Source: Anaeromyxobacter sp. Fw109-5 | GTDB lineage: Bacteria; Myxococcota; Myxococcia; Myxococcales; Anaeromyxobacteraceae | Assembly (NCBI RefSeq): GCF_000017505.1 | Contig: NC_009675.1 | Span: 5,150,501 to 5,214,500, forward strand | Direction of reading: 5' to 3' | Length of the DNA: 64,000 nt | In this document: piece after piece, positions 1 to 64,000 of the stretch | Layout of the letters: each line of letters begins with the position of its first letter | Position numbering within the stretch: position 1 is the stretch's first letter | Translations under genes and position numbers: made by a program | The notes under the pieces: model-generated | Seen by the model: only the letters and a program-made list of their open reading frames with translations | What the model was told of the DNA's origin: nothing | Databases searched by the model: none

Positions 1-37
1 GACGACCGTCCGCAGCATGGGTGTCGGGGAGGCGCGG

Positions 38-1156
38 ATGACCGAGCCACGGAGCGGGGTCGACGGGCTGTTCGAGGAGCTCGCGCTGCAGCGCGCGCGG
101 CTCGCCACCCGCTCACCGCCGTACGAGCGCGCTCTGGCGCTCCTCCCGCAGGTGCTCCGCGGGGCGCCCGGGCGCTTCCTCGACGCGGCGTGGGCGCGGC
201 GCATCTTCCACGCGCCGTGGGACCGGCCGCTGCTGCTGCTCGCCGCGCTCCGCTACGAGGCGATGCGCGAGGGCGAGGCGCACCCGCTGTTCCACGGCTT
301 CGCCGCCCGCCCGCCGCGCGCCGAGGCGGTCACCGCCGGCGCCCTGCGCGCCGCGCTCGACGGCAAGCGCGAGGCGCTCTTCGACGCGCTCGCGCAGCGG
401 AGCCTGCAGACCAACGACACGTCGCGCGCGGTCGCCTGGCTGTGGCCCGCGGCGCTCGCCGGCCTCTCCCACGGCGCTCGCCCGGTCGCGCTCGTCGACG
501 TCGGCGCGAGCGCGGGGCTGAACCTGATCGCGGACCTCCTGCCCGCCACCTGGACCGACGAGCGGGGCGAGCCCCTCGAGGTGGCGAGGGGGATCGGAGC
601 CGTGACTCGGCTCGGGCTCGATCCCGCGCCCCTCGACGCGTCCGAGCAGGAGGACGCGGACTGGATCCGCGCGTGCGTATGGCCGGAGGACGTCGAGCGG
701 CTGGAGCGACTCGAGCTGGCCCTCGCGACCTACCGGCAGGCGCAGACGCGCCCGGACGCGCCGGTGCTCTCCCCGGTGGCCGCGGCCGCGGTGCCGGCGC
801 GCCTGGACGTGCTCTCCGCCGCCGAGCGCGGCGCGGTGGTGCTCGTCTACCAGACGGTGGTGCGCGACTACCTGCCGCCCGTCGAGCGGACGGAGTACGA
901 GGCCGGGATGCGCAACTGGCTCGCGACGCAGCCGCCGGGGCAGGCGCTCTGGGTGGAGCTGGAGTCGGCCGGCGAGGAGGCGCGGCTCGAGGACGGCGCC
1001 GCCATCGTCGCGCACGCGCGCGCGCCGGGCGGCGCCGTGAGGGACCTCGAGCTGGCGCGCTGCGGCTTCCACCCGACCCGGATCGCGCGGCGGCCGGAGG
1101 CGGTCGCCGCGCTCGCGTCGCTGATGGCGCGCGAGCGCACCGCGGCGCACCCGTGA
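38..1156 (+). CDS. DUF2332 family protein
   Basis: This 372-residue protein resembles the DUF2332 family, whose function is unknown. Family-like features are the early 'LALQRARLATRSPPYERAL' type segment, the 'DTSRAVAWLWPAAL' region and a glycine-rich 'VDVGASAGLNL' motif near residue 157. That motif looks like the nucleotide-binding loop of a Rossmann or methyltransferase fold, so an enzymatic SAM-type role is conceivable but unproven. An in-frame ATG lies 21 bases upstream at 17; I prefer 38 because the extra residues do not look like family sequence. The gene stands alone, with a promoter-bearing gap of about 100 bases before the next ORF. Codon use is typical of the window. Confidence 0.75.
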   Translation: MTEPRSGVDGLFEELALQRARLATRSPPYERALALLPQVLRGAPGRFLDAAWARRIFHAPWDRPLLLLAALRYEAMREGEAHPLFHGFAARPPRAEAVTAGALRAALDGKREALFDALAQRSLQTNDTSRAVAWLWPAALAGLSHGARPVALVDVGASAGLNLIADLLPATWTDERGEPLEVARGIGAVTRLGLDPAPLDASEQEDADWIRACVWPEDVERLERLELALATYRQAQTRPDAPVLSPVAAAAVPARLDVLSAAERGAVVLVYQTVVRDYLPPVERTEYEAGMRNWLATQPPGQALWVELESAGEEARLEDGAAIVAHARAPGGAVRDLELARCGFHPTRIARRPEAVAALASLMARERTAAHP

Positions 1157-1216
1157 CCGACCGCCGCCTGGTCGCCGGCCCACCGCGGTGGTGAGCGGCT
1201 CCGTCCCGGGGGACCA

Positions 1217-1246
1217 TTGACGCGTGCAGGGCGGCGTGCCTAGCAT
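1217..1246 (+). promoter_or_regulatory. Sigma70-type promoter for the cysteine leader
   Basis: A TTGACG box (1217-1222) and a TAGCAT box (1241-1246) are separated by 18 bases. The start of transcription would fall near 1253, almost on the ATG at 1255, so the leader ORF may be translated from a leaderless or nearly leaderless mRNA. The boxes are seen directly; their activity is inferred. Confidence 0.5.
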
Positions 1247-1254
1247 CGGCGTCG

Positions 1255-1344
1255 ATGTCACGACCCGACAGCTCGCAGACCCTCGGCGCGGCGGAGTACG
1301 CGCCCTGCATGTGTCGCCTGCCGGGCGCGTTCGCCCGCGGCTAG
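1255..1344 (+). CDS. Putative cysteine-sensing leader peptide (29 aa)
   Basis: A 29-codon ORF starts with ATG at 1255 and stops with TAG at 1342-1344. Near its 3' end it encodes the run PCMCRLPGAF, with Cys codons at 1306-1308 and 1312-1314. It sits between a good promoter and an ATP-sulfurylase-like gene and is followed by competing hairpins, which is the layout of an amino-acid attenuator. The inferred role is to stall ribosomes at the Cys codons when cysteine is scarce and so control the downstream sulfur gene. It is too short to judge by codon statistics, so its translation is not proven. Confidence 0.55.
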   Translation: MSRPDSSQTLGAAEYAPCMCRLPGAFARG

Positions 1345-1391
1345 CTGCGCCCGGCCACGCGGGGAGGCTCTCCTCTCCGCTGCTCCTCCCC
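1321..1391 (+). promoter_or_regulatory. Candidate attenuator hairpins after the leader ORF
   Basis: Three stems can be drawn. CCGGGCGC (1321-1328) pairs with GCGCCCGG (1347-1354), enclosing the leader stop codon. This excludes the smaller stem GGGCG (1323-1327) with CGCCC (1332-1336). Further on, GGGGAGG (1361-1367) pairs with CCTCCCC (1385-1391). A ribosome stalled on the Cys codons would cover the left arm of the first two stems. No U-run follows the last stem, so if it terminates, it is not a textbook intrinsic terminator. Which structure is on or off is inference. Confidence 0.4.
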
Positions 1392-1471
1392 CGAAACCCT
1401 ACGACCCGGCGGACGGCCTGCGCCGTCCCGGTGCCGTGCCGCGGCGGCGCTCTCAGCATTGGAGCTGCGCG

Positions 1472-2368
1472 ATGACCCGCCTTCCCGAACCTCATGCAGG
1501 TGTGCTGGTCGATCTTCACGTCCACGCCGATCGCGCCGCGGAGCTGCGCGATCGAGCCGCTCGCCTCCCGCGGATCTCGCTGGACGCGCGCGAAGCCGCG
1601 GACCTCGACCTCCTCGCCTCCGGCGCCGCGAGCCCGCTGTCCGGGTTCATGGGGGTGCACGACTACCGGAGCGTCCTCGACCGGCTTCGGCTGGCGAACG
1701 GCACGCCGTGGCCCATCCCGGTCACGCTCGCCGTGACCATCGAGCAGATGGCGGGGGCCCTGCGCCACGGGGCTGCGGCGCTGGGGGATGCGCGCGGCCG
1801 GCTGCGCGCCGTGCTCGACGTCACGGACGCGTTCGTGCGCGATCCGCGCGAGGAGGCGCGCGCGCTGTACGGCACGGACGATCCCGACCACGTGGGCGTC
1901 GCGAAGCTGCTGTCGCGGCCCACCGGGACCCTCGGCGGAAGGATCACCGCCCTCCGCCCGAGCGCGCCGCTCGGAGGCGCCGCGCTCGGGCCGCGCGACG
2001 TGCGGTCGCTCGCACGCCGGGAGCGGTGGACGGCGATCGCCGCGCTGGCGACCGTGGACGGGGCGTCGTGCCTCGAACCGAGCGGCGGCGCGGCTCCGGC
2101 GCTGCTGCCCATCCTCCCCGTGGCCGTCCGGCACGCGGCCGGGCGCGACGCGTTCCTGCTGGCGATCGTGCTGAAGAACTACGGCGCGCGGGAGGTCCTG
2201 TTCGAGCACGACCGAGCGGACTGGCTCGAGGTCTCTCCGGAGCTCTTGCCCCAGGATCTCGGGATCACTCCGACCTGGGTGCGCTGCCCTGCTCCTCGAG
2301 CGGTGCAGCACCGGCGCACGACGGCGTCGCGGCGGGACTCGGCGGAGCCCCATCCTCCCGAGGCGTGA
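1472..2368 (+). CDS. ATP-sulfurylase-like protein, shortened and lacking catalytic motifs
   Basis: The first 90 or so residues match sulfate adenylyltransferase (N-terminal PUA-like domain): 'RLPRISLDAREAADLDLLASG' style start, then 'SPLSGFMG..DY.SVL', 'RLANGTPWPIPVTL', and later 'DPDHVGVAKL' and 'GGRITAL'. The catalytic part is poor. The usual Q-T-R-N-P and H-x-x-H signatures are absent, and only a 'LKNYGAREVLFEHDRADW' stretch recalls the KNYG / GRDHAG region. The protein is 298 residues, versus about 390 in active enzymes. The start at 1472 is supported by GGAG at 1461-1464; an upstream ATG at 1436 is in frame but lacks support. It may be a non-catalytic paralogue, a sulfate/APS-binding regulator or a decaying gene. 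Confidence 0.6.
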   Translation: MTRLPEPHAGVLVDLHVHADRAAELRDRAARLPRISLDAREAADLDLLASGAASPLSGFMGVHDYRSVLDRLRLANGTPWPIPVTLAVTIEQMAGALRHGAAALGDARGRLRAVLDVTDAFVRDPREEARALYGTDDPDHVGVAKLLSRPTGTLGGRITALRPSAPLGGAALGPRDVRSLARRERWTAIAALATVDGASCLEPSGGAAPALLPILPVAVRHAAGRDAFLLAIVLKNYGAREVLFEHDRADWLEVSPELLPQDLGITPTWVRCPAPRAVQHRRTTASRRDSAEPHPPEA

Positions 2369-2422
2369 CGTGCGCGTACGGGGTGGGGCGGCCCCGCCCG
2401 CGCGGGAGGGAGCCCCATCGCC

Positions 2423-3169
2423 TCACATCGAGAGGCCCCCGTCCACGTCCACGCAGCGCCCGTCGAAGTAGTCGCACTCGACGATGAAGCGGAGCGCCCT
2501 CCACACGTCCTCCGGCACGCCGATGCGGCCGACCGGGATCATCGCCACGAGCGCGTCGCGCGCCTTCTGGTTCATGCCCTGCGTCATGGGCGTCTCGATC
2601 ATGCCTGGGGCGATGGCGGCCACGCGGATCCCGAAGGGCGCGAGCTCGCGCGCCCAGGTGACCGTGTTCGCCGCGAGCGCCGCCTTGGCGGCGACGTAGT
2701 TCGACTGGCCGCGGTTCCCGTGGCGCGCGATGGAGGACATGTTGACGATGACGCCCGGCCTCGTGCCGGCGCGGGCCATCGCCGCCGCCACCTCGCGCAC
2801 CATGAGCGTCGCGCCGGTGAGGTTCACTCCGATGACCGCGTCCCAGTCGGCGCGCGGCAGCGTGCTGATCTCGCCGGTGGCGCGGTCGCGCCTCACGAGC
2901 AGGCCGTCGCGGATGATGCCGGCGTTGTTCACGAGCCCGTTGAGCCCGCCCATCGCCTGCGCCGCCCAGGCGACGAACGCCTGCACGTCGCGCTCGTCGG
3001 AGACGTCGAGGCGGCGACGGTGGACGCCCGCCGGCAGCTCCGCGAGCCCCGGCTCGTCCACGTCGCCCGCCGCCACCGCGGCGCCCGTCTCGGCGAGCCG
3101 GCGCGCGAAGTGGGCGCCCATCCCGCGGGCGGCGCCGGTGACGATCACCTTCAGGTCACTGAGTTCCAT
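2423..3169 (-). CDS. Short-chain dehydrogenase/reductase, FabG-like
   Basis: This classical SDR of 248 residues probably is an NADP(H)-dependent 3-oxoacyl or 3-hydroxyacyl reductase. The cofactor loop TGAARGMG is at residues 11-18, NNAG at 81-84, and the catalytic Ser145-Tyr158-Lys162 set is complete with the normal 13-residue Ser-Tyr spacing. The C-terminal 'DVDGGLSM' is the usual FabG-type ending. The ATG at 3169 follows a strong AGGAGG-like site on the minus strand. It diverges from the MFS gene across a repetitive promoter region and converges with the ATP-sulfurylase-like gene. The substrate cannot be told from sequence. Confidence 0.88.
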   Translation of the reverse strand: MELSDLKVIVTGAARGMGAHFARRLAETGAAVAAGDVDEPGLAELPAGVHRRRLDVSDERDVQAFVAWAAQAMGGLNGLVNNAGIIRDGLLVRRDRATGEISTLPRADWDAVIGVNLTGATLMVREVAAAMARAGTRPGVIVNMSSIARHGNRGQSNYVAAKAALAANTVTWARELAPFGIRVAAIAPGMIETPMTQGMNQKARDALVAMIPVGRIGVPEDVWRALRFIVECDYFDGRCVDVDGGLSM

Positions 3170-3485
3170 GGATCCTCCTTCATCGCTGACGACGATGACG
3201 TCGTGGTCGAGTGGCGGTCGAGGTCGAGGTCGAGGTCGGGGTCGGGGTCGAGGTCGGGGTCGAGGTCGGGGTCGAGGTCGGGGTCGAGGTCGGGGTCGGG
3301 GTCGGGGTCGAGGGCGAGGTCGGGGTCGAGGTCGGGGTCGGGGTCGGGGTCGTAGTCGCCGTCGCGGTCGCCCGTCCGCGTGCCGCTGCCCTCGTTTGAC
3401 GCCGCCCCGCCCGGCCGGTTATGCGCGTGCCCGACATGGACCCGACGACAGGCTGTCAGCGCGCCGCCGCCGGAGGCCAGGGCAC
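3170..3485. promoter_or_regulatory. Divergent intergenic region filled by hexamer repeats
   Basis: This 316-base gap separates the SDR gene (minus) and the MFS gene (plus), so promoters for both must lie here. About half of it is the hexanucleotide tract listed separately. I could not pick a convincing -35/-10 pair. The ribosome-binding site GGAGG at 3472-3476 belongs to the MFS gene. Confidence 0.5.
3217..3372. repeat. Hexanucleotide tandem repeat GTCGRG, about 26 units
   Basis: The unit GTCGAG/GTCGGG is repeated without break from 3217, degenerating to GTCGCC at 3372. G-runs of four are spaced by TC (for example 3322-3348), giving plus-strand G-quadruplex potential. All six frames stay open through it, which creates spurious Val-Glu-Val-Gly and Thr-Pro-Thr-Ser ORFs. 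Such tracts change length by slippage, and here they would change spacing in a shared promoter region. Confidence 0.9.
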
Positions 3486-4781
3486 ATGAGGGTCCCTCCG
3501 GACCGCGTCGCCTGGTGGCGCGAGCCGACGCGGCCGCAGTGGAACTCGTTCCTCGCCGCCTGGCTCGGCTGGGTGCTCGACGGCTTCGACTTCACCATCT
3601 TCCTGCTCGCGATGCGCGACATCGCGAAGGAGTTCGGCGTCACCTACGTCGCGACCGCGGGGAGCATCACCCTCACGCTCCTCACGCGCCTCGCGGGCGG
3701 CCTCGCCGCCGGCGCGCTCGCCGATCGCGTGGGGCGCAAGCTCCCGCTCATGATCTCCATCGTCTGGTTCGCCGCCTGCGACGGCGCGGTGGCGTTCGCG
3801 CCGTCGTTCGGGTGGGTGCTCGTGCTGCGCACGCTGTTCGGCTTCGGCATGGGCGCGGAGTGGACCGCCGGCGCGACGCTCGCGATGGAGAGCTGGCCCG
3901 CGCGCAGCCGCGGCATCGCCTCCGGCGTGCTCCAGGGGAGCTGGGGGCTCGGCTACATCCTCGCCGGCGTCGCGTACGCGTGGGTGGTGCCCGCGTTCGG
4001 CTGGCGGCCGCTGTTCCTCCTCGCGGCGCTCCCCGCGCTGCTCGTCATTCCCATTCGCCTGTTCGTCCCGGAGAGCGCCGAGTGGCGCGCCGCGCGGGAG
4101 CGCCCACGTCCGACCCTCGCGGAGCTCCGGCGCGAGAGGGTGCTCGCGCGGATCGGCTGGGCGAGCGCGCTGTGGGGGATGACCTTCTCGATCTACTACG
4201 GCCTGACGGGCCTCTGGCCTTCGCTGCTCCAGGGGGAGCTGGGACGCACGCCCGGCGAGGTGGCCGGGCTCGTCACGCTCTTCAACGTGGGGATGATGGC
4301 CGGCGCGATCGCCTGCGGGTGGCTCGCGGGCCGCGCCGGCGTGGTGCCCGCCCTCGCCGTGCCGAGCGTGCTGCTCCTGCCGATCTTGCCGCTCTACGTG
4401 GGCGCGGCGCCGCCGCTGCTGTGGGCCGGCGCCCTCCTCGCCGGCGTGCTCGGCGCGGGCACCTCCGGCGTCACCCCGATGCTCTTCACGCTGCTCTTCC
4501 CCGCCCACGTGCGCGGCCGCGCGATGGGGGTCGTCTACCACGTGGGCGCGCTCATCGCCGCTGCCACCCCGACGCTCGTGGCGGCGCTGCACGAGCATGC
4601 GGGCCTGCCGCTCTCGCGCGCCATTGCCGGCGTCGTCGCCACCGCCGTCGCGCTCACGCTCGCGGTGCTCTTCCTGCGGCCGCGCGGGGTGCTGCCCGAC
4701 GCCGCGCGGCTCCGGTCCGGCGCGAAGCCGAGCTCAGCGCTCGGGTCGGACGGGCTCGGAGACGGCGGCGGTCGGAAGTGA
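3486..4781 (+). CDS. MFS transporter, sialate/aromatic-acid:H+ symporter type
   Basis: A 431-residue integral membrane protein with about 12 hydrophobic segments. The N-terminal 'WLGWVLDGFDFTIFLLAM' and the 'LADRVGRKLPLM' loop (the MFS signature between helices 2 and 3) resemble NanT- and PcaK-like sugar-acid or aromatic-acid proton symporters. 'FGFGMGAEWTAGATLAMESWP' is the matching helix-5 region. The start at 3486 is chosen because GGAGG lies 9 bases upstream and homology begins there; the frame is open much further upstream only because of the hexamer repeats. It is divergent from the SDR gene, so they may serve the same catabolic substrate. That link is inference. Confidence 0.85.
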   Translation: MRVPPDRVAWWREPTRPQWNSFLAAWLGWVLDGFDFTIFLLAMRDIAKEFGVTYVATAGSITLTLLTRLAGGLAAGALADRVGRKLPLMISIVWFAACDGAVAFAPSFGWVLVLRTLFGFGMGAEWTAGATLAMESWPARSRGIASGVLQGSWGLGYILAGVAYAWVVPAFGWRPLFLLAALPALLVIPIRLFVPESAEWRAARERPRPTLAELRRERVLARIGWASALWGMTFSIYYGLTGLWPSLLQGELGRTPGEVAGLVTLFNVGMMAGAIACGWLAGRAGVVPALAVPSVLLLPILPLYVGAAPPLLWAGALLAGVLGAGTSGVTPMLFTLLFPAHVRGRAMGVVYHVGALIAAATPTLVAALHEHAGLPLSRAIAGVVATAVALTLAVLFLRPRGVLPDAARLRSGAKPSSALGSDGLGDGGGRK

Positions 4782-4912
4782 GCGGATCTCGCGAGCGCCT
4801 CTGGACCGTCACCTCCTGTGATGTGGGACCCGCGCAGGCGTCGACAGGTCTCCGGTTTCACCTCGCGAGGGCCGCGACGCGTTCGAGCATGGGTCGTGCC
4901 TCCGGATTCGTG

Positions 4913-5320
4913 TCAATGCGCTCGGGCGGAACTCGATTCAGTAGCTCGCGGATGATGCATGAGCCCTGGCACGGACGCACCTACCGCGCCGACGGCGAAG
5001 TCCAGTCCGGCTCGCGACCACGAGAACGATTCGCCTTTGGCATTCGAGGCAACCGCTCCAATAACCGCACTCGTAAGACCGCCAACGATCATCGCTGCGG
5101 GAATCACCAACGGCGCGGCAGCTCCGGCGACCGGGATAAGCATCGCCACCACTACATCCAGACCCACACTTACCGCGAACTGTGCGGCCCCCTCGGCGAG
5201 TGAGATCTTCGTGATCGGATCTTCCAGCAGGGACGAAATACCAAACTGCCCGACTCCCGGCAGCATCCCGATTCCTATGTCGGTCAGAACACTTCCAAGT
5301 CCCCGCGCTAACAATCCCAC
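4913..5320 (-). CDS. Hydrophobic orphan ORF, possible toxin/RHS-type fragment
   Basis: A 135-residue ORF starts with GTG at 5320 and has no obvious ribosome-binding site. It is rich in Gly, Ala, Val and Leu, with two or three stretches that could cross a membrane (for example 'VVVAMLIPVAGAAAPLVIPAAMIV'). The opening 'VLTDIGIGMLPGVGQ' recalls the pre-toxin segments of RHS/polymorphic toxins, but I cannot assign it. Base composition is clearly lower in GC than neighbours. It abuts an IS4-type transposase relic, and its reading frame begins just after an in-frame stop at 5351-5353. It is probably a truncated, acquired fragment. Confidence 0.35.
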   Translation of the reverse strand: MGLLARGLGSVLTDIGIGMLPGVGQFGISSLLEDPITKISLAEGAAQFAVSVGLDVVVAMLIPVAGAAAPLVIPAAMIVGGLTSAVIGAVASNAKGESFSWSRAGLDFAVGAVGASVPGLMHHPRATESSSARAH

Positions 5321-5343
5321 ACAAGTGGACTCGGCAAGCCGAG

Positions 5344-5922
5344 GTGTGATCTACGGCTTGGATGAGCAAGCGTCCGTCGAGGCGCCGGGTCGTGTTCCCC
5401 GGCGAGGCGGACCGAGCTGGGCTCGGGAACGTGGCGAGAAGAGCAAGGGCTTCTTCGCGCATGTGACGCTCGCGGTATCCGCGGACGGCAAGCGGATGCC
5501 ACTCGGAGTGCTTGGGTGTGAGCTGTGGACGCGCAAGGGCGAGAGGAGCGCGACGGGGCGCGAGTCACTTCGCTGGGGCCGCGGGGTCGAAGCGGCGAGC
5601 GTCCAGGTTGGCGGGCCGGGCAAGCTCATCCACGTCGCCGACCGCGAGGCGGATGTCTACGCACTCCTCGATCGGATGAGCCCATCGACACCGGAGCGGA
5701 GATCGCGCGAATCATCGAGGGCTATCGGTCATGACGAACAGGAAGCTACCCCCGAGGGCGACCGCGCGAGACGTGCTCGACGCGATCGCCACCCTCGGCG
5801 TCCATCTCAAGAGTAACAGTGACCCCGGCTGGAGAGGCCTCAGCCGAGGCTGGAAGCGGCTCCTGGACTTCGAAGCCGCTTACCAGGCCATGAAGGGAGC
5901 CGGACTTGTGATCAATCGTTAG
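5344..5922 (+). pseudogene. Degraded IS4-family transposase
   Basis: Three reading frames carry consecutive pieces of one transposase. The frame from about 5344 has the DDE-domain middle, including 'FFAHVTLAVSADGKRMPLGVL' type sequence and HVADREADVYALLDRM near 5632-5679. A second frame carries 'AEIARIIEGYRS' near 5696-5731. A third (5731-5922) carries the C-terminal 'LGVHLKSNSDPGWRGLSRGWKRLLDFEAAY'. The N-terminal domain and the stretch holding the final catalytic Glu are missing, so the element has internal deletions and cannot be active. I saw no terminal inverted repeats. Confidence 0.7.
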
Positions 5923-5998
5923 GGGCGAGCGCGGGGGAGAGGGAGGACCGGGCGTGGCCGGCCGCCCTCGCCCCGCTGAACGCCAGGGGAGGGAAAGC

Positions 5999-6364
5999 TC
6001 ACCGCTTCGCGGGTGCGAAGGGGCGCGGATCGAAGTAAACCTGCATCTCGGCGATGAGCCCGTCCCGGAACGTGATGAGCGCCGCGGCGTGCTGCACGCC
6101 GATGGGCTCCGGGGCCTCGACGTCGTACGCCAGCATCACCTGCTCTCCGGCCGCGAATTTCGCGCGAACGGTGAGGCCGTTCAGCGTGGCCGAGAAGCGG
6201 CTCGCCGCCTCGGCGAGCGCCGCCTTGCCGGTCATCTGCGCGACCGGCGTGCTGTAGCGCACCTCCGGGTGGAGGTAACGCGCGATTTCGTCCGGATCTT
6301 TCCGGTCGTAGCCGCGGAGGTACGCGACCGCAGCGGCCAGGTTCTGCTCGGGTGTGGTGATCAT
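5999..6364 (-). CDS. SnoaL-like / NTF2-fold protein
   Basis: A 121-residue protein with the layout of a SnoaL-like cone domain: N-terminal helix pair 'AAAVAYLRGYDRKDPDEIARYLHPEV', a middle 'GKAALAEAASRF' helix and the final 'ALITFRDGLIAEMQVYFDPRPF' strands. Members are polyketide cyclases, isomerases or binding proteins, and the substrate is not predictable. The ATG at 6364 is preceded by AGGAGA. It lies divergent from an ECF41/SigJ-like sigma gene whose own C-terminal domain belongs to the same fold, which suggests a link in regulation or ligand. The mobile-element relic lies just downstream. Confidence 0.75.
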   Translation of the reverse strand: MITTPEQNLAAAVAYLRGYDRKDPDEIARYLHPEVRYSTPVAQMTGKAALAEAASRFSATLNGLTVRAKFAAGEQVMLAYDVEAPEPIGVQHAAALITFRDGLIAEMQVYFDPRPFAPAKR

Positions 6365-6508
6365 CTCTCTCTCCTGAGGGTTGTGGGCCGCCGCTGGGGG
6401 GGAGTCACATTCCCCGTCGCGTCGGCGCCTCTGTCCGTCTCCGGCATGACGGAGCTCGATGCGGAGACGTGACCGGCGGGCGCGTCAGGCCTCCGGACGG
6501 GCTATCCT

Positions 6509-6535
6509 CGTCACATCGAGTCGCGCTCGTCCGTC
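6509..6535 (+). promoter_or_regulatory. Candidate ECF41-type autoregulatory promoter
   Basis: CGTCACA (6509-6515) and CGTC (6532-6535) are 16 bases apart. This resembles the TGTCACA / CGTC pair reported for ECF41 promoters. It lies just upstream of the sigma gene with a ribosome-binding site (AAGAGGAG, 6546-6553) between. Autoregulation is inference. Confidence 0.4.
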
Positions 6536-6555
6536 ACCCAGCCACAAGAGGAGCG

Positions 6556-7447
6556 ATGATGGACGCGAGCGACGCGCTGGCCGGACGGTTCGAGGAGAGC
6601 CGCAGCCGCCTGCGGGCGGTGGCTTACAGGATGCTCGGTTCGCTGAGCGAGGCGGACGACGCCGTGCAGGAGGCCTGGGTCCGACTCAAGCCGCTCCGGC
6701 CCGGGAGGGATCGACAACCTCGAGGGATGGCTCACCACCGTGGTGGCGCGCGTCTGCCTGGACATGCTGCGCTCGCGGGCGTCACGGCGGGAGGAGCCGG
6801 TGGGCGTGCGCGTGCCCGAGCCGATCGTGAGCGGCGAAGGTGGTCTCGACCCGGAGCAGGAAGCTCTCCTGGCCGGCTCGGTCGGGCTCGCCTTGCTCGT
6901 GGTGCTGGATACGCTGGCCCCCGCCGAGCGGCTCGCGTTCGTGCTGCACGACATGTTCGCCATGCCTTTCGAGGAGATCGCTCCGATCGTGGGGCGCTCG
7001 CCGGCCGCCGCGAGGCAGCTCGCGAGCCGCGCCCGCCGCCGGGTCCAGGGCGCACCGACAGCTCCGGACACGGACCTCTCCCGACAGCGGGAGTTGGTCG
7101 ATGCCTTCTTGTCCGCCGCCCGCGGAGGCGACTTCGAGGCGCTCCTGGCGGTGCTCGATCCCGATGTAGTCCTCCGGGTCGAGCTCGGAGCCGCAGGTGC
7201 CGGTGGGTCGAGGGAGTTCCGCGGCCCGAGGGCCGCGGCCACGGAGGCTATACAGGGCGCGGCGAGGGCCGCGCGCATCCAGCGCGCACTCGTCAACGGC
7301 GCGGCTGGGCTCGTCTCCTTCGACGCGGCCGGCCGGCCCTTCGCCGTGCTGGGCTTCACCATCGCCCGCGGCCGGATCGTCGAGATCGACGTGCTCGCGG
7401 ACCCGGTGCGGGTGGCGAGGATCGATCTCGGAGCGTTCCGCGACTGA
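6556..7447 (+). pseudogene. ECF41/SigJ-like sigma factor, single-base frameshift
   Basis: The 5' part (6556 to about 6688) encodes sigma region 2: 'FEESRSRLRAVAYRMLGSLSEADDAVQEAWVRL'. Homology then continues in the +1 frame: 'SRSGPGGIDNLEGWLTTVVARVCLDMLRSR', 'VRVPEPIV', region 4 ('LAPAERLAFVLHDMFAMPFEEIAPIVGRS') and a SnoaL-like C-terminal domain to the TGA at 7445-7447. The shift is explained by one extra A at 6688/6689: removing it gives a continuous protein of about 296 residues. In this family the C-terminal domain modulates activity in place of a separate anti-sigma factor. The product is either inactivated or the base is a sequencing error. Ribosome-binding site AAGAGGAG precedes the ATG. 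Confidence 0.8.
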
Positions 7448-7625
7448 TCACGGAGACGTCGGCGGCGGTCCCTCGGTTCGTCCGACGCGATGAACGCCAA
7501 CGGGGGGAGAGAGGGCGTCGGCTCCCGCCGAACGTCTGCTGAAGACGACGCTACTTATGGCCCTCCCTGCGGCCCCGCGTCCGGACCTCGCCCGGACTCG
7601 GTACCAGCCGCCCTAACGCGGCCCT

Positions 7626-8903
7626 TCAGCGCAGCGCCCCCGGCCACCACCGCCACGTGCACGCGCCGGGCTCTCCGGCCGCCTCGTGCACGATGGTGCC
7701 GTCCGGACCGATCCAGGGCGAGCGTGGCGCGCGCCAGGGGAAGGGCGTGCACACCGCGGCGCCGGGGAGCTGGATGGTCCCGCAGGCGCTGCCGTCCGCC
7801 GCGACGAGCTCGAGCGATTGGGAGCAGGTGCCGTCGGCGGCGGGCTCGCTGCGGGCGAGCGCGTAGGCGCGGCCGCCGAGCACGCGGTGGAGCGCGGCCC
7901 CGTCGCGCGCCGCGAGCCACGCCGGGACCGGACCGCCGGCGAGCGCGCCCGCCTCGAAGCGGCGCACCCACGCGCCCGCGCCGTCCTGAAGGGCGAGGCT
8001 CCCGTCGAGGAGCGGGACGAGCGTGCCGGGCTCGGCGACGCCGGCGTCGAACGGCGGCCCCAGGGGCGCCCCGTCGGCGTCGAACCAGCGCGCGGCCACC
8101 GCGCCGGGCGCGCACGGCGTCACGCCCGACCAGAGCACGAGGACGCGACCCGCGCCGTCGGCGCCGATGGCGAGGCCGGCGGAGGAGCGGAGCACCGCCG
8201 CGTCCGCCTCGCGACGGGAGGACTCCACCGTCCAGAAGGCGCGCAGCGCACCGCTCGCGTCGAAGCGCGCCGCCCAGATCCCGCTCTCGCCCGCGGCGTC
8301 CCCGGGGCCGGACGAGACCACCAGCGCGCCGCCGCCGCCGTCGGGCGCGACCGCGTACGGCCCCTGGTAGCCGGCGCGCTGCTGGAGGAGCGCGAACCCG
8401 TCGGGCCAGGGATCGGCGGAGACCGGGGTCGTGCGGCCGTCGGCCGTGAACGTCGCGGCGCCGGAGGCGTGGCGATAGGCGAGGAACCCTGCCGACCCGC
8501 CGACCACTGCGCCCCCGCCGTAGAGCTTCGCCGGCTCCGCCGCGTACCAGGCCTGCGTGCCGTCCGCGTTCCAGACCGCGAAGGAGCCGGTGGCGTAGCT
8601 CGGTCCGTAGAGGAGCCCGGCCGCGACCGCGCCCGTGCCGTCCGCCGCGGCGACGGTGCAGGCTGCCCCCGCGCCGAACGCAGGCAGGCTGGCGGTGACC
8701 GCGGGCGGGAGCGCCGGGAGCGCGAGGTCCGCGCACGAGCCGCTCGCCGGAGACGGCGGTGGGAGCTCGGGACGCGTGGCGCAGGAGAGCCGCGTCACGT
8801 CCGTCTCCGCGACCTCGCCGAAGTCGCCGCCCGGGGCGTCCTTCGCGCCCGGGTTCCCGCACGCCATGAGCGCGGCCCCGACCACCAGCACGAGCACCCT
8901 CAT
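7626..8903 (-). CDS. Secreted lipoprotein, unknown function
   Basis: A 425-residue protein opens with the lipoprotein signal MRVLVLVVGAALMACG, where the lipobox Cys is residue 15. The mature part is rich in Gly and Ala, with repeated short 'DGTGA', 'ADGA', 'DGAGR' loops suggesting a beta-propeller-like or otherwise repetitive beta structure. Several Cys residues could form disulfides outside the cytoplasm. I do not recognise a family. The ATG at 8903 is preceded by a GGAGGA site; the frame is open upstream to 8999 but the signal peptide fixes the start. It diverges from the sulfate-binding-protein gene. Confidence 0.7.
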   Translation of the reverse strand: MRVLVLVVGAALMACGNPGAKDAPGGDFGEVAETDVTRLSCATRPELPPPSPASGSCADLALPALPPAVTASLPAFGAGAACTVAAADGTGAVAAGLLYGPSYATGSFAVWNADGTQAWYAAEPAKLYGGGAVVGGSAGFLAYRHASGAATFTADGRTTPVSADPWPDGFALLQQRAGYQGPYAVAPDGGGGALVVSSGPGDAAGESGIWAARFDASGALRAFWTVESSRREADAAVLRSSAGLAIGADGAGRVLVLWSGVTPCAPGAVAARWFDADGAPLGPPFDAGVAEPGTLVPLLDGSLALQDGAGAWVRRFEAGALAGGPVPAWLAARDGAALHRVLGGRAYALARSEPAADGTCSQSLELVAADGSACGTIQLPGAAVCTPFPWRAPRSPWIGPDGTIVHEAAGEPGACTWRWWPGALR

Positions 8904-9034
8904 CCGTCCTCCGGCGCGTAACCTACGTGCGGTGGGTCGGCCAGGCGACGCCCGTCCGGCGCCTCCCTCGGGAGGCTGGACGCCCCGCGCGGCACCCACC
9001 CGCGCGCCCGTCTCGCTCCCGAACCGCCGTCCGC

Positions 9035-9064
9035 TTGACCGGACGATCCGCCGTTATCTAGGAT
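9035..9064 (+). promoter_or_regulatory. Promoter of the sulfate-binding protein gene
   Basis: TTGACC (9035-9040) and TAGGAT (9059-9064) are separated by 18 bases, a good sigma70-type match. Transcription would start near 9071, inside the palindrome at 9066-9079. Confidence 0.5.
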
Positions 9065-9065
9065 G

Positions 9066-9079
9066 TCCGTTATAACGGA
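9066..9079. promoter_or_regulatory. Perfect 14-bp palindrome TCCGTTATAACGGA, putative sulfur operator
   Basis: The sequence TCCGTTATAACGGA is a perfect inverted repeat placed directly downstream of the -10 box and over the predicted start site, as expected for a repressor operator. A near copy (13 of 14 positions) lies before the sulfite/nitrite reductase gene at 38818-38831. An extra half-site-like CCGTTAT is at 9051-9057. The binding protein is unknown; an Rrf2-type (CymR-like) regulator is one possibility. Confidence 0.6.
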
Positions 9080-9115
9080 TGCTCGGCCGCTTGGGCCGGC
9101 AGGAGAGGACACGTC

Positions 9116-10144
9116 ATGAAGGCAAGCCGGTGGAAGGTCCTTGGGCTCGCGGCGCTGGTGGCCGTCGCATTCGCGGGCGGCGGCGAGACGGCGCGGGCGG
9201 TGGAGGGAGGCGAGGCGAAGCTGCTCAACGTGTCGTACGACCCCACGCGCGAGCTCTACGACGACGTCAACCAGGCGTTCGCGGCGCGCTGGAAGGCGAA
9301 GACCGGTCAGGCCGTCACCGTGCGGCAGTCCCACGGGGGCTCCGGCAAGCAGGCGCGGGCGGTGATCGACGGGCTCGAGGCGGACGTGGTCACGCTCGCC
9401 CTCGCCTACGACGTGGACGCGATCGCCGCGCGCGGGCTGCTCCCCGCCGACTGGCAGAAGCGGCTGCCGGAGCGCGCGGCGCCGTACACCTCGACCATCG
9501 TGTTCCTCGTGCGCAAGGGGAACCCCAAGGGCCTGCGCGACTGGGACGACCTCGTGAAACCCGGGGTCCAGGTCATCACCCCCAACCCGAAGACGTCCGG
9601 CGGCGCGCGCTGGAACTACCTCGCGGCCTGGGCGCACGCCCTCGAGAAGGGCGGCGGCGACGAGGCCAAGGCGCGCGAGTTCGTGACGGCCCTGTTCCGG
9701 AACGTCCCGGTGCTCGACTCCGGCGCTCGGGGCTCCACGACCACCTTCGTCGAGCGCGGCCTCGGCGACGTCCTGCTCGCCTGGGAGAACGAGGCGTTCC
9801 TGGCGATCGAGCAGCTCGGCAAGGGTCGGTTCGAGATCGTCGCGCCGCGCACCAGCATCCTCGCGGAGCCGCCCGTGGCGGTGGTCGAGAAGAACGCGGA
9901 CCGGCACGGCACGCGCGCCCTCGCCCAGGCGTACCTCGAGTTCCTCTACACGCCGGAGGGCCAGGAGCTCGTCGCGAAGCACTTCTACCGCCCGCGCGAC
10001 CGCGCCGTCGCGGCCCGCCACGCCGGCCGCTTCCCCGCCATGCGCCTCGTGACGATCGACGCGTTCGGCGGCTGGCAGAAGGCGCAGGCCGCCCACTTCG
10101 CGGACGGCGGCGTCTTCGACCAGATCTACGCGCCCGGCCGCTGA
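9116..10144 (+). CDS. Periplasmic sulfate-binding protein of an ABC importer
   Basis: A 342-residue Sbp/CysP-type protein with a signal peptide of about 28 residues. Family marks are '[17 protein letters not shown]', '[34 protein letters not shown]', '[18 protein letters not shown]' and the C-terminal '[24 protein letters not shown]'. The Ser-Gly-rich QSHGGSG segment helps bind the oxyanion. AGGAGAG precedes the ATG at 9116. No permease or ATPase genes (cysT, cysW, cysA) are adjacent, so the partner transporter must be encoded elsewhere. An outer-membrane porin gene follows after 27 bases, suggesting co-transcription. Control by the palindrome at 9066 is inferred. Confidence 0.9.
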
Positions 10145-10171
10145 GCGCGCTCGCTTCTCCAGGAGACGATC

Positions 10172-11329
10172 ATGACCCTTCGCCCCTCGATCGCCGTTCT
10201 CGCCGCCCTGCTCGCCGCCGCCCCCGCGGCGGCCCAGGATCGCCCGACCGTCGCGGTTCCCCAGGATCCCCCCGCACCGTCGGTGGTCCAGGCTCCAACC
10301 GGCGCCGCCGCGGCGCAGGACCGCCACCTCCCCACGTTCTACGGGGTCCTCAACGTCCAGGCCTCCCGCCTCGACGCCCCGGCCGCCGGCGCGAACACCT
10401 CCACCGTCGAGCTCCGGCGCGCCCGCTTCGGCGTGCGCGGAGAGGTGACCTCGCACGTCGGCTACTCGCTGCTCTTCGAGGCCGCCGACGTGGCCGTGAA
10501 GGACGCTTACGTCGCGCTGAAGAAGCTCCCTTGGCTCCCCGGCGTCGAGCTGCGCGCCGGGCAGTGGAAGACGCCCTTCGGCTACGAGCAGCCGGAGAGC
10601 GACACGAAGCTGCTGTGGGTGACGAGCTCGTACGTCGTCGCCTCGCTGGCGCGCTCGACCACCACCTCGAGCCTCACCGCCAGCGGCGACGCGCGAGACC
10701 TCGGGCTCGGCGTCAACGGTAAGTGGAGGGTCGCTGGCGGGGTCGGCGCGGAGCTCGCCGCGACCGTGGCGAACGGCGCGGGGCCGAGCCGGCGCGACGA
10801 CCTCGACCAGAAGAACCTCTGGGCGCGCTCCGGCCTGTCGCTCGAGCTCGGCCGGACGACCGCGCGGGCCGGCGGCTCGTACGGCTACGGGCGCCAGCTC
10901 GCGGGCCTCGGCGCGAACGGGCGGTTCGACGGCCAGGACTCCGTCGACGACACCTCGTTCCGCTTCACGACGTACGGCGGCGACGTCACGCTCGACACCC
11001 CCTTCTTCTTCGCGGCGGCGGAGCTCATCCAGTCGGAGCGCGACGTCTTCGACGCCGCCACGGGCGCGCGCTCGGACGTGCTCGCGCGCGGCTGGTACGC
11101 CGGCCTGTACGGCAAGACGCCCTGGAACGTCGGCCCGGTGCTGCGCGCCGAGCGGTTCGATCGCAACCGCGCCACCGCGGGCGACGGGAACGAGCGCTAC
11201 ACGGTCGGCGCGTACGTGGACGTCCTGCCCATCAACGCCCGACTCATCGCGAACTTCGAGCGGGACGCGTCACAGGCGAACGTGCGGACCGGCGATCGGG
11301 CGATCCTCTTCGGCCAGGTGATCTTCTGA
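10172..11329 (+). CDS. Outer-membrane porin, OprO/OprP-like
   Basis: A 385-residue protein with a cleavable signal peptide (cut after about residue 21, AAAQ), a short Pro/Ala-rich linker and then alternating beta-strand sequence. 'ELRRARFGVRGEVTSHVGYSLLFEAADVAVKDAYVAL' and 'LRAGQWKTPFGYEQPESD' resemble phosphate-selective porin O/P. It ends in Phe, the usual C-terminal signal for outer-membrane insertion. It lies 27 bases after the sulfate-binding-protein gene and before a strong hairpin, so it probably supplies oxyanion entry for sulfate uptake. That specificity is inferred from context only. Confidence 0.82.
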   Translation: MTLRPSIAVLAALLAAAPAAAQDRPTVAVPQDPPAPSVVQAPTGAAAAQDRHLPTFYGVLNVQASRLDAPAAGANTSTVELRRARFGVRGEVTSHVGYSLLFEAADVAVKDAYVALKKLPWLPGVELRAGQWKTPFGYEQPESDTKLLWVTSSYVVASLARSTTTSSLTASGDARDLGLGVNGKWRVAGGVGAELAATVANGAGPSRRDDLDQKNLWARSGLSLELGRTTARAGGSYGYGRQLAGLGANGRFDGQDSVDDTSFRFTTYGGDVTLDTPFFFAAAELIQSERDVFDAATGARSDVLARGWYAGLYGKTPWNVGPVLRAERFDRNRATAGDGNERYTVGAYVDVLPINARLIANFERDASQANVRTGDRAILFGQVIF

Positions 11330-11351
11330 TCGTGGGGCGGGGGTGGACCCG

Positions 11352-11377
11352 GGCCCCGGCGCGCTCGCGCCGGGGCC
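11352..11377. terminator. Bidirectional GC-rich hairpin between convergent genes
   Basis: GGCCCCGGCGC (11352-11362) pairs perfectly with GCGCCGGGGCC (11367-11377) around the tetraloop GCTC. It sits between the porin and livF and touches the livF stop codon. There is no U-run, so it is a probable but unproven terminator for both directions. Confidence 0.55.
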
Positions 11378-12093
11378 TACTCGCCCAGGTACGCCCGCCG
11401 CACCTCGGGCGAGGCGAGCAGCTCCTTGCCGGTGCCGGTCATGGCGATCGCGCCGGTCTCGAGGACGTAGGCGCGGTGGGCGAGCTGGAGCGCCTTGTGG
11501 GCGTTCTGCTCGACGAGCAGGAGCGCCACGCCGCTCTCGTTCACCTCGCGCAGCACGGCGAAGATCTTCTCCACCACCTGCGGGGCGAGGCCGAGGGACG
11601 GCTCGTCGAGGAGCAGGAGCTTCGGGCGGCTCATGATCGCGCGGGCCACGGCCAGCATCTGCTGCTCGCCGCCGGAGAGCGTGCCCGCCACCTGCCCGCG
11701 CCGCTCGAGGAGGATGGGGAAGAGCGAGAAGGCGCGCTCCGCGTCCTTGGCGATGCCGTCGCGGTCGCGGCGCAGGTAGGCGCCGAGCTCCAGGTTCTCG
11801 CCCACCGTGAGGTTCAGGAAGATGCCGCGCCCCTCCGGCGCGTGGGCCATGCCGCGGGCGACGAGCTGGTGCGAGGCGAGCCGCGTCACGTCCTCGCCCA
11901 GGAAGCGCACCGCGCCGCGGGCCGGGCGCAGCATGCGCGAGATGGCGCGCAGGGTGGTGGTCTTGCCCGCGCCGTTCGCGCCGATGAGGGCGACCACCGC
12001 GCCCTCCGGCACCTCCAGCGAGACGCCGCGCAAGGCCTCGATGCCGCCGTAGCTCACGGCGAGGTCCCGCACCTCCAGGATCGCCCCGCTCAC
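11377..12093 (-). CDS. livF: Branched-chain amino-acid ABC transporter ATPase LivF
   Basis: A 238-residue cytoplasmic ATPase that energises uptake of leucine, isoleucine and valine or related solutes. Walker A is GANGAGKT near residues 38-45, the signature is LSGGEQQ and Walker B is LLLLDEPSLGL. The LivF-specific 'GMAHAPEGRGIFLNLTVGENLELGAY' loop distinguishes it from LivG. It is the last gene of livK-H-M-G-F and overlaps livG by four bases at its start. Confidence 0.93.
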   Translation of the reverse strand: MSGAILEVRDLAVSYGGIEALRGVSLEVPEGAVVALIGANGAGKTTTLRAISRMLRPARGAVRFLGEDVTRLASHQLVARGMAHAPEGRGIFLNLTVGENLELGAYLRRDRDGIAKDAERAFSLFPILLERRGQVAGTLSGGEQQMLAVARAIMSRPKLLLLDEPSLGLAPQVVEKIFAVLREVNESGVALLLVEQNAHKALQLAHRAYVLETGAIAMTGTGKELLASPEVRRAYLGE

Positions 12094-12905
12094 GGCTTCG
12101 CCTCCGCGGGCACCGCGATGTGCTTCTCCTCGAGGTACGCGTCGCCGAGGTACGCCTCGATGACCTTCGGGTTCCGGCGGATCTGCTCGGGTGGGCCCTC
12201 CGCGATGGTGACGCCGTGGTCGAGGACGAGGACCCGCTCCGAGACCCCCATCACGAGCCGCATGTCGTGCTCGATGACGAGCACCGCGATGCCGAAGCGA
12301 TCGCGGATGGAGCGGATGAGCTGCATGAGGCCGGTCTTCTCCGCGGCGTTCATCCCGGCCGCGGGCTCGTCGAGGCAGAGCACCTTCGGGCCGGTGGCCA
12401 GCGCGCGGGCGATCTCGAGCCGGCGCTGCTCGCCGTAGGGCAGGTTGCGCGCCACCTCGTCGCGCCGGTGCGCGAGCCCCATCACCGCGAGGTACTCCTC
12501 CGCCCGCGCGAGGATGCGGCCCTCCTCCAGGCGGTGCGAGCCGGTGAGGAACAGCGCGTCGAAGAAGCCGGCCTGGGCGGTGGCGTGGCAGGCGACGCGC
12601 ACGTTGTCGAGGGCGGTGAGCTCCCGGAAGAGCCGGATGTTCTGGAAGGTGCGGGCGACGCCCAGGGCGCAGATCGCGTGCGGGCGCTTCCCGTTCACGC
12701 GCACGCCGCCGACGCGCACCTCCCCCTCGCTCGGCGCGTACACGCCGGTGATGGCGTTGAAGGCGGTGGTCTTGCCCGCGCCGTTCGGCCCGATGAGCCC
12801 GACGAGCTCGCCCGGGGCCATGGCCAGGTTGAAGTCGGAGAGCGCCTTGAGCCCCCCGAAGCGCATGGTGACCCTCACCGCCTCGAGCGGGTTCGCGGCG
12901 GTCAC
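12090..12905 (-). CDS. livG: Branched-chain amino-acid ABC transporter ATPase LivG
   Basis: A 271-residue ATPase, partner of LivF under the LivH/LivM permeases. It shows GPNGAGKTTAFNAITGVY (Walker A), the LivG-type 'GVARTFQNIRLFRELTALDNVRVA' region, 'LPYGEQRRLEIARAL' as signature and 'LCLDEPAAGMN' as Walker B. The GTG start at 12905 is chosen because GGAGG lies 6 bases upstream and the GTG overlaps the livM stop in a GTGA. The open frame continues upstream without homology. Confidence 0.92.
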   Translation of the reverse strand: MTAANPLEAVRVTMRFGGLKALSDFNLAMAPGELVGLIGPNGAGKTTAFNAITGVYAPSEGEVRVGGVRVNGKRPHAICALGVARTFQNIRLFRELTALDNVRVACHATAQAGFFDALFLTGSHRLEEGRILARAEEYLAVMGLAHRRDEVARNLPYGEQRRLEIARALATGPKVLCLDEPAAGMNAAEKTGLMQLIRSIRDRFGIAVLVIEHDMRLVMGVSERVLVLDHGVTIAEGPPEQIRRNPKVIEAYLGDAYLEEKHIAVPAEAKP

Positions 12906-13981
12906 GCGGTGCCTCCTGGCTCGCCGCGATCGTCGCGCGTCTCGGTCGGCGCGGCCCCTTGCGTGCCCGCGAGGGCCCCGCGGAACGGCTTCGGCCGCGG
13001 CAGGCGCCGGAAGAGCGGCAGGTCCCACAGCTCGCGCGTGCCGAAGATGCCCTGCGGGCGGAGCAGCATGAGCACGATGAGGAGGAGCGCGTAGCCCACC
13101 ATGCGGTACTGCTGGATGTCGCGCAGCCGCTCGAGGAGCCAGGTGAGCACCGCCGCCGAGAGGATGGAGCCGGTCACCGAGCCGAGCCCCCCGAGCACCA
13201 CGAAGGCGACCACCTCGATCGAGCGGATGAAGGTGAAGCTCCGCGGCGTGGCGAGCTGGAGCACGTGCACGATGAGGCCGCCCGCGAGCCCCGCGTAGGC
13301 GGCGGCGATGACGAAGGCCCGCACCTTGTAGCCGGTGGTGTCGACGCCCATGGCCTCGGCCGCGACCTCGTCCTCGCGGATGGCGAAGAGCGCCCGGCCC
13401 TGCGAGGAGAGCGCGAGGCGGCGCGCCATCACCACCGTCGCGATGACGCCCGCGCCCACCCAGGTGAGGTTGGTGAGCCGGGGCAGGCCGGAGAGGCCGG
13501 TGGCCTGACCGAGGAACCGCATGTTCTCGATGACGGAGCGGATGATCTCGCCGAACCCCAGCGTCACGATGGCGAGGTAGTCGCCGCGCAGGCGCAGCGA
13601 CGGCATCCCGACGAGGACGCCCGCGATCGCGGCGGTGAGCATCCCCGCCGAGAGCGCGAGGGCGAAGAAGACCTGGTCGGAGAGCCAGCCGGGCAGGAAC
13701 GCCAGCTGCACGTCCGAGAGCGCGAGGGTGATCTTCGCGGCGGTGTACGCCCCCACGGCCATGAAGCCGGCGTGGCCCAGCGAGAACTGGCCGGTGAAGC
13801 CGTTCACGACGTTGAGCGAGACCGCCAGGATCACGTTCACGCCGATGGAGATGAGGAGGAAGCTCAGGTCGTCGCGCCCCTGGGCGGCGAGGAACGCCTG
13901 GAGCGCGAACACGATGGGCAGCCCGACGAGGAACGGGGCCACCGAGCGCAGGAAGGCGCGCAGCCGGGGGATGCCCGCCAT
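12902..13981 (-). CDS. livM: Branched-chain amino-acid ABC permease LivM
   Basis: A 359-residue inner-membrane permease with about ten hydrophobic segments. Family marks are 'LSLNVVNGFTGQFSLGHAGFMAVGAY', 'YLAIVTLGFGEIIRSV' and 'GGLGSVTGSILSAAVLTWLLERLR'. It pairs with LivH to form the channel. It begins one base from the LivH stop and overlaps livG by four bases, so translation is probably coupled. The C-terminal 30 residues are a charged, Gly/Pro-rich cytoplasmic tail. Confidence 0.92.
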   Translation of the reverse strand: MAGIPRLRAFLRSVAPFLVGLPIVFALQAFLAAQGRDDLSFLLISIGVNVILAVSLNVVNGFTGQFSLGHAGFMAVGAYTAAKITLALSDVQLAFLPGWLSDQVFFALALSAGMLTAAIAGVLVGMPSLRLRGDYLAIVTLGFGEIIRSVIENMRFLGQATGLSGLPRLTNLTWVGAGVIATVVMARRLALSSQGRALFAIREDEVAAEAMGVDTTGYKVRAFVIAAAYAGLAGGLIVHVLQLATPRSFTFIRSIEVVAFVVLGGLGSVTGSILSAAVLTWLLERLRDIQQYRMVGYALLLIVLMLLRPQGIFGTRELWDLPLFRRLPRPKPFRGALAGTQGAAPTETRDDRGEPGGTA

Positions 13982-14910
13982 CAGACCTTCTCCACGCGCG
14001 CCCGTCCGAAGATCCCCTCGGGCCGGAGGAGCAGCACGAGGATGAGGACCGCGAAGGCGATGGCGTCGCGGTACGAGGACGAGGTGTAGCCGGAGACGAA
14101 CTCCTCGGCGAGGCCGAGGACGAGCCCGCCGACCATCGCCCCGGGCACGCTGCCGATCCCGCCCAGCACCGCCGCCACGAAGGCCTTGAGCCCGGGCATG
14201 AGGCCGAAGAGCGGATCGATGCGCGGCCGCGGCACCGCGTTCAGGATCCCCGCCGCCGCGGCGAGCGCGCTGCCGAGCGCGAACGTCCAGGCGATGACCC
14301 GGTTCACCGGGATGCCCATGAGCCCGGCCACCTGCGGGTCGAACGAGACGGCGCGCATGGCCGTGCCGAACCGCGTCCGGTACACGATGAACTGCAGGGC
14401 GAGCATGAGCCCCACCGCCACGAGGAGCCCGATGACGTCGTAGTTGGAGATCGCCACCCCGGCGAGCTCGATCTCGCTCCGCTCCACGAGCGCCGGGAAG
14501 AAGCGCGGCGTCGGCCCGGGCGGGAACTCGATGGGCAGGAACCCGAAGGGCTGCAGCTGGAAGCCGTACTCGAGGAGGAAGGAGACGCCGATGGCGGTGA
14601 TGAGCGAGGTGAGCCGCGCGCGGTGCCGCAGCGGCCGGTAGGCGAGCCGCTCGATGACCACGCCGAGCAGCGCGCAGATCGCCATCGCGCCCAGGGTCAC
14701 GAACACCGCCTTCATGAGCGTCGGCTCGTCGCCGACGTCGAGGGCGTTGCCGAGGTAGTAGCCGGCGAAGGCGCCCACCATGTAGACGTCGCCGTGGGCG
14801 AAGTTGATGAGCTTCAGCACCCCGTACACCATCGTGTAGCCCAGCGCGATGAGGGCGTAGATGGTTCCGAGCGAGAGGCCGTTGACGAGGTGCTGGAGGA
14901 GCTCGGTCAC
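13981..14910 (-). CDS. livH: Branched-chain amino-acid ABC permease LivH
   Basis: A 309-residue inner-membrane permease. 'LVNGLSLGTIYALIALGYTMVYGVLKLINFAHGDVYMVGAF' at the N-terminus is diagnostic of LivH, and 'KAFVAAVLGGIGSVPGAMVGGLVLG' is the conserved cytoplasmic loop region. The GTG at 14910 is the start; the frame is open far upstream only because of the antisense of livK and other genes in this GC-rich DNA. It lies 17 bases after livK. Its stop overlaps the first base of livM. Confidence 0.92.
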   Translation of the reverse strand: MTELLQHLVNGLSLGTIYALIALGYTMVYGVLKLINFAHGDVYMVGAFAGYYLGNALDVGDEPTLMKAVFVTLGAMAICALLGVVIERLAYRPLRHRARLTSLITAIGVSFLLEYGFQLQPFGFLPIEFPPGPTPRFFPALVERSEIELAGVAISNYDVIGLLVAVGLMLALQFIVYRTRFGTAMRAVSFDPQVAGLMGIPVNRVIAWTFALGSALAAAAGILNAVPRPRIDPLFGLMPGLKAFVAAVLGGIGSVPGAMVGGLVLGLAEEFVSGYTSSSYRDAIAFAVLILVLLLRPEGIFGRARVEKV

Positions 14911-14927
14911 GCGGAGCTCGGGCGGCG

Positions 14928-16136
14928 CTACTTCGCCGCCTGCTTCTCGTCGGGCGCGATGGTCGCCACGTAGTGGCCGGCGCCGTTCTCGATCTTGAGC
15001 ACCACCGCCGGCTTCACCGCGTTGTGGTCGGCGTCGATGCTGATGATCCCGGTGACGCCCGGGTAGTCCCTCGTCGCCTCGAGCGCCAGGCGGATGGCGT
15101 CGCCGGAGAGGTCCTTCGCGCGGCCCATGGCGTCCGCGGCGATGCGCGCGGCGTCGTACCCCTGCGCCGCGAGGCCGTCGGGCACCTGCCCGTAGCGCTC
15201 CTTGTAGCTCTTGACGAACTCCTGGATGCGCGGCGACGGGTCCTCGTGCGAGTAGTGGTTCGAGAAGTAGGAGCCCTCGAGGGCCTTGCCGCCGATCTCG
15301 TAGAGCTTCGCCGAGTCCCACCCGTCGCCGCCCATGAGCGGCGCCTTGATGCCGAGCTCGCGCGCCTGGCGCGCGATGAGCGCCACGTCGGTGTAGTAGC
15401 CGGGGACGTAGATCGCCTGCGGGGCGCGGGCCTTGAGGGCGGTGAGCTGGGCCTTGAAGTCCTGGTCGCCCGCCTTGTAGCTCTCGTCGTCCACGATCTT
15501 CCCGCCGAGCTCCTCGAACTTGGCGAGGAAGTAGTCGGCGAGCCCCACCGAGTAGTCGTTCCCCACGTCGCGCAGCACGGCCACCCGGTCGAGCTTGAGC
15601 TGCTCGCGCGCGAACTTGGCCATCACCGTCCCCTGGAACGGGTCGATGAAGCAGACGCGGAAGACGTACTTGCGGGTGCGCGCGCCGTCCTTCGTGACCT
15701 TGGGGTTCGTGGAGGAGGGCGAGATCATGGGCGTGCCGTTCGCGTCGGCGATGGGCGCCATCGCGAGCGAGCGCGTCGAGGCCACCTCGCCCAGCAGCAC
15801 GGTGACGCGATCCTGCACCACGAGGCGGGTCGCGGCCTGCGCGGACTCCTCGGGCTTGCCCTGGTTGTCGTACGTCTTCACCTCGATCTTCTTGCCCTGC
15901 ACGCCGCCCTTGGCGTTCACCTCGTCCACCGCGAGGCGAATGCCCTTGTCGGTCGAGTCGCCGAAGGTGGCCTCGGAGCCGGTGAGCGAGGCGACGTGGC
16001 CGAAGACGATCCGCTCGGCGGCCGCGGCGCCGCCCCGGCCGGCCTGCGCGGCGGGCTCGGCGGTCTGCTTCTTCTCGCACGCGACGAGCGGCGCGAGGGC
16101 GACGGCGAGGACGAGGAGCGCACGGGGGGAGCGCAT
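14928..16136 (-). CDS. livK: Branched-chain amino-acid ABC substrate-binding lipoprotein
   Basis: A 402-residue periplasmic-binding protein of the LivJ/LivK class. The N-terminus is a lipoprotein signal ending in LVAC (Cys20), so it is tethered to a membrane. The mature protein begins with 'IVFGHVASLTGSEATFGDSTDKGIRLAVDEVNAKGGV' and continues with 'LLGEVASTRSLAMAPIADANGTPMISPSSTNPKVT', both standard for the family. ATG at 16136 follows CCGGAGG. It is the first gene of the liv operon and probably sets its specificity; amino acids are the usual ligands, but amides or aromatic compounds are possible. Confidence 0.92.
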   Translation of the reverse strand: MRSPRALLVLAVALAPLVACEKKQTAEPAAQAGRGGAAAAERIVFGHVASLTGSEATFGDSTDKGIRLAVDEVNAKGGVQGKKIEVKTYDNQGKPEESAQAATRLVVQDRVTVLLGEVASTRSLAMAPIADANGTPMISPSSTNPKVTKDGARTRKYVFRVCFIDPFQGTVMAKFAREQLKLDRVAVLRDVGNDYSVGLADYFLAKFEELGGKIVDDESYKAGDQDFKAQLTALKARAPQAIYVPGYYTDVALIARQARELGIKAPLMGGDGWDSAKLYEIGGKALEGSYFSNHYSHEDPSPRIQEFVKSYKERYGQVPDGLAAQGYDAARIAADAMGRAKDLSGDAIRLALEATRDYPGVTGIISIDADHNAVKPAVVLKIENGAGHYVATIAPDEKQAAK

Positions 16137-16175
16137 CGGGGCCTCCGGGATCGCGGGGTCGAGGTTTCGATTGAG

Positions 16176-16205
16176 TTAACACGCTGGTAGGGCCTGCGGC
16201 CACAA
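16176..16205 (-). promoter_or_regulatory. Candidate promoter for the liv operon
   Basis: On the minus strand TTGTGG (16205-16200) and TGTTAA (16181-16176) are 18 bases apart, in the only AT-richer patch of the gap between livK and the divergent response-regulator gene. The match is moderate. Confidence 0.35.
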
Positions 16206-16254
16206 ATGCGCACGCGTTGATCGCACGCCCCCCCGCCGGTATCGTGCCCGGACC

Positions 16255-17583
16255 GTGCGGCCGAAGATTCTCCTCGTCGACGACAACGCCGAGCTGCTGT
16301 CCCTGCTGGCCCGCCTCATGGAAGCGGAGGGGTGGACCCCCGTCTCCGCCGGCAAGGGCCACACGGCCATCCGCAAGATCGCGGAGGAGAAGCCCGCCGC
16401 GGCCGTGGTCGACATCCTCCTGCCCGACATGATGGGCTACGACGTCGCGCACGCGCTGCGGAACGCGAAGGTGCCCTTCGTGTTCATGACCGGCGTGTTC
16501 AAGGGCGGCCGCGCGTCCACGGACGCCCGCTCGCAGCACGGCGCCGCGGCCTACTTCGAGAAGCCGTTCGAGGCCCGGCTGCTGGTCCAGGCGCTCCGCA
16601 CGCTCGTGCCGGCCTCGACCCCGGCCCCGGCGCGCGCGCCGCCTCCGCCGCCGCCCTCGCAGGCGAGCGACTTCGACGTGGAGGTCGCGGTCGAGGCCGA
16701 CGAGCCCCTCGAGCCGATGGAGCTCACCGGCAAGGTGGTCCTCACCGAGGACGGCAAGGTCTCGGCGGTGCTGCGCGGCGAGAAGGTCACCGCCGCGCCG
16801 GTCGGCGCCCCCGGGCGAACGCCGCCCCGCCCGCCGCCCGTGCCCGCGCGGCGGGCCGAGCCCCGCCCCCCACCCGACCTGTCGCGCACCGAGGGGAAGC
16901 TCGCGGACAACCTCCCCGACCTCATCACCGCGTTCCACCTCGCGCAGCAGACCGGCGAGCTGACCGTGCAGAAGGGCAAGGTCAAGAAGACCCTCTACTT
17001 CGAGAAGGGGCGTCCCTGCTTCGCCATCTCGAACCTGGTCACGGACCGGTTCGGGCCGTTCCTCGTGCGCGTCGGCAAGATCACCACCGCGCAGCTCGAG
17101 GAGTGCCAGGCCGAGGCGGACCGCACCGGACGTCGCGCGGGCGACATCCTCGTCGAGCTGAAGCTGCTCAAGGACACCGAGAAGCTCTACTACGTCGCCC
17201 AGCAGGTGAAGGCGATCGTCTACTCGGCGTTCGGCTGGGAGGAGGGCGAGTACCGGATGCACTTCGCCGATCGCGCGGCGCAGGAGGCGATCAAGATCGA
17301 TCTCCATCCGGCGAACCTCATCGTGCGCGGCGTGAAGAAGCTCTACAAGCCGGAGCGGCTCTACCGGCTGCTCTCGCCCGAGGAACGGCTCATCCCGAGC
17401 CCGCAGCCGGCGTACGGGCTGCACGAGGTGGAGCTCGAGCGCTGGGAGGCGGAGATCCTCCCCAAGGTCGACGGCACCCGCACCGTCGCCGAGCTCGTCC
17501 ACCTCTCGCAGCGGCCCGAGCACGTGGTGTACGGGTTCTTGTACGCGATGGTGGCGCTGAAGCTCCTCGACCGGACCGCCTGA
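16255..17583 (+). CDS. Response regulator with DUF4388 (PATAN-type) output
   Basis: A 442-residue protein. Residues 1-120 form a receiver domain with the acid pair D9-D10, phospho-acceptor D53 in VVDILLPDMMGYD, and Lys near 105 in YFEKPFE. A Pro/Ala linker follows (about 123-215). A DUF4388 domain comes next ('LPDLITAFHLAQQTGELTVQKGKVKKTLYFEKG', 'CFAISNLVTDRFG'). The rest is a helical C-terminal part with 'YYVAQQVKAIVYSAFGWEEGEYRMHF'. Such proteins are common in delta-proteobacteria and probably act by protein-protein contact, since no DNA-binding domain is visible. GTG start at 16255. No histidine kinase gene is adjacent. Confidence 0.85.
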   Translation: MRPKILLVDDNAELLSLLARLMEAEGWTPVSAGKGHTAIRKIAEEKPAAAVVDILLPDMMGYDVAHALRNAKVPFVFMTGVFKGGRASTDARSQHGAAAYFEKPFEARLLVQALRTLVPASTPAPARAPPPPPPSQASDFDVEVAVEADEPLEPMELTGKVVLTEDGKVSAVLRGEKVTAAPVGAPGRTPPRPPPVPARRAEPRPPPDLSRTEGKLADNLPDLITAFHLAQQTGELTVQKGKVKKTLYFEKGRPCFAISNLVTDRFGPFLVRVGKITTAQLEECQAEADRTGRRAGDILVELKLLKDTEKLYYVAQQVKAIVYSAFGWEEGEYRMHFADRAAQEAIKIDLHPANLIVRGVKKLYKPERLYRLLSPEERLIPSPQPAYGLHEVELERWEAEILPKVDGTRTVAELVHLSQRPEHVVYGFLYAMVALKLLDRTA

Positions 17584-17719
17584 CGGCCGCCTCGCCCGGA
17601 CGCCCGCTCGCCAGCCGGGTCTCCCACGATTACAGCCACCGCGACCCAGCGCCCGCTCCGCCGCCCGAGGGGGCGCGCCTCGTGGCGCTGCTGCCTATCG
17701 TTTTTGCGGAGCGCGGCGA

Positions 17720-18826
17720 ATGCACTTCTTGGATCTCTTCATCGGCGTCGCCATCCGCGGTCAGCGCTTCTTCGAGGACGGCTGGGGCGATCGCGCGATC
17801 TGCGACGCCACGGATCCCGAGGCGCTCCTGCGGCGACGGGCGAGGCCCATCGAGGTCCGTCTCGGTCCGGGCCGGCGGGCCCACTGCGGCGTGCTCCACG
17901 ACGGCATCTTCGAGAGCCCCGAGGAGCGCCTGCCCGCCTGCGCGCGCAGGGCGCGCATCCAGCTGCTCCTGCCGAAGGGACCGGTGCGCGGCGTGTACGT
18001 CCACCTCGCCGCCTCGGGCGACCAGGGGTTCGGGCTGCGGCTGCGGTTCGCGGAGCCGCTGCTCGCGAGCGGGGTCGGCGCCGTGGTGCTCGAGAACGCC
18101 TACTACGGCGGGCGGCGCCCGGAGCGACAGCGCGCGCACGCGCTCCGCTCGGTGTCGGACATGCACCTCATGGCGGCCGCCACCCTGCTCGAGGGCCGCG
18201 CCCTGCTGCGCTGGCTCCGGGACGAGCTCGGCGTCGGGCTCGTCGGAGTCACCGGCTACAGCATGGGCGGCCAGCTCGCGGCGATGGTCGGCGCGGCGAT
18301 GTCGTTCCCGGTCGCGGTGGTGCCGATCGCGCCCGCGTGCTCGCCGGACTCGGTCCTGCGCCAGGGGGTGCTCCGTCACGTCCCGTCCTGGCCGAAGCTC
18401 GCGGCGGAGGGCGAGGACGAGGCGGCCGTGCGCGAGGTGCTCCTCGGCCGCGCCTCCCGGTTCTCCGTGACCTGCCTGCCCGCGCCGGTCTATCCGGAGG
18501 CGGCCATCGTGGTGGGCACCGAGCGCGACGGCTTCGTGCCCCCCTCGGACATGCGGCGCATCGCGGAGTACTGGGGCGCCGAGCTGCGCTGGCTGCCGGC
18601 GGGCCACGTGAGCGCGCTGCTCCGCCACCGCGAGGCGATGCGGCAGGCCATGCTGGACGCGCTCGAGCGGCTCGAGGCCGCGCCGCTCCCGCGCCGCCGC
18701 GCTCGGCGCGAGCCGGGCGACTCCGCGAGGGAGACCCCCCCGGCCGTCCTCGGACGGCGCGAGCGGCCGCGCGGCGCGGCCATGCGGCACCGCCGGGCCG
18801 TGGCCCGGCGCCCCACGCGGCGCTGA
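17720..18826 (+). CDS. ABHD18-like alpha/beta hydrolase
   Basis: A 368-residue protein that matches the ABHD18 family over most of its length: 'VYVHLAASGDQGF', 'LENAYYGGRRPERQ', 'LRSVSDMHLMAAATLLEGRALLRWL' and the nucleophile elbow GVTGYSMGG (Ser near residue 182). A 'VVGTERDGFVPP' loop carries a likely acid residue and 'AGHVSALLRH' the likely catalytic His. The last 60 residues are Arg-rich and low-complexity. The function of the bacterial members is unknown, and a lipid or ester substrate is a guess. No signal peptide is evident. It is alone on this strand and converges with nagZ across a REP-like element. Confidence 0.72.
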   Translation: MHFLDLFIGVAIRGQRFFEDGWGDRAICDATDPEALLRRRARPIEVRLGPGRRAHCGVLHDGIFESPEERLPACARRARIQLLLPKGPVRGVYVHLAASGDQGFGLRLRFAEPLLASGVGAVVLENAYYGGRRPERQRAHALRSVSDMHLMAAATLLEGRALLRWLRDELGVGLVGVTGYSMGGQLAAMVGAAMSFPVAVVPIAPACSPDSVLRQGVLRHVPSWPKLAAEGEDEAAVREVLLGRASRFSVTCLPAPVYPEAAIVVGTERDGFVPPSDMRRIAEYWGAELRWLPAGHVSALLRHREAMRQAMLDALERLEAAPLPRRRARREPGDSARETPPAVLGRRERPRGAAMRHRRAVARRPTRR

Positions 18827-18839
18827 GCGCCTCCAGCCC

Positions 18840-18872
18840 CGCTCGTGCTGAGCCTGTCGAAGCACGTGCGGG
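18840..18872. repeat. REP-like palindrome, copy 1
   Basis: An imperfect inverted repeat CTCGTGCT...AGCACGTG around the conserved core GAGCCTGTCGA. It lies between the convergent hydrolase and nagZ genes, where it may act as a terminator. Confidence 0.75.
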
Positions 18873-18885
18873 AATTGGACCGTCG

Positions 18886-19983
18886 CTACGCGACCGTCGG
18901 ATCGTTCCCCGTGGTGATCCGCGGGATGCGCGCGGCGGTGGCGAGGTGCGCGCGCGAGCGGAGCCGGGCGCGGAGCTCGCGCGGATCGGGGGCGGGCCCG
19001 GCGTAGGAGAGGAGCCGCGCGACGCGCGCCCGGGCCTCCTCCAGCCGCGCGCGCGGGATGCGGCCGTCCTCGACCGCCGCGCGCACCAGGTCGATGGCGC
19101 GGTGCTGCAGGGCGGTGGTGTGGCAGACGAGGATGGCGTCCACGCCGGCCGTGACCGCGCCGGGCGCGGCCTCCTCCAGCGGGAAGTGCTCGGCGACGGC
19201 CTTCATCTCGAGGTCGTCGGAGATCGCGCAGCCCTGGAAGCCCACGCGCTCGCGCAGGAGCCGCATCACCTCGGGTGAGAGCGTCGCCGGCCGGCGCGGG
19301 TCGAGCGCCTCGAACACCACGTGCGCGGTCATCATCGAGGCCACGCCCGCGCGCGCGAGCGCCCGGAACGGCAGCAGCTCCACCTCCTCGAGCCGCGCGA
19401 GCGGGTGGGGCAGGCGCGGCAGGTCCTTGTGCGAGTCCTGGCTCGTGTCGCCGTGGCCGGGGAAGTGCTTCGCGCAGGCGGCGACGCCCTCGGACTGCAG
19501 CCCCGCCGCGAGCGCGGCGCCGAGGCGCGCCACGGTCTCGGGGTCGCGCGAGAAGGCGCGATCGCCGATGACCGGATTCGCCGGGTTCGTGTCCACGTCC
19601 ACGATGGGCGCGTAGTCCTGGTCCACGCCGACCGCGCGCAGCTCGCGGCCCAGCAGCGCGCCCACCTCGCGCGCGAGCCCCTCGTCCCCCGCGTCCCCCA
19701 CCGCCCGCATCGGCGGCAGCTCGGTGAACCCCTGCGGCTCGCGCAGGCGGGCCACCCGGCCGCCCTCCTGATCGATGGAGACGAGGAGGGGGCGGCCCGC
19801 CGCGCCCTTCAGGGCGGCGACGAGCTCCGCCACCTGCTCCGCGCTCTCCACGTTGCGCCCGAACAGGATGACGCCGTACACGCCGCGCCGGATCAGCTCC
19901 AGCACCTCCGGGGACGGGGTCTTGCCGTGGAAGCCGACGCAGAACAGGCCGGCGACGTCGCGATCGAGCGTGGAGACGGGCAC
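18886..19983 (-). CDS. nagZ: Beta-N-acetylhexosaminidase NagZ (GH3)
   Basis: A 365-residue GH3 enzyme that removes N-acetylglucosamine from peptidoglycan-derived muropeptides in the cytoplasm. The diagnostic KHFPGHGDT motif is at residues 172-180, with DQEGGRV at 71-77 and the nucleophile region 'AISDDLEMKAV' further on. It has no signal peptide, as expected for NagZ. It is somewhat longer than the enterobacterial protein at the C-terminus. It is the last gene of the block starting at 29337 but is 55 bases from the preceding gene, so it may have its own promoter. Confidence 0.93.
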   Translation of the reverse strand: MPVSTLDRDVAGLFCVGFHGKTPSPEVLELIRRGVYGVILFGRNVESAEQVAELVAALKGAAGRPLLVSIDQEGGRVARLREPQGFTELPPMRAVGDAGDEGLAREVGALLGRELRAVGVDQDYAPIVDVDTNPANPVIGDRAFSRDPETVARLGAALAAGLQSEGVAACAKHFPGHGDTSQDSHKDLPRLPHPLARLEEVELLPFRALARAGVASMMTAHVVFEALDPRRPATLSPEVMRLLRERVGFQGCAISDDLEMKAVAEHFPLEEAAPGAVTAGVDAILVCHTTALQHRAIDLVRAAVEDGRIPRARLEEARARVARLLSYAGPAPDPRELRARLRSRAHLATAARIPRITTGNDPTVA

Positions 19984-20038
19984 CGCGCCATCCTAGCCAC
20001 GGCGGGGCCGCGGGCAAGATGCCCCGGCACGGGCCCCC

Positions 20039-22197
20039 TCACCTGCCGCTGATGAGCAGCCCCTCCAGGAAGAACGCGCCGAGGGCGAGGGCGAGGAGGA
20101 TGGACCAGAGCGGGATGGCCCGGCCCCCGCCGGCGGCCTGCGCGTCCCCCTCCACCTTCGCGTGCTTGGCGCCGCCGAAGTACGCGGTCAGCTCGGCCGG
20201 CTCGACGCGCCGGGTGTCGGACTCGCGCGGATCCGGTGAGACCGAGAACGCGAGGCGCGGCTCGACGCGCGGCTCGCCTCTGCCCTGCGCCTGCACCTTC
20301 ACCTGCCACAGGCCAGGCTCGCCCGGCGTGAGCACGAGCCCCCCGCGCTCGCCCTCGCGCAGCCCCATCCGCTCGAGCTCCGCCTCGCCGCGCTCGCGGC
20401 CGTCCGGACCCACGAGCGCGACGAGCCGCTCGCCGGGCTCCGGCCGGATCGTCCGCTGCGCTCCGACCGCGAGCGCCGGCTCGCGCCGCTCCTCCAGCCC
20501 GCCCGCCAGGAAGCCGGCGAACCGCTGCATCGCGGGGAGGAAGCTCGTGCGGATCGGCCAGTCGGTCCAGTCGCGGTCGGCGCTGGAGGTGAAGAGCAGG
20601 ACCCGCCCCCGGCCGCGCCGTCCCTCCACCAGCGCGGGCGAGCCGTCGTCGAAGCTCGCGAGCACGCGCGGCGGCGCGCCCTTCGGCCCCGGCTTCGCGA
20701 GCACGTAGCGGAAGGTGCGCGTGCCGAGGAGGCCCTCGCGCGCCTCGCCCTGGAAGACCGACAGCGCCGGGTGATCCCAGGCCACGTCCGCGAAGCGCGC
20801 CGCCCTCGACGCCCCCTCGGCGGGCTGGGCGGCGGTCTTCACGACGTGGAGCGGCATCGGGAGGAGCTTCGCCAGCTCGCGGTCGTAGGCCTCGGGATCG
20901 ACCTGGTCGCCGAGCGCGACGAAGAGGCCGCCGCCGTTCTCCACGAAGCGCTCGAGCTCCGCCGCCTTCGGGCCGACGCCCCGCACGTTGAGGAGGAACA
21001 CCACGTCGTACTTCGAGAGGTCCTCGGCGGGGAACGCGTCGGCGTCCACGAGCTTCGGCCGGACCGGCGACGCGGGCGAGGCGAGCGCCGACTCCACGAA
21101 GTAGGCCTCGTCGCGGTAGCGCACCGGCGAGGGCGCGCCGTCCACCACGAGCGCCCGCACCTCGCGCGGCACGACGAGCGTCACGGCGCGCGCGTCGTCG
21201 AGGGGGAGCGGATCCTCGGGCAGCGCGACCTGGAGCACCGCCGGCCCCCCCTGCGGGAAGGCGTGGGAGAGCCCCTTGCGGACGGTGCCGCCGGCGGGGA
21301 GATCGACGAAGGCGCGGATGGCGACCTTGGCGGCCGGCCCGGCGCCGGCCGAGAGCTGGAGCGGCACGTCCTTCCGCGCCGCGCCCTCCGCGCTCGACAC
21401 CACCGCGGTGACCCGGTAGCCGCGCGGGCCGGCGGCGGGATCCGGCTCCGCGTCGAGGCCGACCACCGCCAGGTTCGGCAGCGCCGCGCCGCGCGCGGCG
21501 TCCTGGACCGTCACCTCGGGGAGGACGCGCCCCTCCGGCCCCTCGAGGGCGGGCGGCGGCGCGTCGAGCCTCCAGGCGCTGGCCGCGAGGTCGGTCGCCA
21601 CCACCACGTGCTTGCCCAGCCCGGCCTGCGCCTCGGCGCTCGCCAGGGCGCGCACCGCCGCCCCCACGCAGGCGCTGAGGTCGGAGTGGCCCGCCCAGGC
21701 CTCGGCGCGCTCGAGCGCGGTGCGCACCGCGGCGCGGTCGAACCCGGGCGGCTCCGCGACGGGGGTGCCGCCGCCGCAGACGATCGCGGTGGCGGGCTCG
21801 TCGGGCCCGAGCGCCGCGAGGGCGCCGAGCGCGTCGGCGCGGGCGCGCTCGAACAGCGCGCGGCCGTCGAGCCGGTAGCGCATGGAGCCCGAGGCGTCGA
21901 GCACGATCGCGGTCGCCTTCGGCCCCTCGGCCACCGCGGCGATCGCCTCGCCGGGCCGCTCGGCGCGCGGCCGCGCGATGGCGAGGGCGGCGGCGGCGAG
22001 CAGCAGCGTACGCGCGGTGAAGAGGAGCACCTTGCGGATGCGCAGGCGGCGCTGCGTCTCGCGGCGCGCGCGGAGGATGAAGTCGATGGCCGGGAACGGC
22101 GTCGGCCGCGGGCGGCGGCGGAAGAACAGGTGGATCGCGAGCGGGATGGCCGCCGCGAGCAGCCCCCAGAGCAGCGCGGGGTTCAGGAAGCCGAAGC

Positions 22198-22201
<4 letters not shown>
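20039..22201 (-). CDS. BatA-type membrane protein with VWA domain
   Basis: A 720-residue membrane protein. The N-terminal 'FLNPALLWGLLAAAIPLAIHLFFRRRPRPTPFPAIDFI' is the BatA aerotolerance N-terminal domain with two membrane segments (about 8-27 and 58-80). A VWA-like domain follows with the metal-site motif DASGSM near residue 110. A large Gly/Ala/Pro-rich periplasmic part follows, with a glutamine-amidotransferase-like 'DVVFLLNVRG...ELERFVENGGGLFVALGD' segment. A last helix closes the protein (about 700-716). Its ATG overlaps the DUF58 stop in an ATGA. MoxR/DUF58/BatA sets are thought to act in envelope stress or protein assembly, and this set is complete. Confidence 0.85.
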
Positions 22202-23127
<926 letters not shown>

Positions 23128-23220
23128 TCTTCCCCCGAGCTCGTCGAGGGGTCAGGGTGAGCGGATTCTCGCCGGTGCTCGTCGTCCGGCTCGCGATGTC
23201 GTGGCAGGACTCGCTTTCCC

Positions 23221-23252
23221 CGCTCGTGCTGAGCCTGTCGAAGCACGAGCGG
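23221..23252. repeat. REP-like palindrome, copy 2
   Basis: A 32-base copy with near-perfect arms CGCTCGTGCT and AGCACGAGCG around GAGCCTGTCGA. It lies between moxR and the DUF58 gene. A more degenerate relative can be made out at about 23133-23164. Confidence 0.85.
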
Positions 23253-23265
23253 AACTCGGGCCCCC

Positions 23266-24282
<1,017 letters not shown>

Positions 24283-24296
24283 GTCCCCATCCAGAA

Positions 24297-24325
24297 TCGT
24301 GCTTCGACAGGCTCAGCACGAGCGG
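24297..24325. repeat. REP-like palindrome, copy 3 (inverted)
   Basis: The element lies in the opposite orientation (TCGACAGGCTC core) just upstream of the moxR start codon. Confidence 0.8.
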
Positions 24326-24342
24326 TCAACGACCGCGCGGAT

Positions 24343-24373
24343 CCGCTCACCCTGAGCCTGGCGAAGGGTGAGC
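24343..24373. repeat. REP-like palindrome, copy 4
   Basis: A copy with arms CGCTCACCCT and AGGGTGAGC around GAGCCTGGCGA. It lies 20 bases from copy 3 in inverted orientation, and together they form a REP pair between the peptidase gene and moxR. Confidence 0.75.
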
Positions 24374-24391
24374 CTCTCGGACCCGAGCGGT

Positions 24392-26053
24392 TCACGGCGT
24401 CTCCCCCGCGAGTATCCGCGCAAACCGCTCCTCCCGCGACGCGCCGCCCGGGTCGCCGGTCGCGGCGAGCGCCTTGGCGAGCCCGGCGTGGATCTCGGGG
24501 TCGAAGGGATCCTGGCGGTTCGCGACGAGCAGGTGCTCGCGCGCGCCCGCGAAGTCTTCGCGGCCGAGGAGGATGCGGGCGAGCCGCACGTGGAGGGCGG
24601 CGTAGTCGGGGCTCCAGCCGATCGCCTCCCTCAGGACGCGCTCGGCCTCGGCGTTCGCGCCGGACATCATCGCCGCGAGCGCGTACTGGTTCGAGAGGAT
24701 CGGGATCCGCGCCCCGACCCGCTGCACCGCCTTGCCGTACTCGATCCGCGCCGCCGTCCACTTGCCGCGCGTGCGCATGATCTCGCCGAGCCGCGCGAAC
24801 CCGCGGGCGCGCTCGTCCGGGATCTCCGCCCACTCCGCCCACTGGCCCGCCTGCCTGGGGTCGTCGCGGAAGCGGAGCTTCGCGAGCGCGTGATCGCCGC
24901 CGCGTGGCAGCGGGCGGGCCGACATGTGGCGCCGCCACTCCGCCAGAAAGCGCGGGAAGGGGGCGCCGAGCGCGCGCGCCACGGCGGCCTCGGTCTCCGC
25001 CCCCTCGCCGAGGAGGTCGAGGACGCGCGGCACCACCGCCGCGCCCTTCCGCTGCACCAGGTACTCGATGGCGAGCGCCACCTGCGCGTAGGCGAGGGCG
25101 GCGCGCTCCTGCGAGGGCAGCTTGGCCAGCGACGGGTGCATCTCCTCGAAGGTGACGAGCGTGTTCGTCTGCACGGCGTCGCGCACGAGCGCCGCGGCGA
25201 CCGGCGAGATGGGCTCGCCCCCGCCGCGCCAGTCGTCCTCGAACCACTTGGCGAGCCCCTCCTGCAGCCAGATGGGCGCGCGGTTCCGCGACTTCAGCGT
25301 GAGGACGTGGTGCGTGTACTCGTGCGCCGCGGTGTCGAGCCAGTCGTAGCCCTTGAGCAGCGCCTTGGGCGACAGGAGCATGAGCTTGTTGAACTTGCAG
25401 ACCGCCACCGTGCCCGAGGTGCGGATCTCCTCCTCGGTCAGGGTGGAGACCTTCGCGAGCTCCTTCACGTCGCTCACGATCTCGACGGAGAGCCGGTCCT
25501 CCGGCGTGAAGGCGAGGCTCCGCGCGAGGGTCGCCCGCTGCTTCTCGAGCGCGTCCACGAGGTACGGCACGAGCACCTCGTCCTTGCCCTTCGGATGCGA
25601 GACGACGAAGTGCTCGGCCTCGAAGCGCGCGTCGTCCTTCGTGACCTCGAGCGCCGCCTTCGCGAGCGCGAGGTAGCCGGCGGGATCCCCGAGGCCGGAG
25701 GACTCGATGAGCGGCACCGCCTCGCCGTAGCGCTGCTCGTAGAAGCGCAGGATCCCGGCGGCGAGCCGGACCGCCGGCTCCTCGGGGTCGTCGGCGAGGA
25801 GCGGCTCGAGGATGGCGCGCGCGCCCCGCACGTCCTCGTCGGCGAGCGTGCGGAGGGCGGCGGAGATCTGGTCGGGCAGCTCGCCCTTCGGCCGCGGCAC
25901 GCGCGTGGGCGGGGCGTGCGGGGTGACGTTCTGGCGGGTACCCCCGGCCCGCTCGCCCTGAGCCTGTCGAAGGGCGAGCGGCTCGCGCGGAGCCGTCTCG
26001 GCGGAGGCGGGCACCGCGAGCACCAGCGCGAGCGCGAGCGCCACCCGGATCAC
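24392..26053 (-). CDS. Secreted HExxH (peptidase MA-like) protein with TPR
   Basis: A 553-residue protein with a signal peptide (about residues 1-18, cut at ASA). Helical repeats follow ('ILEPLLADDPEEPAVRLAAGILRFYEQRYGEAVPLIE'). The metallopeptidase motif HEYTH is at 244-248, with a downstream 'PIWLQEGLAKWFED' supplying the third ligand Glu, as in gluzincins of the peptidase MA type. More TPR-like helices make up the C-terminal third. The GTG at 26053 overlaps the upstream stop by four bases. Residues 26-35 (LALRQAQGER), just after the signal peptide, are encoded by a REP-like element. Substrate unknown; co-transcription with the DUF4175 gene is likely. Confidence 0.8.
   Translation of the reverse strand: MIRVALALALVLAVPASAETAPREPLALRQAQGERAGGTRQNVTPHAPPTRVPRPKGELPDQISAALRTLADEDVRGARAILEPLLADDPEEPAVRLAAGILRFYEQRYGEAVPLIESSGLGDPAGYLALAKAALEVTKDDARFEAEHFVVSHPKGKDEVLVPYLVDALEKQRATLARSLAFTPEDRLSVEIVSDVKELAKVSTLTEEEIRTSGTVAVCKFNKLMLLSPKALLKGYDWLDTAAHEYTHHVLTLKSRNRAPIWLQEGLAKWFEDDWRGGGEPISPVAAALVRDAVQTNTLVTFEEMHPSLAKLPSQERAALAYAQVALAIEYLVQRKGAAVVPRVLDLLGEGAETEAAVARALGAPFPRFLAEWRRHMSARPLPRGGDHALAKLRFRDDPRQAGQWAEWAEIPDERARGFARLGEIMRTRGKWTAARIEYGKAVQRVGARIPILSNQYALAAMMSGANAEAERVLREAIGWSPDYAALHVRLARILLGREDFAGAREHLLVANRQDPFDPEIHAGLAKALAATGDPGGASREERFARILAGETP
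25950..25981. repeat. REP-like palindrome, copy 5, inside the peptidase gene
   Basis: A full 32-base copy (arms CGCTCGCCCT / AGGGCGAGCG) lies within the coding sequence, in frame and just past the signal-peptide region. It encodes part of the LALRQAQGER stretch. Confidence 0.88.
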
Positions 26054-29000
26054 TTGACCAGCTCCTCGTAGTAGCGCTGCACCTCGCCCCGGTAGCGCTC
26101 CGGCGCGCCCTGCCTCATCGCGTCGAGCAGGTCCTTGCGGAACTCCTCCGGCACCTTGTAGGCCTCCGCGCCCGGGATCTTCACCTTCTCGCGCGACGCC
26201 TCGCGGCCGTCCCCCATCTCCTCGCCGCCGCCCTGCTCGCCGAACGGGAACGGGAAGCCCATGCCGCTCCCGCCGCCCTTGCCCTGGTTCTTCGCCGCCT
26301 CCTCGAGCCCCTTCTGGAAGCGCGAGAGGGCGTCCAGCGCGAGCTGCTGCTCGCCGTGGCCGCGCTGCGGGTTGCGGTTGCCGAGCTCCGTCGCCGCCTC
26401 GCCCATGTGGCCGCGCGACTCGCCGAGCTGGCCCTGCGCGTCCGGCGGGAAGATGGGCGCCTGCTGCATGAGCTCGGCGAGCTTCTGCTGGAGCCCCTGC
26501 GCCTGCTTCTCGAGCGCGCCCTGCTTCTCCGACAGCTCGCCGAGCCGCTGCTGCGCCTCGGGCGGCAGCACCGTGCGCGGGTCGGGGAACAGCTTCGACA
26601 GGGCGTCGCGGATCTCCCGCGCCTTCGGCACCGCCTCCTCCACCGCCCGGTGCGCGTCGGCGACCCGCCCCGGGTCGCGCTTCATCATCGAGGGGGTCTG
26701 CTGCGAGAGCGCCGCGTCCTCCTCCAGGTAGCGCGAGAGCCGCTCCACCGACGGCGCCGCCCGCTGCGAGGTCTCCCAGGCGGCCCCCATCTCCTTCATC
26801 CCGAGGGCGCGCTCGAGGTCGGCGAGCGCCTCGCGCGACTGCTCGTACTCCACCTCGGAGCGGTAGGAGATGCCGGGCTGCGCCCGGTCCACGTCGCGGC
26901 GCGCCTCGCCGGCGAGCTTCTCGAGCCGCTCCACCTCCTGCTCGGAGGCCTTGGTCCGGTCCTGCAGCCGCTTGCGATACTCCTGGCGCACCTGCTCCGT
27001 CTCGGTGGCCGTGCGCTCCTGCTCGGCCTTCACCTTCTCGAGCTGATCCTTGAAGGCGAGCATCTCCTTCATGAGCGCCTGCGCCTTCTCGTCGGGCAGG
27101 CCGGCGGTGCGCTGCAGGCCGGCGAGCATCTGGTCCATGGACGAGGCCATCTCGTCGAGCGCCTTCATGGCCGCCTCGACGTCGCCCTTGGCGAGCAGCT
27201 CCTCGACCCGATCGAGCCCGCCCATGAGGTCCTTCGAGCGCTGCATCTCGGCGAGGGCCTCGGCGTTCATGTGCTCGTCGTTGAAGCCCTTCGAGAGCTC
27301 CGCCATCTGCGAGAGCAGGTCGCGCACGCGCTCCTTCATGCGGCCGATCTCCGCGAGGAGCTCCTGCTTCGCCGCGTCGCTCGGGGAGGCGCGGTACTTC
27401 TCGAGGAGCGAGGCGAGCTCGCGGCGGCGGCTGGCGAGGTCCTTGGCGAGCCGCACGAGGTCCTCGGCGCGCCGCTTGTCGAGGAGCTGCTCGAGGTAGA
27501 GGACGCCCTTCTCCAGCTCCTGGTCGAGGTTCGCGTCGAGCGCGGCCATCCCGCGGAGCAGCCCGGCGTCGGGCCGGATGCGCACGCGGATCGCCTGCGC
27601 CACCGAGGCGCGCGGGCCGGCGAGGCGCCCCTCGGCGCCGCGGATGGCGCCGGCCACGTTCTGGAGCGCGGCGGCGATCTCCTTCGGGCCGGCGCGGTCG
27701 CGCCGGATCTCGCGCGCCGCCTCCCGCATCCGCTCGTGCAGGTGGCGGGTGCGGACGTCGAGCTGCTGCACCGCCGCGAGCCGCTCGGCCGTGGTGATCG
27801 CGCCCGCCGAGAAGGTCTCCAGCCGGTCCCCGAGGACGCCGACCAGCTCCTCGAACACCTGGCGCGCCTTCTCGAGCACCTGCCGGCGGTGCTCCGCCTC
27901 GGAGTAGACCTTCAGCGTGTGCGCCTCGGTCCGGGTCTTCTTCGGGCCGGAGACGGTGTCCGTGTCGAGCACCTCGACCCAGTAGGTGAGCCGGTCGCCC
28001 TCGCGGAGCTTCTCCGCGGCGACGTCGAGCTCGTGGACGCCGCCGTCGCGGCGGAGCCCCTGCGGCCTGCGGAGCACGCGGCGCTGCTCCTCGCCCCCCG
28101 CGCGCTTCACGACCAGCGCGGCCTCGGACAGGCCGAAGTCGTCCTCCGCCTGCCACTCGATCCCGACGCGCGCGTCCGCGTCCGCCTCGAGCTCGCGCTC
28201 GGGGGCGGTGATGCGCACCTCCGGGAAGGCGTCGGCCTCGACCACGATCGGGATGGGCGGGCCCTCGGCCACCTCCTTCTTGCCGTCGAGGTAGCGGAAG
28301 CGGTAGCTGCCGCCGTCGGTGACGAGCAGGCGGCCGCGCAGGTCGCGCTGGCCGCTCACCGAGAGCGCGTAGCGCTTCACGGGGCTGCCGCGCTCCCTCG
28401 ACTCGGCGCCGCCGCTGGCGGCGCTACGCTCGGGATGAGCGGGCGGGGTGGGTCCGGCCTCCTCTCGTCGATTCCCTTCGTCCCGAGCGTAGGGCCCGGT
28501 CCCGCCCTGCTCGCCCCGCGCGTCCGGGACCGGAGTCGAGGGATGAGCCTGGGTCACCGCCGGATCGACCTCGAGCTCGACCACGAGCTCCGCCTGCTTC
28601 ACGTCGCGGTCCGCGCGCGTCTCCAGGGTCACCTCGGTGCCCTTGGGCGCGCGGATCTCGCCGCCGGTCCCCGAGAGCGTGCGCGGCTCCCGCTTCATGT
28701 ACGCCGGGTACTGGAAGGTGAGCTGGATGTCGCCGGTGATCGGGTCTGCGGCGGGCGCGGGCGTGCCGGGCGGATCGCCGAGCAGCACGCGTCCGTAAGC
28801 GCGGACGAGCGGGGCTCCGGCGAGCAGGAAGGCGGCGGCGTGGACGGCGAGCACGGCGAGGAGGGCGAGCACCCCGCGGCGCGCCCAGCGATCGGGGACG
28901 GCGGCGGCGAGGTCCAGCTCGCGCGCCCGCGCGGCGGTCCGCGCGAGGTGCTCGTCCACGAGGGCCACCGAGTAACGCCCGCTCGCCTGGATGGCGTCTC

Positions 29001-29337
29001 GCTCGCGAGCGAGCTCGACCGAGGAGACGAGATCGGAGCGGAGCGCGGGCGCGTCGTGCGCGACCGTGCGCGCCGCCGCCTCCGGCGACCACGCGCTGCG
29101 GAGGAGCGCGCGCACCGCCAGCACGGCGGCGGAGACGACGGCGGTGCACGCCGCGGCGAGCACCACCGGGCGCAGCCCGGCGCGCACGCCCAGGAACGCC
29201 GCCGCCAGCGCGCCCGCGAGCACCACGCCGAGGCCCGCCGCGAGCCCGAAGCCGAGCGCGGCGAGCAGCACCACCCGGATCCGCCTGCGCCGCGCCCCGT
29301 CGAGGACGCGCGCGATCTCACCGTAAGCGACCGTCAT
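26050..29337 (-). CDS. DUF4175-family large membrane protein
   Basis: A 1095-residue protein resembling DUF4175. Two or three membrane segments lie near the N-terminus (about 22-70 and 150-175). A periplasmic beta-rich part follows ('VRITAPERELEADADARVGIEWQAEDDFGLSEAALVV' typical). A very long coiled-coil and Gln/Glu/Ala-rich region occupies the C-terminal half, ending in a Gly-rich 'GGGSGMGFPFPFGEQGGGEE' stretch. Around residues 299-316 a low-complexity insert (HPERSAASGGAESR) is encoded by a palindromic repeat. It is first in a block with the peptidase, MoxR, DUF58 and BatA-like genes, so an envelope role is likely. ATG start at 29337. Confidence 0.8.
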   Translation of the reverse strand: MTVAYGEIARVLDGARRRRIRVVLLAALGFGLAAGLGVVLAGALAAAFLGVRAGLRPVVLAAACTAVVSAAVLAVRALLRSAWSPEAAARTVAHDAPALRSDLVSSVELARERDAIQASGRYSVALVDEHLARTAARARELDLAAAVPDRWARRGVLALLAVLAVHAAAFLLAGAPLVRAYGRVLLGDPPGTPAPAADPITGDIQLTFQYPAYMKREPRTLSGTGGEIRAPKGTEVTLETRADRDVKQAELVVELEVDPAVTQAHPSTPVPDARGEQGGTGPYARDEGNRREEAGPTPPAHPERSAASGGAESRERGSPVKRYALSVSGQRDLRGRLLVTDGGSYRFRYLDGKKEVAEGPPIPIVVEADAFPEVRITAPERELEADADARVGIEWQAEDDFGLSEAALVVKRAGGEEQRRVLRRPQGLRRDGGVHELDVAAEKLREGDRLTYWVEVLDTDTVSGPKKTRTEAHTLKVYSEAEHRRQVLEKARQVFEELVGVLGDRLETFSAGAITTAERLAAVQQLDVRTRHLHERMREAAREIRRDRAGPKEIAAALQNVAGAIRGAEGRLAGPRASVAQAIRVRIRPDAGLLRGMAALDANLDQELEKGVLYLEQLLDKRRAEDLVRLAKDLASRRRELASLLEKYRASPSDAAKQELLAEIGRMKERVRDLLSQMAELSKGFNDEHMNAEALAEMQRSKDLMGGLDRVEELLAKGDVEAAMKALDEMASSMDQMLAGLQRTAGLPDEKAQALMKEMLAFKDQLEKVKAEQERTATETEQVRQEYRKRLQDRTKASEQEVERLEKLAGEARRDVDRAQPGISYRSEVEYEQSREALADLERALGMKEMGAAWETSQRAAPSVERLSRYLEEDAALSQQTPSMMKRDPGRVADAHRAVEEAVPKAREIRDALSKLFPDPRTVLPPEAQQRLGELSEKQGALEKQAQGLQQKLAELMQQAPIFPPDAQGQLGESRGHMGEAATELGNRNPQRGHGEQQLALDALSRFQKGLEEAAKNQGKGGGSGMGFPFPFGEQGGGEEMGDGREASREKVKIPGAEAYKVPEEFRKDLLDAMRQGAPERYRGEVQRYYEELVK
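28391..28441. repeat. Hairpin-cored palindromic repeat inside the DUF4175 gene
   Basis: Outer arms CGCTCCCTCG / CGGGATGAGCG flank an inner perfect stem GCGCCGCC (28406-28413) with GGCGGCGC (28417-28424). The layout matches the element at 36895-36950. It is in frame and encodes a Ser/Ala/Glu-rich insert. Confidence 0.65.
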
Positions 29338-29526
29338 CGGCCCTTTCGACCGTTCCCGCCCGACCCCAGCGGCTCATGGAGGATAACGCGGGGAGGTCCG
29401 AGGTGCCCCGACGGCGTCATCGGAGGGGTCGCGCCCACACGCGTCCGTTTGCGGGGCGTGCCGCGCCGGGTGTGCTACTTTCCGCCGTCCCAGTTGAATT
29501 TCCTTCAAGGAGCAGCCGTCCGACCG
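29338..29526. promoter_or_regulatory. Divergent promoter region, DUF4175 block and sigma operon
   Basis: The 189 bases must hold promoters for the minus-strand envelope block and the plus-strand sigma operon. The AT-richer patch 29470-29505 is the likely core for the sigma gene, but no convincing box pair could be placed. AAGGAG (about 29508) is 13 or so bases from the ATG at 29527. Confidence 0.35.
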
Positions 29527-30144
29527 ATGGTAGCCGACGACCTCGCGCTGGTCTCCAAGGCCCAGGCCGGCGACCCCGACGCGTTCCGCGCGCTGGTCGT
29601 CCGCTACCAGAGGAAGGTGTACGCCTTGGCGCTCGGCATCGTGAAAGACGGGGATCTCGCCTGGGACGTCGCCCAGGAGGCGTTCGTGCGGGTCCACGGG
29701 CACCTGGGCTCTTTCGAGGGCAAGTCGTCGTTCTCGACCTGGGTCTTCCGCATCGCCACCCACCTGTCGATCGACGCGGTCCGGCGCGAGCGGAGCGCGC
29801 AGAAGGACGACGTGGACGAGGTGCGCGAGGTCGATCTGTCCGAGGCCGGCGAGGGGATCCTCGCCACCTCGCTCGGCAACGACCCCGCCGAGAACGCGCT
29901 CCGCCGCGAGATGGCGGAGAAGATCCACGCCGCGCTCGCGACCTTGCCGGAGAAGCACCGCACCATCCTCGTGCTGCGCGAGGTGGAGGGGCTCTCCTAC
30001 GAGGAGCTCGCCGAGCGGCTCGGGATCCACAAGGGGACGGTGATGAGCCGCCTCTTCCACGCGCGAAAGAAGATGCAGGCCGCCCTGCGCGACTACGCGG
30101 AGCGCCCGGAAGTGGAAGCCGAGGACGAGGAGTCCGCGCCATGA
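29527..30144 (+). CDS. ECF RNA polymerase sigma factor, RpoE-like
   Basis: A 205-residue extracytoplasmic-function sigma factor. Region 2 is seen in 'DAFRALVVRYQRKVYALALGIVKDGDLAWDVAQEAFVRV' and 'SSFSTWVFRIATHLSIDAVRR'. Region 4 is seen in 'LATLPEKHRTILVLREVEGLSYEELAERLGIHKGTVMSRLFHARKKM'. Its stop overlaps the anti-sigma start in an ATGA, so the two are co-translated. The ATG at 29527 is preferred; a TTG at 29492 is in frame but lacks a ribosome-binding site. A long acidic tail (EAEDEESAP) ends the protein. Confidence 0.93.
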   Translation: MVADDLALVSKAQAGDPDAFRALVVRYQRKVYALALGIVKDGDLAWDVAQEAFVRVHGHLGSFEGKSSFSTWVFRIATHLSIDAVRRERSAQKDDVDEVREVDLSEAGEGILATSLGNDPAENALRREMAEKIHAALATLPEKHRTILVLREVEGLSYEELAERLGIHKGTVMSRLFHARKKMQAALRDYAERPEVEAEDEESAP

Positions 30145-30605
30145 AGGACTGCGTCCGCTACGCCCCGATGCTCGGCGCCCGCGAGGGCGATCTCTCCCCC
30201 GAGGAGCAGCGCGCGCTCGACGCGCACCTCCAGGCCTGCCCCGCCTGCCGCGCCCTCGCCGCCGACCTGGCCGCGCTCGACGGGCTCGTGGGCGAGTCGC
30301 TCATGGCGCGCGCGAACGCCCGCGACTTCGCGCCCTTCGTGGACGGGGTGATGGCGCGCGTGGGCGTGCAGGGATCCGCGCCCGCACGCCGGCACGGGTT
30401 CCTGGGGTGGTTCCGCGCGCACCCGCGCGCCGCGCTCGCCTCGCTGGTGCCGGTTCTGGCGGCGGTCGCTCTCGTCGTGTACGTTCGCATCGAAGGCGAC
30501 GACGGCCAGATCGCGCTCTTCGAGATGGCGACCGAGGGCGAGGTGACCATGGTGCTGCAGACGTCCGACGGCCCCGTGGTGCTGCTCGGCGAGGAGCATT
30601 CGTGA
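30141..30605 (+). CDS. Zinc-finger anti-sigma factor (ZAS domain)
   Basis: A 154-residue predicted inhibitor of the sigma factor encoded just upstream. The N-terminus carries the zinc-binding H-x3-C-x2-C motif (HLQACPAC, residues 29-36). A single membrane helix lies at about 102-120 ('ALASLVPVLAAVALVVYV'), and about 30 periplasmic residues follow. This fits a membrane-bound sensor that releases the sigma factor on an envelope signal. It overlaps the sigma gene by four bases and, through a GTGA, the next gene. Confidence 0.9.
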   Translation: MKDCVRYAPMLGAREGDLSPEEQRALDAHLQACPACRALAADLAALDGLVGESLMARANARDFAPFVDGVMARVGVQGSAPARRHGFLGWFRAHPRAALASLVPVLAAVALVVYVRIEGDDGQIALFEMATEGEVTMVLQTSDGPVVLLGEEHS

Positions 30606-31066
30606 GCCGCCGCCCAGGAGGCCTGGTGACCCGCACGTTCTTCGCCGCGACGCTCTGCCTTCTCGCCGCGCTCGCGTCCGTGTTGCCGGCCGCCGCCCGC
30701 GCCGAGGTCCCGGTCGCGGTCCGCGTCATCAAGGGCTCGCGCCAGGGCCCGCCCAAGATCGATCCGCGCCTCGACGACCTGCGCCGGCAGCTCTCGCCGC
30801 TCGCGTACGTCCGCTGGGAGCAGGTGAGCGAGAAGCGCCTCGACCTCGACCGCGGCCGCACCGAGTTCGTCGAGCTGCCCGACGGCGACACCGCCGCGCT
30901 CACGCTGCAGGAGCGGCACGGCGACACCGTCACCTTCGAGGTGGCGCTCACCTCGCGGAACACGCAGTCGCGGCTGACCGTGCAGAAGGGCCAGCGCATC
31001 GTGCACCAGGTGACCGGGGAGAAGAAGGGCTCGGCCCTCTTCCTCACCGTGAACGCGTGGCCGTAG
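30602..31066 (+). CDS. Secreted protein, third gene of the sigma operon
   Basis: A 154-residue protein of unknown function with a signal peptide ('FFAATLCLLAALASVLPAAARA'). The mature part of about 120 residues is rich in charged beta-type sequence ('AYVRWEQVSEKRLDLDRGRTEFVELPDG', 'FLTVNAWP'). Two starts are possible: GTG at 30602, which overlaps the anti-sigma stop, and GTG at 30626, four bases after AGGAGG and giving a more usual signal peptide. As part of the sigma/anti-sigma operon it may be the periplasmic sensor or an effector, which is inference. Confidence 0.7.
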   Translation: MSRRPGGLVTRTFFAATLCLLAALASVLPAAARAEVPVAVRVIKGSRQGPPKIDPRLDDLRRQLSPLAYVRWEQVSEKRLDLDRGRTEFVELPDGDTAALTLQERHGDTVTFEVALTSRNTQSRLTVQKGQRIVHQVTGEKKGSALFLTVNAWP

Positions 31067-31079
31067 CGGAAGCTCCGGC

Positions 31080-33329
31080 CTACCCGTACCGATACTGGTA
31101 GTGATACCCGTTCCGCCGCCCCAGGCCGCGGTCGAGGTGCACGCCGTTCAGCACGAGGCCGTGCACGCGCACCCCGCCGCGGGCGAACGCGCGGAGGGAG
31201 GCCGCGATCTCGCGGAGCGGGTGCTCGCCGGCGCGCAGCACGAGCAGGTTCACGCTGGCGTGACGCCCGATGACGGCGGCGTCGGTCACCGCCAGGATGG
31301 GCGGCGTGTCGAGGAGCACGAGCTCGAAGCGGCCGGCCAGCTCCTGGAGGAGGCGCGCGAAGCGCTCGCTGGAGAGGAGCTCGGCGGGGTTCGGCGGGAT
31401 GGTGCCGGTCGGCAGGAAGCGCACGTTGTTCGACGAGGTCGGGCGGATCGCCTCGTCCAGGGAGACGTGGCCGCCGATGACGTCGGAGAGGCCGCGCGCG
31501 CGGTCGGTGCCGTAGTACTCGTGCAGGTGGCCGCGGCGGAGGTCGGCGTCCACCACCACCACCTGCTTGCCGGCCTCGCCGAGCAGGTGGGCGAGGTTCG
31601 CCGAGACGAACGACTTGCCCACCCCCGGCGCCGGGCCGGAGAGCGAGACGATCCCGCTCGAGGCCTCGAAGAGCGCGAACTGCAGGCTGGTGCGCAGGCT
31701 GCGCAGGCTCTCGACGGCGAGGTCCTTGGGATCGACGTCGGCGAGGATCGGGACGGGGACGCGCTCGCGGCGCGCGCGCCGGTCGGCCTCCACCTGCCGC
31801 TCGCTGAACGGGACGCTGGCGTGCACGCCGATGCCGGTGGCGCGCTCGAGCGCCTCCGGATCCTCCACGCCCTGATCGAAGGCGCGGCGCGCGAAGGCGA
31901 GCCCCACGCCGCCCGCGAGCCCGAGGAAGAGGGCCAGGGCGAGCACCCGGGCGCGCTTCGGCGCGACCGGCTCCACCGGGACGATGGCGGCGTCGAGGAT
32001 GCGGACGTTGCCGATCGTCCCCTCCTTCACGACCTTCAGCTCCTGGGCCTTGTTGAGGAGCATGAGGTACAGCTCGTTCGCGACCTTCACGTCGCGCATG
32101 CGCCGCGCCGACTCCATCTCGGCCTCGGGCAGCTTCTTGAGCCGCTCGTCCAGCGTGGCGCGCTCGGACTCGAGGCGGCGGACCTTCTGGCCGAGGGCGA
32201 CCAGGGCCGGGTGCGTCTCGGTGAACTTCAGCCGCAGGGCGGCGTACTCGACCTGGACCTCGGAGAGCGCCTTCTCGATCTCCACCGCGCGCGTGACCGC
32301 CGCCTGCGTCTCGAGCGAGACGTCCACGCCTCCCTTGCGGGAGCGGTAGCTCTCGTACTCGGTCTCCGCCGCGTCGAGGTTGCCGCGCAGCTCGGGGAGC
32401 TGCCCCTCGAGGAAGGCGAGCGTCTTCTCGGCCTCGGCGCTCCTCCGCTCCACGTTGCGGCGCACGTACGCGCGGGAGAGCGAGTCCAGGATCGCGGCCA
32501 CCTGCACCGGATCGTCCCCCTCCAGCGCGAGCTGGAGGATGCCCGTCTTCTTGCCCTTCTCCGAGATGCGCAGCTGCTCCTGCAGGTCGGCGATCGCCGC
32601 GTCGCGGCGCAGCCGGGCGACGCCGAACTCCGTGCCCGGCCGGGCGACGAGCGCGGCGACGAAGGCGCCGGCGCCGTTCCCCGAGGCGGCCTTCCCGACC
32701 TCGCCCTCGAGGAGCGTCTCGCCGTCCGGACCGCGGAGCGCGTAGCGGCCGCCCTCGCCGGCGACGAGGGTGAGCGGCTCGCCGTAGAGCCGCTCCGGCA
32801 GGTCGAGCCGGTCGAGCTTCAGCTGCTCGCCGCCCCAGCCGAACGACGACAGCCCGAGGAACGCCCCCGCGACGCCGTCCTCCGCGTCGTGGCGGCGGGC
32901 GAGGAAGCCGCCGAGGAGCGGGAAGCGGCTGGGCCGCGCGACGAGGTCGAGCCTCAGGCCGTCCACGGCGTCGCCCAGGATCGCGCGGGAGCGGAGGATC
33001 TCGATCTCGGCCTCGGCGGGCGTCGAGTCGCCGAACGCCGCGGTGAGATCGCCGAGGAGCCCCGTCCCCGCCTTCTGATCCTCGACCTGCACGAGCACGT
33101 CGGAGCGGAAGACGGGCGTGGCGAGGAGCGCGTAGGCGCCGCCGAGCGCCGCCGCGGCGACGACCGCCGCCGCGATGAGCTTGCGGGCCCCGACGAGCAC
33201 GTCGAGGTACTCGCTCAGCGACGGCTCGTCGTCTCCCGGCTCCGGCGCCGAGAAGAGCTCGTCTGGAGCGCGCGTCTTCGGGGATGCGCCCGGGAGGACC
33301 TCGAGCGCCACGTCTCCTCGCTTCGACAT
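31080..33329 (-). CDS. Polysaccharide copolymerase/tyrosine autokinase, Wzc-like
   Basis: A 749-residue inner-membrane protein. A Wzz-type domain with the first helix at about 49-70 comes first, then a coiled-coil periplasmic part with the GNVR-type segment, and the second helix near 455-475. The C-terminal BY-kinase domain has Walker A GPAPGVGKS, Walker A' VVVVDADLR and Walker B LVLLDTPP. It ends in a Tyr cluster (GYHYQYRYG), the usual autophosphorylation site. It controls chain length and export together with the Wza-like and Wzb-like products encoded just upstream. ATG start at 33329. Confidence 0.92.
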   Translation of the reverse strand: MSKRGDVALEVLPGASPKTRAPDELFSAPEPGDDEPSLSEYLDVLVGARKLIAAAVVAAAALGGAYALLATPVFRSDVLVQVEDQKAGTGLLGDLTAAFGDSTPAEAEIEILRSRAILGDAVDGLRLDLVARPSRFPLLGGFLARRHDAEDGVAGAFLGLSSFGWGGEQLKLDRLDLPERLYGEPLTLVAGEGGRYALRGPDGETLLEGEVGKAASGNGAGAFVAALVARPGTEFGVARLRRDAAIADLQEQLRISEKGKKTGILQLALEGDDPVQVAAILDSLSRAYVRRNVERRSAEAEKTLAFLEGQLPELRGNLDAAETEYESYRSRKGGVDVSLETQAAVTRAVEIEKALSEVQVEYAALRLKFTETHPALVALGQKVRRLESERATLDERLKKLPEAEMESARRMRDVKVANELYLMLLNKAQELKVVKEGTIGNVRILDAAIVPVEPVAPKRARVLALALFLGLAGGVGLAFARRAFDQGVEDPEALERATGIGVHASVPFSERQVEADRRARRERVPVPILADVDPKDLAVESLRSLRTSLQFALFEASSGIVSLSGPAPGVGKSFVSANLAHLLGEAGKQVVVVDADLRRGHLHEYYGTDRARGLSDVIGGHVSLDEAIRPTSSNNVRFLPTGTIPPNPAELLSSERFARLLQELAGRFELVLLDTPPILAVTDAAVIGRHASVNLLVLRAGEHPLREIAASLRAFARGGVRVHGLVLNGVHLDRGLGRRNGYHYQYRYG

Positions 33330-33333
33330 TCGA

Positions 33334-34458
33334 CTAGTTCCCTATGACCACGTCTCTGCTGCGGTCGAAGGCGTCCACGCCGTACCAGAGGGTCTGGAGC
33401 GTGGGCAGGACCTGCGTGATGATGCGGTTCCAGTTGGTGAGGCCGTACGGCGCCACGTAGACGACGTCCTGCGGCTCGAGCTGGAAGTGCGTCGCGAGCA
33501 GCATCGCGTCCGCGCTCGACGCGTCGAGGCGGTAGACCCGCGGCGTCTCGTAGCGTCCGCGGAACACGAAGATGTCGCTCGGGTTCGAGGTGGTCGGGTC
33601 GAAGCCCTCCGAGTCCCCGATGGCCTCAGCGAGGCTCATCCGCCCGCGGGCCATGACCTTGGACGACGGCCGCTGGACCTCGCCGAGCACGAAGACCTTG
33701 TTCTCCTCGCGCGACGGGACGTGCACCACGTCGCCGTCCTGGAGGAGCCAGTTCTGCGAGCGATCCCCCTCGTCGTAGAAGGCCTGCAGGTCGAGGCGAT
33801 AGGTGCGGCCCGCGCGAGTGAGGACCACGCCGCGCGTCCACGCGTTCGGGGTGAGCCCCTCCGCGGCGCCGATCGCGTCCTGCACGCGGAGCGGCACGTC
33901 GGTGATGGGGAGGGTCGAGGGCCGCATCACCTCGCCCGTCACCTCGATGCGCTGCCCGCGGAACGCCGCGATGCGCACGTCGAGCTGCGGGTTCTCGATC
34001 ACCCGGCGCAGCCGGTCGGCGATGAGGGTGCGGACCTCGGGGAGCGTCTTGCCCGCGACCTCGATCACGCCCACGTGCGGGTAGAACATGGTCCCGTCCG
34101 CCTGCACCGCGTTGCCGAAGGTCTCGGCGGCGCGGAACTCGCCGGCGGGGATGGTGAGCTCGGGGTGATCCCAGACGATGACCGACAGCACGTCGTAGGG
34201 GGCGATGCGGTACTGCCAGCTCGCGGCCTGCTCGGCGAGGGGATCCTTCGGCCGCGCCGTCGCCGCCTTGCTCCGCGCCTCCGCCTCGTCCAGCAGGACC
34301 TTCGACGTGATCTGCACGATCGCGATGGGCTGCTCGGCCGTGCCGCGCGCCTCGAGCTGCCGCTGCTTGAACTGCAGGCCCGGGGCGACGGACGAGCAGG
34401 CGGTGAGGAGCCCGGCGAGCGCGAGGACACCCGCGTTGACGTGGGTCGGCGCGCTCAC
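33334..34458 (-). CDS. Polysaccharide export outer-membrane lipoprotein, Wza-like
   Basis: A 374-residue protein with a lipoprotein signal (AGLLTACS, Cys near residue 21). A polysaccharide export sheath domain follows ('YRIAPYDVLSVIVWDHPELTIPAGEFR', 'YPHVGVIEVAGKTLPEVRTLIADRL') and then SLBB repeats ('FVLGEVQRPSSKVMARGRMSLAEAIGDSEG'). The C-terminal part carries a possible outer-membrane helix. The GTG at 34458 overlaps the phosphatase stop in a GTGA and has GGAGGG before it. It pairs with the Wzc-like kinase, five bases downstream. Confidence 0.9.
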   Translation of the reverse strand: MSAPTHVNAGVLALAGLLTACSSVAPGLQFKQRQLEARGTAEQPIAIVQITSKVLLDEAEARSKAATARPKDPLAEQAASWQYRIAPYDVLSVIVWDHPELTIPAGEFRAAETFGNAVQADGTMFYPHVGVIEVAGKTLPEVRTLIADRLRRVIENPQLDVRIAAFRGQRIEVTGEVMRPSTLPITDVPLRVQDAIGAAEGLTPNAWTRGVVLTRAGRTYRLDLQAFYDEGDRSQNWLLQDGDVVHVPSREENKVFVLGEVQRPSSKVMARGRMSLAEAIGDSEGFDPTTSNPSDIFVFRGRYETPRVYRLDASSADAMLLATHFQLEPQDVVYVAPYGLTNWNRIITQVLPTLQTLWYGVDAFDRSRDVVIGN

Positions 34459-34901
34459 GACGCCCTCCAGAACGCCCGGTCGAAATCCTCGAGCCCTCGG
34501 TCGATGAGGGCGAGCGCCTGCTCGAAGGCGGCGCGGGGCTGGCGATAGGGATCCGGCACGTCGAACCCTCCGAACTTGCCGATGCGGTGGACACGCCCGC
34601 GCGACGAGGGCGCGAGCGCCTCTATCTGCTTCTGGTGACCGGACTCCATCACGAGGACGAGGTCCGCCGCAGCGAGGATCTCGGGGGTGAGCTGGCGGGC
34701 CCGGTGTCCCGAAAGGTCCAGCCCGCGCTCCTTCATGAGGTCGACCGCGATGGGATCCGCGCCCCGCCCCACCAGCGCACCGAGCCCCGCCGACTCCACG
34801 TTGCCCCGCCCGCGCGCCGCGAACCTCGCGCGCAGGAGCGCCTCCGCCATGGGGCTCCGGCAGATGTTGCCCACGCACACGATGAGGACCCGGTCGAGCA
34901 T
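34455..34901 (-). CDS. Low-molecular-weight protein tyrosine phosphatase, Wzb-like
   Basis: A 148-residue enzyme with the P-loop C-x5-R (CVGNICR, residues 9-15) followed by Ser and a DPYR acid motif near the C-terminus. It would dephosphorylate the Tyr cluster of the Wzc-like kinase encoded two genes downstream. ATG at 34901 is preferred (AAGAG just before it); a TTG six codons upstream is possible. It overlaps the Wza-like gene by four bases. Confidence 0.92.
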   Translation of the reverse strand: MLDRVLIVCVGNICRSPMAEALLRARFAARGRGNVESAGLGALVGRGADPIAVDLMKERGLDLSGHRARQLTPEILAAADLVLVMESGHQKQIEALAPSSRGRVHRIGKFGGFDVPDPYRQPRAAFEQALALIDRGLEDFDRAFWRAS

Positions 34902-34966
34902 CTCTTCACTTGGCGGCAAGGCGGGCGTCGTTTCCGCGCGAGCCGTGCTCGCGGGCAGCGTATCTC

Positions 34967-34998
34967 CGCTCGTCCTGAGCCTGTCGAAGGACGAGCGG
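34967..34998. repeat. REP-like palindrome, copy 6
   Basis: A 32-base copy with perfect arms CGCTCGTCCT and AGGACGAGCG around GAGCCTGTCGA. It lies between the ABC exporter and phosphatase genes, which run in the same direction. Confidence 0.88.
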
Positions 34999-35076
34999 GA
35001 CCGCTGCGGCCGCCCGTCTACCCGTCCGGTACCCCCCGGACTGGACGTGCAGGGTACCGGCCCCGCGCCCCGCCGT

Positions 35077-36822
35077 CTACCCCGCCCGGAGCTGCCGCTC
35101 CACGAGCCGCTGGTAGAGCCCGCCCCGCGCCACCAGCTCGCGGTGCGGCCCCGATTCCACGATGATTCCGCCCTCGATGACCACCACGCGATCGGCGCTC
35201 GCGACGGTCGAGAGCCGGTGGGCGATGATCACGGTCGTCCGCCCGGTCATCAGGCGGGCGAGCGCATCCTTCACCAGCGCCTCGGACTCGGAGTCGAGCG
35301 CGCTCGTGGCCTCGTCGAGGAGCAGGATGCGGGGGTCCTTGAGGACCGCGCGCGCGATGGCGAGCCGCTGGCGCTGCCCACCGGAGAGCTGCTGTCCGCG
35401 CTCGCCCACGCGCGTCGCGTAGCCCTCCGGGAACCCCCGCACGAAGATGTCGGCGTGAGCCGCGCGGCAGGCCGCGACCACCTCCTCGTGCGTCGCGTCC
35501 GGCCGGCCGTAGCGCACGTTCTCCTCGACGGAGGCGGAGAAGAGCGTCGGCTCCTGCGGGACGACGCCGATCTGCGCCCGCAGCCAGGTGGGATCGAGGG
35601 TGCGGAGGTCGTGGCCGTCGAGCGTGATGCGGCCGGCGACGGGGTCGTAGAGCCGGCCGAGGAGCGCCGCCATGGTGGACTTGCCCGAGCCGGAGGGACC
35701 GACGAGCGCGACCACCTCGCCCGGCGCGATGTGCAGGTCGATCCCGCCCAGCACCTCGACGTCGGGGCGCGCCGGGTAGGAGAAGCGCACGCGGTCGAAG
35801 GCGATCCGCCCCTCGCAGCGCGCCGGCCGCAGCCCGCCCGCGACCGGCATCGCCGGCACGCGGTCCATGAGCGCGAACACCCGCTCCGCCGCGCCGATCC
35901 CCTTCATCGCCTCCGCCCAGAGGTCGGCGAGGCTGCCCAGGCTCATGGCGATGAGGAGGGTGTAGACGAGGAACGCGGTGAGCGCGCCGGCGGTGAGGTC
36001 TCCGCGCGCCACGAGCTTGCCGCCGTAGCCGAGCACCGCGGCGATGGCGAGGTACACGCCCGCCGAGGCGCCGCCCATGAACAGCGAGCCCGCCCGCGCC
36101 CGGCGCCGGGCCGCGTCGTAGGAGGCGGCGATGGCGGCGTCGTAGCGGCCGCGCTCGGCCGGCTCGGCGTTGAAGGCGCGCACCGTGCGCATCGAGGAGA
36201 GCGACTCCTCGGCGACGTGCGAGGCGTCGGCGAGCGCGTCCTGGTAGCGGCGCGCGAGCGCTCGGACCTTGCGGCCGTAGATCACCGACCCCACCGCGAT
36301 GGGCGGGACGACGAGCAGCATCACCACCGTGAGGCGCGGGGAGGTGACGAAGAGGAGCGCGATGCCGCCGAGCGCGGTGATGACGTGGCGGAACACCATC
36401 GACACGTTCGCCGCGACGAGGCTCTGGATGGTCGCGGAGTCGGTGCCGAGCCGGGAGATGAGCTCGCCCGTGCGCGACGAGTCGAAGAAGCCGATCTCCT
36501 GGTCGAGGAGGCTCCGGTAGAGCCGCTCCCGCACTCGCCGCACCCCGCGCTCGCCCGCGAGCGAGAAGAGGAGGTGCCGCCCCGCCACCGCGAGCCCCTG
36601 CACGATGGCGATGACCGCCAGCACCCCCGCCGCGCGCGTGACCGCCCGCGGGTCCTCGCCGGCGATGGCCCCGTCCACGATGAGCCGGATGCCCTGCGGG
36701 TACACGAGAGACAGCGCCGCGCCCGCGACGAGCAAGACGGTTCCGACGGAGAGCGCCGGCAGCTCCTCCTTGAGGAGCCCGCCCAGGCGGCGGACGACTG
36801 AGGTGCGGGGCTGGTCGGGCAT
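35077..36822 (-). CDS. ABC exporter, MsbA-like fused permease/ATPase
   Basis: A 581-residue half-transporter. The first 320 residues hold six membrane helices of a type I exporter. The ATPase domain has Walker A GPSGSGKST, signature LSGGQRQRLAIARA, Walker B ILLLDEATSALDSESE and switch His in IIAHRLSTV. MsbA-like proteins flip lipid-linked cargo such as lipid A or polysaccharide precursors. Its place beside the Wza/Wzb/Wzc set suggests a role in envelope glycan export, though multidrug export cannot be excluded. REP-like elements flank it. Confidence 0.88.
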   Translation of the reverse strand: MPDQPRTSVVRRLGGLLKEELPALSVGTVLLVAGAALSLVYPQGIRLIVDGAIAGEDPRAVTRAAGVLAVIAIVQGLAVAGRHLLFSLAGERGVRRVRERLYRSLLDQEIGFFDSSRTGELISRLGTDSATIQSLVAANVSMVFRHVITALGGIALLFVTSPRLTVVMLLVVPPIAVGSVIYGRKVRALARRYQDALADASHVAEESLSSMRTVRAFNAEPAERGRYDAAIAASYDAARRRARAGSLFMGGASAGVYLAIAAVLGYGGKLVARGDLTAGALTAFLVYTLLIAMSLGSLADLWAEAMKGIGAAERVFALMDRVPAMPVAGGLRPARCEGRIAFDRVRFSYPARPDVEVLGGIDLHIAPGEVVALVGPSGSGKSTMAALLGRLYDPVAGRITLDGHDLRTLDPTWLRAQIGVVPQEPTLFSASVEENVRYGRPDATHEEVVAACRAAHADIFVRGFPEGYATRVGERGQQLSGGQRQRLAIARAVLKDPRILLLDEATSALDSESEALVKDALARLMTGRTTVIIAHRLSTVASADRVVVIEGGIIVESGPHRELVARGGLYQRLVERQLRAG

Positions 36823-36846
36823 CGGGTCCGGGAGTCTTAACTCGTC

Positions 36847-36878
36847 CGCTCGCCCGAAGCCTGTCGAAGGGCGGGCGG
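36847..36878. repeat. REP-like palindrome, copy 7
   Basis: A slightly diverged copy (CGCTCGCCCG arm, GAAGCCTGTCGA core) upstream of the ABC exporter. Confidence 0.75.
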
Positions 36879-36894
36879 ACCGACGGGCACACTC

Positions 36895-36950
36895 CCGTTC
36901 GTCCTGAACGTCGGCCGCGCGCAGCGCGGCCAGAGTCGAAGGACGAACGG
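36895..36950. repeat. Hairpin-cored REP-like element
   Basis: Outer arms CCGTTCGTCCT / AGGACGAACGG enclose an inner stem GGCCGCGC / GCGCGGCC (36914-36931). It lies immediately downstream of the reductase stop codon and forms a pair with copy 7. Confidence 0.75.
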
Positions 36951-36951
36951 C

Positions 36952-38775
36952 TCAGCTCGCGCACTCCCCCTGGCTCGTCTCCGGCCGAAACGCGGCGTCC
37001 TCTCCCAGATCCACCGTGTCCTCCGCCCGGAGCGTGGCTGCGTCGAGCTCGGCGAGGTCCGCGAGCGCCGCGCGCGCCCGGGCCGGCTCGACCCGCGCGA
37101 AGAACGCGGGCGCGTCCTCGCCCTCCGCGCGCTCCGCCCGATAGAGCGCCGCCAGCCGCTCGAGCGCCTCGGGCACGCGCCGGGCCGGGATCTTCGCGGC
37201 GAGCCGACCGAACCGCGCGCCGCCGGAGGACACGCCGCCGCCGAGGAGCACGAAGTACTGGGGCACCGCCCTGCCGTCCACCTTGCGCGCGCTCCCCTGG
37301 AAGCCGATCGTCGCGACGTGGTGCTGACCGCAGCCGTTGGGGCACCCGCTGACCTTCAGCTCCGCCCCCGGCAGCGCCGCGGCGAGCTCGGGCCGCTCGC
37401 GCAGGTGCGCCTCGAGCAGCCGCCCCAGCCCGCGCGACTGGGTCACCGCGAGCTTGCAGCTCTCCGCGCCCGGGCAGCTCGTCACGTGGTCGGCGGTCCC
37501 CGCGCCGGCGCGCCCGAGACCGGCCGCCGCGAGCCGCGCGTGCAGCGCCGGCACGTCACCCTCGCGCACCCAGCGCAGCACCGCGTCCTGCTCGCGCGTG
37601 AGCCGGACCGCCCCGTCGCCGTACGCGAGGGCCAGGGCGCCGAGGACGCGGAGCTGCGCGGCGGTCGCGTCACCGAGCGGCAGGACGACCTCGACCGCCA
37701 CGAACCCGGGCTGTCGCTGCCGCCGCACGTTCGTGCGCGTGAACGCGGCGAGCGCCGCCGGTGCGGGAGCGAGGTCGGGCGCGACGGCCGGCACGATGCC
37801 CGGGCCGCGAGGCACCTGCGCCCGCACCCGCGCCGCGATCTCCTCGGGCGACGGCGCCGTCGGGCGGTCGTGCCCGGGTGCGCCCTCCACGGGCGGCCGC
37901 TCCGGATCGAACGGCAGGCGCGGCGCGCCCTCCGCCTCGACGCGCGCCCGCTCCGCCTCGACCTCCGCGCGGAAGCCCTCGAAGCCGAGCTTCCGCACGA
38001 GGAACTTCATGCGGTTCGCGTGGCGATGGACGCGATCGCCGAGCCGGTGGAACACGCGGAGGATCGCCTCCGCGAGCGCGAGCACGTCGCCCGCCGGGAG
38101 GTGCTCCACCAGCACCTCCGCCGAGACCGGGACGGTCGAGGTCCCACCGCCCGCGCGGACGAGGAAGCCCTTCTGCCCGTCCGACCCGAGCCGCGCGTAC
38201 AGGCCGATGTCGTGGATCGCGCCCGCGGCGTGATCCTCGGCGCAGCCCTCGAAGGCGATCTTGAACTTGCGCGGCAGCGAGGACGAGAGCGGATGGCGCA
38301 GCAGGTGGCGCGTGAGCGCCTCGGCGTAGGGGGACACGTCGAACGGCTCGTCGGCGGCGACCCCGGCGAGCGGGCACGCGGTCACGTTCCGCACGGAGTT
38401 CCCGCACGCCTCCCGGGTCGTGAGCCCCGCCTCCGCCAGCCGGCGCAGCGCGGCCTCCGCGCCGTGCGCGGTGACGAAGTGGAGCTGGACGTTCTGGCGG
38501 GTCGTCACGTGGCCGAAGCCGCGGCTGTGGTGCTCGGCGACCTCGGCGAGCGCCTCGAGCTGGGCGGCGGAGAGGAGGCCCTGCGGGATCTTCACCCGCT
38601 GCATGTGCACGCCGTCCTGACGCTGGCCGTAGGTGCCGTGCAGGAGGCGAAGCTGGCGCCACCCCTCCGCGGAGAGCTCGCCCCGCTCGAAGCGCCCGAG
38701 GGCCTCGAGGTAGGCGTCGAGATCGCCCTGCTCGGCGAACGAGCGGTGGCGGGTGGACGTGGCGGCGTCGCTCAT
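36952..38775 (-). CDS. Siroheme sulfite/nitrite reductase
   Basis: A 607-residue siroheme-[4Fe-4S] reductase. The cluster ligands are C-x5-C in CPGAESC and C-x3-C in CPNGC, set in 'SGCPNGCGQHHVATIG'. The two ferredoxin-like half domains and 'GFGHVTTRQNVQLHF' are family-typical. It reduces sulfite to sulfide or nitrite to ammonia in the cytoplasm; the sequence alone does not decide. The palindrome upstream, shared with the sulfate-binding-protein gene, favours sulfite. ATG at 38775 follows AGGAGAG. The gene stands alone inside a polysaccharide region, with no flavoprotein subunit nearby. Confidence 0.88.
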   Translation of the reverse strand: MSDAATSTRHRSFAEQGDLDAYLEALGRFERGELSAEGWRQLRLLHGTYGQRQDGVHMQRVKIPQGLLSAAQLEALAEVAEHHSRGFGHVTTRQNVQLHFVTAHGAEAALRRLAEAGLTTREACGNSVRNVTACPLAGVAADEPFDVSPYAEALTRHLLRHPLSSSLPRKFKIAFEGCAEDHAAGAIHDIGLYARLGSDGQKGFLVRAGGGTSTVPVSAEVLVEHLPAGDVLALAEAILRVFHRLGDRVHRHANRMKFLVRKLGFEGFRAEVEAERARVEAEGAPRLPFDPERPPVEGAPGHDRPTAPSPEEIAARVRAQVPRGPGIVPAVAPDLAPAPAALAAFTRTNVRRQRQPGFVAVEVVLPLGDATAAQLRVLGALALAYGDGAVRLTREQDAVLRWVREGDVPALHARLAAAGLGRAGAGTADHVTSCPGAESCKLAVTQSRGLGRLLEAHLRERPELAAALPGAELKVSGCPNGCGQHHVATIGFQGSARKVDGRAVPQYFVLLGGGVSSGGARFGRLAAKIPARRVPEALERLAALYRAERAEGEDAPAFFARVEPARARAALADLAELDAATLRAEDTVDLGEDAAFRPETSQGECAS

Positions 38776-38817
38776 CGGCTCTCCTCGGCCGGCGCGCCCC
38801 TCGCGCGCGGATGGTCG

Positions 38818-38831
38818 TCCGTCATAACGGA
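38818..38831. promoter_or_regulatory. 14-bp palindrome, second putative sulfur operator
   Basis: TCCGTCATAACGGA matches the perfect palindrome at 9066-9079 at 13 of 14 positions, and flanking G and C extend the symmetry to 16 bases. It lies about 43 bases upstream of the reductase start codon. A clear -35/-10 pair was not found. Confidence 0.6.
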
Positions 38832-38905
38832 CGGCCCCGCGCGCGCCCTGGAAAATGTCGATGGATCGGGCTGACGTGCTGGGTGCCGTGTCAGCCAAAC
38901 GGCTC

Positions 38906-38936
38906 CGCTCGCCCTGAGCCTGTCGAAGGGCGAGCG
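38906..38936. repeat. REP-like palindrome, copy 8
   Basis: A near-perfect copy (CGCTCGCCCT / AGGGCGAGCG) just after the stop codon of the WecA-like gene, in the gap before the reductase promoter. Confidence 0.85.
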
Positions 38937-38943
38937 AGCAGGC

Positions 38944-40434
38944 TCAGCGCCGCAGCCCCACCACCCGCCGGAGCCCCTCGACCGGCGTCAACCTCGCCGG
39001 CCTGTCGATCCGCTCCAGCGCGTCCGCCACGTGCTCGCAGAGGAGCTCGACGGCGATCTCGGTGTCCCGGTCGATGAAGGCCCGCCCGTCGTCCCAGCCC
39101 AGCTCGAGGTGCGTGTCGCCCGGCCGCTCCGGCAGGAGCCCGTACCGCGCGCGGAACAGGTCGAGCCCCGCGTCGTCGAAGCCCGCCGAGTACGCGTCAG
39201 CGTTCGCCGCGTCGCCCGGGAGGTGCAGCGCGATGGCCCGCGCCTCGAGCACGGTCGCGGCGAGCCGCAGCGAGTCCCACACCTCCCCGAGCCCGCTCGC
39301 CTCGCGCAGCCGCGCGCCCAGGCGGCGAATCGACGCGCGCACCTCGAGGTTCCTGCGCCGGTCCTCCAGCATCCGCTGCGTGTCCGAGAGGTTCACCTGG
39401 ACGAAGCCCAGCCGCCGCAGCGCCAGGTAGGCGACCGCCGCGAGCGCGAGGAGGAACAGGATGGCCTGCGACGCCGTGCTGTACGCGACGGAGATGGCCA
39501 CCGCGCCGAGCACGGCGCAGGCCCCGTAGATGACGAGCACCGTCTGCTTGTGGCTGAGGCCGAGGTCGAGCAGCCGGTGGTGGATGTGCCCGCGGTCGGC
39601 CGAGAAGAGCGGCGCCCCGCGCGCGGCCCGGCGGGCCATGGCGAGGAGCGTGTCGGCGATGGGGACGCCGAGGGCGATGATGGGGACGAGGAGCGCGACG
39701 GCGCTCGAGGACTCGCGGTTCGTCTGGATGGCGGTGGTGGCGAGGACGAAGCCGAGGAACATCGACCCCGTGTCGCCCATGAAGATGGTCGCCGGGTTGA
39801 AGTTGTAGAAGAGGAACCCCAGCACCGCGCCCGCCAGCGCCGCGGTGAAGAGCACCATGAGCGGCTCGCCGCCCCGGAGCGCGACCACGCAGGTGGTGGT
39901 GACGGCGATGAGCGCAACTCCGCCCGCGAGCCCGTCGAGGCCGTCGATGAGGTTGAGCGCGTTGATGACGCCGGCGATCCAGAGGAGCGTGAACGGGAGC
40001 CCGAGCATGCCGAGCTGGATGTCCGGGCCGAACGGGTTCGCGATGACGTCGATGCGGTAACCGAGCCAGTACATGAGCCCGGCGACGCCGAACTGGACCG
40101 CGAACTTGGTCTTGGCGTTCGCGCCCTTGAGGTCGTCCAGGACACCGAGCGCCGCGATGGCGAGCCCGCCCGCGAAGAGCCCGAAGGCGCGCCGGGGCAT
40201 GGCGTAGAACTGGCCACCCACGCCGCTGTTCACGAAGAGCAGCGCGACGAGCGGCGCGAAGAAGGCGAGGACGATGGCGATCCCGCCGAGGCGGGGGATG
40301 GGCTTGCCGTGGACCTTGCGCGAGGTGAGGGCGTGATCGAGCGCACCCATCCGGTGGGCGAGGGTGCGGACGAACGGCGTGAGGACCGCGCCGGTGACGG
40401 TCGCGGCGACGAAGGCGACGGCGGCCGTCGTCAT
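38944..40434 (-). CDS. Undecaprenyl-phosphate sugar-1-phosphate transferase, WecA/MraY-like
   Basis: A 496-residue protein whose first 330 residues form a multi-helix transferase of the MraY/WecA family. Motifs are 'RLGGIAI', 'LGVLDDLKG', 'NALNLIDGLDGLAGG', 'FMGDTGSMFLGF' and the 'RGHIHHRLLDLGLSH' loop. It would start the polysaccharide repeat by loading a sugar-1-phosphate onto undecaprenyl phosphate. Unlike short WecA, it carries a C-terminal soluble extension of about 150 residues with a coiled-coil start ('DTQRMLEDRRRNLEVRASIRRL'), of unknown role. ATG at 40434. Confidence 0.88.
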   Translation of the reverse strand: MTTAAVAFVAATVTGAVLTPFVRTLAHRMGALDHALTSRKVHGKPIPRLGGIAIVLAFFAPLVALLFVNSGVGGQFYAMPRRAFGLFAGGLAIAALGVLDDLKGANAKTKFAVQFGVAGLMYWLGYRIDVIANPFGPDIQLGMLGLPFTLLWIAGVINALNLIDGLDGLAGGVALIAVTTTCVVALRGGEPLMVLFTAALAGAVLGFLFYNFNPATIFMGDTGSMFLGFVLATTAIQTNRESSSAVALLVPIIALGVPIADTLLAMARRAARGAPLFSADRGHIHHRLLDLGLSHKQTVLVIYGACAVLGAVAISVAYSTASQAILFLLALAAVAYLALRRLGFVQVNLSDTQRMLEDRRRNLEVRASIRRLGARLREASGLGEVWDSLRLAATVLEARAIALHLPGDAANADAYSAGFDDAGLDLFRARYGLLPERPGDTHLELGWDDGRAFIDRDTEIAVELLCEHVADALERIDRPARLTPVEGLRRVVGLRR

Positions 40435-40767
40435 GCGTGCCTCGAACGTTCGCCGGTGCGCGCGGACGCGCAGCCCGCGCGGCGTTGACTGTCGTCAATC
40501 ATCTCGTGTTGGCCCCCCGGCCACTTCGTGATCGCCGGCCGGTGCGACTGCACCGGCGGTGCGAGGGGTCTTCTAGCACGGGGTCGGACACGCGGCCAGA
40601 CTGGGGTCCGGGGGACTCCGTAGGGAAGCGAGCCGCGGTGAACGCGGCGAGTTCCGTTCAGCCGCGAGATCGCGAGGGTTCTGGGGCGAGATCGAAACGC
40701 GTGGCGAGCGAGGGCGTCATGCGGATGCGGGACAGAGATCTCGCAGGCCGGGTCCTGACCGCGCCCT
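40435..40767. other. 333-base intergenic region in the polysaccharide locus
   Basis: No gene was recognised. The part next to the WecA-like gene holds an inverted repeat TTGAC-TGTC-GTCAA (40485-40498), a possible operator or -35 region for the minus-strand gene. A stem CCGGTGC (40539-40545) / GCACCGG (40550-40556) with loop GACT lies further upstream. Base composition becomes less GC-rich towards 40700. Confidence 0.5.
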
Positions 40768-42018
40768 CTAGGCGATCGCAGCCCCCACGACATCCGGCTC
40801 CGCGCACAGCTCGTCGAGGAGGCCCTTGAAGCGAGCCGTGGCGACGCGGCGCGTGTAATGCGTCTCGAGCGCCGCGCGGGCCCGCGCGCCCGACGCCGCC
40901 CGCGCGCCCGACGCCGCCCGCGCGTCGGGCGCGTCCGCCAGCTCGCGGACCGCGCCGGCGAGCCCGTCGGCATCCCCGTTCCGCAGGACGCGTCCGCAAT
41001 CGTGCCGGACGATGGTCCGGGCGACCTCGCTTCGCTCCGGCCCGACGAACAGCGCCGGCCGCCCCACGGCCATGACCCCGTAAAGCTTCGAGGGTTCGAT
41101 GAGCCCCTCGATCTCGGGTGAGAGGCCGATGAGGTGGATATCGCCCGCGGACAGCGACTCCGACAGGCGCTCGCGAGGCTGATACGGCGCGAGCCGCACG
41201 TTGGGCAGCTCCCGCGCGGCGGCCTCGACCTCCGCTTTCTTCGCGCCGTCGCCGATGAAGACGAAGGCCACGTCGGCTCGGTCCCGCAGCAGGCGCGCCG
41301 CGTCCAGCAGCGTCCCGATGTCGTGCGCCCGGCCCATGTTGCCGGAGTACATCACGACCGTCCGCGCCCCCCTCGCCAGCTCCTCCCGAAGTCCGTTGTT
41401 CGCGTGCTCCACCGGACGGACGGCTTCACCGTCGGCCCAGTTCGGGATCACGGTGACGCGCTCCGGGTCGGCGCCAGCGGCGACGCAGCGCTCGCCCATG
41501 ACCTCGCCCAGCGCCACCACGCGGTCCGACCGCCGCATGACCGCGCGGGAGGTCGCGGCCATCATGCGGGTCATCGGCGAGCGCGGCCCGAGCGCACCGA
41601 ACGCGACGGCCACCTCCGGATATAGGTCCTGGACCCAGTAGAGGAGCCGGCTCCGCTTCGGCCCCTTGAGCGCCGCGGCGGCCGCTGCGATGAGCGGCGG
41701 GGTGGTCATCGCGATGACGACGTCGTGCCGCGGCAGCCGCGCCAGCGCCGCGCCCGCCGTGGCGTAGAAGCTCGCGTAGTCGATGCCCCGGTGCAGCAGC
41801 GTGCGCTTCCCGAGCGAGGTCGCGGAGGCGCGGACGATCTGGACGCCGCGGTGCTCGTCGCGAGCCGAGAGCTGCTGGCCGCCGAGGTAGCTCCCGCGGC
41901 CTGCGAGCGCGGTGACCTCGATGCCGGAGGAGACCAGGTCCTCGGCGAGGTCGGTGGCGATCTGCGAGGTGGCGGAGTGGTCTGGGTGGAAAAACTGGTT
42001 GAGGAGCAGCACGCGCAC
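40768..42018 (-). CDS. Glycosyltransferase family 4, WbuB-like
   Basis: A 416-residue GT-B enzyme beginning 'MRVLLLNQFFHPDHSATSQIATDLAEDL', the usual WbuB-type start. Further marks are 'DVVIAMTTPPLIA', 'LLYWVQDLYPEVAVAFG', and a C-terminal donor domain with 'VVMYSGNMGRAHDIGTLLDAARLL' and 'GLIEPSKLYGVMAVGRPALFVG'. It transfers a sugar during polysaccharide repeat assembly; donor and acceptor are not predictable. The GTG at 42018 is chosen over a TTG six codons upstream. Near the C-terminus a 15-18 base direct repeat encodes ARAASG units (about 40885-40930). Confidence 0.85.
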   Translation of the reverse strand: MRVLLLNQFFHPDHSATSQIATDLAEDLVSSGIEVTALAGRGSYLGGQQLSARDEHRGVQIVRASATSLGKRTLLHRGIDYASFYATAGAALARLPRHDVVIAMTTPPLIAAAAAALKGPKRSRLLYWVQDLYPEVAVAFGALGPRSPMTRMMAATSRAVMRRSDRVVALGEVMGERCVAAGADPERVTVIPNWADGEAVRPVEHANNGLREELARGARTVVMYSGNMGRAHDIGTLLDAARLLRDRADVAFVFIGDGAKKAEVEAAARELPNVRLAPYQPRERLSESLSAGDIHLIGLSPEIEGLIEPSKLYGVMAVGRPALFVGPERSEVARTIVRHDCGRVLRNGDADGLAGAVRELADAPDARAASGARAASGARARAALETHYTRRVATARFKGLLDELCAEPDVVGAAIA

Positions 42019-42129
42019 CGGCGCAACTATCCACAAACGTCGGACACCCGCAACCCGCGGGCAGGTGGTCTTGAGCGGACCGACCGCGGGCCGATATGCT
42101 GCGCGCCCTCACCAGCGGTCCGAGGCCCG

Positions 42130-43332
42130 ATGCCTTCCCAGATCACGACAGCCACGCCGCTCGACACGGCGTCGGACTCACATTGCGACGTTCGGCCACC
42201 GCGACGCGGGCACGTGTTGGCCGTCGGTGCGCTGCCGCCGCCGGTCACGGGGCTCTCGACAGCTTTTCAGCTGTTCTGCGAAGGGATGCCGTCGCGAGGA
42301 TGGCAGCTTTCGACCCTGGACATCTCCGATAGATCCGGCGATCGAAGGAACGCGTCCTTCACCTGGCGGCGGGCGCTCGACGTACTCCGCATCATCGCGC
42401 AAGCCTGGTGGCGGGTTCGCCGCGCTGATGTGCTGTACATCACGATCACGCACTCCACGGTGGGATTTCTGCGCGATGCGCTCCTGATCCTCGGCGCGCG
42501 CCTGTTCCGCGTGCCCGTCGTGGTGCACCACCATGGTGGTGCCTTTCACCAGTTCTACGAGACCGCACCGCGCTGGCTACGCCCCGTCATCCGGCTGGCG
42601 CTGAACCACACCCGGTTCATCATCGCGCTGGGCGAGTCGCTGCGGCACGAGTTCTCGATGGTGAGCGACGCCGAAGCCCGCGTGCGTGTCGTGCCGAACA
42701 CCTGCACGACGCCCGCGATCGCGCCGCGGCCGCCGCCCGCAGGGACTCTTCGCGTGCTGTACCTGTCGAACCTGATGGTCGAGAAGGGCTACCTCGACGT
42801 TCTCGATGCCGCAGCCCTCGTCGGACAGCGACTTCCTGGCTGGAACGTGGAGTTCCACTTCGCGGGCAAGTTCCATCTCGGCGGGGATGCATTTCGAACG
42901 ACGGAGGAGATGGAAGACAACTTCCGACATCGCGCGTCCCAGATTGGTGGGGCCACGAAGGTTGTGCTCCACGGCGTCGTTGGTGGGGAGGAAAAGGCGG
43001 AGCTACTTCGTCGAGCCGATGTCTTTGTCCTGCCAACGTACTATCGGGACGAAGGCCAGCCGATCTCGATCATTGAAGCGCTGACCTCGGCGCTGCCAGT
43101 CGTCGTGACCGCGCACCGCGGAATTCCAGAGCTTCTCCCGGACGACATGGGCCTGCTGGTGGTCCCGTCTCACGATGGCGCGGCGATCGCCGACCGCCTC
43201 GCAACGCTCGCGTCGCAGCCACGATTCTACACCCACATGTCGCGTGCGGCGTCGCGTCGCTCGCGAGACTTCTCGCTCGACTCCCACCTTGGTGCGCTCG
43301 ACCGGCTGCATGCGGAAGCTGCGCGGCGCTGA
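42130..43332 (+). CDS. Glycosyltransferase family 4
   Basis: A 400-residue GT-B glycosyltransferase. 'HVLAVGALPPPVTGLSTAFQLF' is the N-terminal Gly-rich start, 'PVVVHHHGGAFHQFYE' the acceptor-side region, and 'LRVLYLSNLMVEKGYLDVLDAA' plus 'ADVFVLPTYYRDEGQPISIIEALTSALPVVVTAHRGIPELL' the donor site with the conserved E-x7-E. Start ATG at 42130, after about 30 residues of less conserved sequence. It is the only plus-strand gene between 31 and 48 kb and diverges from the WbuB-like gene. GC content falls towards its 3' half. Confidence 0.85.
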   Translation: MPSQITTATPLDTASDSHCDVRPPRRGHVLAVGALPPPVTGLSTAFQLFCEGMPSRGWQLSTLDISDRSGDRRNASFTWRRALDVLRIIAQAWWRVRRADVLYITITHSTVGFLRDALLILGARLFRVPVVVHHHGGAFHQFYETAPRWLRPVIRLALNHTRFIIALGESLRHEFSMVSDAEARVRVVPNTCTTPAIAPRPPPAGTLRVLYLSNLMVEKGYLDVLDAAALVGQRLPGWNVEFHFAGKFHLGGDAFRTTEEMEDNFRHRASQIGGATKVVLHGVVGGEEKAELLRRADVFVLPTYYRDEGQPISIIEALTSALPVVVTAHRGIPELLPDDMGLLVVPSHDGAAIADRLATLASQPRFYTHMSRAASRRSRDFSLDSHLGALDRLHAEAARR

Positions 43333-43338
43333 AGTGCG

Positions 43339-44472
43339 TCAACGCGCACGCGCCGCGAGTGCGAGCTCTGCAGCCTTCAGGAAATCTGCGGCGTACCGCC
43401 GGGTGTCCAAGCGAGAGACGAGCTCACGGCCATTCGCCCCATACCGTGCTCTCAGCGCGGGGTCGCCAAGCATCTTTCTCAGCTGAGCCGCGAGATCATC
43501 GACGCTGTTTGCGTCGAACGCGAGGCCTGTGTCCTTCCCGATGACGAGGTCGGCCGTTGCGCCCGCCTGGCGGCTCGCGATCACCGGAAGACCTGAGGCC
43601 ATTGCCTCGTTCAGGACCAAGCCCCACACCTCGACGAGAGAGGGCATCACGAACACATCCGCCGCGGCGTAGATGCCCGGCAGCTCAGCGTACTTTCGAT
43701 GGCCGAAGAACCGAGTCCTTCCTGGGAGGACCTCGCTCGCGAGCCTTTCGTACTTTTCGCGGTCGGGTCCGTTCCCGACGACCCAGAGGTGCGCGCTGGA
43801 GGACGCGCGGCCCAAAGCGCGGATGAGGACCTCAAGCCCCTTCCGTTCGATGAGCTGACCGGAGAACAGAACAATCTGCTCGTCGCCGATACGGTGTTCG
43901 TTTCGCGCGGTATCCCGTGCGGTGCCGTTGGCGAACACCGAGCTCTCCACCGCATTCGAACCGACCACAATCCGGCCTCTCAATGCCCCGAGCTCGACGA
44001 GGTACTCCGCTGCCATTGACCCGTACGACAGGTAGGCGTCTGCCGCGCGGACGAATCGCTCCTTCAACCAGCGGACGGGGCCACGCTGTGTGCGCCCGCT
44101 CAGACCATGGCTCCCCGACCAGAGAACGACCGGTAGGCGCATGAGCTTCGCTGCTGCGAGCGCCAGCCAGTAGCTCGGATTGTCGTAACCGGCAACCGCG
44201 ACCACAGTTGCACGGTGGTTACGGATCGCTTTCGCCATTCCCACGTTGACGTGAAGTGCCCAATCACGGCGAGCCAGGAACAGGTGCTTGCCGGGCAGGA
44301 TGCAACACGCAACGTCCGCTCGCGCTACGTCCCAGGAACGATTAGCCTCTGATGATGCAAGAAACGCGATCTTAAAGTCATCCCCGAGCAGGCGATGAAC
44401 CTCCTGATACACCGGCATTCGGTACGGCGTAGGAATATTTGTGACAAGAAGTACTCGGGGTCCGGACTTCAT
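43339..44472 (-). CDS. Glycosyltransferase family 4
   Basis: A 377-residue GT-B enzyme starting MKSGPRVLLVTNIPTPYR. The donor domain shows 'IVLFSGQLIERKGLEVLIRAL', 'FFGHRKYAELPGIYAAADVFVMPSLVEVWGLVLNEAMASGLPVIASRQAGATADLV' with the E-x7-E pair. The ATG at 44472 overlaps the stop of the Wzy-like gene in an ATGA, which decides this start over upstream candidates. It is convergent with the previous plus-strand gene, with only six bases between. Codon use is less GC-rich than the window average. Confidence 0.87.
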   Translation of the reverse strand: MKSGPRVLLVTNIPTPYRMPVYQEVHRLLGDDFKIAFLASSEANRSWDVARADVACCILPGKHLFLARRDWALHVNVGMAKAIRNHRATVVAVAGYDNPSYWLALAAAKLMRLPVVLWSGSHGLSGRTQRGPVRWLKERFVRAADAYLSYGSMAAEYLVELGALRGRIVVGSNAVESSVFANGTARDTARNEHRIGDEQIVLFSGQLIERKGLEVLIRALGRASSSAHLWVVGNGPDREKYERLASEVLPGRTRFFGHRKYAELPGIYAAADVFVMPSLVEVWGLVLNEAMASGLPVIASRQAGATADLVIGKDTGLAFDANSVDDLAAQLRKMLGDPALRARYGANGRELVSRLDTRRYAADFLKAAELALAARAR

Positions 44473-45767
44473 GCGTGCCACCCACGCGTCTCCCATATCG
44501 GAGGACCGCGTCGCGCGGGACACCTCGCCGTGCTCATCGCAACCAGGGCCAGCAAGAACAAGAGGCTTCCGGTGTTTCCCATGCTGAACATCATGATCTC
44601 TGCGCCCGACTCGACTATTCCGGCAGCCACAAGTGGCAGATGCCGCATTGCGCTCCGGCGTCTCCTGGCCAGTGCGAGCGCCAGCATCCCCATCAACGGC
44701 ACGGTACCCAATAGGCCCACCTCGGCCAAGTTGGCGAGCATACCATTATGCGCACTTGTCACTCCTGTAGCGGCTTCGATCAGCGCCCCGTGGCGACCCG
44801 GACCAACACCGAGAAGAGGATTCGGTAACCAGAGCTCGTTAACGACATACGACCACGTTTCGTAGCGGTACGTCCCCGACTGCACGGAGCGGTGCTCATC
44901 GTCGAGCATGTACAACTGCGTGACACTTTGACGGACTCGGTCGCCAGCGGGAGCGCACACCAGCACGAGCGATAGGACAACCACCGCCGCGGCAAGTGAC
45001 GTCCCCAGACGCCTTGCCCTTCTTGCGTGGAGCCACACATGAACACAGAGTCCTGCTAGAAACGAAAGCGAAGCCGTTCTCGACTTAGTCGCGAAGATTA
45101 CGACAAGGCACGCAACGAGCAGCGCCGCCACAAGAGAGCACACTCGCAGTCGCCGCGGGTCGAGATACGCCAATAAGCCGACCGCGGTCACGGCAGCAAT
45201 GAAACCGACTCCGTTCGTGTTCAGAAACAAAGAGATACGGTACGAGGGATCGAACACAGCGCTCGGGTCAACCTGCGCCGCGTGCACGAAGACGAATAGT
45301 ACGCCTGACGCGATTAGGCCGGCCTGGAGCTTCATCGCTCCACCTCGCCTCACGGCAGCGGCAAGCACCGAAAAGGCTGGCAGCAGCAGCACGTATCTGG
45401 CAATGGCCGCCATCGACGAGCCCGACCAGACGCCTGATGCAACGGCCGCAGCAGCGTGACAGGCAAGGAGCCTACCGGACCATGAGGCGGCCCACTGGGT
45501 AACAGCGCTTGCGGATCGCTGAACGAGAGCGACCCCGAGCACCGCAAGCGCAAGTCCCGTCGCCTGATAGGCGGGAGCGCCCTCCTTTCCGGCAAGAAGT
45601 GAAAAGCTCGATAGCCCGCCCCACGCCATCCCGATGACGAGATAGGCCCAGCCACGACGGCGGGCCCCTTGCGAAAGCGCCGCCTCCTCGAGTGGGTGCG
45701 TCCCTTGGGCACGGCCGGTGCTGCTGGGGAACACGGCGTGCTTGGCGCAATACCGAGTTCGGTTCAC
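44469..45767 (-). CDS. O-antigen ligase/polymerase (Wzy-like)
   Basis: A 432-residue membrane protein with about 11-12 hydrophobic segments and a periplasmic loop 'GTYRYETWSYVVNELWLPNPLLGVGPGRHGAL' followed by 'SAHNGMLANLAEVGLLGTVPLMGML'. Together these match the Wzy_C/O-antigen ligase domain, including the His of the 'AHNG' motif. It either polymerises repeat units or ligates the chain to an acceptor; with the flippase next door, polymerase is likelier. GTG start at 45767 begins one base from the flippase stop. GC is below the window average. Confidence 0.8.
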   Translation of the reverse strand: MNRTRYCAKHAVFPSSTGRAQGTHPLEEAALSQGARRRGWAYLVIGMAWGGLSSFSLLAGKEGAPAYQATGLALAVLGVALVQRSASAVTQWAASWSGRLLACHAAAAVASGVWSGSSMAAIARYVLLLPAFSVLAAAVRRGGAMKLQAGLIASGVLFVFVHAAQVDPSAVFDPSYRISLFLNTNGVGFIAAVTAVGLLAYLDPRRLRVCSLVAALLVACLVVIFATKSRTASLSFLAGLCVHVWLHARRARRLGTSLAAAVVVLSLVLVCAPAGDRVRQSVTQLYMLDDEHRSVQSGTYRYETWSYVVNELWLPNPLLGVGPGRHGALIEAATGVTSAHNGMLANLAEVGLLGTVPLMGMLALALARRRRSAMRHLPLVAAGIVESGAEIMMFSMGNTGSLLFLLALVAMSTARCPARRGPPIWETRGWHA

Positions 45768-45768
45768 C

Positions 45769-47130
45769 TCAAGCCGCTCCGTTTACTGCCCCGTCGCCCG
45801 ACCGCGTAGACTTGCCTGTGAGTGACCGCCATTCTTCGCGGGCGGCAAAGAGGAATCCATACGACAGTGGAACGAAGTTCCAACACCTCATCTGTAGCGA
45901 GGGCGCGATTCGGAAACTGGCCCACGCAAGCGCTATTCCACGACCCAACAGAAGAGCGCTCGCCAGCCCTACTATTCCAAACGCTGACGTCAGCGGAATG
46001 GCCGCGGCGGCCATCGCTGCACTCGCCAACACTTCGGATTCGATCGTTTCGCGAGTGCGGCGTGCTGCTCGACCAGCAACTTGCAGCACGAGTGTACCCG
46101 CGCTTGCTATGGTTCCTAGTGCCGCAATGATCGAGGGCCACACCGCGGCCGCAAACTCCTCGCCGTACAGAGCGGGGACGAGAACGGGCGTGAACAACAT
46201 CGTCAGCCCCGCGACGCCCGCGGTGACTACCACAGCCCGCACGTACGCGGCATAAACTGCGGGGGACGAGCCACTCTCGTGCTTAGCCACGTTCGCGAGA
46301 AGCTTTTGCGAGACCGCCTGTGAGACAAACGGCATCACGCTCACAAGCGCAGCGACGACTTGCCAGTGGCCGATACTCGTCTGAGTTAGCGTCCAGTTCG
46401 CGAGAACTCGATCCTGGGATGACGAAAGGACGAATGCCGTGCGTGCTCCCTGAATCGAACCAGCTTCGCGGACATGGCCCGCGATCTCGTCCCTGCCGGG
46501 CCACGCCTTGGTCACTCTCAGTTTGGGTGCAGCACAGGCGATCAATGGGATTAGCCGTGCCGCCACGGTAAGCCACATGACAGCAGTGACGGTGGCGACG
46601 TCCAGCACGAGCAGAGTCGCGAGTGATGCTCCGTACAGCAATACATTGCCCACTCTAATCAGTGCCACCGCGCGATATCTTTGTCGCCCCAGCAAGAAGC
46701 CCAGCGGGACAGATGACAGCAGCGAGCATGGCACGAACAGCAACGCCACACGCGCAAGCGTGAGGAGCCCCTGCTGCGACTCCCTCAGAAGCAGCGGCAT
46801 AACAATCCAGCCAATGGCGCCGGCCACGATCGATCCAGCGATCGCGACAAATAGCCCGCTGCCCGCTGAGAGTGCTCCTCGGTCCGGGTCCCGAGCCGTG
46901 CGAATCGCAACGGATTCCATGATGGGAGCATCCAGGAGGCTAGTCAGAGCCGAAGGCCAGAACAGTACAACCGCAAGATCCCCTCGGCCTGATGGCCCAA
47001 GAGCCCTGGCAGTAATCACGCCTGTAATGAACCCCAGGGCGACAGTCGCCAGATTCGCCAACATCAATGCGGCGGTGTCGCTGCGCCAGATGTTTGGGAG
47101 GCTCGCTCTCAGCGCGTGTGCGCGCACCAT
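45769..47130 (-). CDS. Polysaccharide flippase, Wzx-like
   Basis: A 453-residue membrane protein of the MATE/MVF-type polysaccharide exporter group. About 12-14 helices are visible, beginning 'LANLATVALGFITGVITARALGPSGRGDLAVVLFWPSALTS', a Wzx-like start. It would flip the lipid-linked repeat unit to the periplasmic face for the Wzy-like enzyme encoded next. Base composition is notably lower in GC than the window, consistent with acquired polysaccharide genes. Five bases separate it from the upstream glycosyltransferase-like gene. Confidence 0.82.
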   Translation of the reverse strand: MVRAHALRASLPNIWRSDTAALMLANLATVALGFITGVITARALGPSGRGDLAVVLFWPSALTSLLDAPIMESVAIRTARDPDRGALSAGSGLFVAIAGSIVAGAIGWIVMPLLLRESQQGLLTLARVALLFVPCSLLSSVPLGFLLGRQRYRAVALIRVGNVLLYGASLATLLVLDVATVTAVMWLTVAARLIPLIACAAPKLRVTKAWPGRDEIAGHVREAGSIQGARTAFVLSSSQDRVLANWTLTQTSIGHWQVVAALVSVMPFVSQAVSQKLLANVAKHESGSSPAVYAAYVRAVVVTAGVAGLTMLFTPVLVPALYGEEFAAAVWPSIIAALGTIASAGTLVLQVAGRAARRTRETIESEVLASAAMAAAAIPLTSAFGIVGLASALLLGRGIALAWASFRIAPSLQMRCWNFVPLSYGFLFAAREEWRSLTGKSTRSGDGAVNGAA

Positions 47131-47135
47131 CGTTC

Positions 47136-47990
47136 CTACGCTGATCTCAACAGAGGGAACGTAGACTCGGACGCGATAAGGGAAGCTAACGCGTTCCTGT
47201 CCAAGAAGAACACTTTTTCGTGCTCATAGCCGAAGTGGAGCATGTGGCAGTTCTGCAACGTTCCGAGGATCGCCGCGCTCTCGCGACTGCGGCGCCATCG
47301 GACGGTCTTCCTGCACTTTCGCGCGAGGCGTCCCCAAACAGTCCGGATCGGCTTCTCAAGCCCTACTCGGTGTCTCTCATACATCCATACGACATGCCAC
47401 GGCCCCGGGAGAAGGAAACACCGACCCGCTTGAACCTCGTACACATTCAAGCGGTTTTCTTCATTAAGGTCAGTGTCGAGCGTTATTAACGCAGACCATC
47501 GTTCCGCGACGTCTCGCGGCCGAAACAACAGCACCCCCGAACTCACGTGCAGCTTTGGGTTAGGTACCGATCGATTGAAACCTCGCGCGACAAGATCGTC
47601 GTAGTAGTACTCGGCCCAGAGCGGGAACAGTCGACGCCGCTCCTCGTGCCCCACGGTTTGCACTGCCGCGAATCCTCCGGCCGGAATCTGCGACTCGTAC
47701 GCACTGAGGCACGGAGCAGCTGGATTGATGGCGATGTCGCTGTCGACATATGCGACCAGGTCATAGTCGCTGAAAGCTTCGGGCAACTGAAGCTTGTACA
47801 AGTAGCAGCACCACCCGAGGCCGGGCTTGTCTGAACGCGAATGCGCCCTGACGAATGGTTCCGGAATCGATCGAACGACATGCAGATCCCACCCATGGCG
47901 ACGCGCCCACGCCTCCCTCAGCGGGAGGAGGTGCTCGTACTCCCGCTCGAAGCGCGCTCCGATTGCCATCGTCACTAGAGCTTTGCGCAT
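47136..47990 (-). CDS. Glycosyltransferase-like protein (GT-A, DxD)
   Basis: A 284-residue protein starting MRKALVTMAIGARFEREYEH. It carries 'LYKLQLPEAFSDYDLVAYVDSDIAINPAAP', where DSD is a probable metal-binding DxD motif, and a later 'HMLHFGYEHEKVFF'. The pattern resembles nucleotide-sugar transferases of the galactosyl/GT8-like kind, but identity is weak. ATG at 47990 is the first start in the conserved part. It leads the lower-GC group of flippase, polymerase and glycosyltransferase, with which it is probably co-transcribed. Confidence 0.6.
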   Translation of the reverse strand: MRKALVTMAIGARFEREYEHLLPLREAWARRHGWDLHVVRSIPEPFVRAHSRSDKPGLGWCCYLYKLQLPEAFSDYDLVAYVDSDIAINPAAPCLSAYESQIPAGGFAAVQTVGHEERRRLFPLWAEYYYDDLVARGFNRSVPNPKLHVSSGVLLFRPRDVAERWSALITLDTDLNEENRLNVYEVQAGRCFLLPGPWHVVWMYERHRVGLEKPIRTVWGRLARKCRKTVRWRRSRESAAILGTLQNCHMLHFGYEHEKVFFLDRNALASLIASESTFPLLRSA

Positions 47991-50272
<2,282 letters not shown>

Positions 50273-50362
50273 ACCGGCTGAAGTGATCGTCCACGGCGCC
50301 AGGCCCTCTGGCCTCGTCCCGCACATCCGTTCAGTGTCAGGGTCGCGTGCTACGCCTGGTCC

Positions 50363-52066
50363 GTGGACACGCGCGCCTTCGGCATCCAGCTCTCCCCCCC
50401 GGCGAGGCCCTCCGCGGCCGCGCTGGAGGACCTCGGGCGCGAGGCGTGGGTCCTCGAGCCGCCGATGCCGCACGAACGGAAGGGCATCCTCCGCGACGAG
50501 GCGGCGCTCCTCCTCGACCGGCTCCTCACCAGCGTCGCGCGCGGGCACGGCGCGCTCGACGTCTCGATCGGCCGAGGACTGGCAGCGCTGGAGGTGGGCG
50601 ACCGCGCGCTCCGGCTCGGCTACTCGGGCACCGGCGACTACGCCCGCGAGCGGCTGGGCATCGCGGCGAGCACCGCGCAGAAGCTGGCCCGGCTCGCGCG
50701 GCAGCTGCGAGACCGGCCGCTCCTCGCCCAGGCGGTCCGTCTCGGCGAGGTGAGCGCGCGCAAGGCGGAGACCATCGCACCGGTGGCGCGCGGCGACGTC
50801 GAGGCGGCGTGGGTCGAACGGGCCAGGAAGGAGACGGTCCGGACGCTCGCGGCCGCGGTGCGGGCGGAGCGCGACCCGGGACCCGCGCTTGGACAGGCTC
50901 AGGGCGAGCGGACTGCGGAACCTCTCCTCTCCGACGACGAGCCCTGGGAGCGCGTGTGTGTCGACATGACGCCGGAGGGCCGCGCCCGGCTCGACGAGGC
51001 GATGGCGCTCGCAGGGGAGACCCTCGGCGCGACGTCGCCGAGGTGGGAGCGGCTCGAGGCCATCTGTGCGGAGTTCCTCGGCGCGCATCCGGTCGAGGGA
51101 CCGTCCGACGCGAGCGACGACGCCGGCGTCTTGCGCGGTCCGGTGGCCGACCGGGTCGAGGCGATCCGTGCCTGGCTCGAGCAGGAGTTCGCTCCGTGGA
51201 CGTTCCTCGCGACGATTCCGCTCTGCGAGGCGGAGGTGAGTCCGGAGCTGGAGGAGGACGCGCCGGACCTGGAGCGGCTCGACGCCGAGCTTCGCCGCCT
51301 CGCGGCGATGCGCGACCGCTGGGACGAGCTCCTCGGCCACCTCGGCCTGCTCGTCAGCACGCTCGCGCTGTGGAGGGACATGAAGTTCCAGTCCTTCGCG
51401 CACTACTGCCAGGAGCGGCTGGGCATGGGCGCCCGGACCGTGCAGCAACGCGTCGCCCTGGAGCGAAGGCTGTACGAGCTGCCGCCGCTCCGCGAGGCGA
51501 TGCGCGCGGGGCGCGTCTCCTACGAGAAGGCGCGGATCGTCGCCGAGCAGGCCGACGACAAGACCGTCGAGGAGTGGCTCCGCCGGGCGGAGGGAACCAC
51601 CTGCATCGCGCTGCGGCGCGAGAGCGAGACGGAGCGTGAAGTGCAGATGTGCGCGCGGGGAGAGCTGGACCTGCGCATGCCCCGCCGGGTCGCCTCGCTG
51701 CTGGAGGCGGCCGTCCGCGCCGCGCGCGCGGCGTCCGACCGCTGGCTCAAGGCGGGAGAGTGCCTCGAGCGGGTGGCGGAGCACTTCCTCGAGACCTGGA
51801 AGGATGCGCCCGCGGAGCGAAGCACGCCGCAGAGACGCGCGATGGCGCGCGACGGCGAGCTCTGCCAGGTGCCGGGCTGCAGCAGGGCGGCGGTCCACGC
51901 GCATCACGTCGTCTATCGCTCGCGCGGCGGCAGCGACGACCCCGCGAACCTCACCTCCCTCTGCGCGGTCCATCACCTCCGCGGCGTGCACCGCGGGTAC
52001 CTGCGTGTTCGGGGCCAGGCGCCGGACCGGCTGAGCTGGACCGTCAGCGTGCTCCGCTCGCGCTGA
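50363..52066 (+). CDS. HNH endonuclease-domain protein with duplicated helical domain
   Basis: A 567-residue protein ending in an HNH domain (about 501-545: CQVPGC, HAHHVVYRSRGGSDDPANLTSLCAVHH). The body resembles the DUF222-like HNH families. Two related segments are seen: residues about 88-142 (DYARERLGIAASTAQKLARL...LGEVSARKAETIA) and about 342-397 (HYCQERLGMGARTVQQRVAL...AGRVSYEKARIVA). Residues 175-184 (ALGQAQGERT) come from a REP-like element, and the stop codon lies in another. Such proteins are often multi-copy and mobile; the function is unknown. GTG start at 50363. The gene separates gmd from rfbB. Confidence 0.75.
   Translation: MDTRAFGIQLSPPARPSAAALEDLGREAWVLEPPMPHERKGILRDEAALLLDRLLTSVARGHGALDVSIGRGLAALEVGDRALRLGYSGTGDYARERLGIAASTAQKLARLARQLRDRPLLAQAVRLGEVSARKAETIAPVARGDVEAAWVERARKETVRTLAAAVRAERDPGPALGQAQGERTAEPLLSDDEPWERVCVDMTPEGRARLDEAMALAGETLGATSPRWERLEAICAEFLGAHPVEGPSDASDDAGVLRGPVADRVEAIRAWLEQEFAPWTFLATIPLCEAEVSPELEEDAPDLERLDAELRRLAAMRDRWDELLGHLGLLVSTLALWRDMKFQSFAHYCQERLGMGARTVQQRVALERRLYELPPLREAMRAGRVSYEKARIVAEQADDKTVEEWLRRAEGTTCIALRRESETEREVQMCARGELDLRMPRRVASLLEAAVRAARAASDRWLKAGECLERVAEHFLETWKDAPAERSTPQRRAMARDGELCQVPGCSRAAVHAHHVVYRSRGGSDDPANLTSLCAVHHLRGVHRGYLRVRGQAPDRLSWTVSVLRSR
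50884..50911. repeat. REP-like element, copy 9, inside the HNH gene
   Basis: A diverged, inverted copy (GGACAGGCTC core, AGGGCGAGCGG arm) in frame within the HNH gene, encoding ALGQAQGERT in a linker between the two helical domains. Confidence 0.7.
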
Positions 52067-52087
52067 GCCCGTCGAAGGGGCGAGCGG
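52055..52087. repeat. REP-like palindrome, copy 10, over the HNH stop codon
   Basis: A copy with arms CGCTCGCGCT / AGGGGCGAGCG around GAGCCCGTCGA. The TGA stop of the HNH gene (52064-52066) is part of it. Confidence 0.8.
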
Positions 52088-52137
52088 GAGGAAACCCGGT
52101 CAGCGGGCCCGCCCCCTCGCCACTCACGCGACGCGCA

Positions 52138-53148
52138 CTAGCCGGCTCCGTACTGCTTCTCGTAGTACGCGAGGTACTCGCCGGAGATGATCCGCTCCCA
52201 CCACGGCCGGCGCTCCACGTACCAGCGCACCGTCGCCGCGAGCGCCTCCTCGAACCGGTGGCGCGGCGCCCAGCCGAGCACCGTCCGCGCCTTGGTCGAG
52301 TCGATGGCGTAGCGACGGTCGTGCCCCGGCCGGTCGGCCACGTGCTGGATGAGCGACTCGGGCTTCCCGACGAGCCGCAGCACCTGCTTCACGACGTCGA
52401 GGTTGTGCCGCTCGCTCGACGCGCCCAGGTTGTAGACCTGCCCGCTCTCGCCCTTCTCCAGCGCGGCGAGGAGCCCGCGGCAGTGATCCTCCACGTGGAT
52501 CCAGTCGCGCACGTGCAGGCCGTCGCCGTACACCGGCAGCGGCAGGTCCCGCAGCGCGTTGGCGATCGCGAGCGGGATGAGCTTCTCCGGGAACTGGTAG
52601 GGGCCGTAGTTGTTCGAGCAGCGCGTGACCACCACCGGCAGCTCGAACGTGCGCGCGTAGGCGAGCGCGAGCAGGTCGCTCGAGGCCTTCGAGGCGGAGT
52701 ACGGCGAGGAGGGGTCGAGCGGCGTCTCCTCCGTGAACAGGCCGCTCGGGCCGAGGGAGCCGTACACCTCGTCGGTGGAGACGTGGACGAAGCGCCTCAC
52801 CCCGAGCTCGCGCGCCGCCTCGAGCAGCACCTGCGTGCCGCGCACGTTCGTCTCGATGAACACGGGCGGCGACAGGATCGAGCGATCGACGTGGCTCTCG
52901 GCGGCGAGGTGCAGCACCGCGTCGATCCTCTCCGTCTCGAGCACGTCGGCGACGAGCTCGCCGTTGCAGATGTCCCCCCGCACGAAGCGGTAGCGCGCGT
53001 GCCCGTCGAGCTCCGCCAGGTTCTCGGCGTTCCCGGCGTAGGTGAGGGCGTCGAGGTTGACGACGCGCCACCCCGGCCGCTCGACGAGCAGGAGGCGGAC
53101 GAGGTTCGCGCCGATGAACCCGGAGCCGCCGGTGACGAGGACGTTCAC
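52138..53148 (-). CDS. rfbB: dTDP-glucose 4,6-dehydratase
   Basis: A 336-residue SDR enzyme. It shows VTGGSGFIGAN at the start, 'ALTYAGNAENLAEL', 'HLAAESHVDRSI', 'VHVSTDEVYGSLG' with the active-site Asp-Glu, YSASK with catalytic Tyr and Lys, and 'NNYGPYQFPEKLIPL'. It makes dTDP-4-keto-6-deoxyglucose, precursor of rhamnose and related sugars. GTG start at 53148. The rest of the dTDP-rhamnose genes are absent from the window, so the product may go to a different 6-deoxysugar. It diverges from the GT2-methyltransferase gene. Confidence 0.93.
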   Translation of the reverse strand: MNVLVTGGSGFIGANLVRLLLVERPGWRVVNLDALTYAGNAENLAELDGHARYRFVRGDICNGELVADVLETERIDAVLHLAAESHVDRSILSPPVFIETNVRGTQVLLEAARELGVRRFVHVSTDEVYGSLGPSGLFTEETPLDPSSPYSASKASSDLLALAYARTFELPVVVTRCSNNYGPYQFPEKLIPLAIANALRDLPLPVYGDGLHVRDWIHVEDHCRGLLAALEKGESGQVYNLGASSERHNLDVVKQVLRLVGKPESLIQHVADRPGHDRRYAIDSTKARTVLGWAPRHRFEEALAATVRWYVERRPWWERIISGEYLAYYEKQYGAG

Positions 53149-53324
53149 TTCGATGCTCCAGTCAGGCCGTCTCGCCGTGTGGACGTGGCGTGTCGGCGCG
53201 GACCATACCTCTCGGCAGATCTCCCAGCCAGGCACGCTCGCCCGGCCGGTCTCGCGGCAGCGCCCCGGGCCGCCCGCTCGCTCGTTCCGGGGCCAGGCTG
53301 GGTCTGGTACAACCGGGCTCCGCC

Positions 53325-54884
53325 ATGACGTCCCTATCGGTCCTCGTCCCCGTCTACAACGAGCAGCACCTCGTCGCGGCCTCCCTCGAGCGGCTCCGGG
53401 TCCTCGAGACCTCGCCGCACCTCGAGCGCGTGCAGGTGGTCGTCGTGAACGACTGCTCCAAGGACGGCACCAGCGGCGTGCTGCGGGCGTTCGCGGCGGA
53501 GCGGGGGATCGCGTGGCAGGAGGACGGCCCGCTCGCCGACGGCGTGCGGCTCCGCGGCCACGGGCGGACCGGCAAGATCGAGTGGGCCTTCCTCGAGCAC
53601 GTCGTGAACGGCGGGAAGGGCGCCGCGATCCGCACGGCCCTCGCCGAGGCCGACGGCGAGATCTCGGTCATCCACGACGCCGACCTCGAGTACCACCCGA
53701 AGGACCTCGTCCGCATCGTGAAGGTCTTCGTGGAGGAGCAGGCCGACGCGGTGTTCGGCTCGCGCTTCGCGGGCGGCGAGGCGCGGCGCGCGCTCCTCTT
53801 CCGGCACGAGCTCGGCAACCGGCTCCTCACGTTCCTCACCAACTGGGTGACGAACGTGAACCTGACGGACATGGAGACCTGCTACAAGGCCGTCCGCACC
53901 GACCTGCTCAAGTCGATCCCGCTGCGCTCCAACGACTTCCGCATGGAGCCCGAGCTCACCATCAAGCTCGCGAAGCGCGAGGCGCGCATCTTCGAGGTGC
54001 CCATCAGCTACTCGGGGCGCACCTACCAGGAAGGCAAGAAGATCAACTGGCGCGACGGCCTCAAGGCGCTCTGGGCCATCCTGCGCTTCTGGCTCTCCGA
54101 CGAGATCTACGCGAAGGACGCGTTCGGCTCGCAGATCCTGGGGCGGCTGGCGCGCGCGCCGCGCTTCAACGCCTGGATGGCGGACGTCATCCGGCCGTAC
54201 TGCGGCCAGAAGGTGCTCGAGATCGGGAGCGGCACCGGGAACCTCACGCGGCGGCTCATCCCGCGCGGCCACTACGTCGCCTCGGACGTCAACCCGCTCT
54301 ACCTCCAGACGCTGCGCAGCCTCACCGCCGACCGGCCCTACCTCGACGTCACCCTCACGGACGTCACCGAGGGCCGCTCCTTCCCGCGCGTCGAGGGCGG
54401 GTTCGACACCGTCGTGTGCCTCAACGTGATCGAGCACGTGGACGACGACCGGGGCTCGCTCGAGAACATCCGCGCGGTGCTCGCCGAGCGGGGCCGCGCC
54501 ATCGTCCTCGTGCCGCAGGGTCCGGAGCTGCTCGGCACCCTCGACGAGATCCTCGGCCATCGGCGGCGCTACACCGAGGCCTCGCTGCGCGTGCTGGCCG
54601 TGGAGAGCGGGTTCGAGGTGAAGGAGCTCCTCCACTTCAACCGCGTCGGCAGCTTCGCCTGGTGGCTGAACGGCAAGATCCTGCGGCGCCGGTCGTTCGG
54701 GCTCCTCCAGATCAAGGCGCTGAACCTGCTCACGCCCGTCTTCCGGCTGGTGGACCGCGTCCTGCCGTTCCCGGCGCTGTCGCTCATCGCGGTCCTCGAG
54801 CCCGCCCGCGCCGGCGGCGCCGCCCAGCCCGAGTTCCCGCAGGAGGCGCTCGAGCCGGTGCCGCCCTCGCTCGAGGTGGGGTGA
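53325..54884 (+). CDS. Fusion of GT2 glycosyltransferase and SAM methyltransferase
   Basis: A 519-residue two-domain protein. Residues 1-260 are a DPM1-like GT2 domain ('LSVLVPVYNEQHLVAASLERL', 'VNDCSKDGTSGVL', DADLEYHP with the DxD motif, 'FGSRF', and 'INWRDGLKALWAILRFW'). Residues about 280-460 are a class I methyltransferase ('VLEIGSGTGNLTRRL', 'FDTVVCLNVIEHVDDD', 'LVPQGPELLGTLDEILGHRRRYT'). It may load a sugar onto a polyprenyl carrier and methylate a sugar or lipid. The two activities are inferred from domains. ATG start at 53325. Confidence 0.85.
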   Translation: MTSLSVLVPVYNEQHLVAASLERLRVLETSPHLERVQVVVVNDCSKDGTSGVLRAFAAERGIAWQEDGPLADGVRLRGHGRTGKIEWAFLEHVVNGGKGAAIRTALAEADGEISVIHDADLEYHPKDLVRIVKVFVEEQADAVFGSRFAGGEARRALLFRHELGNRLLTFLTNWVTNVNLTDMETCYKAVRTDLLKSIPLRSNDFRMEPELTIKLAKREARIFEVPISYSGRTYQEGKKINWRDGLKALWAILRFWLSDEIYAKDAFGSQILGRLARAPRFNAWMADVIRPYCGQKVLEIGSGTGNLTRRLIPRGHYVASDVNPLYLQTLRSLTADRPYLDVTLTDVTEGRSFPRVEGGFDTVVCLNVIEHVDDDRGSLENIRAVLAERGRAIVLVPQGPELLGTLDEILGHRRRYTEASLRVLAVESGFEVKELLHFNRVGSFAWWLNGKILRRRSFGLLQIKALNLLTPVFRLVDRVLPFPALSLIAVLEPARAGGAAQPEFPQEALEPVPPSLEVG

Positions 54885-54926
54885 CGCGGTCGCGTCCGCT
54901 CCTAGGAGGGGCAGCGTAAAGAATCC

Positions 54927-54957
54927 CCGCTCGTGCTGAGCCTGTCGAGCACGAGCG
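54927..54957. repeat. REP-like palindrome, copy 11
   Basis: A 31-base copy with perfect arms CGCTCGTGCT / AGCACGAGCG around GAGCCTGTCG, between the convergent GT2-methyltransferase and eRF1-like genes. Confidence 0.88.
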
Positions 54958-54970
54958 GGGACTCGGACGT

Positions 54971-56227
54971 CTACCGGTTCGCCCCCGGCGCCGTCGGATA
55001 GGGCGGGCTCGCCCCCCGCAGCCCGTTCTGCGACGTCTGCCGCAGGAACGCGCCGATGCCCCGGTAGCTGTGGAGCTTGTTCGCGTGCGCGACCACCTCC
55101 ACGTCCGCGCCCTCGAGGAGCGCGCGCGCCACCATGGCCTCGCCGAGGTCACCCACCGCGTGCAGGTCGCCGCCGCAGTACGGGCAGGACTCGGCGGACT
55201 CGACGTTCGACCCGATGGCCCGGCAGTTGTCACAGGTCCAGCCGGTCCCCTCGAAGCACTCCTCGATGACGAGCTTGTGGACCCGCCCCTGGTTCAGCGC
55301 CTCGACCACGTCGTTGGGACCGAGCACGCCGAGGCCGCCGCGCAGCGCGTGGCCGACCACCTGCTCGATGGCGTGGTGCTCGTCCTGCTTCTCGCGCTCG
55401 GCGATGGCCTGGGCGGCCCCCTTCACCACCCCGTCGCGCCGCGCGCCGTCGCCCGACTCCCACTCGCGCGGCCGCGGCAGGCGCGCCACCACCCGCTCCC
55501 GCACCCGCTCCGGCAGCTCGCGCTCGAAGGCGGCCGCGGTGCCGTTCGTGCCCACCAGCACGAGGAAGCAGTGCGGGTTCTGGTCGAAGAACGCGGTCAC
55601 CTCGCCGGCGGCGGCGCGGCGGTTCTTCTGGATGAAGCCCTCCTGGCGCCGGTCGTTCTTGTCCTGCCGCTCGTAGTAGCGCCCGGAGTGGCCGGCGGTG
55701 CCGGCGTTGAAGTTGTCCTTGTCACGGCGCGGGACGAAGCCGCGCAGGTTCGCCTCGATGGCCAGCTCGCCGAGCGAGACGTGGTAGATGTCCGCGCCCT
55801 CCTGGCTGGGCGCGACGACGATGGCCGGGGCGAAGTCGTCCTTCAGCCGCGCGAGCTGGAGGAGGTGGGGGATGGCGTCGGTGGTGAGCTCGTTCTGGAA
55901 CGACCTCCGGAAGAAGAACGGGCGCCACAGCCCGAGCGCCTCGTTCGCGAACAGCGCGAGCCCGTTCATGTCGGCCTCGTACTCCTGGCTGAGCAGCCCC
56001 GCCACGTGCTCGTGGATCCGCTTCAGCGTCCTCTCGAGTCCCTCGCGTCCGGGCGTGCCCGGCGGATAGTGGGCCAGCGTCTGGCGTACGCGCTCCTGCA
56101 CGAACAGCCGCACGCGATCGCGCTGCTGCTCGTCCCCCCAGCGGATGTCGAGATACAGGCTGACGATGGGCTCGCTGCCGCTGCGTAGGCGGGCGAGCTC
56201 GGAGAGCGTTCCGTCGAGCTCGATCAT
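54971..56227 (-). CDS. Bacterial eRF1-like protein (baeRF type)
   Basis: A 418-residue protein resembling bacterial relatives of archaeal/eukaryotic release factor eRF1 and Vms1. It starts 'LARLRSGSEPIVSLYLDIRW'. A middle domain carries 'ERQDKNDRRQEGF' in the place where eRF1 has its GGQ loop, and no GGQ is seen. A C-terminal eL30-like part holds a zinc-ribbon-like pair C-x2-C (CDNC) and C-x2-C (CPYC), followed by 'LEGADVEVVAHANKLHSYRGIGAFLR'. A role at stalled ribosomes or as a peptidyl-tRNA hydrolase is possible but unproven. ATG at 56227 follows AGGAGGAG. Confidence 0.72.
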   Translation of the reverse strand: MIELDGTLSELARLRSGSEPIVSLYLDIRWGDEQQRDRVRLFVQERVRQTLAHYPPGTPGREGLERTLKRIHEHVAGLLSQEYEADMNGLALFANEALGLWRPFFFRRSFQNELTTDAIPHLLQLARLKDDFAPAIVVAPSQEGADIYHVSLGELAIEANLRGFVPRRDKDNFNAGTAGHSGRYYERQDKNDRRQEGFIQKNRRAAAGEVTAFFDQNPHCFLVLVGTNGTAAAFERELPERVRERVVARLPRPREWESGDGARRDGVVKGAAQAIAEREKQDEHHAIEQVVGHALRGGLGVLGPNDVVEALNQGRVHKLVIEECFEGTGWTCDNCRAIGSNVESAESCPYCGGDLHAVGDLGEAMVARALLEGADVEVVAHANKLHSYRGIGAFLRQTSQNGLRGASPPYPTAPGANR

Positions 56228-56327
56228 TCGGCTCCTCCTTGTGACTACAACGTGGACATGGCCGCGCCCGCGGCGCGCGTCGAGGCACGCTCGGGCCTCC
56301 GTTGCTCCCCGGCGCCGGACGGGTTAG

Positions 56328-57251
56328 ATGGCGGCCGTGGCCCTGCTCGACGCCCTGCGCGCGCTCACCTCCTTCTCGCCGCCGAAGACCCTCCCGGACG
56401 CGGATCCTGCGCTGCTCGCCGACGTGCTGGAGGCCCACGGCCTCGCCCCGCTCGCGTCCTACCAGCTCGAGACGACCCGGCTCGGCGCGGCGGTGCCGCA
56501 GGCGCTGCGCGAGCGCCTGCTCACCAGCTACCAGGGCGTCGTCAACGACAACGTCCTCAAGCTCGTGACCCTCCGGAACGTGCTGCGCGAGGCGCCCGAC
56601 GTGCCGGTGGTGCTGCTCGGCGGCGCCGCCTACGTCGACTGGCTCTATCCGCACATGGCGTTTCGGCCGGTGGGCGAGCTGCGCGTCGCCATCCGCCCCG
56701 AGGACCGGCGCCGGCTGGAGGGGGCGGCAGGGGCGCTCGCGGTGGAGCGCACCGACCACGACGGCCGGACGGCCGTGCTGAGCGACGGCCGGATCGCCAT
56801 CGGCGTGCAGGACGCGCTCTGGCCGGGCGGCCCGGCCGAGGGACCGCTCTTCGAGCGCGGCCGGCCGTACCGGGCGTTCGGTCCGTGCGCCGCGCGCCCC
56901 TCGTCCGAGGACGCCCTCCTCGCCACGCTCGCGGAGCAGGCGGGCATGGGGATGCTCGCCCCGCTCGTCACGTTCGTCGACCTGCGCGAGCTGCTCCGCC
57001 TGCCGCTCGACGCCGAGTACGTGCTCTCGCGCGCCGCCTCGCTGCACCTCTCCCGCGCCCTGCACGGCGCGACCCTGCTCGCGGCGCACTTCTTCCCCGA
57101 GGTGGCCGACGCCGCCGCGCGGCTGCGGCCCGCGCTCGGCCTCGCCGAGCGCGTGGCGGTCGAGCGCGTGGTGGACGCCGCGAAGGACCCGGCCCGGCTG
57201 AGACACCTGCGCGGCGCCGACGCTGCGGCGAGGCTCGTCGTCGCGCCGTAG
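56328..57251 (+). CDS. Nucleotidyltransferase-fold protein, apparently degenerate
   Basis: A 307-residue protein similar to the large nucleotidyltransferase family often found in polysaccharide loci. Helical N-terminal region ('LLADVLEAHGLAPLASYQL'), then 'VPVVLLGGAAYVDWLYPHMAFRPVGELRVAIRPEDRRRL'. In active members the Gly-Gly segment is followed by a D-x-D-like pair; here the matching place reads GELRVAI, so metal-dependent catalysis is doubtful. Start ATG at 56328. It lies in front of ugd on the same strand, about 98 bases away. Function unknown. Confidence 0.6.
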   Translation: MAAVALLDALRALTSFSPPKTLPDADPALLADVLEAHGLAPLASYQLETTRLGAAVPQALRERLLTSYQGVVNDNVLKLVTLRNVLREAPDVPVVLLGGAAYVDWLYPHMAFRPVGELRVAIRPEDRRRLEGAAGALAVERTDHDGRTAVLSDGRIAIGVQDALWPGGPAEGPLFERGRPYRAFGPCAARPSSEDALLATLAEQAGMGMLAPLVTFVDLRELLRLPLDAEYVLSRAASLHLSRALHGATLLAAHFFPEVADAAARLRPALGLAERVAVERVVDAAKDPARLRHLRGADAAARLVVAP

Positions 57252-57348
57252 CGCGTCGCTCCAGCGCCCTCGCCGCAGGCTCGCAGCGCCGCTCGTCGGA
57301 CGGCCTCCCCGTGCTAATCTCCCGCCGTTTTCCGCACGGGGGACGTCC

Positions 57349-58665
57349 ATGCGCATCGCCGTCGTCGGCACGGGCTACGTCGGGCTCGTCACCGGCACCT
57401 GCTTCGCCGAGACCGGTCACACCGTCGCCTGCCTGGACGTGGACGCGCGCAAGATCGAGACGCTGCGCGCCGGGGGGATCCCCATCTACGAGCCCGGCCT
57501 GGAGGAGCTCGTCCGGCGCAACGCCAAGGAGCGGCGGCTCACCTTCACCACCTCCTACGCCGAGGCCCTGGAGGGCGCCGAGGTGGCGTTCATCGCCGTC
57601 GGCACGCCGCCGGGCGAGAACGGGGAGGCGGACCTCCAGTACGTGCTCGCCGCCGCCGAGGAGATCGGGCGGAACCTCACCCGCTCCTGCGTGGTGGTGG
57701 ACAAGAGCACCGTGCCGGTGGGGAGCGCCGAGAAGGTGGCCGAGGTGCTGGGCCGCGTCTCGAAGCACCCCTTCGACGTGGTCTCGAACCCCGAGTTCCT
57801 CAAGGAAGGCGCCGCCATCGAGGACTTCATGCGGCCCGACCGCGTGGTCGTGGGCGTCGCCTCCGAGCGCGGCCGCGCCGTCATGGCCGAGCTGTACGCG
57901 CCCTTCGTCCGCGCCGAGCAGCCGGTGCTCTTCATGGACCTGCGCTCCGCCGAGCTCACCAAGTACGCCGCCAACGCCATGCTCGCGACGCGCATCTCGT
58001 TCATGAACGAGATGGCCGCGCTCTGCGAGCGGCTCGGCGCCGACGTGGACCAGGTGCGCCGCGGCATCGGCTCCGACAAGCGCATCGGCCACCCGTTCCT
58101 CTTCCCCGGCGTGGGCTTCGGCGGCTCCTGCTTCCCCAAGGACGTGCGCGCCGTCATGACCATGGCCCGCCACGTGGGCCTCGACTTCGACCTGCTCCGC
58201 TCCGTCGAGCGCGTGAACGAGCGGCAGAAGCGCTGGCTCGTGGAGAAGGCCACCAAGCACTTCGGCTCGCTCGGCGGCAAGACCATCGCGGTGTGGGGCC
58301 TCGCCTTCAAGCCCAAGACCGACGACATGCGCGAGGCGCCGTCGATCAGCGTCGTCGAGGGGCTCCTCGGCGGCGGCGCGAAGGTGCGCGCCTACGACCC
58401 GGTCGCCTCCGGCGTGGCCGCGCGCCTCTTCGACGGCCGCGGCGTGGTCCTCGCCGACGACCCCTACGCCGCGGCGGAGGGCGCCGACGCGCTCCTGCTC
58501 GTCACCGAGTGGAACGAGTTCCGCCAGCCCGACGTGGCGCGGCTCAAGAAGACCATGCGCAACCAGGTGCTCCTCGACGGCCGGAACATCTGGGACGCGG
58601 CGAAGCTCCGCGCGGCGGGGTTCACGTACTACGGGGTGGGGCGGAACGCGGCGGACGCGACCTGA
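57349..58665 (+). CDS. ugd: UDP-glucose 6-dehydrogenase
   Basis: A 438-residue enzyme oxidising UDP-glucose to UDP-glucuronate with NAD+. The N-terminal loop is VGTGYVGLVTG, followed by 'VGTPPGENGEADLQYV', 'KSTVPVG', 'NPEFLKEGAAIEDFMRPDRVVVG' and 'GVGFGGSCFPKD' with the catalytic Cys. The C-terminal domain has 'VWGLAFKPKTDDMREAPSI'. It supplies uronic acid for polysaccharide. Start ATG at 57349 after GGGGGACGTCC. It is convergent with the following GT2 gene. Confidence 0.95.
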   Translation: MRIAVVGTGYVGLVTGTCFAETGHTVACLDVDARKIETLRAGGIPIYEPGLEELVRRNAKERRLTFTTSYAEALEGAEVAFIAVGTPPGENGEADLQYVLAAAEEIGRNLTRSCVVVDKSTVPVGSAEKVAEVLGRVSKHPFDVVSNPEFLKEGAAIEDFMRPDRVVVGVASERGRAVMAELYAPFVRAEQPVLFMDLRSAELTKYAANAMLATRISFMNEMAALCERLGADVDQVRRGIGSDKRIGHPFLFPGVGFGGSCFPKDVRAVMTMARHVGLDFDLLRSVERVNERQKRWLVEKATKHFGSLGGKTIAVWGLAFKPKTDDMREAPSISVVEGLLGGGAKVRAYDPVASGVAARLFDGRGVVLADDPYAAAEGADALLLVTEWNEFRQPDVARLKKTMRNQVLLDGRNIWDAAKLRAAGFTYYGVGRNAADAT

Positions 58666-58671
58666 CGCGAG

Positions 58672-59682
58672 CTACGCGGAGCCCGCGCTTCCGCGCCGCG
58701 CGGGGTCCGACGCGCTGCGCGAGTATGCGCCGTTTCGCTCCCTCTTCAGCACGAACTTCGGGAGCGCCGCCCGGAACGTGTTCCTGAGCAGGTACTCGCC
58801 AAGGATGCCGAGTGAGAACGACTGCAGCCCCGAGAAGATCGAAAGGGCGATCATCATGCTCGACCAGCCGGGAACGGTACGCCCGGTAGCGCTGCCCCAC
58901 AGGACGAAGGCGGACAGTCCGGCCGCGAAGAGGATGGAGACCAGGCCGACCGCCATCGAGAGCCGCAACGGGACGTCCGAGTAGCGGACCAGCCCTCCCA
59001 GCGCGAGCGACCACATTTTCCGCGAAGTGAAACGCGACTCGCGCCGCGCGAAGCGCTGGTCGTACGGCACCACGGTCCCTCCGGGTGCGAGCCAGGCGGC
59101 GAAGACGCGGGTCGAACCGCAACCCGGCAGGAAGTCGCGAACCTGACGGAGGAGGTCGCCGTCCCAGAGCTTGAAGTCCGCCATGCCCGGCGCGATCTGC
59201 AGGCCGGACAGCGTGCGCATCGTGCGGTAATAGCCGGCGCTCGTGGCTCGCTTCCAGGCCGTGAGCGCGGCATTCGGGCGCCGCGCCGTGTGAACGATGG
59301 AATCCCCCGCAAGCCAGCAGTCGACGAGCCTGGGCACGATCTCGATCGGATGCTCGCCGTCGGCGTCCATCGTGATCGCGAAGTCCCCATCGCGACTCGC
59401 CTCGACGAGGCCGGCCACCAACGCGGCTTGGTGGCCGAAGTTCCGCGCCAGCGAGAGGAGCCGTAGGTCCACGCCAGGGGGCTGCGGCTCCCGAGCGAGG
59501 CGCTCGACGGTCTCGCCCGTCGCGTCGAGCGAGCCGTCGTCGACGATCAGTATCGTGAACGCGCCGCCGTGCTCCGCGGCGAGGCGGCTCATCGCAGACG
59601 CGAGCTCTCGGACGAAGGCAGTGATTCCGGCCTCCTCGTTGAAGGCCGGCACGACGACGTACCCTCGAAATTGCTCCCTCAC
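58672..59682 (-). CDS. Glycosyltransferase family 2, ArnC/GtrB-like
   Basis: A 336-residue enzyme starting 'FRGYVVVPAFNEEAGITAFV'. The GT2 domain has 'ILIVDDGSLDATGETV', 'LSLARNFGHQAALVAGL' and DADGEHP with the metal-binding DxD. Two membrane helices near the C-terminus ('LSMAVGLVSILFAAGLSAFVLWG' and 'MIALSIFSGLQSFSLGILGEYLLRN') match the ArnC/GtrB group, which transfers sugars onto undecaprenyl phosphate. GTG at 59682 overlaps the methyltransferase stop in a GTGA. Likely partner of the GT-C-like membrane protein encoded beyond. Confidence 0.87.
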   Translation of the reverse strand: MREQFRGYVVVPAFNEEAGITAFVRELASAMSRLAAEHGGAFTILIVDDGSLDATGETVERLAREPQPPGVDLRLLSLARNFGHQAALVAGLVEASRDGDFAITMDADGEHPIEIVPRLVDCWLAGDSIVHTARRPNAALTAWKRATSAGYYRTMRTLSGLQIAPGMADFKLWDGDLLRQVRDFLPGCGSTRVFAAWLAPGGTVVPYDQRFARRESRFTSRKMWSLALGGLVRYSDVPLRLSMAVGLVSILFAAGLSAFVLWGSATGRTVPGWSSMMIALSIFSGLQSFSLGILGEYLLRNTFRAALPKFVLKRERNGAYSRSASDPARRGSAGSA

Positions 59683-60542
59683 GCCTGCCCCCGTGTGGCG
59701 ATGACGAGCTGAATGTCCCACAGGTTCAGGTACAGCGGGAAGGTCCAGGGCAGGTTCCAGCCATCCGCTCGCTGACGCGGGTCCATGCCGAGTGCGCGCG
59801 CATATTCGAGCAAAGGACGGTAGTAGCCGAACGAAGCGTGATGACGGACGGTGAAGCCTCTCGAGGCGAGGTAATGCTCGAGCGAGCGGCGCGTCGGGTA
59901 GTTCAGGTGCGTGGGAGGGTGGAACTGACGCCAGCGCGTTCCACGGATCTTCGCGACGAAGCTGCTCGCATCGACCGTGGACAGGGCGACCGTCACGTCG
60001 GGAGACGCGTGGGCGAGGACGGCGTCGAGCTCCCGGGCGGGATGCGGGAGGTGTTCCCACACGTCCCAGGCAACCACCACGGTCGGCTCGAGCGATGCAA
60101 TCGCCGCACTCGCTCCCGGGTCCGAGGGCGACAGCACCTCGAGTCCGCGTCGGGTGGCGATCTCCCGGCAGTACGCCGACGGCTCTATGCCCAGGTGGCA
60201 CGTCACGCCTGCGGCGCGCGCGACGCGCAGGAACTCCCCGGTGGCGCACCCGATCTCGAGCAAGCGCATGTCCTCCGGACGTCGCCCGCTGCGCCGGGCG
60301 AGGAGCTCCAGCTTGCGCGTGAAGTTGCGCACGTGCGACGCGTGCGCAGCGTCGTACGCACCGTACTCCTCCCCATTGAAGTATGCCTCGCCGTACAGGG
60401 ACTCGGGGTCGAGCCCCGGCGCCGGGGTGAACGACCACCCGCCGCAGGCATCGCACCGATCAAGCCCTGGAGCGCCGTGTACCGGAGAGCGCGTCGCCAG
60501 CGAGGCGCAGTTGTCGCAAGGCGCTTTGGTTGTGTCCGCCAT
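59679..60542 (-). CDS. Class I SAM-dependent methyltransferase with N-terminal zinc site
   Basis: A 287-residue protein. Residues near the N-terminus hold two C-x2-C pairs (CDNC and CDAC), likely a zinc site as in sugar or lipid methyltransferases of surface-glycan loci. The core has 'MRLLEIGCATGEFLRVARAAGV' (SAM loop) and 'VVVAWDVWEHLPHPARELD'. ATG at 60542 is chosen (GGGGTCCGG before it); an upstream start at 60569 is possible. It overlaps the GT2 gene by four bases, so it probably modifies the sugar or lipid that enzyme handles. Confidence 0.78.
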   Translation of the reverse strand: MADTTKAPCDNCASLATRSPVHGAPGLDRCDACGGWSFTPAPGLDPESLYGEAYFNGEEYGAYDAAHASHVRNFTRKLELLARRSGRRPEDMRLLEIGCATGEFLRVARAAGVTCHLGIEPSAYCREIATRRGLEVLSPSDPGASAAIASLEPTVVVAWDVWEHLPHPARELDAVLAHASPDVTVALSTVDASSFVAKIRGTRWRQFHPPTHLNYPTRRSLEHYLASRGFTVRHHASFGYYRPLLEYARALGMDPRQRADGWNLPWTFPLYLNLWDIQLVIATRGQA

Positions 60543-60734
60543 TCCGGACCCCGTGAGGTGGACCGGCACGCCTCGCCGGAAGTGAAGTGGCTCTTATCGC
60601 CCGGCGTTCCCCCGTGTCAATTCGACCGTCCTCCCGCGGCCGTGTTCGTTGCCACGTTCCTGGAGTCACGGGCATAATCGGGGCGCCGCGCGACCAATCG
60701 GTCGCGGGCCTTCCTCCCCCGAAGCCGAGGCGGC

Positions 60735-62174
60735 ATGTCCCTCATTCGCCTGCGCGTCCCCGCGGTCCTCGCGCTGCTCGTCGCCACTTGCTACGCGAGC
60801 GTCCTCGCGACCTACGGATTCGCCGACGACTTCACGGTGCTCGAGGCCGCCGTGCTGCGGCTGGCCAGCGTGAAGCACGAGGTCATCGCTGGGGGACGCC
60901 CGACGTTTGCCTTCATCCTGGACGCCAGCTTCCGGTGGGCAGGGACTGTCGAGCGGCTCGCCTGGCTCCGCGCGGCGGGGGTGTCCGGCATCGCGATGCT
61001 CGCGTGCCTCGTGTACCTCCAGCTCATACGGCGCGGCTGGTCGCGACTCGAGGCGTTTAGTATCGCGCTCGCCATCGTCGCCATGCCAGCGTTTCGCCTC
61101 GTCGCGTTCTGGGCCACGGGTGCCGCCTTCCCCTTCGCCGCCGTACTGGGAGCGCTGTCCTTTCTCCTTGCCGAACGCGCCACCCTCAGCGAGGGCTCGC
61201 GCCGCGCCGCCGCGTTTGCCGGCGCGTACCTGCTCCTCGTGCTCGCCCTATCGATCTACCAACCGGCGGCGATGTTCTTCTGCGCCATGGCGGCGATCGC
61301 CTTCTTCAGTCCACAGCCGCGAACGTCGCTGCGACTGCTCCTCGGCGCCGGAGCCGTCTTCGCAGCCGGAGCGCTGACGGCGCTCGCCCTCGCCCGGGTG
61401 GGCTCGGCGATCTTTCCGGTGCTCCCCGCGTCGCGGACCACTCTCTCCCTCGATGTCCCCGCCAAGTTGCTCTGGTTCGTGCGCGGCGCCCTCGTGGACG
61501 TGTTCCATTACTGGGCTCCCGGCCACGTTCCCAAGTTGGCCCTGACCGTGGGGCTCGTCGTCGCTGGGGGCTGTGCGGCGTACCTCGCCCGGGAGCGTCG
61601 CTCGGTCGTCCTCGGTCTTGGCGTCGCCTCCTGCCTGCTCATCGCGAGCTACGCCCCCAACCTGGCTGCGGCGGAGAGCTGGAGTGCCTACCGGACCCAG
61701 ATCGCCCTCGGCTCCGTCGCTGTCCTCCTCGCGGCGGTGGCGATCAAGGGGTACGCGTCGTTGATCCCGGGCCGGTGCGCTACCGCGGTCGCGCGCGGGA
61801 CCCTCGCCCTCCTCGCGGCCTGCTCGCTCCTCGCGGCAGCGCGATACACCCACGTCACGCTCGTGGGGCCCGCGGCGACCGAATTGCGCTGGCTCAAGGC
61901 CGAGCTCGCTCCCGAGCGTGTCGCAGGACACGATGGAGTGCGCGTGATCGCAGCGCACTGGTACGACCACATTGCCCCGGAGGTTCACTACGACGAGATC
62001 GGAATTCCTTCGCTCGCACGGGCCTGGTCAGCCCGGGGCTTTGCAGCATCCGTGCTCCGCGAAGCGGGGCGTTCCGACATCGTCGTCGACGCGGTGGAAC
62101 CCGATCCCGAGCCCACGCCTGCGCCCGCCGGCACCCTCGTCATCGACGGACGGATGATTCGCGCGCTGCGCTGA
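60735..62174 (+). CDS. GT-C-like polytopic membrane protein
   Basis: A 479-residue protein with about 10-11 hydrophobic segments and a short C-terminal soluble domain. After the first helix comes 'ATYGFADDFTVLEAAVL'; an acidic pair at this place is typical of GT-C glycosyltransferases, where it binds the lipid-linked donor. It resembles GtrII-like glucosyltransferases in layout but I cannot name it. It diverges from the methyltransferase/GT2 pair, and the GT2 enzyme could make the polyprenyl-linked sugar it would use. The pairing is inference. Confidence 0.65.
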   Translation: MSLIRLRVPAVLALLVATCYASVLATYGFADDFTVLEAAVLRLASVKHEVIAGGRPTFAFILDASFRWAGTVERLAWLRAAGVSGIAMLACLVYLQLIRRGWSRLEAFSIALAIVAMPAFRLVAFWATGAAFPFAAVLGALSFLLAERATLSEGSRRAAAFAGAYLLLVLALSIYQPAAMFFCAMAAIAFFSPQPRTSLRLLLGAGAVFAAGALTALALARVGSAIFPVLPASRTTLSLDVPAKLLWFVRGALVDVFHYWAPGHVPKLALTVGLVVAGGCAAYLARERRSVVLGLGVASCLLIASYAPNLAAAESWSAYRTQIALGSVAVLLAAVAIKGYASLIPGRCATAVARGTLALLAACSLLAAARYTHVTLVGPAATELRWLKAELAPERVAGHDGVRVIAAHWYDHIAPEVHYDEIGIPSLARAWSARGFAASVLREAGRSDIVVDAVEPDPEPTPAPAGTLVIDGRMIRALR

Positions 62175-62202
62175 GGAGAACGGCGGGACGGTTCCGAGGG
62201 CG

Positions 62203-62898
62203 CTACACCCGCGGGTTCTTCCCCCTCGACAGCACCAGCACGACGCCCGCGACCTCCTCGACCACGTACTCGAGGCGGCGGGCCACGTCGAGCTCCTCCA
62301 GCACCTTCTGGCGGGACTCGGGGTCCGAGACCACCGCGGCGCCGACCAGGTCCACGACGGCGGACGCGTCGGTCATCTGCGCCACCGCCTCGGCGAGCTG
62401 CGGCGCGCCCGATTCGCTGGGGAGGCGGGTGGAGAGCTCGTAGACGAGCTGGCGGAGCGCCTCGAGCTGCGAGGCGAGCGCGGCGGCGCCGGCCGGCGGC
62501 CAGCGCTCCTCGAGGATCTCCGCCCTCCACTCGCGGTACATGGCGCCCGGGGGGAGCTCCTCGACGAGCCGCACGCGGGCCAGCCCGCGCACGATGATGT
62601 CGTAGCGGCCGTCGGGGTACTCCTGCTCCGACTCGATGAACCCGGCGCCGCAGATCGGCTTGAGCGGCGGCCGGAGCTGCTGCGCGTCCGCCTTGTGGAG
62701 CAGGGCGGGGACGGCGACCACGCGATCCCCCGCGAGCGCGTCCTTCACGAGCGCCTTGTAGCGCGGCTCGAAGATGTGAAACGGCGTGGGCGTCCCGGGG
62801 AGGACGGCCACGCCGTAGAGGGGGAACACCTTGAGGCCGGCGGCGCTCGCGCGCGCGAGCGCCGCCCACTTCCCCTGCGGAGCGATGCGCTCCGCCAT
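62203..62898 (-). CDS. Lon substrate-binding (N-terminal) domain protein
   Basis: A 231-residue protein matching the LON substrate-binding domain alone: 'LKVFPLYGVAVLPGTPTPFHIFEPRYKALVKDAL' and 'GRYDIIVRGLARVRLVEEL'. It lacks the AAA+ and protease domains, so it is a stand-alone member; these may bind unfolded protein or regulate Lon. The helical C-terminal third ('QMTDASAVVDLVGAAVVSDPESRQKVLEELDVARRLEYV') is as in the family. ATG at 62898. It lies 19 bases after the pyrophosphatase gene and may be co-transcribed with it. Confidence 0.85.
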   Translation of the reverse strand: MAERIAPQGKWAALARASAAGLKVFPLYGVAVLPGTPTPFHIFEPRYKALVKDALAGDRVVAVPALLHKADAQQLRPPLKPICGAGFIESEQEYPDGRYDIIVRGLARVRLVEELPPGAMYREWRAEILEERWPPAGAAALASQLEALRQLVYELSTRLPSESGAPQLAEAVAQMTDASAVVDLVGAAVVSDPESRQKVLEELDVARRLEYVVEEVAGVVLVLSRGKNPRV

Positions 62899-62917
62899 CG
62901 CTACCGGACCGCCATCG

Positions 62918-64000
<1,083 letters not shown>

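What the first reader, a model, noticed from the sequence alone, without database searches (positions are those of the whole stretch)
1217..1472. Cysteine-sensing leader peptide and attenuator before an ATP-sulfurylase-like gene
A 29-codon ORF with codons Cys-Met-Cys follows a good promoter. Alternative hairpins lie after the Cys codons: 1321-1328 with 1347-1354 excludes 1323-1327 with 1332-1336, and a third stem is at 1361-1391. This is the logic of amino-acid attenuation applied to sulfur assimilation. The predicted transcript starts at or next to the ATG, so the leader may be translated from a leaderless mRNA. I know no described example with this CMCRLP signature, though I cannot search.
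Basis: partly seen in the sequence, partly recalled or inferred. Interest (0 to 1): 0.72.

Follow-up and report, generated by a model that had tools for sequence, protein, structure and literature searches.

The report
Cysteine-sensing leader peptide in a myxobacterium
A 29-codon start-at-the-first-base reading frame with Cys-Met-Cys codons lies before a degenerate sulfur gene, and it turns out to belong to a previously uncatalogued family of such cysteine leader peptides that precede sulfur-metabolism genes across this bacterial family; the regulation itself is still untested.

Summary
The 29-codon ORF (1255-1344), its promoter and the hairpin after the Cys codons are real features. At its own locus nothing is conserved: eight congeneric genomes lack the downstream gene. 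However, a family-wide scan for promoters with an ATG at the expected transcript start found the same design elsewhere. Ten leaders (window included) in nine genomes of this bacterial family are leaderless ORFs of 29-34 codons with C-x-C-R-[R/P/Q/L]-P (CCRRP once). Most end ...CxCRRPAPPARMRG, and a hairpin encloses the stop codon. They precede a UPF0324 transporter, siroheme synthase, PAPS reductase or OsmC genes. No Rfam, NCBIfam or literature entry was found. The window ORF is a divergent member. A covariance model built without it ranks 1306-1360 first in the 64 kb, but only narrowly. A C-rich, G-poor tract follows the stop, so Rho-dependent or translational attenuation is likelier. The downstream protein has lost the ATP-sulfurylase catalytic motif. 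Cysteine leader attenuators are known (mycobacteria; Streptomyces 'metL', with the same CMCR), so this is a new variant of a known kind. Responsiveness to cysteine is inferred, not shown.

The parts
1217..1246 (+). sigma-70-like promoter TTGACG-18-TAGCAT; lacks the sulfur operator seen at the related leaders
1255..1344 (+). leaderless 29-codon leader ORF MSRPDSSQTLGAAEYAPCMCRLPGAFARG
1306..1314 (+). Cys-Met-Cys codons TGC ATG TGT, followed by Arg-Leu-Pro (family motif C-x-C-R-x-P)
1320..1355 (+). hairpin 1, encloses the stop codon 1342-1344
1359..1380 (+). hairpin 2 (competes with 1361-1367/1385-1391)
1368..1407 (+). C-rich, G-poor tract (23 C, 4 G), a possible Rho loading site
   Evidence: 0.3% of background segments reach this
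1460..1465 (+). ribosome-binding site TGGAGC of the downstream gene
1472..2368 (+). degenerate ATP-sulfurylase: PUA-like N-terminal domain kept, catalytic QTRNPxHRAHE stretch missing

Best explanation
A cysteine-responsive leader (attenuator) of a lineage-specific family. Transcription starts next to the ATG and a ribosome initiates on the leaderless mRNA. With enough Cys-tRNA it passes Cys-Met-Cys, reaches the stop codon inside hairpin 1 and leaves; the C-rich RNA behind it is then bare and expression of the downstream gene is cut, by Rho or through its start site. When Cys-tRNA is short the ribosome stalls at the Cys codons on the 5' arm of hairpin 1, the downstream fold changes, and the gene is expressed. 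Shown by sequence: promoter, ORF, motif, hairpin, C-rich tract, recurrence before sulfur genes. Inferred: translation, stalling, the output step and its direction.
For: Scan of 24 whole genomes for TTGAC-N16-20-TANNAT-N4-10-ATG, blind to cysteine: of the 11 leaderless ORFs of 20-60 codons (ten distinct sites plus the window ORF), 7 carry CxC or CC, all 7 continue CR, and all have a sulfur or thiol gene, or a sulfur-gene relic, downstream. Three more orthologous leaders. The C.?CR.P motif occurs in only about 0.1% of other short ATG ORFs in the held DNA. Same spacing of -10 to ATG, and a hairpin enclosing the stop in members folded. A model built without the window puts 1306-1360 first in 64 kb, Cys codons in register, 21.2 bits; it gives the equally divergent PAPS-reductase leader 23.9 bits. 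Codon bias. C-rich tract. Precedents: PMC4633059, PMC9031893, PMC8079986.
Against: The model score is only just ahead of the next window site (21.2 vs 19.9 bits). The window promoter lacks the sulfur operator that the other leaders have. No orthologue of this leader exists. Two relatives of the downstream gene have no Cys leader. The downstream gene is degenerate. Folding with ribosome masks shows no consistent switch at the start site. The family alignment has no compensatory changes.
Confidence: 0.62

Rival explanations
1. A relic: once a working member of the leader family, now decaying together with a dying ATP-sulfurylase gene.
For: Downstream protein lost the catalytic stretch; operator absent; leader diverged from the family consensus; in the same genome another leader sits before a transporter gene reduced to an N-terminal remnant.
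Against: Codon bias, CxCR motif, spacing and hairpin are intact. Degenerate ATP-sulfurylases with open frames also occur in two other genomes, one beside the sulfur operator with a hexapeptide transferase, so the protein may have a use.
Confidence: 0.2
2. A chance ORF in GC-rich intergenic DNA; no leader function.
For: Locus absent from congeners; 1.8% of shuffles give a CxC or CC ORF; the whole leader fold is ordinary.
Against: Joint occurrence of leaderless spacing, CxCR.P motif (about 0.1% of short ORFs), stop-enclosing hairpin and sulfur-type gene, matching an independently found family.
Confidence: 0.12
3. The conserved unit is the RNA hairpin (for example a protein-binding or Rho-related element), and the Cys codons are incidental.
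For: In the family the nucleotides of both hairpin arms are almost invariant, more than a peptide alone would need.
Against: CxC (or CC) lies just outside the hairpin and persists in all ten members while the ORF's N-terminal half is unconserved; the ATG stays at the transcript start.
Confidence: 0.06

Closest known systems
Leaderless polycysteine short-ORF attenuators of mycobacteria (Shell 2015, PMC4633059; Canestrari 2020, cited in PMC9031893)
   Same: Leaderless short ORF with clustered Cys codons near its end, upstream of sulfur/cysteine genes, no conserved terminator hairpin
   Different: Other phylum; CxC rather than a run of Cys; a hairpin encloses the stop codon and the C-terminus is conserved; not tested for cysteine response
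Streptomyces lividans metL leader before metNIQ (PMC8079986)
   Same: 29 codons, leaderless, CMCR motif, hairpins without a U-run downstream
   Different: Third Cys, methionine-uptake operon, assigned to methionine/threonine by its authors; relation to this family not shown
uORFC-8-2 motif before cysS in Rhodobacterales (PMC8632094)
   Same: Short upstream ORF with two Cys codons and two stems
   Different: Tandem Cys, intrinsic terminator with U-run, cysteinyl-tRNA synthetase gene
Candidate cys leader peptides of Actinobacteria (Seliverstov 2005, PMC1262725)
   Same: Cys-codon leader, no terminator, Rho proposed
   Different: Runs of Cys codons next to the stop; no conserved hairpins
Classical trp/his attenuator
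   Same: Ribosome position at diagnostic codons is the presumed sensor
   Different: No terminator/antiterminator pair here

Membership tests
Classical transcription attenuator | Leader ORF with codons of the regulated amino acid | tested here: met
Classical transcription attenuator | Intrinsic terminator with U-run | tested here: not met
Classical transcription attenuator | Mutually exclusive antiterminator and terminator | tested here: not met
   hairpins coexist
Mycobacterial-type leaderless cysteine attenuator | ATG at the transcript start | tested here: inconclusive
   promoter position only; no RNA data
Mycobacterial-type leaderless cysteine attenuator | Contiguous Cys codons near the ORF end | tested here: not met
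   Cys-Met-Cys, not contiguous
Mycobacterial-type leaderless cysteine attenuator | Cysteine-dependent expression | not testable with these tools
   needs a reporter or Ribo-seq
CxCR leaderless leader family (defined here) | Leaderless ATG 8-10 nt after the -10 (TAGGAT type) | tested here: met
   8 nt
CxCR leaderless leader family (defined here) | C-x-C-R-x-P near the C-terminus (CCRRP in one member) | tested here: met
   CMCRLP
CxCR leaderless leader family (defined here) | Hairpin enclosing the stop codon | tested here: met
   1320-1355
CxCR leaderless leader family (defined here) | Significant match to a model of the other members | tested here: inconclusive
   best in 64 kb, but 21.2 vs 19.9 bits
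CxCR leaderless leader family (defined here) | Sulfur operator TCCGTTATnnCGGA-like in the promoter | tested here: not met
   so it is described as a divergent, not a typical, member
uORFC-8-2 / any Rfam family | Rfam gathering score | tested here: not met
ATP sulfurylase (downstream gene) | QTRNPxHRAHE active-site motif | tested here: not met
   Pfam ATP-sulfurylase below cut-off

The most novel reading that the evidence does not exclude
A cysteine attenuator class of Myxococcota in which a leaderless ORF ends inside its own regulatory hairpin (CxCRRPAPPARMRG plus stem), works with Rho rather than a U-run terminator, and acts on top of a transcription-factor operator shared by the sulfur regulon; in the window it has been captured by a catalytically dead ATP-sulfurylase, perhaps a regulator.
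Probability: 0.35. Interest if true: 0.75.

Novelty: new variant of a known kind. Interest (0 to 1): 0.58.

Why it matters
Cysteine-responsive leaderless attenuators have been shown in mycobacteria; a family with a conserved peptide end and a hairpin around the stop in another phylum would suggest that leaderless leaders are a wider strategy, and offers sites where it can be tested in culturable strains. It also provides a motif that finds unannotated sulfur-regulated genes.

Tried and rejected
DNA search of the leader in relatives: no orthologue, only short GC-rich matches. Leader peptide against 189 genomes: only itself below E 0.05. Genome-contig scan with the downstream protein: 3 distant loci, the one with a complete gene encoding a full-length enzyme. 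Upstream regions of the cysD operon (three relatives, this genome): no Cys leader, but a conserved operator. Pattern with the full operator promoter found nothing (probably too strict). DNA-level homology of the window leader to the family by local alignment: suggestive only, best with one member. Start-site accessibility with ribosome masks: no consistent switch. Covariation: none, the family is too conserved. Pattern TGYNNNTGYCGNCNGCCGG across the phylum gave mostly chance hits outside the genus, of which only some were inspected. Searches failed on coordinates.

Full report
What is in the sequence. The promoter TTGACG-18-TAGCAT (1217-1246), the 29-codon ORF 1255-1344 and the strong stem after the Cys codons are all present. 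The ATG lies 8 nt behind the -10 hexamer, so the transcript would start at or beside it. A short ATG ORF with CxC or CC appears in 1.8% of dinucleotide shuffles, and the codon use of this one beats 98.6% of shuffled ORFs. Alone this is suggestive, given how many intergenic regions a genome has.

The hairpin logic. Hairpin 1 (1320-1355) encloses the stop codon 1342-1344. No U-run terminator exists, and the complete leader is no more structured than shuffles (z -0.46). The proposed three-way switch is therefore not supported. A C-rich, G-poor tract (1368-1407; 23 C, 4 G) follows, which only 0.3% of background segments match. Seven of ten leaders are at or below about 5% in that test, but they are related sequences, so Rho is a candidate, not a demonstrated step.

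The downstream gene. 1472-2368 encodes the PUA-like domain of ATP sulfurylase (Pfam E 2.1e-42), but the catalytic stretch QTRNPxHRAHE is missing. The genome has no match to the Pfam ATP-sulfurylase family; two adjacent PAPS-reductase-family genes, read here as cysD and cysH, lie elsewhere. The gene is absent from eight congeneric genomes; in G004 the DUF2332 gene and the SDR gene are neighbours with no such gene between. Two other genomes of the family (G018, G021) have similarly degenerate proteins; in G018 the gene diverges from a hexapeptide-transferase gene across a palindrome.

The family of leaders. An exact search for the TGCATGTGYCG codons in 24 genomes turned up, in a congeneric genome, a 33-codon ORF MRALPASSRSAARRTLHRRCMCRRPAPPARMRG directly behind a promoter and before a UPF0324 (PF03601) gene. 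A second search that knew nothing of cysteine, promoter plus ATG at the expected transcript start, was then read out. About 70 sites were seen; a few listed sites similar to others already read were not fetched. Many start long genes, so leaderless messages seem common here. Among the 11 leaderless ORFs of 20-60 codons, counting the window's, 7 have CxC or CC, and each continues with Arg: G007, G003 and G006 before UPF0324; this genome's second site (CCRRPAPAARMRG) before a remnant of that gene and then siroheme synthase; G023 before OsmC; G009 before PAPS reductase; and the window. Three more orthologous UPF0324 leaders (G001, G002, G005) use a slightly different -10. Gene identities. Among other short ATG ORFs in held DNA the motif C.?CR.P is seen in about 0.1% (part of that DNA was fetched for related motifs, so the rate is if anything too high).

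Is the window ORF a member? It shares spacing, C-x-C-R-x-P, length and the stop-enclosing hairpin. A covariance model from eight others, without the window, ranks 1306-1360 first of all 64 kb with the Cys codons in register (21.2 bits, E 0.011), but the next site scores 19.9, so this is weak by itself. The PAPS-reductase leader, also not used for the model, scores 23.9. The window leader lacks the sulfur operator present in the promoters of the others. I call it a divergent member, about 0.75 likely, and put the cysteine mechanism at about 0.62.

How it may work. In the members folded, the 5' arm of the hairpin begins within reach of a ribosome stalled at the Cys codons and the stop codon lies inside the hairpin. 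A ribosome with enough Cys-tRNA therefore runs into and then leaves the hairpin region, whereas a starved one sits on its 5' arm. What follows downstream is open: start-site accessibility computed with ribosome masks gives no consistent switch. The family is so conserved that no compensatory base changes exist, so the structure rests on conservation and energy only.

Known systems. Leaderless polycysteine ORFs regulate by attenuation in mycobacteria (PMC4633059; Canestrari 2020 as reported in PMC9031893). Actinobacterial cys leaders without terminators were predicted in 2005, with Rho suggested (PMC1262725). A Rhodobacterales cysS leader has a terminator (PMC8632094). Streptomyces lividans metL is a 29-codon leaderless leader with the same CMCR (PMC8079986). 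The peptide end found here is in no NCBIfam model, no Rfam family and no paper of the library.

Noticed in passing
window 9050-9079; L092:7173-7204, L093:6795-6826, L094:6026-6061, L091:5903-5935: Conserved palindrome TCCGTTATnnCGGA, doubled around the -10, before the cysD operon in four genomes and before a solute-binding-protein gene (9116) in the window; looks like the operator of a sulfur regulator. Regulator not identified.
   Followed up: partly
window 38818-38831: A single copy of the same palindrome (TCCGTTATGACGGA on the minus strand).
   Followed up: no
L159 (this genome, 4218156-4220400): 190-480: Leader with CCRRPAPAARMRG followed by a short remnant of the UPF0324 gene (MSSAPLSPLPRRRRA...), then siroheme synthase: the transporter gene seems deleted here but its leader kept.
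   Followed up: partly
L010/L097 (G018) and L003/L098 (G021): ATP-sulfurylase-like proteins of about 310 aa lacking the active-site motif, in two other genomes; in G018 a full-length enzyme is also present on the same contig. Possible pseudoenzyme family.
   Followed up: partly
L228 (G009): about 1488-1540, minus strand: CGCRRPAP codons and hairpin near the sulfate-assimilation cluster without a clear promoter; possible further leader or remnant (21.0 bits to the model).
   Followed up: no
L126, L130, L131, L137, L149 and others: An 88-89 aa protein (M.LI..PE.A.RLARAICSD.SLYN...) starts leaderless in many genomes of the family: an apparently conserved leaderless gene.
   Followed up: no
window about 3210-3360: Long run of GTCGAG/GTCGGG simple repeats between the SDR gene and the MFS gene.
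   Followed up: no
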